IMG/VR virus record: IMGVR_UViG_3300036944_000373 | Span: 1 to 22,190 of that record | DNA: 22,190 bases | Strand: one strand, 5' to 3' | Origin: a virus | In this document: piece after piece, positions 1-22,190 of the stretch | Layout of the letters: every line of letters starts with the position of its first letter | How positions within the stretch are numbered: the stretch's first letter is position 1 | Translations under genes and position numbers: made by a program | The notes under the pieces: model-generated | The model's database searches: none | What the model saw: the letters and a program-made list of their open reading frames with translations, nothing else | Told to the model about the DNA's origin: nothing

Positions 1-537
1 GCCTGAAACAACCGCTTGCTTGCCATCTAACTGAGTCTGAATTGATGATGTAACGCCATCAACGTAGTTGAGTTCAGTCGCCGTTGCTGTAACTGCTACG
101 TTCTCGTTAATCTTAGGAGAAGTCAGAGTCTTGTTAGTTAAAGTCTTTGTATTAGTTGTTGTAACTACGTCAGCAATTGTTAGACCGTGAGCAGTTGTTA
201 CGTTCTCTTGGTGGTCATTAGCATCCTGGTAGTCACGACCAATTGCCATGTGGCGTACAACAGCACCTGCTGAGTGAGCAGAACCTGTGCCAGGAGTTGG
301 TCCATCAATACCGCGAGTAATAGTTAATGTATTGCCAGATGAGTAGAGCGTGACATCTACAATTTCTTCAAGCGCTGTATCTGGGTCAATGACAACTGTG
401 TATGTCTGTGAACCAGATAGCGTCTTTCCACCCATGATAGATGCACCGCTGACAACTGACATAGTTGTTGCAGTTGCAGTGATTGGTGAACTCAGTGTTG
501 TTTGCTGAGAACGAGATGAGTATTTTCTTACTGTCAT
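1..537 (-). CDS. tail fibre-like structural protein, 3' end outside window
   Basis: The frame opens at an ATG at 537, behind AGGAA with a 7-base spacer, and stays open for 179 codons to the window edge, so the C-terminus is missing. The N-terminal part is rich in Ser, Thr and Val (beta-type). Near residue 80 it has a TRGIDGPTPGTG segment followed by HSAGAVVRHMAIG. The visible C-terminal part contains TKTLTNKTLTSPKI and then ATELNYVDGVTSSIQTQLDGK. This NKTLTSP...LNYVDGVTS..QTQLD pattern is common in phage tail fibre and appendage proteins, where it precedes a fibre shaft. The gene is the last one visible in the late block and follows the adaptor-like gene by 8 bases. Fibre function is inferred from the motif and position; a receptor-binding tip would lie beyond the window. 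Confidence 0.7.
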   Translation of the reverse strand, partial: MTVRKYSSRSQQTTLSSPITATATTMSVVSGASIMGGKTLSGSQTYTVVIDPDTALEEIVDVTLYSSGNTLTITRGIDGPTPGTGSAHSAGAVVRHMAIGRDYQDANDHQENVTTAHGLTIADVVTTTNTKTLTNKTLTSPKINENVAVTATATELNYVDGVTSSIQTQLDGKQAVVSG

Positions 538-545
538 TTAGGTTC

Positions 546-1484
546 CTATCGGCGGGAGAAGTGAACTCGAGGTGGGTAGTTCTGCTGTTGCGACTTTGTT
601 TCTTCGTTAAGACGCTGTTGGTAAAGAGCATAGAGTTGCTTTGTTGCTGTTTGAGAAGCACCGTAAGGGCGCTTTGAATCTGTTTCGTCCGCCTGTGGGC
701 TAACCTGAGAAGCGCGTGCTGGGTCAAGGTATGTCAATAGACGATACGCAGCACCAAGGATTGCGACATCCTTTGTTGATTCTGGCAAGCCAGTTTGTGT
801 TGAGTAGTCTTGGCTATTGGTTGTAAATGCTACTGGGTCAGTTGCATATGTAACCTTCACTGTACGACCAGAGATTGGATTGTCACCAATTGTAATTGTC
901 TGCACGATGTCAGTACCAGTGGTGTACCCAAATGCTTCTGGGTTTGCTGTTGAATCAAAGTCATAATGACGGATTGGAACCCACTCTTTAGATGGGCCAA
1001 TCGACTGCCAAGAGATTGTAATAACATTCTTCATGTTAAGGTTGGCGAATGCATAGGTTGACACTGCAGCATTATATGTAAAGGTTGTTGTCTTTACAGA
1101 GAAGATAGCAGAACCTAATGAGCGAATAGTATCGTTGATAGCACGCTTAACTGAATAACGTGGGAAGGTTGGGCTAATAGTAACCTTCTTATCAGCAGCA
1201 TGTGTGTCAGCCGTAGAGCCCAGGTACCCACGACCATATGGCGCAATAGTTGCTGTGTTAGCAATACGGTCATATGAGTCAACCCACATCAACTCTTCGC
1301 CAATCTCAATAATGCCCTTACCTACTGATTCAGTAGAACCAAGTGACAAGATGAGTGGCGAAGCGCTTGATGATGTAGTTGTAGTTACTGGGTCCTTAAG
1401 ATAGGTTGCTCTATCCTGTTGGAATGTGTACCCTGCAAGATTGATAAGAACTTCATCAATCATGTTCTCTAAAGTAGTCGTCAT
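546..1484 (-). CDS. putative head-tail adaptor or tail structural protein (312 aa)
   Basis: The start is ATG 1484, preceded by AAGGAGC about 9 bases upstream, and it overlaps the previous stop by 4 bases (ATGA). The protein begins with a short helix (TTLENMIDEVLINLAGY), then a beta-rich section containing EIGEELMWVDSYD and APYGRGYLGSTADTHAA. This RG..GSTA..HAA pattern recurs in phage virion proteins, including the neighbouring fibre-like gene. Residues 105-140 look helical (FPRYSVKRAINDTIRSLG) and the C-terminal third (AILGAAYRLLTYLDPARAS onward) is helical and charged. The mix of helix, beta domain and helix, together with its place between capsid and fibre genes, suits a connector or tail-tube component. 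I do not recognise a named family, so the role is inferred from context only. Confidence 0.75.
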   Translation of the reverse strand: MTTTLENMIDEVLINLAGYTFQQDRATYLKDPVTTTTSSSASPLILSLGSTESVGKGIIEIGEELMWVDSYDRIANTATIAPYGRGYLGSTADTHAADKKVTISPTFPRYSVKRAINDTIRSLGSAIFSVKTTTFTYNAAVSTYAFANLNMKNVITISWQSIGPSKEWVPIRHYDFDSTANPEAFGYTTGTDIVQTITIGDNPISGRTVKVTYATDPVAFTTNSQDYSTQTGLPESTKDVAILGAAYRLLTYLDPARASQVSPQADETDSKRPYGASQTATKQLYALYQQRLNEETKSQQQNYPPRVHFSRR

Positions 1485-1735
1485 GCGTTGATGCTCCTTA
1501 AAGCAGCAGGGGCTGCTAATCCAGTTGTTCCAGCAAGTTCATTGCAGATACCGTCGATGTCCTTAAACTTATCACGTGTGCGTGATGATGATGCTTTGAT
1601 GTTGAGTGCTCCAACTGTTGCTAAACCAGTTGTACCTGCCCAACGATTCGCTGCACCTTGCTCATCAAGACCAGTCGTTCCAGCAAGCCTATTGAGTTCT
1701 GCTGTTAGACTGCTACCTGCTTTGCCTGTTGCCAT
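1481..1735 (-). CDS. small protein with three LAGTTGL repeats (84 aa)
   Basis: ATG 1735 follows AAGGG with a 7-base spacer, 3 bases after the glycosyltransferase stop, and the stop overlaps the next start (ATGA). The protein contains three diverged copies of a roughly 16-residue unit: NRLAGTTGLDEQGAAN (15-30), NRWAGTTGLATVGALN (30-45) and NELAGTTGLAAPAALR (65-80). The first two are adjacent, and the third is separated from them by a basic stretch (SSSRTRDKFKDIDG). The repeats suggest three equivalent small binding units, for example contacts to a symmetric capsid or tail surface. The function is unknown. The clean RBS, coupling and internal repeats argue that it is real. Confidence 0.75.
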   Translation of the reverse strand: MATGKAGSSLTAELNRLAGTTGLDEQGAANRWAGTTGLATVGALNIKASSSRTRDKFKDIDGICNELAGTTGLAAPAALRSINA

Positions 1736-1738
1736 TGT

Positions 1739-2479
1739 TTAACCCTTCTTAGGTGTAATCAAACCTTGTTCTGGTAGAATTAACTTGGATTTCTTTTCCT
1801 CTTTAACGCCACCGAAGAATGCCTTGTAGTAATGCTCATCAAACGAGAACCGCTTCATGTGAGGAACGGTTGCTCCTGTGTGACACCATACTGGCACATC
1901 AGCCTTATCGCATAGAGCGAAGAAGTAAATATCTTCACCCATGAAAGACTTGTTAACGCCAACCTCTGTAAACATAGGTGCGCCTGGTACTGCTTCCATA
2001 ATCTTGGTAATTGCGCTACGGTGCATTAGGACGAATCCCATACCTGCTGCGCCAACCTTGATAAACTTATTCTCTGGTAGTGGATGCATTCTCTGAATGC
2101 CAATCACTCCATCTGACTCTGCAAATTCAAATACCGTAGGTAGTGGAATCATTAGAGGGTCTTCTGGCGTGTCTGTTGTAAAGTAGACTCCAGTTACAAT
2201 TGGATGCTTCTCAGCATCTTTGCTATCCCATAGTAGTTTGAACTTGTCAACACTGATAACCACATCTGAGTCAACCCAGAGTAGCCAATCAGACTTGTTG
2301 TTTTCATACCAATATGAGATTACCTTCTCGCGTTGACGAGCAATCTGGTTGCCCTGACTACGCAGTGATGTCTCAAACTTAACCCCAGACTTGAGCATGA
2401 CATCGACAACGCCTTGCATAAATTTGCCATCGACGTTGCCGTTGTCACACCAAGCCACTGATACTGTCTCTTGTGCCAT
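1739..2479 (-). CDS. phage GT-A-type glycosyltransferase (246 aa)
   Basis: The protein looks like a GT-A-fold, nucleotide-sugar-dependent glycosyltransferase. The sequence shows NQIARQREKVI (about residues 44-54), typical of the first Rossmann half, then WLLWVDSDVV (65-74) containing the DxD metal- and sugar-nucleotide-binding motif (D70, D72). Further on are GAAGMGFVLMHRSAI and a late GEDIYFFALC acidic motif that resembles the catalytic-base region. ATG 2479 was chosen because AAAGG lies 8 bases upstream; an in-frame GTG at 2488 would overlap that site. It lies between head and tail genes. It may glycosylate a virion protein or alter a host surface sugar; the acceptor cannot be deduced. No membrane segment is seen, so it should be cytoplasmic. 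Confidence 0.82.
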   Translation of the reverse strand: MAQETVSVAWCDNGNVDGKFMQGVVDVMLKSGVKFETSLRSQGNQIARQREKVISYWYENNKSDWLLWVDSDVVISVDKFKLLWDSKDAEKHPIVTGVYFTTDTPEDPLMIPLPTVFEFAESDGVIGIQRMHPLPENKFIKVGAAGMGFVLMHRSAITKIMEAVPGAPMFTEVGVNKSFMGEDIYFFALCDKADVPVWCHTGATVPHMKRFSFDEHYYKAFFGGVKEEKKSKLILPEQGLITPKKG

Positions 2480-2497
2480 TGTCCCCACCTTTGATAG

Positions 2498-3301
2498 TTA
2501 CTTCTTTGTCTGTCCTGCGCCTGTTGATGCCATTCCAGCCTTAACAACCTTCTTCTTTGAGACAGAAACTGCTGCCTTCTTAGTAGTGGTTGCTGCAGCG
2601 CGTGCTGCATCTGGTGACTTAGCCTTGATTGCTGCACGTGCTGATTCTTGTCCAGCCTTTGATGCATACTCTGATGCTGTTCCTAGACCTGACTTAGCCT
2701 TGGTTAGAGTTGTCTTACCGAATGAACCCTTAGGTCCAACTGTAACCTTTGCTGGTGCAGCCTTAGCAGCCTGTGCTGCCTTAAACTTTGCCATTGATGA
2801 TGGTGACAACTTAGCCTCTGAACCAAGTAGTGCCTTACCAACGCGTGACTTTGCTAGTGCTGGAGCAAGTTTAGTTGCTGCCTTGCGACCTGCTGGTCCA
2901 CCCTTAACTGCTAGTCCAATTGCTGCTACTGTTCCGCCAATAACCTTGGCCTTAGTTGCTGCTGATGAACCCTTTGATGCTGGCTTTGCTGCTGGCTTAT
3001 TGCCACCCTTTGGAGCCATAACTGTCTTCTCGCCTAACTTAGGCTTTGGTGCGTACTTAGTCTTTGCTGCTTCAAGACGCTTTGCGCCGTACATACGACG
3101 TACGCCTTCTTGAAACTCGCGTGCCATTCCGCCAGATGTCTTGCCGTTCTTTCCAGCAAGTTTAAGGGCCTCTGTCATACCCATCTTCTTGATGCTATCG
3201 ATAGTCGCCTGTGATACACGACCAACTAGAGCATCGCCTGATAAACCTTTTCCTCCGCCTTTGCGAAGTTTTCCCTGTACTGAGTTATACTTTTTTGCCA
3301 T
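2498..3301 (-). CDS. Ala/Lys-rich basic virion-type protein (267 aa)
   Basis: The start is ATG 3301, which overlaps the upstream stop by one base (TAATG) and has AAGGTG 8 bases upstream; in-frame starts at 3307 and 3325 place the RBS badly. The N-terminal 75 residues look ordered (ATIDSIKKMGMTEALKLAGK, then GGMAREFQEGVRRMYGAKR). The rest is low-complexity Lys/Ala/Pro/Ser sequence such as NKPAAKPASKGSSAATKAK and ATTTKKAAVSVSKKKVVKAG. One mildly hydrophobic run (VIGGTVAAIGLAVKGG) is present. The composition resembles histone H1-like and phage DNA-binding or minor head proteins, so binding of packaged DNA is a reasonable guess. It is the fourth of a run of basic proteins after the capsid gene. 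No catalytic motif is visible. Confidence 0.75.
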   Translation of the reverse strand: MAKKYNSVQGKLRKGGGKGLSGDALVGRVSQATIDSIKKMGMTEALKLAGKNGKTSGGMAREFQEGVRRMYGAKRLEAAKTKYAPKPKLGEKTVMAPKGGNKPAAKPASKGSSAATKAKVIGGTVAAIGLAVKGGPAGRKAATKLAPALAKSRVGKALLGSEAKLSPSSMAKFKAAQAAKAAPAKVTVGPKGSFGKTTLTKAKSGLGTASEYASKAGQESARAAIKAKSPDAARAAATTTKKAAVSVSKKKVVKAGMASTGAGQTKK

Positions 3302-3579
3302 TACCATTTCACCTTGTCTGCCCAATATGCGGCACTTAGTTTTCCCTTGGATATATTACTTGCATGTCTTGCTTTGAAAGACTTACGTCGTGCTGCATAG
3401 GATGCAGACTCTCCTTTTTTCTTAGGTGAGCCAGAAACGCCTTGTTGTCCAAAACGTATGGTCTTTACCTGGCTACCTACCTTAGCCACAACAACGTGTG
3501 ACTTAGTAGGGTGGCTTGGAGTTTTCTTTGGCTTGTTATAGCCAGAGACTCCAGCCCGTGTTAATCGTGAGTCTTTCAT
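3301..3579 (-). CDS. conserved small basic phage protein (92 aa, DUF6321-like)
   Basis: The gene starts at ATG 3579 directly after the previous stop (TAAATG), with a GAAG-type RBS inside the preceding gene. The sequence opens MKDSRLTRAGVSGYNKPK, continues KTPSHPTKSHVVVAKVG and VKTIRFGQQGVSGSP, and ends in FKARHASNISKGKLSAAYWADKVKW. I recall this arrangement (RAGVSGYNKPK, SHPTKSH, IRFGQQG, AAYWADKVKW) as a widespread small phage protein of unknown function annotated as DUF6321; the assignment is from memory. It is strongly basic and lies in the capsid-proximal part of the late block. The function is unknown. Confidence 0.82.
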   Translation of the reverse strand: MKDSRLTRAGVSGYNKPKKTPSHPTKSHVVVAKVGSQVKTIRFGQQGVSGSPKKKGESASYAARRKSFKARHASNISKGKLSAAYWADKVKW

Positions 3580-3921
3580 TTACTTCTTCTTTGCCTTGAT
3601 TTGCTTTCCTGTTTTGTCATCGTAACGACGACCTAAAGCAAGAGCGCCAACGAATTGACCAACCTGCTCCTTAACATTGGATGAACCAATCTTGTTGCCA
3701 ATCTTGCGATTGTACTTCTTTTCGTAGTCGGACTGTAATGCTTTGTCAACTGCGTTGCTCGCACGACCTGCGGTCTGCTTAGCCTCACGCATAAGATTTT
3801 CTAGGTAGGACATCTTACGTGGTTCAGGCTTGTTGAAACCAAAGTCTTTTGCAACCTTTGCTGCCATGGTGTCAGCCTTCTTCTTTGCTACCTTAGTAGT
3901 AGTGTACTTCTCTGGAGCCAT
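3580..3921 (-). CDS. Lys-rich hypothetical protein (113 aa)
   Basis: ATG 3921 lies 2 bases after the stop of the upstream 55-residue gene. No strong Shine-Dalgarno site is present, so translation is probably coupled. The protein is basic, with Lys-rich ends (MAPEKYTTTKVAKKKADTM at the start and DDKTGKQIKAKKK at the end) around a helical core (YLENLMREAKQTAGRASNAV). A segment NVKEQVGQFVGALALGRRYD near residues 84-103 may be a second helix. No family is recognised. It belongs to the cluster of four consecutive basic genes at 2498-4091. Confidence 0.72.
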   Translation of the reverse strand: MAPEKYTTTKVAKKKADTMAAKVAKDFGFNKPEPRKMSYLENLMREAKQTAGRASNAVDKALQSDYEKKYNRKIGNKIGSSNVKEQVGQFVGALALGRRYDDKTGKQIKAKKK

Positions 3922-3923
3922 AA

Positions 3924-4091
3924 TTACATACCACGCTTTCTAACCATTGAGCGCTTAGCGACAGCCTTCTTAGCAGTCTTCTTGGCGACCTTCTTAGGAC
4001 CGTATTCCATCATACGCTCTTTAGGGCCTTCCTTCTTTTCGTGGCGCTTCATAGCAGCCATTGACTTGTACTTTTCGTTCTTTGCTGACAT
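3924..4091 (-). CDS. very basic small protein (55 aa)
   Basis: This short frame fills the gap between two genes. It starts at ATG 4091, overlapping the upstream stop by one base (TAATG), and ends with TAA 2 bases before the next start. Nearly half of the residues are Lys or Arg: MSAKNEKYKSMAAMKRHEKK at the start, GPKKVAKKTAKKAVAKRSMV near the end. The composition is that of a DNA- or RNA-binding peptide, and it joins its three downstream neighbours in a basic cluster. The exact fit between its neighbours and the coupled start support that it is translated. The function is unknown. Confidence 0.7.
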   Translation of the reverse strand: MSAKNEKYKSMAAMKRHEKKEGPKERMMEYGPKKVAKKTAKKAVAKRSMVRKRGM

Positions 4092-4564
4092 TATACTTGT
4101 CCAATCTCTTTCATTACTTCGGCTGTTTTTTTGGTTATTTGATGTGCTTTTGGCATTGTCTCTGAGTTGTAGGCTTTGCCTATTGTCTCAGATGCCGTGT
4201 ATGCTGCTTCGACATGCGCCCTGGTAGTTCCACCTGGTTGCATGCCTTGAGACCTAGCGTCTCTATATGCAGCAAGTTCTGAATTCCATTTCTTGTCAGG
4301 AATATCTCTTGCAGCATCTCCAGTATTAAGTTGTAATCCTTTAGCCTTACATCCAAAGCATTCAAATGGACCGCCACACTTGGTGTGGTCTACTGCTCCG
4401 AAGTCTTCTGAGATGAATGGGACATCTGATGTTTCATCGCACTTAGTACATCCGTACAGCGCTACATATGAAACCATATCGCCATCTATTAAGTTGTATC
4501 CCCACTTTACTACTTTTGTAATGTGGTCGCACTCACTGTGCTGTAAAGTTTGCTTCCGTGACAT
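4091..4564 (-). CDS. zinc-binding-type hypothetical protein (157 aa)
   Basis: ATG 4564 has a GGGGG-type RBS 6 bases upstream and lies inside the end of the preceding gene (32-base overlap in another frame). The N-terminal half carries Cys and His residues spaced like a zinc site: C12 and H14, C39-x2-C42, C63, and C69-x2-C72 (ECFGCKAKGLQLNTGDA). The C-terminal half is soluble and mostly helical, including ELAAYRDARSQGMQPGGT and SETIGKAYNSETMPKAHQI. I have an impression of similar proteins next to capsid genes in other phages, where they are also uncharacterised. A structural zinc fold is likely; the role is unknown. Confidence 0.75.
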   Translation of the reverse strand: MSRKQTLQHSECDHITKVVKWGYNLIDGDMVSYVALYGCTKCDETSDVPFISEDFGAVDHTKCGGPFECFGCKAKGLQLNTGDAARDIPDKKWNSELAAYRDARSQGMQPGGTTRAHVEAAYTASETIGKAYNSETMPKAHQITKKTAEVMKEIGQV

Positions 4565-4802
4565 CTACGCCCCCTGCAATTAGTGCCGCCTTTGTTGCAT
4601 CATCTACTGTGTGTTCGTACCCACCACGGTAGACTTCCTCGTACTCAAGCAAATCTTCATCTACTGGGTAACGAGTTTGAAAGTATTCACCATCGCTTTT
4701 GACGATAGTAATACCCTTGTTCAATCTATAAAAGTAAAACAAGCGATGTCCGCCCGCTGGACCTTCTTCTACTATTGGTGTTGTGAACGTCCAATTTGCC
4801 AT
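4533..4802 (-). CDS. hypothetical protein downstream of capsid gene (89 aa)
   Basis: ATG 4802 is served by a near-perfect AGGAGG site 6 bases upstream, one of the strongest in the window, so the product is probably abundant. The protein is acidic and beta-rich (MANWTFTTPIVEEG, GGHRLFYFYRLNKGITIVK, FQTRYPVDEDLLEYEEVYRG), with a short C-terminal helix (DDATKAALIAGGVDV). Its size, expression signal and place straight after the major capsid gene would fit a head decoration or head-completion protein, but no family is recognised. The 3' end overlaps the next gene by 32 bases. Confidence 0.75.
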   Translation of the reverse strand: MANWTFTTPIVEEGPAGGHRLFYFYRLNKGITIVKSDGEYFQTRYPVDEDLLEYEEVYRGGYEHTVDDATKAALIAGGVDVTEANFTAQ

Positions 4803-4830
4803 GTTTATCCTCCTAATGGATTTACTGCTA

Positions 4831-4854
4831 AGCAGGGAGATTGCTCCCCCTGCT
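4831..4854 (-). other. stem-loop after the major capsid gene
   Basis: In the 66-base gap after the capsid stop, AGCAGGGAG (4831-4839) faces CTCCCCCTGCT (4844-4854). The two form a 7-9 bp GC-rich stem with a bulge and a loop of about 4 bases. No T-run follows on the minus strand, so it is not a typical intrinsic terminator. It may protect the 3' end of capsid mRNA or partly reduce readthrough into the next gene. Confidence 0.5.
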
Positions 4855-4868
4855 CAACCGTCAATCAA

Positions 4869-5822
4869 CTATGCGATTGATGAACCTGATTCGATTCGGT
4901 ATAGTGCTTCTTCGCGGTAGCGAGCAAAGCCTAGTACGCCGTACCAACCCATTGGGCGGTGACGCATCAACTTGTCAACAACAGGTCCGATAACCACGTG
5001 TGGCTCTTCGGCAACTGCCTCAGCAAGTGCTTGCTGTCCTGCGATGATTGTGCGGTAGTTACGTGCAGATGATGCACCGTCTGTAGCGTTGTATAGACGT
5101 GGTGACTCTACGAAGTATGCACCTTCGTATGTACCAATCTCTCCCGCCCAGATGCGGTCCTGTGATGAACCGTACTGGTTTGGAAGCAACCATCCTGCTG
5201 AACCTGTCTCAGCGCGTAGGTCGTGTGAAACTTCTGGGTGTAGTCCAGCCCAGTATAGTGAGCCCTTGCGAGCGACTGCCTTGTTAGCACGCAACTTCGC
5301 AACAGCCTTGCGGATGTTTGCAGAAGATAGTGTTGCTGCAGCAGTAATTGTTGCTGTTGATGTTGCTGTTGAACCTGCGTAGATTACGTTTGAACCGCCG
5401 CGCAATGTTGTCATTGCAACTGCGTCGATTGAATCTGCAAGGTTGAAAGCGATGATGTTAGCAATCGCTGGGTCTACGTCAGCAAGGCTGAATAGTTCCA
5501 AAGCGCGTGTAACTAGTACTGAGTTACCGTACTCGTTAAGAGTAATTGTCACAGATGTTGGTGTAGACATTGCTACTGCATCTGGGTCAACTGTCTCTGT
5601 TAGAGCGGTTGTTGCTGCTGTTAGGTCTACGTACTTCTGTAGAACTACTGTCTGACCTGGTGTTGCTTGCTTATCAGGACGCTTATCTGCGACTGAACGA
5701 ATGAGTGGCTCTGAACGGAGCGCGAACTCGAGAAGTCGGTCATAAGCCTTCTGTACTAAACCTGCTGCACCAGCGGTTCCGCCAAGAGAGGCAGAATCTG
5801 TGGATACGTATGAGTTAGCCAT
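4869..5822 (-). CDS. major capsid protein, HK97 fold, N4-gp56-like (317 aa)
   Basis: This protein builds the icosahedral shell. The sequence matches the N4-gp56 style of HK97-fold capsid proteins. It has an N-terminal arm (LGGTAGAAGLVQKAYDRLLE), then KQATPGQTVVLQKYVDLT, a TITLNEYGNSVLVTRALELF block near residue 95, a SIDAVAMTTLRGG helix, and ANIRKAVAKLRANKA followed by YWAGLHPEVSHDLRAETG. The C-terminus (PVVDKLMRHRPMGWYGVLGF then ARYREEALYRIES) is a typical A-domain end. ATG 5822 has AAGGA about 10 bases upstream. The gene directly follows the scaffold-like gene, the usual order. At 317 residues it is within the family's size range, with no obvious delta domain at its N-terminus, consistent with a separate scaffold. 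Confidence 0.92.
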   Translation of the reverse strand: MANSYVSTDSASLGGTAGAAGLVQKAYDRLLEFALRSEPLIRSVADKRPDKQATPGQTVVLQKYVDLTAATTALTETVDPDAVAMSTPTSVTITLNEYGNSVLVTRALELFSLADVDPAIANIIAFNLADSIDAVAMTTLRGGSNVIYAGSTATSTATITAAATLSSANIRKAVAKLRANKAVARKGSLYWAGLHPEVSHDLRAETGSAGWLLPNQYGSSQDRIWAGEIGTYEGAYFVESPRLYNATDGASSARNYRTIIAGQQALAEAVAEEPHVVIGPVVDKLMRHRPMGWYGVLGFARYREEALYRIESGSSIA

Positions 5823-5858
5823 TTAGGTTATTTCCTTTTTTGTAGTTAGAAACTATGA

Positions 5859-6335
5859 TTAGTTTTGTGAACCGTAAATCATGTTGATGATTTCTTCCGC
5901 AGATTCTGCGTTGTCAATTCTCATACCCATGTCTTCGGCTCTATCAGGTGTTAATGCACCTTGAGTAACCAAGTCTTGCTGGCGTAGTGCCGCACGATTT
6001 TGGCTGTTTACTTCTGGTGCATCCTGGCGAACTTCTAGTCCAAACAAGTCTGCGTTATCATCGAGCCAGTTATTCACTGTCTCTTCGTTAACTTCATCCA
6101 AGTCCTTTAGGACTAATCGAATTGCCTTAGGATTCACACCTTTCTTTTCTAGGGTTTCTTTGACGATTCGCTCACGCTGTCCCTTGGATAGTGTCTCAAG
6201 TTGGTCTGTGAGTTCTTTGATACGCTTTTCGTCCGCACGCTTGGCTTTGCGTAACTTCTTTAATAAGTCACTGCCGTCCATTGGTGTTTCTGTATCGAGG
6301 TCGTCGTCTTCGTCATCCCAGTAGTTGTTGCTCAT
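5859..6335 (-). CDS. capsid scaffolding-like protein (158 aa)
   Basis: The protein is very acidic at the N-terminus (MSNNYWDDEDDDLDTETP), then forms a charged coiled coil (LLKKLRKAKRADEKRIKELT, then QLETLSKGQRERIVKETLE) at about residues 23-65. The C-terminal half is helical (NEETVNNWLDDNADLFGLEV; SAEEIINMIYG at the end). This composition, its length and its position just before the major capsid gene are typical of phage scaffolding proteins, which assemble inside the prohead and then leave or are cleaved. ATG 6335 was preferred to an in-frame GTG at 6344 because AGAAGGGTGG lies just ahead of the ATG. It is preceded by an unusually long, structured leader. Confidence 0.8.
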   Translation of the reverse strand: MSNNYWDDEDDDLDTETPMDGSDLLKKLRKAKRADEKRIKELTDQLETLSKGQRERIVKETLEKKGVNPKAIRLVLKDLDEVNEETVNNWLDDNADLFGLEVRQDAPEVNSQNRAALRQQDLVTQGALTPDRAEDMGMRIDNAESAEEIINMIYGSQN

Positions 6336-6454
6336 AGCAACCACCCTTCTATTCGTTGTAGTCGCAAGCCTCAGTTGCTAGTCGGGGAACTAGGCTGGCT
6401 CTTGCTATCGGTCTATTACGCTGACGGGGCCGATGGGTCCGTTCAGGATTCTAT
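6336..6454 (-). promoter_or_regulatory. structured leader and possible promoter before scaffold/capsid genes
   Basis: This 119-base gap is the largest in the late block. On the minus strand a TAGAAT -10-like hexamer (6448-6453) lies just after the preceding stop, but no convincing -35 was found 16-18 bases upstream. Downstream is a compound stem-loop: GCAAGCC (6364-6370) pairs with GGCTCTTGC (6397-6405) with a small bulge, enclosing CTAGT/ACTAG (6378-6382 and 6389-6393). A second weaker pair is ATCGG (6407-6411) with CCGAT (6430-6434). It may act as a promoter plus 5' stabiliser, or as an mRNA processing element that raises capsid expression. Confidence 0.4.
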
Positions 6455-8404
6455 TTAGATTATGCCTTGTGCTCTGCTTCGAGATGCAAGTTTACCAGCA
6501 GTACCACCAAATCGGTTCTGCTCTTCTTCCTTAATCTTTCTTGCCTTCTCTGCTGCTGCGGCATTTGCTTGGAATGTAGATGCAATTGCTTCTTGTTGTG
6601 TGAAGTCAATTCCACTCATCTTGCCCAATGTCTTGCCACGCTCAAGTTGCTTGACAGTTGCAAAGTTAGAAAGTGATTGGTTGTAATCGTAACCCTGTCC
6701 AGCAATGTCTTCGCTAGTTAGGTCATCAATTGTTACACCCTGTGTCTTTGCTGCAGACTGTACGCTGATTGCCTTAACCTTCTTGGTTAATTCAGCGGCA
6801 CCCTTTTCACCAGTAAGCATAGCCTTGGCGATAGATGTTCTATCTGCTCCAGGGAAGTATGCTTGCAGGTCTGCCTTAAGAGCAGATGGTGCATTGTCAA
6901 TTCTATCAAATGTATCTGTGATTAAGTTAGTTACTTCAAGTACTGACTTACCACGTCCAATTACATCGCCTAGGAAGTCTTGCGTAGCAAGGTCTCCCAT
7001 ACCAGCAGAACGTAGAACATCACCCATTGCAGACTCTGACTTGAAGTACTCTGCTACAGTTGGAACCTCGATAGCCTCACCTTTGGCAAGTCTATCTGTT
7101 AATGCGTAGATTCCCTTGAAGCGGTCAGTGAATGGCTTCAAATCCTTGTTGTAACGTACATCTTGTAGAGATAAGTTGATTGACTCATCTACAGTTGAAC
7201 CGCTGTTGTAGAACTTTGATGCGCTTGTGTAAAGAGCAGTAACCCAAGGTTGACTTGCTTCTTTTGCTCCGAAGAGTAGCGCTAGTGTATTCTTAAATGT
7301 ATCAAGTGCTAGTGTCTTAGTGCCATCAGCAGAAAGTCCGCTTGAGCCTGGGTTTACTGTAGTATTCACCCAACCGTTATTAGCGTCAAATGTCCAGTTG
7401 CCTTCTGTGGTTGGCTTTGGTGGCATAACCCATGTTTTTGAATCTGGGTCATAAACGTAAGCGGCTGGTGTACCAACTGGCTTTACTGGTGTAACTACCT
7501 TTTTTGTTCCAACGATTTCAGTAGTCTTGTCATCATAAGTGACAGTGAATGTTCCATCACCATTGTCTACTCTAGAAATTTCTTTCTTGCCATTTGGGGT
7601 AGGCGTTGGTGTAGGGGTTGGTGTAGGTGTGGGGGTTGGGGTTGTTCCAGTGACTGTTCCAGTAGAACTGACACTTGAATTAATCGCTGCCGCTTCTTCT
7701 GGAGTTAACGCTTGACCGCGACCAAGTTTTGCAACAATTGCTTGCAACTCTGCAGCACTGTAGGTCTTTGCTGTTGGAGTTGCCGTTGGCGTAACCTGTG
7801 AACCAGTACTAATCGCTGCTTTTTCTTCAGCAGTTAATGTGCCACCACTGGTAAGTTTTGCGACAATCTTTTGTAGTTCTGCAGATGTGTATGTTTTTGC
7901 TGTTGGTGTCGCTGTTGGTGTTGCTGTTGGTGTTGCCGCTGCAGGAGCACCCTTTGCCATAAATGCTTTTTCGTCCGCTGTTAACGGCTTGCCTGATGCA
8001 GCCTTTGCTGCGATACGCTGCATGTCTTCTGCAGTCTTGTAATCATCTGGGTTAAACCCAACGCTTGTTCCAGTTGTATATTGTGAGTTTGCTGGGATAA
8101 CACCAGAAGTAAATTCAGTTACCTCTGTCGGACCCTTGTAACCAATTGGCTTAATAGGTACATACTCGCCTGCGCCGCCTGCATCGGTACGTACAAACTG
8201 AACCTTCATGCCAGCGTCAACCTGCTCTTGAGAAAGGATTGGCTTAGCAGTCATTTCTCGGTAGCCAGCAGTAATACGAGCATTAGCCTCTGATGCAGTT
8301 TCACCTGGAAGGCGATTCGTGCGGTCTGTTGACTTTCCACCAGATGCTACTTGAGCACGTGTTGCTTCATCAATCTCCGCTTGCGTCATTCCTTTGACTG
8401 GCAT
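6455..8404 (-). CDS. large virion-type protein with Thr-Pro linkers (649 aa)
   Basis: ATG 8404 overlaps the previous stop by one base (TAATG) and has GGAG 4 bases upstream. The architecture is modular. There is an N-terminal region (1-124), then three related helical units of about 28 residues at 125-152, 174-201 and 217-244, each of the form A-E-x-x-Q-x-I-x-A-K...G..LT-x-(D/E)-E-(K/A)-A. They are separated by TPTATPTA-type linkers. An almost pure Thr-Pro run follows at 255-270, then a beta-rich segment (NGDGTFTVTYDDKTTEIVG), and a helical C-terminal half (about 370-649). Extended TP linkers suit a protein that spans or moves through the virion. It lies beside two other large proteins and is a candidate internal or ejected protein. 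No enzyme motif is visible. Confidence 0.75.
   Translation of the reverse strand: MPVKGMTQAEIDEATRAQVASGGKSTDRTNRLPGETASEANARITAGYREMTAKPILSQEQVDAGMKVQFVRTDAGGAGEYVPIKPIGYKGPTEVTEFTSGVIPANSQYTTGTSVGFNPDDYKTAEDMQRIAAKAASGKPLTADEKAFMAKGAPAAATPTATPTATPTAKTYTSAELQKIVAKLTSGGTLTAEEKAAISTGSQVTPTATPTAKTYSAAELQAIVAKLGRGQALTPEEAAAINSSVSSTGTVTGTTPTPTPTPTPTPTPTPNGKKEISRVDNGDGTFTVTYDDKTTEIVGTKKVVTPVKPVGTPAAYVYDPDSKTWVMPPKPTTEGNWTFDANNGWVNTTVNPGSSGLSADGTKTLALDTFKNTLALLFGAKEASQPWVTALYTSASKFYNSGSTVDESINLSLQDVRYNKDLKPFTDRFKGIYALTDRLAKGEAIEVPTVAEYFKSESAMGDVLRSAGMGDLATQDFLGDVIGRGKSVLEVTNLITDTFDRIDNAPSALKADLQAYFPGADRTSIAKAMLTGEKGAAELTKKVKAISVQSAAKTQGVTIDDLTSEDIAGQGYDYNQSLSNFATVKQLERGKTLGKMSGIDFTQQEAIASTFQANAAAAEKARKIKEEEQNRFGGTAGKLASRSRAQGII
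7596..7645 (-). repeat. hexamer-like repeat encoding a Thr-Pro run
   Basis: On the plus strand the tract is built from GTTGGT/GTAGGG/GTGGGG-like units and encodes eight or nine Thr-Pro pairs in the 649-residue protein. Related but looser GTTGGTGT repeats lie near 7780-7790 and 7895-7935, where they encode the TPTA linkers. Such tracts can change length by slippage, in steps of 6 bases that keep the frame. Confidence 0.75.
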
Positions 8405-9339
8405 TATACTCCAAATCCGAACGCTCTAGCAAAACTAGTTGCAGAGTCGCGTGCATTGTTATTCGCTTCTTCGGTCAACTGATACTTAGGGTCATTCTTT
8501 GCCTTAAGCAGCAAGTCGTAACGTGATGGCGCTGTACCCTTACCATCTGGACCAGCGTAGTTCATGTATGACATTACAAGTGGGTTATCCATCTTGACAT
8601 CTTTCTCATCTACTTCCCAAGTCTTTGCAAGCATCTTGATGATAGGAGAAGCGATGTCGTATGTTGTCAATGTTGGGTCATTCGTAAAGCGGTCCGCAAA
8701 CTGTGGGTATTCCTTCTTAGCAATCTGCTGTAGTTCTACTCGATATGCATCGATAGTCTTACGGCCCATTGCAATCTGCTTTGCAGCAGCAAGGATATCG
8801 TTGTTGGTTACGCCCATAAGTTCAAACTTTTCAACAAGCCCACGTACTTCTGCTAGTGCTGTAAGAGACCTGGCTCCAAGTGATTTCTCATCCTTGAAGT
8901 TAATCTTAGCCCAGATGAAGTCGTTAGCAAATCCCTCTGCATCGAAGAAAGATGGGAACTCTTCCTTCTTGGTAGAGTCAATGACCTTGCTAGTTGCATC
9001 CGCTGTTGCTCCAGCAACCGTCTTACTAGAAGATGTTGTGACAACCTTTTGAATCTGCTCATCTTGCTTAGCCTTGAACTGCACCATGAACTCTTTGATG
9101 TCATCTGGAGTTAGTTTGCCAGTGAAGTTAGCCTCACGTGCAATTGCTTCAAGAAGCGCCTTTGCAGACTGGTAGTTAAGACGAGTTACGCTAGTTGCAG
9201 TTGATGTACCAACCTGTGAACGGTTGCCGCTATCATTCTGTGCCTGTAGATTGCCAAAGCCTAAAGCGTTTAGGATATCCTTAGCAGACGCTGCTGTTTG
9301 TGCATTCTGTAAAGGAGTGTTTTCTTTACCAGTCGTCAT
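8404..9339 (-). CDS. putative internal virion or head protein (311 aa)
   Basis: The gene lies between the giant protein and the 649-residue protein; the start at 9339 is 1 base after the upstream stop, with only a weak GGCGG site, so coupling is likely. The first 65 residues are polar and low in structure (GKENTPLQNAQTAASAKDIL). Residues 65-110 look helical (SAKALLEAIAREANFTGKLT; DIKEFMVQFKAKQDEQIQKV). The rest is a mostly helical, charged domain including FPSFFDAEGFANDFIWAKIN and DAYRVELQQIAKKEYPQFAD. The C-terminus ends ATSFARAFGFGV. No named family is recognised. Its placement suggests that it acts together with the two flanking large proteins, for instance as part of an internal core. Confidence 0.75.
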   Translation of the reverse strand: MTTGKENTPLQNAQTAASAKDILNALGFGNLQAQNDSGNRSQVGTSTATSVTRLNYQSAKALLEAIAREANFTGKLTPDDIKEFMVQFKAKQDEQIQKVVTTSSSKTVAGATADATSKVIDSTKKEEFPSFFDAEGFANDFIWAKINFKDEKSLGARSLTALAEVRGLVEKFELMGVTNNDILAAAKQIAMGRKTIDAYRVELQQIAKKEYPQFADRFTNDPTLTTYDIASPIIKMLAKTWEVDEKDVKMDNPLVMSYMNYAGPDGKGTAPSRYDLLLKAKNDPKYQLTEEANNNARDSATSFARAFGFGV

Positions 9340-9340
9340 A

Positions 9341-12300
9341 TTAGTTAACCGCCTTTAGGGAATCATTGTCAAAATATCGCATAACTATTGTCTTTAGGTT
9401 TCCATCCCATTGACCTAGATTTTGTTGTACCCAGTAGTTGTAGCCGTCCTTGAGGATTGCCTTACGTGGGTCATAATCTGGTAATGCTTGATAGATGTCT
9501 GTGAACATTGCTCGAGACTCTAAGAATTGCTGAGCGTCCTTCCAGAAGGTAGAACCGCCTTGACTCTTCATAAAGTTCTTGTCGCTAGTAATTTCTTGTA
9601 GCGCACGTGCGTACTTGTAAGATGCATCACCGCTAGCAGAGAATTGGAACTCATCGTACCAAGCCTGGCTTGCTTCCTTAAGTGGACCCTCGACAACCTT
9701 ATCAAGGGCTGCCTTTAGTTCTGGGTGTCCACGAAGAGTTTGACCATCTGTAATCTTAGCCTCTAGTGCTTCGCGTACCGCAGTGTATTGGTTCCATGTG
9801 CGCTGCTTAATGCGCTCAGTTTCAATCTCCTGTGGAGTAAGTCGTAGTTCATTCACTCGCTTACTTGTGCCAGGAATTACTAATCCCTTGCTACCAAGTA
9901 GGTTAAGAATGTTGCTTGACTGCTCTGCTGGGTCACGGCTTAGGTCTGATGTAATCAAGCCAATCAAACCAATTTCACCTGGCTCGATGTTTGCCAAGCG
10001 ACCAACTAGGTCCTTGTTATCTTCGAAGATACGTTCGTATGCTTCGTAGGTTGCTGGAATGTTTAGGTTCTTTGATGAACCAGTAAATGATACTCTATCA
10101 ACCATAAACTTAGGACCAAGTAGAGATAGCATCTCTTCGCCTGCTGCATCGCGTGCATCCTGGTTAGACATGTTCTGTGCCTTGTACTTTTCCTGTAACT
10201 TGTAGTACAGGTTAGTTGTAAGACCCATTGGGTTGGTGTCTGTCTTAAACGGAATACCAGCAAATGGAGATGAGAACGATGCAAAAGCCTTTGTCAACCA
10301 AAGAGCCTTAACTTCTTTTCTAATCTCATCATCAGAAGGCATACCATCTGTAACACCCATTTCATTGAGCATTGCATGGTAGTTGTAAACAGACTTCCAA
10401 GAACTTAAATAATCTTGCTTGCTCTCAGGACCCATCACACCGTTGTAGAATGAGTTCAACCAAGGCGGAACGAATGCTTTACCTACGTTTGTAGGTGCTC
10501 CGTATGGGAAGTAAACCTTGAACCAGTTAACCCCATTGATTGTCATGAAATCTTGAATTTCATCTTCGCTCTGTGGGAAGTACTTCATGACATTACCAAT
10601 TGAAAGCGAGGTAATGAACGATGGGCTTGGTCGGTTAAGTAGGAATCCTAGTGACTGAGAACTCAGTGCAATTCCTTCTCCACGTGGACCTAAACCTAAA
10701 TCCTTTGTACCAGGAACAACAAGGTGTGTAATCTTGTTGATGTCGTTGGTTGGATTACCGTTCTCATCTACACCGAATGTCTGGAATGTACGACCGTAGT
10801 TGTACATGAATCCAGCAGCACGCTGTGGAGACTTAGCAGCAAGACGACCGTAGCGCAAGAATGCGTTAGCATTTGCAGCAGGGAACGCTGTGATAAGACG
10901 CAATGAGTTGATAAAGCGATTAGGGTTATTAATAGTGTAAAGAGTCTTCTCTACATTCTGCAATGCTTCACGACCAGCAGACTGGCGTAGTGCGTTAAAG
11001 CGAGCAGGTGTCATTTCTACACCCTGTGACATTAGGTAATCTGCTTTACGAGCAACAATGTCAATTGCCTCTTTATCAAAGGCAGCATAACGAATTGGGT
11101 TTTCAAATGCAGCGAGTTTTCTGAAAGCATTTGCCGCTAATTCGTTAAACTTGGTATTTACCTTAGAAAGAGAACTTGAACCAAAAGTAGAACCAATGTA
11201 GTTGTGATGTGACGGAACGATATCGTACAGGTCGTTCATGTATGGAGCAAGGTTCTTTTGCAATTGCTGTGAAGTAACTTCACCCTTAAGAATTGCAGCA
11301 CGTGCTTCATATGATGGGAACGTACGCTGGACTAGAGATACCTTGTCTGCTAGGTAAGCAGGAACTTCCTTAGCATCAAAAACATCAAACTGACGTAGGT
11401 AAGCCTGGCCAGTATCAGTTGCTGCCCAACGTTGCAAGTCCTTCATTGAAGTCTCTTTGAGGATTAAATCCATCAACGGGTCTCCACGGTACTGACGGTT
11501 TGCAATGTAAGCCAACTCTTCAAAGTACTCAGGGTCGCTTACAGAAACCTTTCCAGATGGAACAAGGCGCTGGATGCCTGCTGTGCGCATACCGATTGAC
11601 TGCTCACCTAGATAGTTAATATCAGATGTGCGGGCATTCTGTACTTCTGCGCGAGTAGCAGCAGTGAAGTAGTTCTTCCCAGGTACTGTTGGGTCCTGAA
11701 TAAAAGAGTCGATTGAAACATGCTGTCCATTGACTATGCGGTGTTGCATTTCTTTTGTATAGTAACGGTCTTTGAACTCTGCAGTCTTACCGTGTACATC
11801 TGCTTGTCGCTTAGCGGCATCACCAAGTTCACTGACAATCTTGTCAATGTTTGCATAAGCATCCTGAACAGCCTGGTCAGCATCTTGGATGACCTTCTTG
11901 TTGGTTGCTAGTTTAGAAATAGTTTTTCTATAGTTGTCAATAGCATCCTGTGCTTCATTGAGTGCAACTAAATCAACATCTTCATACTCAGAAAGATACT
12001 TAACGCGACGCTCAAGCGTAGCAATACTTGGAATCGCTGCAGTCTGTCCGTAAGGAACTGCTGCTGTACGCAAGTCTAGTTCAATATCATCTAGAAGTTT
12101 AGATGCTGCTTTTAAGTCCTTTGTTGCAGCAGACAAGTGCTGAGACTTGGTTGCTGGAGATGCATTAGTTAGCAGTTCTGCTACTGTTGCTTCTGCTGAC
12201 TCCTTGATAACAAGAGCCTTCTCGTACATCTTTGCCTTATCTTGCAAGGCTCTGTTGACTTCTGCAAATTCTTTTCTGTTGCCCTTTTGAACAGCAACTC

Positions 12301-14359
12301 CACGTACCCAGTTGCGAACGTTGTATGCGCTACCCTTGCCTGCGGTCTTGATAACATCGTTCCATACGAAGTCAAGTCCATAAGCAAGACCAGTGCTAAT
12401 CATTGGCTCAAATAGTGACTGCTTGAAAGCATACGCAGGGCGTGCTAGTACGTCAAATGTCCATACACGGTTGAGTTGTGCAAGAAATTCTTGACCTGCA
12501 TCCTTGCCAACCATAGCCTTACCAGCAGTAGTTCCAGCCTTACGCGCCATATCAACTTGGTTCTCAATGTCATCCCATGGTGTAAAGCGGTATGAGTCAG
12601 CAAGTTGACGAAGTGTCTGAGGCTGTACCAAGATAGCGCTACCATCGTGTGCAATACCAAAGCCGTTTCGCTGAACAGATTGGATGCCACGACTTACGTT
12701 GCTTTGGTAGGTGTTTACAGATGTAGCAATTGTATCTGCATCGTAAATGCCAACCTTGTAGAATAGAAGTTTTCCAACTTCTGCATCGATAGCCTTAAGA
12801 GCGTTAGCCTGTGCAATTGGTCCTTGACCTAGTGAAGACATGTACATATCATCAAAGCGAGCACGAACATCTGCTACACGCTCATAGACGTTAGGAGATG
12901 TCTCAATCTTTGCTGCACCGTCTCTGAACAACTTCATGTTGTTGAGGAAACCGTTGAGTTCTGTACGTGCCTGCATAGGGCGCATACCAGAGAAAGATAC
13001 ATAACCAGTAGGCAAGGCCTCTGTGCCACGCCCTACAAGGCGCACAAGGCGCATAGCGAGCCCGCTAGTCTTTGAGCCTAGTGTTGTTTCACCAAACCAC
13101 TTGGCAGATTCTGGTGCATCAGCAAAGCGTGAACGAACCGCAGTCTTAGCGCCACGAATCTTCTCTTCACCCTTGATAATAAGGTTAGTTCCAACAATTG
13201 GCTCTAGAGGCATGTAAGCCTTACCGCCAGGAGTTAGACTGTAATCCTCATCAAAGAATGCATCCTTTAGTTTCTTGAACTGTGGGTCTGCATTGATAGC
13301 ATCGTCAAATGCCTTCTGTAAACGTGGTACTGCCGCTCCCTCTGGGAGTGCTACTACACCAGTTTGAATAAACTTGTTCTGTAGTTGTGCTTGTACGTTA
13401 CCAGCGATAAACAACTTGTGGCTATCTGTAGCAGCAAGACGTTCTAGCGCTGTAACATTTCCCTTATCTGCAAGGATGATATCCTTAACTGCGTCAGCAT
13501 CAGATGCTTCGCGGATAAGCGGGATAAGTTTTTCGTTAGTACTGTACTTGGAAACTAAATCTTCTACAACTCCCCAGTCTCTTGACTCTGCAAGAGTGAC
13601 CATGTGTGAACCAGAAACAGTTTGAGTTCCCTGTGCTCCAGCAGTCTTGGCAAATACAATGCCGTTTTCCATGTCTGTTGCAAGGCTCTCTACAGTCTTA
13701 CCCTTAGTGTAAAGACCTAGAGGCTTAGCGCCTGCCTTAGCACTAGCGCCAACAACCTTACCAGCAACACCGAATACCTTGTTGCCTACAACAAAGTCAC
13801 CGATACCTGTAAACCAACGACCAACTGCGTTATCAACAAAGTTCTGTTGGATACTTTCGTCGTTCCAAAGGTCAACCTTGTTCATGTCAATACCACCAGC
13901 AGGTAGCACCATTGAAGATAGAAGACTGATTGGTGTCAGTTCAGACTTAGTTAGAGCCTGGAATGTTGAAACCTTAGCACTGCGATTGTATGCAGCCTTG
14001 ATGTCACTAAACTGAAAGCCTTCTTCGTACTGACCCTTCTTGTAAAGGGGAGACTGAATATCAGTTAGAAGTCCAAGCGTTGATGCTGGACGTGTGATGT
14101 AGGGAGAGATAACGTTGTTATTAAGTTTAACTGCGCCAGCCAATAGGAAGTCTGCAGCCTGCTTGGTAACATCTTTTGCCAACTTAGTTGCTGGGTTAGA
14201 CATCAAGTCCAACTCTGCAAGAGCACCCTTTACTGTATCGTTAAGTGCGCGTTCTTTTGCAAGTTCCTCATCGCTGAGGTAAGCCCCACCACCTGTAATG
14301 CGCTTTCCGAGTACAGGGATTCCTGAGATAGCGGATGTGAATTTGTTCCATGCTGACAT
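9341..14359 (-). CDS. giant structural or internal virion protein (1672 aa)
   Basis: This is the largest gene in the window, uninterrupted, with AGGGGG 5 bases before ATG 14359. Its N-terminal region (about 1-230) has amphipathic Ala/Gly/Val-rich stretches such as VGRWFTGIGDFVVGNKVFGV and AGKVVGASAKAGAKPLG. About residues 700-865 form a long charged helical segment, probably coiled coil (EVNRALQDKAKMYEKALVIK, EAQDAIDNYRKTISKLATNK). The region around 1100-1300 carries Arg/Ala-rich helices and NRFINSLRLITAFPAANANA. The C-terminus is helical. Length, a mainly helical make-up and membrane-active-looking patches resemble the large internal, ejected proteins of podoviruses. I see no lysozyme, transglycosylase or polymerase motif, so the role as an internal or ejection protein is inferred from size and position between portal and scaffold genes. 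Confidence 0.8.
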   Translation of the reverse strand: MSAWNKFTSAISGIPVLGKRITGGGAYLSDEELAKERALNDTVKGALAELDLMSNPATKLAKDVTKQAADFLLAGAVKLNNNVISPYITRPASTLGLLTDIQSPLYKKGQYEEGFQFSDIKAAYNRSAKVSTFQALTKSELTPISLLSSMVLPAGGIDMNKVDLWNDESIQQNFVDNAVGRWFTGIGDFVVGNKVFGVAGKVVGASAKAGAKPLGLYTKGKTVESLATDMENGIVFAKTAGAQGTQTVSGSHMVTLAESRDWGVVEDLVSKYSTNEKLIPLIREASDADAVKDIILADKGNVTALERLAATDSHKLFIAGNVQAQLQNKFIQTGVVALPEGAAVPRLQKAFDDAINADPQFKKLKDAFFDEDYSLTPGGKAYMPLEPIVGTNLIIKGEEKIRGAKTAVRSRFADAPESAKWFGETTLGSKTSGLAMRLVRLVGRGTEALPTGYVSFSGMRPMQARTELNGFLNNMKLFRDGAAKIETSPNVYERVADVRARFDDMYMSSLGQGPIAQANALKAIDAEVGKLLFYKVGIYDADTIATSVNTYQSNVSRGIQSVQRNGFGIAHDGSAILVQPQTLRQLADSYRFTPWDDIENQVDMARKAGTTAGKAMVGKDAGQEFLAQLNRVWTFDVLARPAYAFKQSLFEPMISTGLAYGLDFVWNDVIKTAGKGSAYNVRNWVRGVAVQKGNRKEFAEVNRALQDKAKMYEKALVIKESAEATVAELLTNASPATKSQHLSAATKDLKAASKLLDDIELDLRTAAVPYGQTAAIPSIATLERRVKYLSEYEDVDLVALNEAQDAIDNYRKTISKLATNKKVIQDADQAVQDAYANIDKIVSELGDAAKRQADVHGKTAEFKDRYYTKEMQHRIVNGQHVSIDSFIQDPTVPGKNYFTAATRAEVQNARTSDINYLGEQSIGMRTAGIQRLVPSGKVSVSDPEYFEELAYIANRQYRGDPLMDLILKETSMKDLQRWAATDTGQAYLRQFDVFDAKEVPAYLADKVSLVQRTFPSYEARAAILKGEVTSQQLQKNLAPYMNDLYDIVPSHHNYIGSTFGSSSLSKVNTKFNELAANAFRKLAAFENPIRYAAFDKEAIDIVARKADYLMSQGVEMTPARFNALRQSAGREALQNVEKTLYTINNPNRFINSLRLITAFPAANANAFLRYGRLAAKSPQRAAGFMYNYGRTFQTFGVDENGNPTNDINKITHLVVPGTKDLGLGPRGEGIALSSQSLGFLLNRPSPSFITSLSIGNVMKYFPQSEDEIQDFMTINGVNWFKVYFPYGAPTNVGKAFVPPWLNSFYNGVMGPESKQDYLSSWKSVYNYHAMLNEMGVTDGMPSDDEIRKEVKALWLTKAFASFSSPFAGIPFKTDTNPMGLTTNLYYKLQEKYKAQNMSNQDARDAAGEEMLSLLGPKFMVDRVSFTGSSKNLNIPATYEAYERIFEDNKDLVGRLANIEPGEIGLIGLITSDLSRDPAEQSSNILNLLGSKGLVIPGTSKRVNELRLTPQEIETERIKQRTWNQYTAVREALEAKITDGQTLRGHPELKAALDKVVEGPLKEASQAWYDEFQFSASGDASYKYARALQEITSDKNFMKSQGGSTFWKDAQQFLESRAMFTDIYQALPDYDPRKAILKDGYNYWVQQNLGQWDGNLKTIVMRYFDNDSLKAVN

Positions 14360-14368
14360 CGCTACCCC

Positions 14369-14578
14369 CTAAAAATTTTGTTTAATGTAGTTTTTCTCTG
14401 TGCCACCTTTGACATCTTCGCCAGTGATTCCAGTGATAAAAGCATCACGCTCATCTGGTGACTTCCAAGGCATCATTGCAAGTTCTAATGCTATTGCAGC
14501 ATTCTGGTAGCCAAGCGAGTTGGCAAACTTATCAATGTTGTCAAACAGACTTCCAGGCATCCAATATACATCTGCCAT
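14369..14578 (-). CDS. small hypothetical protein (69 aa)
   Basis: ATG 14578 overlaps the preceding stop by one base (TAATG), with no clear RBS of its own, so translation is probably coupled. The protein is helical and mildly acidic (SLFDNIDKFANSLGYQNAAI, then ALELAMMPWKSPDERDAF) and ends in a basic tail (NYIKQNF). Because it is sandwiched without gaps between a Gly-rich head-type protein and the giant protein, it is most likely a minor virion or assembly factor. No family is recognised. Confidence 0.68.
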   Translation of the reverse strand: MADVYWMPGSLFDNIDKFANSLGYQNAAIALELAMMPWKSPDERDAFITGITGEDVKGGTEKNYIKQNF

Positions 14579-15039
14579 TATTGTGCCAATAAAAAGTTAA
14601 CGAAACGCTTGAATGAATCTGGAGCGTCCTTAGACTGTGCAGCCATAGCCAAGTCTGGCAAGTACTGCTTTACAATCATTGCATTTTCATCTGGACGAGT
14701 GTTATTCATGAAGCCTTGAGGTAGCGCTTCTGAACCAGGACCAGGGCCAAAGTCTACACCAGCAGTAATTGGTTCTGCTGGATTAGTAGTATCATCTAGC
14801 AAACTACCTAGAGGTGACATATTAACTCCACCGTATGGTGCTTCTGATGAAGGGATACCTGCTGCTTTAGTTGTAGCCACTGCTTGATTACCCTCAATAC
14901 GCTGATTGTTTACTGCTTGGTTTTGTCCGTATGCAAAGCCAGTGTAATTGCCACTCTGGCCTGCTCCGCCTACACCTGAAACGTTGGCAGGATTGTACTG
15001 CGGTCCACCGTTGGCACCGCCACGATTCTCTACAGCCAT
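14578..15039 (-). CDS. Gly/Asn-rich head-region protein (153 aa)
   Basis: A strong AGGAGG site lies just before ATG 15039. The first half is low-complexity and rich in Gly, Asn, Gln and Ala (ENRGGANGGPQYNPANVSG, then YGQNQAVNNQRIEGNQAV), with little predicted structure. The C-terminal 50 residues (NAMIVKQYLPDLAMAAQSK and DSFKRFVNFLLAQ) look helical. It follows the protease gene in the portal-proximal cluster. A flexible arm plus helical anchor would fit a minor head protein or a substrate of the adjacent protease, but this is inference and no family is recognised. Confidence 0.72.
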   Translation of the reverse strand: MAVENRGGANGGPQYNPANVSGVGGAGQSGNYTGFAYGQNQAVNNQRIEGNQAVATTKAAGIPSSEAPYGGVNMSPLGSLLDDTTNPAEPITAGVDFGPGPGSEALPQGFMNNTRPDENAMIVKQYLPDLAMAAQSKDAPDSFKRFVNFLLAQ

Positions 15040-15047
15040 TGTTCCTC

Positions 15048-15614
15048 CTACTTAAATTGTCTAAAGATATGAATTGGTTCTGAGCACATGTTATCGTATT
15101 GGATTGCAATAGCAATTGCTTTACGAATCATTGTCTCCGCTTGGTTAATTGTCTTTACTTTTTCCACACCCAACGCTGCCAATGCGCCGAGGGCAACATC
15201 GCCACCACTACCCATAACGTATACATTGCGAACATCGGTATCCCAAGAGTAATCTTCAGAAACCGAGAACACTTGTCCTTTAACCGAGATGAGGAATCCC
15301 CCATCGATTTGTGCAACATCGCCGTCCTCTTTCATATCAATACCTGCATCTACAAAGTTCTTACGCATTGCTGGTATGAACTTCTGTGTCATGTAGGTAT
15401 TTAAGTCTTCTTGAGCAGTAGGCTTAGGTTGTTTATAACCATAATGCAACACGTTACTAGCACGTGATGAGCCACAACCAGCAATTAATACGCCGTTGTT
15501 ATCTACAATCTTGGGGGTTTTGCTTATCTGAAAACGACCATGCTCATCACTTAAACGTGAATCACACCCTAGTACCGACCAACCGTCACCTTGTATCGCT
15601 ACTAACGTAGTCAT
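15048..15614 (-). CDS. HslV/proteasome beta-like Ntn-hydrolase (188 aa)
   Basis: This is a threonine protease of the proteasome-beta/HslV family. The N-terminus reads MTTLVAIQGDGWSVLGCDSR, close to the classical HslV start. Removal of Met1 would expose the Thr2 nucleophile. D18 (in GCDSR) matches the conserved Asp, K35 in the TPKIV stretch the conserved Lys with a one-residue insertion, and GSGGD (135-139) the conserved Ser/Gly loop. All catalytic positions therefore appear intact. Length is close to bacterial HslV, and no propeptide is seen. AGGGGA 5 bases before ATG 15614 overlaps the end of the portal gene. No HslU-like ATPase is present in the window. Its location between portal and head genes suggests prohead maturation, or degradation of scaffold or host proteins; which of these cannot be told. 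Confidence 0.88.
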   Translation of the reverse strand: MTTLVAIQGDGWSVLGCDSRLSDEHGRFQISKTPKIVDNNGVLIAGCGSSRASNVLHYGYKQPKPTAQEDLNTYMTQKFIPAMRKNFVDAGIDMKEDGDVAQIDGGFLISVKGQVFSVSEDYSWDTDVRNVYVMGSGGDVALGALAALGVEKVKTINQAETMIRKAIAIAIQYDNMCSEPIHIFRQFK

Positions 15615-15615
15615 T

Positions 15616-17388
15616 TTATCCCCTAGTTGTTACTCGTCCCGTTGCCTTGCCGCTACCGCTAAGGGTAGATAAAATAGTTTGGATATCTGGTGCTGCTGCT
15701 GGAGGTGCCATTCCCATATCTGCGGGAGAGCCTCCTACTGGAGCCGCGCCTGGAGCAGGGGACGGCTGCTCAACAGGAGAAGTTGCCGCCCCAGCAGGAG
15801 GAACTTGTTGCTGAGGAGCAAACACATTAGCAACTGCTTCTTCCAAAGCCTGTCCCTTTTGCCTTGCGCTAATAACTCCTGCAATTTTAGTTACGATAGA
15901 TGATGGGTCTCCACCTGATGTAGCCATTGCTGGAATAGCCTGAGCCATTGCAGTAATACCACTTAGAAGTGATGAACGCATGTTTTCGATTTCAATCTTC
16001 TCAAGTTCTTGAGTAACATTGACAGTGAATGGTAGTTCACGCATTGCCATGTCCTTGGAGATTAGTCCTCCACCAAGAGCCTGTAGCATAAAGATAAGTC
16101 CCTGTGCTGGGTTAAGACCAGCGAGCATACCATAACGGACATCTGCAGAGTAATCACCCTTGATATCCTTAGTTGGCTTGTATGTAATCTCGTAAGGAGA
16201 ACCAGAGTCAACACCACGAATGGTCTTTTCTTCTGCGTAAACCTTCTCATCTACCTCAAAACATAGAGATACTACATCGCGTAGTGCAGATGCAAAGATT
16301 GCCTGTGCTGACTTAACCTGTGTATCAAATGCACCCATGAGTGCTTGTACGCCTTGACCAGTAACGATGCTTGCATCAATGTTACCAGAACGTCCTTCTG
16401 GATAACGAGTACCTGAGCGAAGTTCTTGATTAAGGAGTTGTGCTTCCGTGAACGCGCCTTGTGGAATGTTTAATTCGACACGACGAACGCCCGCTGGGTT
16501 GGCGGTACGGATAACCGCATCGCCACCCAACTGGAGTTCTTGTACGTCTTGTGGTAATACGATTGGTGCCTGAACACTCTTCTCCGCTGCTTCCATTGCC
16601 AATAAAGCGAAACGGTTGCGAAGAAGTTGAATACCTAATACGTCGTCGAATTGTCCACGCATCTCGCCATCAATAGACGGCTTACGCGCCACGACAACCA
16701 TCATCTTGCCCAGCGGGTTGGCTGCGCGAGATAAAACTAGATTACCCTTCTTGGGTAAGTAAATTACTGACTGGTCCTTATCGTAGTAACGAACCATCTC
16801 GACCTGAGCGTGCAGGTCCTGTGTGTATCCGTCACGACCAAGGATTTGAGTCTCATACTCTGGGAACTGTGTTACTAGTTCTCCAAGAGTCATCATGTAG
16901 CGCTTTGCAAATGCCACACAGCGTCCGTAGCGGTCGAATTCTGGGTAAGCCCCGATTGGATTTTCTACGCGAATACGCGGCAACTTGCTTTCTTCGTCCA
17001 ATTCAATCATGAAAGGAACGAAACCATATGTTAGATACCAGTCAGCACCTGAGTACATCTGTACTGATAGGTCAGAGTGTGAGAAGTAGTTAGCAGCAAT
17101 ACGTGTACGCTTATCAGCGAAGTTACGTGCCTTGTCGCTAACGGAGTTAGCAGCAGAGCAGTTAATTGCTGGTAGCGGTGCCATAACCTCTGAAAGGTCA
17201 CGTGCTACTACGTCAATGAAGTTAGCAACTACGTTAGCATCTACACCCTCTGGGAAGAACTCAGGGTAGACCTGTGAAATTTGTCCCTTACGAACTGCAA
17301 GTACGCTTAGATTACGAGCATCTCGTTCATGATTACGGTAGCGCAACGCTTCGACGCGTGCTGCAACCTGTTCCATTGATAATGCCAT
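15616..17388 (-). CDS. portal protein (590 aa)
   Basis: The portal forms the ring at one capsid vertex through which the terminase pumps DNA. The sequence follows the terminase gene, as is usual. It has an N-terminal helical part (MEQVAARVEALRYRNHERDA), a central domain with YSGADWYLTYGFVPFMIELD and ENPIGAYPEFDRYGRCVAFA, the long-helix region near residues 330-390 (TEAQLLNQELRSGTRYPEGR, ALMGAFDTQVKSAQAIFASAL), and a C-terminal helix followed by a Pro/Ala-rich tail (about 535-575: APQQQVPPAGAATSPVEQPS). ATG 17388 with AGGA 5 bases upstream was chosen; an in-frame start at 17427 lies inside the terminase gene and has no RBS. Portal assignment rests on position, length and overall pattern. Confidence 0.85.
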   Translation of the reverse strand: MALSMEQVAARVEALRYRNHERDARNLSVLAVRKGQISQVYPEFFPEGVDANVVANFIDVVARDLSEVMAPLPAINCSAANSVSDKARNFADKRTRIAANYFSHSDLSVQMYSGADWYLTYGFVPFMIELDEESKLPRIRVENPIGAYPEFDRYGRCVAFAKRYMMTLGELVTQFPEYETQILGRDGYTQDLHAQVEMVRYYDKDQSVIYLPKKGNLVLSRAANPLGKMMVVVARKPSIDGEMRGQFDDVLGIQLLRNRFALLAMEAAEKSVQAPIVLPQDVQELQLGGDAVIRTANPAGVRRVELNIPQGAFTEAQLLNQELRSGTRYPEGRSGNIDASIVTGQGVQALMGAFDTQVKSAQAIFASALRDVVSLCFEVDEKVYAEEKTIRGVDSGSPYEITYKPTKDIKGDYSADVRYGMLAGLNPAQGLIFMLQALGGGLISKDMAMRELPFTVNVTQELEKIEIENMRSSLLSGITAMAQAIPAMATSGGDPSSIVTKIAGVISARQKGQALEEAVANVFAPQQQVPPAGAATSPVEQPSPAPGAAPVGGSPADMGMAPPAAAPDIQTILSTLSGSGKATGRVTTRG

Positions 17389-17395
17389 TGGTATC

Positions 17396-19261
17396 CTAAC
17401 CGTATGTTTGCGACCATTGCTCTGCAAAGGCTTCGTCTAAATTTACTGCATGTCGTCTAGATGCTTGTGCCTGGGTTGTCCAGCGGTTCTGCATCCATTT
17501 AGATGCATTACTGCTCTGTTGCATCATCTCGCGGATGCGGATAATAGCAAACCAGAGTGCCATAACGCAGTCTGTTGGGTTCTTAGTATCTGGCTTCCAG
17601 GTAATTAGTTCCTGTACCAAGGTCTTCAGACCTTCAGAACCTTCATTACTTGGTAGTTCGATAATGTTGTTGTCTTGGAATCTACCATCTCTGGTATTTC
17701 CAAATAGCATAGACATAGACGCAACACCAAAAGACGTGTCCCATTTATTCTTGCCAGTAAAGTGAGAGTTGAGTTGGCATCCATAGGATGCAAGATATGC
17801 TCTTAAGTCATCGTCTAAGGCATACGCCTTCTGGTGTGCGTTAATTTCAATACGCAGTTCCTGTGGACGATACTTCTCAACCCATTCCTCAATCAAAGAT
17901 TGAATCTTTGCTGGGCTTGGGTCAGTCATATTCACACAGTCTAGGACGTAGATACGTCCATCTGCTCGGTTGTAAGTACAAACCACCGCTCCTGTAGCAC
18001 CTGCCATAGCAGGGTCAAGACCGATAATGGTATAACCTTCAACATGTTGGGGATGTCCAGGAGTACCTGCTTTTAGAGGTCCTCTTTTTCGCATTCCGTT
18101 GACTGAGCCAGCCACACAGGTTGGAGAGAATATTGAGTCTTCTTGGACATCTTCCTGTTGGTAGACCATAGCCCAAACAGACGGAGCGACCTCAGAGCGA
18201 CGCTTAAAGAGCGAGGGTCCATCCCATTTCGGGTATAAGCCATTTTCCAAAACCTCATCTAAATCGTTTTCCTGTTGGTCCGTCTCAGGCCAAAGAGTCT
18301 TCCAGTTCTTAGGTTTATCATCGAACTGTAAAACTGCTGGCATAGCGCAGTAAGTAAAGGGGCTTTTGCCACCTGTCCATTGTCCACCATCACGAATCAT
18401 CTTGTACAAATCTACAGATGATACGCGAGTACCTACAATAATAAGTTTACCATGTCGTCCCAGACGGGTGATAACTTCCTTCTGCAGCCACTCAATCTGC
18501 TTTTCCCACTCATGGGCGTTAGAACCCATCACCACGTCGTCGAGGATAATCAGGTCGGCGCGAGCACCGTAAATCTGAGACCCGAAGCCTAGGGCTTGAA
18601 CGGTTGGGTCCTTCTCACCAGAATCTCGACCTGTGCCTAGATAAATCATGTCGGCGGACCATTGTGTTGCATCCGCCTTATACCCACCATTAGGGCCGAA
18701 GGCCGTCTGTAGTTTCATGTAGCCAGGGTGGGAAAGACGCGTCTTAATAGCGCCTAGGAACTTGCGAGCCATACCCTGAGTCTTAGACACGATAATCACT
18801 CGCGTGTTAGGGTTGGTCACAATCTTGTAGGTCACGTAGTTAGTCGTGATAGTGGTTGACTTGGCGTGCTCAGGTGGCACGTTAATCAAGACACGGTTAG
18901 GGTCTCCTGGTTCATAAGTCATACCAGGGGGTAGCCATCTAGGTTCTTTACCCTCAATGAGGTCAATCCAGTTCAACTGATGTGGAAAGAGCCTAGAGTC
19001 TAGGAACTGCTCTGAGAACTCATGGAAAGGCATATCCTTAAGTTCTGCTAAATCTTGTTTGATGCCCTTACCCGCAAGGCGGGCTTTATCAGCCTTCTCT
19101 TTGAAGTCGGCATCTGCCATAGACCACTGGCGGAAGGCGGTGTCCTGGCGGTCAACGGCTGCCATAGCAGCGGTGACGGTGGCACCTTGTTCTAGTAGGG
19201 CTAGGACTTTGGCTTGCGCCTCTTCCTTACCATACGTCTGTTTTCCAGCCTTGCGTCCCAT
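17396..19261 (-). CDS. terL: terminase large subunit with N-terminal HTH-like region (621 aa)
   Basis: This is the DNA-packaging motor and nuclease. The ATPase domain shows a Walker A-like INVPPEHAKSTT (about 127-138, Lys134), Walker B LIILDD (237-242) and a coupling motif LIIVGTRVSS (273-282). The RNase H-like nuclease has the acidic triad GLDPA (D416), RIEIN (E472) and PTDCVMAL (D564). The first 65 residues (EAQAKVLALLEQGATVTAAM, then FRQWSMADADFKEKADKARL) resemble the helix-turn-helix of small terminases or transposase-like DNA binders. No separate small-terminase gene is seen upstream. ATG 19261 has AGGA 7 bases before it. It is the first gene of the minus-strand block, driven by a predicted promoter about 130 bases upstream. 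Confidence 0.94.
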   Translation of the reverse strand: MGRKAGKQTYGKEEAQAKVLALLEQGATVTAAMAAVDRQDTAFRQWSMADADFKEKADKARLAGKGIKQDLAELKDMPFHEFSEQFLDSRLFPHQLNWIDLIEGKEPRWLPPGMTYEPGDPNRVLINVPPEHAKSTTITTNYVTYKIVTNPNTRVIIVSKTQGMARKFLGAIKTRLSHPGYMKLQTAFGPNGGYKADATQWSADMIYLGTGRDSGEKDPTVQALGFGSQIYGARADLIILDDVVMGSNAHEWEKQIEWLQKEVITRLGRHGKLIIVGTRVSSVDLYKMIRDGGQWTGGKSPFTYCAMPAVLQFDDKPKNWKTLWPETDQQENDLDEVLENGLYPKWDGPSLFKRRSEVAPSVWAMVYQQEDVQEDSIFSPTCVAGSVNGMRKRGPLKAGTPGHPQHVEGYTIIGLDPAMAGATGAVVCTYNRADGRIYVLDCVNMTDPSPAKIQSLIEEWVEKYRPQELRIEINAHQKAYALDDDLRAYLASYGCQLNSHFTGKNKWDTSFGVASMSMLFGNTRDGRFQDNNIIELPSNEGSEGLKTLVQELITWKPDTKNPTDCVMALWFAIIRIREMMQQSSNASKWMQNRWTTQAQASRRHAVNLDEAFAEQWSQTYG

Positions 19262-19361
19262 GTTATATCCTGTCCTCTAACGCCGATTTAACGTACCCTC
19301 TAAACGGCATAAGGGTGGCATCCTTAAAAAAAAATTTCAAAATCTATATATATAGGAGGAG

Positions 19362-19386
19362 CGGAGTCTTAAACGGAGCGACTCCG
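19362..19386 (-). other. stem-loop at predicted 5' end of late mRNA
   Basis: CGGAGTC (19362-19368) pairs with GACTCCG (19380-19386) as a perfect 7-bp stem. An alternative shorter hairpin, ACGGAG-CGA-CTCCGT (19373-19387), uses the same right arm. It lies only a few bases downstream of the predicted start of the minus-strand transcript, so it would cap the 5' end of the late mRNA. No T-run follows directly, so a terminator is unlikely. Confidence 0.55.
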
Positions 19387-19394
19387 TATATATT

Positions 19395-19423
19395 AATCTA
19401 TATACTATAGAAGACCCGTTCAA
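19395..19423 (-). promoter_or_regulatory. sigma70-like promoter for the late (terminase) block
   Basis: Read on the minus strand: -35 TTGAAC (19418-19423), a 17-bp spacer, and -10 TAGATT (19395-19400). The -10 resembles those of the plus-strand promoters in this window (TAGACT, TAGACT, TAGAAT). It would start RNA near 19388, giving a leader of about 125 bases before the terminase ATG. The -35 lies inside a perfect inverted repeat (19411-19432), which could also be a protein-binding site. Confidence 0.5.
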
Positions 19424-19434
19424 ACGGGTCTTTT
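19411..19434 (+). terminator. terminator-like hairpin (AAGACCCGTT/AACGGGTCTT)
   Basis: AAGACCCGTT (19411-19420) and AACGGGTCTT (19423-19432) form a perfect 10-base inverted repeat, realistically a 7-8 bp stem, followed on the plus strand by a short T-run that ends at 19434. It looks like a weak intrinsic terminator for plus-strand RNA. No plus-strand gene lies upstream in the window, so it may instead block stray antisense transcription or serve as an operator over the late promoter. Confidence 0.45.
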
Positions 19435-19440
19435 CCGAGT

Positions 19441-19528
19441 GGGTTGGGAAAGTATTTTCCCAGACCCGCATATCTTACGCTCACGATGTGACGTAAGTCA
19501 CACTCTCCGAGGAGTACTTTTAGTACTC
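19441..19528. repeat. cluster of three stem-loops
   Basis: Three inverted repeats follow each other closely. GGGTTGGGAAA pairs with TTTCCCAGACCC (19441-19467, one bulged base, loop GTAT). TGTGAC pairs with GTCACA around a GTAA loop (19487-19502). GAGTACT pairs with AGTACTC around TTT (19512-19528). Together with the hairpins at 19362-19386 and 19411-19432 this makes five stems within 170 bases. They could be operators, a structured RNA or part of an origin; the sequence alone does not decide. Confidence 0.65.
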
Positions 19529-19744
19529 TGAGGGGGGGGATTAAATATAACAGAAAATAATTATGGGAGTATATATATAATAACACCTCGCTTTTTAATA
19601 AACCTCGGGTCAAAGATAGCGCTTATGCGCTTATTCTGGCGTTATTGTGTGCATGTTTTAATTGTGTGAGAGTAACTATCCAATGCGGTCACTTCATAAA
19701 TGAATTGCCCCCGTAATAAATAAATAAATTGCAGCGCAGATAGA

Positions 19745-19860
19745 TAGGCGGGAGATGGTTGAACTTTCAACTACTTATCCGCTACCCATTCGGCTAACCG
19801 AACAGGCTCATGCTCAGGCTCACGCGCCCGCCTAGATTCCCGCCCGCGCCCGCCCGCCTA
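19745..19860. repeat. GC-rich repeats: CCCGCCTA and GGCTCA units
   Basis: CCCGCCTA occurs at 19827-19834 and 19853-19860, and its complement TAGGCGGG at 19745-19752. Between the two direct copies is a run of CGCCCG units. Just before them, three hexamers lie head to tail: GGCTCA, TGCTCA, GGCTCA (19805-19822). The short spacing recalls iterons or protein-binding arrays, although the low complexity of the GC tract makes chance repeats possible. Confidence 0.5.
19788..19803 (+). repeat. palindromic element, copy 1 (ATTCGGCTAACCGAAC)
   Basis: This is the first of six copies. The arms TTCGG and CCGAA flank a CTAA core. It lies 134 bases ahead of copy 2, and both share the flanking bases CC before and AG after. 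No RBS or gene follows it directly; it lies upstream of the tentative promoter for the 203-residue gene. Confidence 0.85.
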
Positions 19861-19861
19861 T

Positions 19862-19916
19862 GGTGTTGCAAAACCTTTTGCCATGGTACGATTCTCTTAC
19901 CAAATCGGGCAACACC
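19862..19916. repeat. nested inverted repeat before copy 2
   Basis: GGTGTTGC (19862-19869) is complementary to GCAACACC (19909-19916), and within the loop TGGTA (19884-19888) is complementary to TACCA (19898-19902). The structure ends 5 bases before palindromic copy 2 and encloses the tentative -10 of the next gene, so it could form a cruciform or a looped operator. Confidence 0.55.
19885..19892 (+). promoter_or_regulatory. tentative extended -10 for the 203-aa gene
   Basis: GGTACGAT contains a TAnnnT -10 (TACGAT, 19887-19892), preceded by TGG in the manner of an extended -10. No good -35 is found; TTGCAA at 19866-19871 would give a 15-base spacer. The distance from this -10 to the palindromic element (about 30 bases) matches that of the clear promoter at 21618-21646, which is the main support. 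Confidence 0.3.
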
Positions 19917-19921
19917 GCCCC

Positions 19922-19937
19922 ATTCGGCTAACCGAAC
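19922..19937 (+). repeat. palindromic element, copy 2 (ATTCGGCTAACCGAAC)
   Basis: This copy sits 18 bases ahead of the chosen start of the 203-residue gene, followed by AGAATGGAAAT. The same AGAATGGAGAT-type sequence follows copy 4, so element and translation signal appear to have been duplicated together. Confidence 0.9.
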
Positions 19938-19955
19938 AGAATGGAAATAACCCAA

Positions 19956-20567
19956 ATGGCAACAGCAAAGAACACAACAAAGGCTCCAAAGAACACCGTA
20001 ACAATTAAGGCTCCAAAGTTGGTAAGCGCTTGGTCTTCAGTATGCTCAACTTCTGCTAAGTCGGAATCCGACATCATTAAAGCGATTGAGAATCTATCCG
20101 CGACAATGGTCTTAGAATCTCGCCTATCAGTGAATGACCAAAAGCGATTCATAAAAGGCTTAGAGGATTCGGGCAAGGTGTCCTCTTTCGTGAAGTCTAG
20201 CCACGCTCCCGCGCTCCCTACATGGTCAAAGTTACGCTCACTTCATGCTGAGTTTCGCGCCCTGCCTATCGCTAAGCAACTATCTACCGCGAGCGCGAGT
20301 TATGACCTACTAGGCGCGGGCAAGGGTGAGCAGATTAAGACCCTAGACGCGCTCCAAAAGGAAATCGCTACCATTCGCAAGGCTAAGAACGACAAGAGCA
20401 ACAAGACCCCAAAGAGCGAGAAGTCTCCAAAGGCTCCAAAAGATACGCTCGCGGAGATTCTCGCCTACTTCACCGCATTGAACTTTGAGGAATTGAGCGA
20501 GAATCAGTTAGACCAAATAGCTGAAATCCATGCGGCTATTGAATCAAAGGTTGGTGCTATGGCATAA
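19956..20567 (+). CDS. Lys-rich early hypothetical protein (203 aa)
   Basis: ATG 19956 was preferred to the in-frame ATG 19941 because TGGAAAT can act as RBS for it, as in the paralogous layout at copy 4, whereas 19941 has no RBS. The protein starts with a basic, Thr/Lys-rich tail (MATAKNTTKAPKNTVTIKAP). A helical core follows (about 36-141), including RLSVNDQKRFIKGLEDSGKV and WSKLRSLHAEFRALPIAKQL. Next is a Lys/Pro linker at 142-163, and the end is an acidic helix pair (TLAEILAYFTALNFEELSEN onward). The pattern suggests a nucleic-acid-associated protein. It is the first plus-strand gene after the divergent region and is followed by a strong terminator, so it forms its own transcription unit. 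No family is recognised. Confidence 0.78.
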   Translation: MATAKNTTKAPKNTVTIKAPKLVSAWSSVCSTSAKSESDIIKAIENLSATMVLESRLSVNDQKRFIKGLEDSGKVSSFVKSSHAPALPTWSKLRSLHAEFRALPIAKQLSTASASYDLLGAGKGEQIKTLDALQKEIATIRKAKNDKSNKTPKSEKSPKAPKDTLAEILAYFTALNFEELSENQLDQIAEIHAAIESKVGAMA

Positions 20568-20581
20568 GCCAAAGAGAATAG

Positions 20582-20613
20582 CCTCGCTCCTTCGGGAGCG
20601 GGGTTATTTTTTT
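20582..20613 (+). terminator. strong intrinsic terminator
   Basis: CCTCGCTCC (20582-20590) pairs with GGAGCGGGG (20595-20603) as a 9-bp stem with one T-G pair. It is closed by a stable TTCG tetraloop and followed by TTATTTTTTT. It begins 14 bases after the stop of the 203-residue gene and should end that transcript. Confidence 0.92.
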
Positions 20614-20708
20614 GCCCAAAAATTGTCCAACACAAACCAACACAAACCGAATAACGACCGACCAATGCCACCGACATACGAGCGACACATGCCACCGAAC
20701 TATGTAGC

Positions 20709-20724
20709 GTTCGGCTAACCGAAC
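20709..20724 (+). repeat. palindromic element, copy 3 (GTTCGGCTAACCGAAC)
   Basis: This is a full 6-bp-arm copy. No gene follows directly; it ends 4 bases before the -35 of the promoter at 20729-20757. Copies 3 and 4 therefore bracket that promoter, as copies 1 and 2 bracket the tentative promoter of the first gene. The stretch before it (20614-20708) has only short direct repeats (AACACAAACC twice, ATGCCACCGA twice). Confidence 0.88.
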
Positions 20725-20728
20725 ACGA

Positions 20729-20757
20729 TAGACAGAAACTTCTTCATGGTGTAGACT
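20729..20757 (+). promoter_or_regulatory. sigma70-like promoter (TAGACA-17-TAGACT)
   Basis: -35 TAGACA (20729-20734), 17-bp spacer, -10 TAGACT (20752-20757). The spacer shares CTTCTT, at the same distance from the -10, with the promoter at 20962-20990, which suggests a common origin. RNA would start near 20764, giving a leader of about 70 bases that contains copy 4 and the RBS of the 43-residue gene. Confidence 0.65.
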
Positions 20758-20802
20758 AATGTCTATCAGCGAGGCTCCTGCCTTGTTGCTAACCTATAAC
20801 TC

Positions 20803-20818
20803 GTTCGGCTAACCGAAC
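20803..20818 (+). repeat. palindromic element, copy 4 (GTTCGGCTAACCGAAC)
   Basis: This copy lies 15 bases before the ATG of the 43-residue gene, ending 5 bases before its GGAG site. In the mRNA, the 6-bp stem with a CUAA loop would stand next to the ribosome-binding site. Confidence 0.9.
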
Positions 20819-20833
20819 AGAATGGAGATGGAC

Positions 20834-20965
20834 ATGATTGACCTAGACCTAAGCGCACACCTTGAAGTTCAGACCAACATTCTGAATGAGAAGCGTGCAG
20901 AGCGTGAGCGTTATGAGCGTGGCGTTCAAGCCATGCGTGAAGCGAGCAACATTGAACAGGCTTGA
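20834..20965 (+). CDS. small charged helical protein (43 aa)
   Basis: ATG 20834 has GGAG 6 bases upstream; two other in-frame ATGs (20822, 20828) overlap that site and are less likely. The peptide is a single charged helix in appearance (LEVQTNILNEKRAERERYER, then GVQAMREASNIEQA). The gene stands alone between a promoter with palindromic copy 4 and the next promoter, whose -35 (TTGACC) overlaps its stop codon. Signals on both sides support translation. No family is recognised; a small host-takeover or regulatory peptide is possible. Confidence 0.72.
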   Translation: MIDLDLSAHLEVQTNILNEKRAERERYERGVQAMREASNIEQA

Positions 20966-20990
20966 CCCATACTTCTTTTGATGTTAGACT
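20962..20990 (+). promoter_or_regulatory. sigma70-like promoter (TTGACC-17-TAGACT)
   Basis: -35 TTGACC (20962-20967), 17-bp spacer, -10 TAGACT (20985-20990), preceded by TGT as in an extended -10. It starts inside the stop of the 43-residue gene. RNA would begin near 20997 and carry a leader of about 150 bases, including several hairpins and palindromic copy 5, before the 47-residue gene. Confidence 0.75.
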
Positions 20991-21006
20991 AAAGACCTTA
21001 GCGGAT

Positions 21007-21107
21007 AGCCTACCCTGAATTTGGGCAGGTGTTAGGCTGGTGGCTCATGATAGGCAGTTACGCAAGTGCGAGTCTTGCGGTGAGCGCGTGATAACAAAGC
21101 GTTATCA
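21007..21107 (+). other. structured leader with three stem-loops
   Basis: Three inverted repeats lie between the promoter and palindromic copy 5. AGCCTA (21007-21012) with TAGGCT (21033-21038) encloses CCTG/CAGG (21014-21017, 21026-21029). CGCAAG (21061-21066) pairs with CTTGCG (21074-21079). TGATAAC (21089-21095) pairs with GTTATCA (21101-21107). With copy 5 this gives four stems in a 120-base 5' leader, unusually structured for a short early mRNA. A short frame with a CxxC motif crosses the same region. Confidence 0.5.
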
Positions 21108-21120
21108 TCTGTTCGGCTAA
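21040..21120 (+). CDS. possible CxxC micro-protein (26 aa)
   Basis: A frame from GTG 21040 to the TAA inside palindromic copy 5 encodes a basic peptide with KCESCGERV at residues 9-17 and ending in KRYHLFG. The CxxC plus nearby His and Arg/Lys resembles a half zinc ribbon. An AGG lies 10 bases before the GTG, and the frame falls within the predicted transcript from 20997. Against it are the GTG start, a weak RBS, the small size and the overlap with three hairpins. The peptide may be real, or the pattern may be chance in a structured RNA. Confidence 0.3.
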   Translation: MAHDRQLRKCESCGERVITKRYHLFG

Positions 21121-21126
21121 CCGAAC
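21111..21126 (+). repeat. palindromic element, copy 5 (GTTCGGCTAACCGAAC)
   Basis: This copy ends 8 bases before the AAGGAG site of the 47-residue gene. The intervening sequence (GGCATGTA) differs from that at copies 2 and 4, so the element itself is conserved beyond its flanks. Confidence 0.9.
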
Positions 21127-21146
21127 GGCATGTAAAGGAGTAAGTA

Positions 21147-21290
21147 ATGTACCTACAAACAAGTGATGTGTTCGCAGTAACACTCGCACTATTCGCAGTT
21201 AATGTTGTTCTAGTCTTAGCGTTCCGCAGAATCTATGTGCTAGAGAAGCAGACGACTAAACTTCGTCGCCAACTAAGAGAGGCTAAGTAA
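21147..21290 (+). CDS. small single-pass membrane protein (47 aa)
   Basis: ATG 21147 follows AAGGAG with a 6-base spacer. Residues 8-26 (VFAVTLALFAVNVVLVLAF) form one hydrophobic membrane segment. It is followed by a positively charged helix (RRIYVLEKQTTKLRRQLREAK), which should stay in the cytoplasm (N-out, C-in by the positive-inside rule). The stop directly abuts the next ATG, starting a three-gene run with coupled translation. Small membrane proteins in early phage regions can act in superinfection exclusion, host membrane change or lysis control; none of these can be chosen from the sequence. Confidence 0.78.
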   Translation: MYLQTSDVFAVTLALFAVNVVLVLAFRRIYVLEKQTTKLRRQLREAK

Positions 21291-21476
21291 ATGTACCCAA
21301 CCGCAGATGAACTGGTGGCGGAAGTTTCCGACACAAACACTCTCTGGGAGTCGCGCCTTGACTACCAACTTGTCCAAGAAATCCTCGGGCATGACCTATC
21401 GGTCAGCGAATGGGAATCTCTCATTGACCAATTAGATGACGCGGTATTCGAGACTGTCATGAGTTATCAGAGATGA
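21291..21476 (+). CDS. small acidic hypothetical protein (61 aa)
   Basis: The start is immediately after the previous stop (TAAATG), with AGAGAGG 8 bases upstream inside the preceding gene. The protein is acidic and helical (TADELVAEVSDTNTLWESRL, then DYQLVQEILGHDLSVSEWES), with no membrane segment or cysteine. The last codons overlap the next start by 4 bases (ATGA). It is part of the operon from the promoter at 20962. No family is recognised. Confidence 0.75.
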   Translation: MYPTADELVAEVSDTNTLWESRLDYQLVQEILGHDLSVSEWESLIDQLDDAVFETVMSYQR

Positions 21477-21643
21477 TTACTGTCGAGTTTACTGATGCAC
21501 AGGCTAGTCTTGTGAGGCAGGCACTTCGGGCTGAGCATGACCGCATGGTCAAGCAAGGCTACGCTGGGCTGGCAAAAGTAGTTGAAGAGGCTAGAGATGT
21601 GTTAGCCAATGCCGTAATTGACAAGAACTTAGTTAAGGGTTAG
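21473..21643 (+). CDS. small helical hypothetical protein (56 aa)
   Basis: ATG 21473 overlaps the upstream stop (ATGA), so translation is coupled. The peptide reads as one or two helices: FTDAQASLVRQALRAEHDRM, then GLAKVVEEARDVLANAVIDK. The last 25 bases contain the -35 and the -10 start of the next promoter, so the gene 3' end doubles as a promoter. No family is recognised. Confidence 0.72.
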   Translation: MITVEFTDAQASLVRQALRAEHDRMVKQGYAGLAKVVEEARDVLANAVIDKNLVKG

Positions 21644-21646
21644 AAT
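21618..21646 (+). promoter_or_regulatory. near-consensus sigma70 promoter (TTGACA-17-TAGAAT)
   Basis: -35 TTGACA (21618-21623) is a perfect consensus, with a 17-bp spacer and -10 TAGAAT (21641-21646). RNA would start near 21653, about 25 bases before palindromic copy 6 and 56 before the amidoligase-like gene. It is the strongest-looking promoter in the window. Confidence 0.85.
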
Positions 21647-21677
21647 AGTGCTATTGCAAATCGCAATGGTTTCGACT

Positions 21678-21693
21678 GTTCGGTTAAACGAAC
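21678..21693 (+). repeat. palindromic element, copy 6, variant (GTTCGGTTAAACGAAC)
   Basis: This is the most diverged copy. The core is GTTAAA instead of GCTAAC, leaving 5-bp GTTCG/CGAAC arms. It lies 15 bases before the ATG of the amidoligase-like gene, the same distance as copy 4. Confidence 0.82.
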
Positions 21694-21708
21694 GAGAAAG
21701 GTAACAAA

Positions 21709-22190
21709 ATGTCAGATGTAAATGATAAAGTGACATCAGAATGTGCGGTGTGTAGTACCGACATTGATGCCGATAATGTCATTCATACAGAGTATGACAG
21801 TATAGTGTGTGACGATTGCGTGCAGATTTGCCAGCGTTGCGACTCTATCGGCTCGACTGATGACTGTTTCCACATGGTAGATGGTGACTATCTATGGTGC
21901 GAATCATGTACCGAGAGACGAGCCTATTGGTGCGAGTCATGTGAGGAATACAACTCGAATGGCACTTCCGGAGTCGCAGACAGAGGTGAGCACTGGTGTC
22001 AGGATTGCACCGACCGAGGTGCTTACTGGTGTGACGATTGCGACGAGTACAATGCCGATGGTTGCGATAGGTGTGATGATGATGGTGCTGGTCGCATCAT
22101 TCATGACTATTCATACCGACCTGATGCTATCTTCCATAGTACCGACAAGAACGAGCGTCTGTACTTCGGGCTAGAGATAGAGGTAGAAGC
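21709..22190 (+). CDS. Cys-rich zinc-ribbon + amidoligase-like protein, 3' end outside window
   Basis: The frame opens at ATG 21709, behind AAAGG, and is still open at the window edge after 160 codons. The first 125 residues are packed with CxxC pairs (C12/15, C34/37, C41/44, C64/67, C75/78, C97/100, C108/111, C119/122), often as YWC-(E/D)-x-C-(D/E)-E-Y-N. This indicates several zinc ribbons. The visible part then ends with ERLYFGLEIEVE, which matches the opening strand of the Amidoligase_2 / COOH-NH2 ligase family, enzymes that form amide bonds using ATP; the catalytic core would follow outside the window. Such zinc-plus-amidoligase proteins occur in phages, where they are thought to modify proteins or cell-envelope peptides; the substrate is unknown. 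The strong promoter and palindromic copy 6 drive it. Confidence 0.75.
   Translation, partial: MSDVNDKVTSECAVCSTDIDADNVIHTEYDSIVCDDCVQICQRCDSIGSTDDCFHMVDGDYLWCESCTERRAYWCESCEEYNSNGTSGVADRGEHWCQDCTDRGAYWCDDCDEYNADGCDRCDDDGAGRIIHDYSYRPDAIFHSTDKNERLYFGLEIEVE

Follow-up and report, generated by a model that had tools for sequence, protein, structure and literature searches.

The analysed stretch of DNA, referred to here as the window, comprises the 22,190 nt of the viral record IMGVR_UViG_3300036944_000373, in which the late genes lie on the minus strand, the terminase gene occupies 17396-19261 and the early genes follow beyond it on the plus strand. A first-pass annotation had reported six copies of a short hairpin-like element among these early genes, and this is borne out: TTCGGCTAACCGAA occurs exactly five times and once as the variant TTCGGTTAAACGAA, which has two mismatches and recurs at the same position in relatives (Table 1). 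At up to three mismatches the window holds 13 matches to the motif, against a mean of 1.2 in 100 dinucleotide shuffles. The reported absence of the element from the late block also holds, given that all six copies lie within 19789-21692 and that the sole late-block match, at 16506, has three mismatches. The longer 16-mer form of the motif, GTTCGGCTAACCGAAC, is exact at copies 3-5, but at copies 1 and 2 the preceding base is A and not G. A near-identical 40-kb contig (G001, the same as L097) shares all six sites together with their flanks and has a further three sites past the window end.

Copies 2, 4, 5 and 6 do occupy leader positions, as described in the first pass, although the spacing of 15-20 nt given there becomes 16-21 nt when measured to the start codons that relatives share (19956, 20834, 21147 and 21709), all distances to starts being hand counts from computed outputs. 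Promoter-like sequences are found before copies 4, 5 and 6, in agreement with the three promoters proposed, but the count of such sequences is no higher than the shuffled mean; the position of the promoter between copies 3 and 4 is conserved in relatives. The idea of one regulon controlled through one motif is retained: there is one motif and one set of early transcription units, with sites placed after promoters and just before starts.

Table 1. Features of the early region, in window coordinates; operator and regulator assignments are putative.
Feature	Position	Strand	Remarks
S1, operator copy TTCGGCTAACCGAA	19789..19802	+	exact match; position conserved in relatives; upstream of gene-1 promoter region
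S2, operator copy	19923..19936	+	exact match; leader of gene 1
Gene 1, proposed cognate DNA-binding regulator	19956..20567	+	co-variation with palindrome type; all-helical model; no family matches
Intrinsic terminator after gene 1	20590..20612	+	stem 20590-20603 and T-run
S3, operator copy	20710..20723	+	exact match; between gene-1 terminator and next promoter
Promoter TAGACA-17-TAGACT	20729..20757	+	flanked by S3 and S4; relatives TTGACA-17-TATACT
S4, operator copy	20804..20817	+	exact match; 46 nt past -10; 16 nt before start of 47-aa gene
Small early gene, 47 aa (ORF 20822-20965)	20834..20965	+	second-best correlate of palindrome type
Promoter-like TTGACC-17-TAGACT	20962..20990	+	upstream of S5
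S5, operator copy	21112..21125	+	exact match; 21 nt before start at 21147
Promoter-like TTGACA-17-TAGAAT	21618..21646	+	upstream of S6
S6, operator copy, variant TTCGGTTAAACGAA	21679..21692	+	2 mismatches; 16 nt before start at 21709

Terminase relatives were turned to the orientation of the window and repeated palindromes were sought with no sequence assumed. At least nine other dispersed palindromes were found at the same positions, among them TCCGTTTAAACGGA, GTTCGTGTACACGAAC and ACTATATAATATAGT, which makes ten types in all, assigned by eye from the computed repeats, with one or two sites as the basis in L105, L134 and L162. The symmetrised consensus is GTTCGGtTAaCCGAAC for type A (the type of this window), TGTCGGGcTAgCCCGACA for B1, TGTCGGGATATCCCGACA for B2, TCCGTTTAAACGGA for C, GGTCGGCtaGCCGACC for D, GTCGGCTAGCCGAC for D2, ACTATATaATATAGT for E, TGCCGTATaATACGGCA for F, TGTTCGTgTAcACGAACA for G and CACTTTATaATAAAGTG for H. 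In 11 contigs of 34-41 kb there are 6-9 exact copies of the contig's own type, located 0.8-6.7 kb from the terminase motif and nowhere else, and a search of the same contigs for exact copies of foreign types (A, B1, C and D) returned one D-type site, in G011, only. The comparisons were made with metagenomic contigs, several of which are near-complete genomes covered to base 40,000, with up to about 2 kb unread. The palindrome-bearing viruses are a family of freshwater actinobacterial viruses. 'Ca. Nanopelagicales' rank with the most abundant bacteria of fresh water, and the first of their phages to be isolated are relatives of these contigs (PMC10202952). Two isolates that infect the freshwater actinobacterium 'Ca. 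Planktophila' are among the relatives by terminase, at 82% identity; neither gene 1 nor the palindromes were found in isolates E7 and F5. A literature search found no paper on these palindromes and none on early gene control in these phages.

The common orientation of the asymmetric core (CTAA on the plus strand), from which the first-pass annotation had argued for an RNA hairpin, stands for the five exact copies and the variant in the window but not across the phage family, where class A cores read CTAA at 33 sites and TTAG at 20. Both orientations of the motif, and symmetric cores in relatives, had figured beforehand among the observations that would count against the hairpin, and symmetric cores occur at the same sites (TTAA at 31 and CTAG at 5 in class A) together with both orientations of the asymmetric ones. 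The core is TTAA in 39 of 40 class C sites and ATAT in all 10 B2 sites; of the 201 even-centred sites, counted by hand from the core table, 171 have a complementary innermost base pair and 137 a complementary pair next to it. Given that a loop or tetraloop has no need of self-complementarity, complementary pairs within the would-be loop argue against a hairpin. Furthermore, two conserved sites lie inside coding sequence. In all 12 type A-D genomes one of them occupies codons 20-25 of the 130-aa gene, and the peptide it encodes varies with the palindrome type (for example RSVSRT, RSANRM, HPFKRT, RRASPT, RSASRP). In L119 this site corresponds to codons 40-45, the listed ORF beginning upstream. 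The other belongs to the 417-aa gene, where it falls within the last codons in 20 of 24 loci, lies across the stop codon in 3 and is absent in 1, and here too the peptide varies with type. It is nevertheless the case that leaders contain several of the sites, 10-21 nt upstream of the start, and that many lie inside transcripts 16-21 nt before starts, which would also be expected of an RNA role, and most types can fold as RNA at -3.6 to -9.5 kcal/mol. However, ACUAUAUAAUAUAGU (type E) folds at only -1.6 kcal/mol and would be barely stable, sites are found within coding sequences and between a terminator and the following promoter, and the symmetric cores and mixed orientation are not those of a fixed hairpin. 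It is therefore improbable that the elements act as RNA hairpins beside the ribosome-binding site, whether bound by a phage protein or serving as processing or stability signals. A search of Rfam gave no significant match.

A homologue of gene 1 is present in the same place in nearly all palindrome-bearing loci and its sequence tracks the palindrome type. Over 37 loci, pairs of the same type are told apart from pairs of different types by gene-1 identity with an AUC of 0.99, the corresponding values being 0.66 for terminase, 0.60, 0.66 and 0.70 for the 417-aa, 278-aa and 61-aa genes, 0.64 for whiB, 0.51, 0.67 and 0.77 for the 72-aa, 141-aa and 130-aa genes, 0.70 for sigma and 0.90 for the neighbouring 47-aa gene. 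On the 14 loci with all genes the AUC is 0.98 for gene 1, 0.85 for the 47-aa gene and 0.63-0.77 for the others. When the ten types are placed on trees, gene 1 requires 9 changes of type, the minimum, and terminase 18; on 20 loci gene 1 requires 7, again the minimum, and three other genes 9-10. Comparison of individual genomes indicates the same: G001 and the type-D G007 share 74% identity in the 417-aa product and 87% in the 278-aa product but 29% in gene 1, whereas G001 and the type-A G004 share 55%, 71% and 65% respectively. On the sequences compared, palindrome type is uncoupled from terminase relatedness. Linkage as the cause of the gene-1 correlation was considered and rejected, given that the sites span 5 kb and the intervening genes do not track type. 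Beyond the loci used for fitting, a further search with gene 1 yielded 15, of which 14 had enough flank for a test, and the palindrome of each of the 14 was predicted correctly by the nearest gene-1 neighbour; in this set two pairs are possibly near-duplicates and some type-A contigs were previously known to carry the motif. Five of the correctly predicted loci are type B1, at 42-67% gene-1 identity. The strongest association with type was located in residues 31-125 of gene 1.

Gene 1 is listed as an ORF of 208 aa at 19941-20567, and its start is probably at 19956, where an ATG is conserved in relatives. The predicted structure is all-helical (pLDDT 85). No match at a meaningful level was found in Pfam, NCBIfam or PHROG, and neither the full model nor the N-terminal domain matched the PDB or viral models at E<=0.001; with the full model the best VIA Z was 5.6, across 64 residues, and with the N-terminal domain 2.3, and given matches this weak no fold can be named. 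A tblastn search with two gene-1 versions against 50,697 phage records returned nothing at E<=0.1, and no relative was confirmed in 84,980 bacterial and archaeal genomes (GTDB). Profile comparison places the divergent forms that accompany types E, F and H, among others, in a single family with those of types A-D (E 8e-12). Since neither a known DNA-binding fold nor an HMM family match was found, it is the co-variation that argues for putative DNA binding by the gene-1 product, which most likely acts as a dimer on DNA to regulate its own gene and other early genes.

It is suggested, with a probability of roughly 0.8, that the six elements serve a single regulon as DNA operators, palindromes that would be bound by a dimer of the gene-1 protein, with early shut-off as the likely outcome. 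Comparison of the genomes shows that the sites exist, where they lie, that they have dyad symmetry and that they co-vary with gene 1, and from these observations direct binding, dimerisation, repression over activation and a role in superinfection may be inferred. Early expression of the gene-1 protein would be driven by its own promoter, and the protein would bind the 6-9 sites upstream of early promoters, in mRNA leaders and at early gene ends or within them. Binding at S1 and S2 would provide negative autoregulation of gene 1, and early transcription would be shut off by promoter occlusion together with a block of the elongating polymerase; the protein could also exclude a superinfecting phage with the same palindrome type. 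The presence of sites before promoters, in leaders, at gene ends and within genes fits a regulator that hinders both initiation and elongation. S3 and S4 flank the conserved promoter TTGACA-17-TATACT, with S4 usually 43-49 nt past the -10 (types E and H have 35-38 nt and one type-F locus 110 nt), and S5 and S6 follow their promoter-like sequences by 121 and 32 nt. Helical phasing between S3 and S4 was considered and rejected, the spacings (92-98, 104-115 and one of 167) giving no clear multiple of a turn. The integrase families PF00589 and PF00239 had no match in 12 near-complete contigs and, given this and the lack of a confirmed bacterial relative of gene 1, a role in lysogeny is not indicated; early shut-off or superinfection control is more likely.

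The main alternative as to mode retains the sites as operators and makes gene 1 an activator or anti-silencer of early genes. S3 lies just upstream of the -35 of the conserved promoter, where an activator site could be, and near-complete genomes that lack an integrase have no obvious need of a lysogeny repressor. However, S2, S4, S5 and S6 lie downstream of promoters and S7-S9 lie at gene ends or inside genes, positions which suit blocking better, and activation is considered unlikely, albeit worthy of serious weight. It is also conceivable that the neighbouring gene, with its 47-aa product, supplies the cognate protein, alone or together with gene 1, given that its AUC of 0.90 is second only to that of gene 1. 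This is very improbable: different-type pairs reach 86% identity in this product while same-type pairs fall to 37%, the product is very short, and a correlation of this kind is expected from its linkage to gene 1. As for sites of a host factor such as LexA, boxes of the actinobacterial LexA type do occur near the sites in some relatives, but the arms GTTC...GAAC are the reverse of the LexA box GAAC N4 GTTC, and phages whose terminases are nearly identical can carry different types, which follow a phage gene. A chance repeat is countered by the excess of matches over shuffled sequence, and the likelihood of either a host factor or chance is close to negligible.

Taking the elements as operators of gene 1, the family offers a natural experiment in regulator-operator co-evolution, with at least ten site types and the cognate protein sequences available in closely related genomes. 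It opens the question of how specificity changes when many sites, two of them constrained by coding, must change along with the protein, and the palindromes provide a simple mark in the DNA by which these phages can be grouped according to probable cross-regulation. A more far-reaching reading, offered tentatively and at somewhat less than even odds, is that gene 1 represents a new family of DNA-binding regulators of unrecognised fold, whose specificity, of which there would be at least ten, has been switched repeatedly in near-constant backgrounds of integrase-less phages, with all 6-9 sites, some of them intragenic, converted together. If this is true, strictly lytic phages could use the system against one another, for incompatibility or superinfection exclusion.

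The proposed pairing of gene 1 with its palindromes would work like the dispersed operators of phiC31 or L5, although membership of either system is not claimed. The phiC31 repressor has three isoforms, and its sites are conserved inverted repeats, intergenic and partly tied to repressor autoregulation. Many such sites are spread over the genome of this Streptomyces phage (PMC4557955). Here too an actinophage carries many dispersed putative regulator sites, but there are 6-9 of them, in the early region only and some inside genes, the protein looks unrelated, no integrase was seen and at least ten specificities occur in one phage group. The stoperators of L5 and other cluster A mycobacteriophages are dispersed, many of them away from promoters, and repressor and motif diverge together (PMC6550527), which are likenesses to the present sites and to gene 1. 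Nevertheless, stoperators are 13-bp, asymmetric, predominantly in one orientation and number 20-30 per genome, and their divergence correlates with whole-genome distance (PMC6550527), whereas the present sites are palindromes with mixed core orientation, number 6-9 per genome in the early region only and have a type uncoupled from terminase relatedness. The L5 repressor blocks elongation at stoperators, and the placement of the present sites would be compatible with such a block. The SAS and ESAS of cluster K mycobacteriophages are repeats at the translation starts of a subset of genes, some being inverted repeats; the SAS is 13-bp and asymmetric and the ESAS has two 17-bp repeats set apart by a variable spacer (PMC3203893). 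The position near starts is shared with these elements, but the element described here is a single compact palindrome with a fixed centre.

One arm of the palindrome is broken in the last of the type-A putative operators of the window, S6, and the same variant, TTCGGTTAAACGAA, is found again at the equivalent position in most type-A relatives, so that it appears as if a weaker site had been selected there. Another inverted repeat, GTGATAACAAAGCGTTATCAT, immediately precedes S5 and is also found ahead of the S5 position in several relatives.

Location of the elements described
Element	Sequence	Position
Inverted repeat before S5	GTGATAACAAAGCGTTATCAT	window 21088-21108
S6 variant	TTCGGTTAAACGAA	window 21679-21692
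D2-like site, contig G011	GTCGGCTGGCCGAC	912 bases from terminase motif
LexA-type boxes, loci L150, L159, L161, L162, L163, L169, L170	TCGAACAGATGTTCGA	376-783 bases past terminase start, upstream of gene 1

Palindrome classes are mixed in G011 (corresponding to terminase-relative loci L199/L200 with L145), where the S1 position holds a D2-like site and other sites are type A; gene 1, encoding the proposed regulator, is truncated by the contig end. This contig is either a genuine hybrid or a chimera created during assembly. A search of five further terminase relatives, L164, L171, L172 and the 'Ca. Planktophila' phage isolates E7 and F5 (L095 and L096), found neither palindromes nor a gene 1 homologue, and early-region control in these is presumably achieved by other means.

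Perfect or near-perfect actinobacterial LexA-type boxes lie close to the gene 1 start in seven relatives, with three in L170; none was found in the window. The boxes suggest that in part of the family the gene for the proposed regulator is itself under host SOS control.
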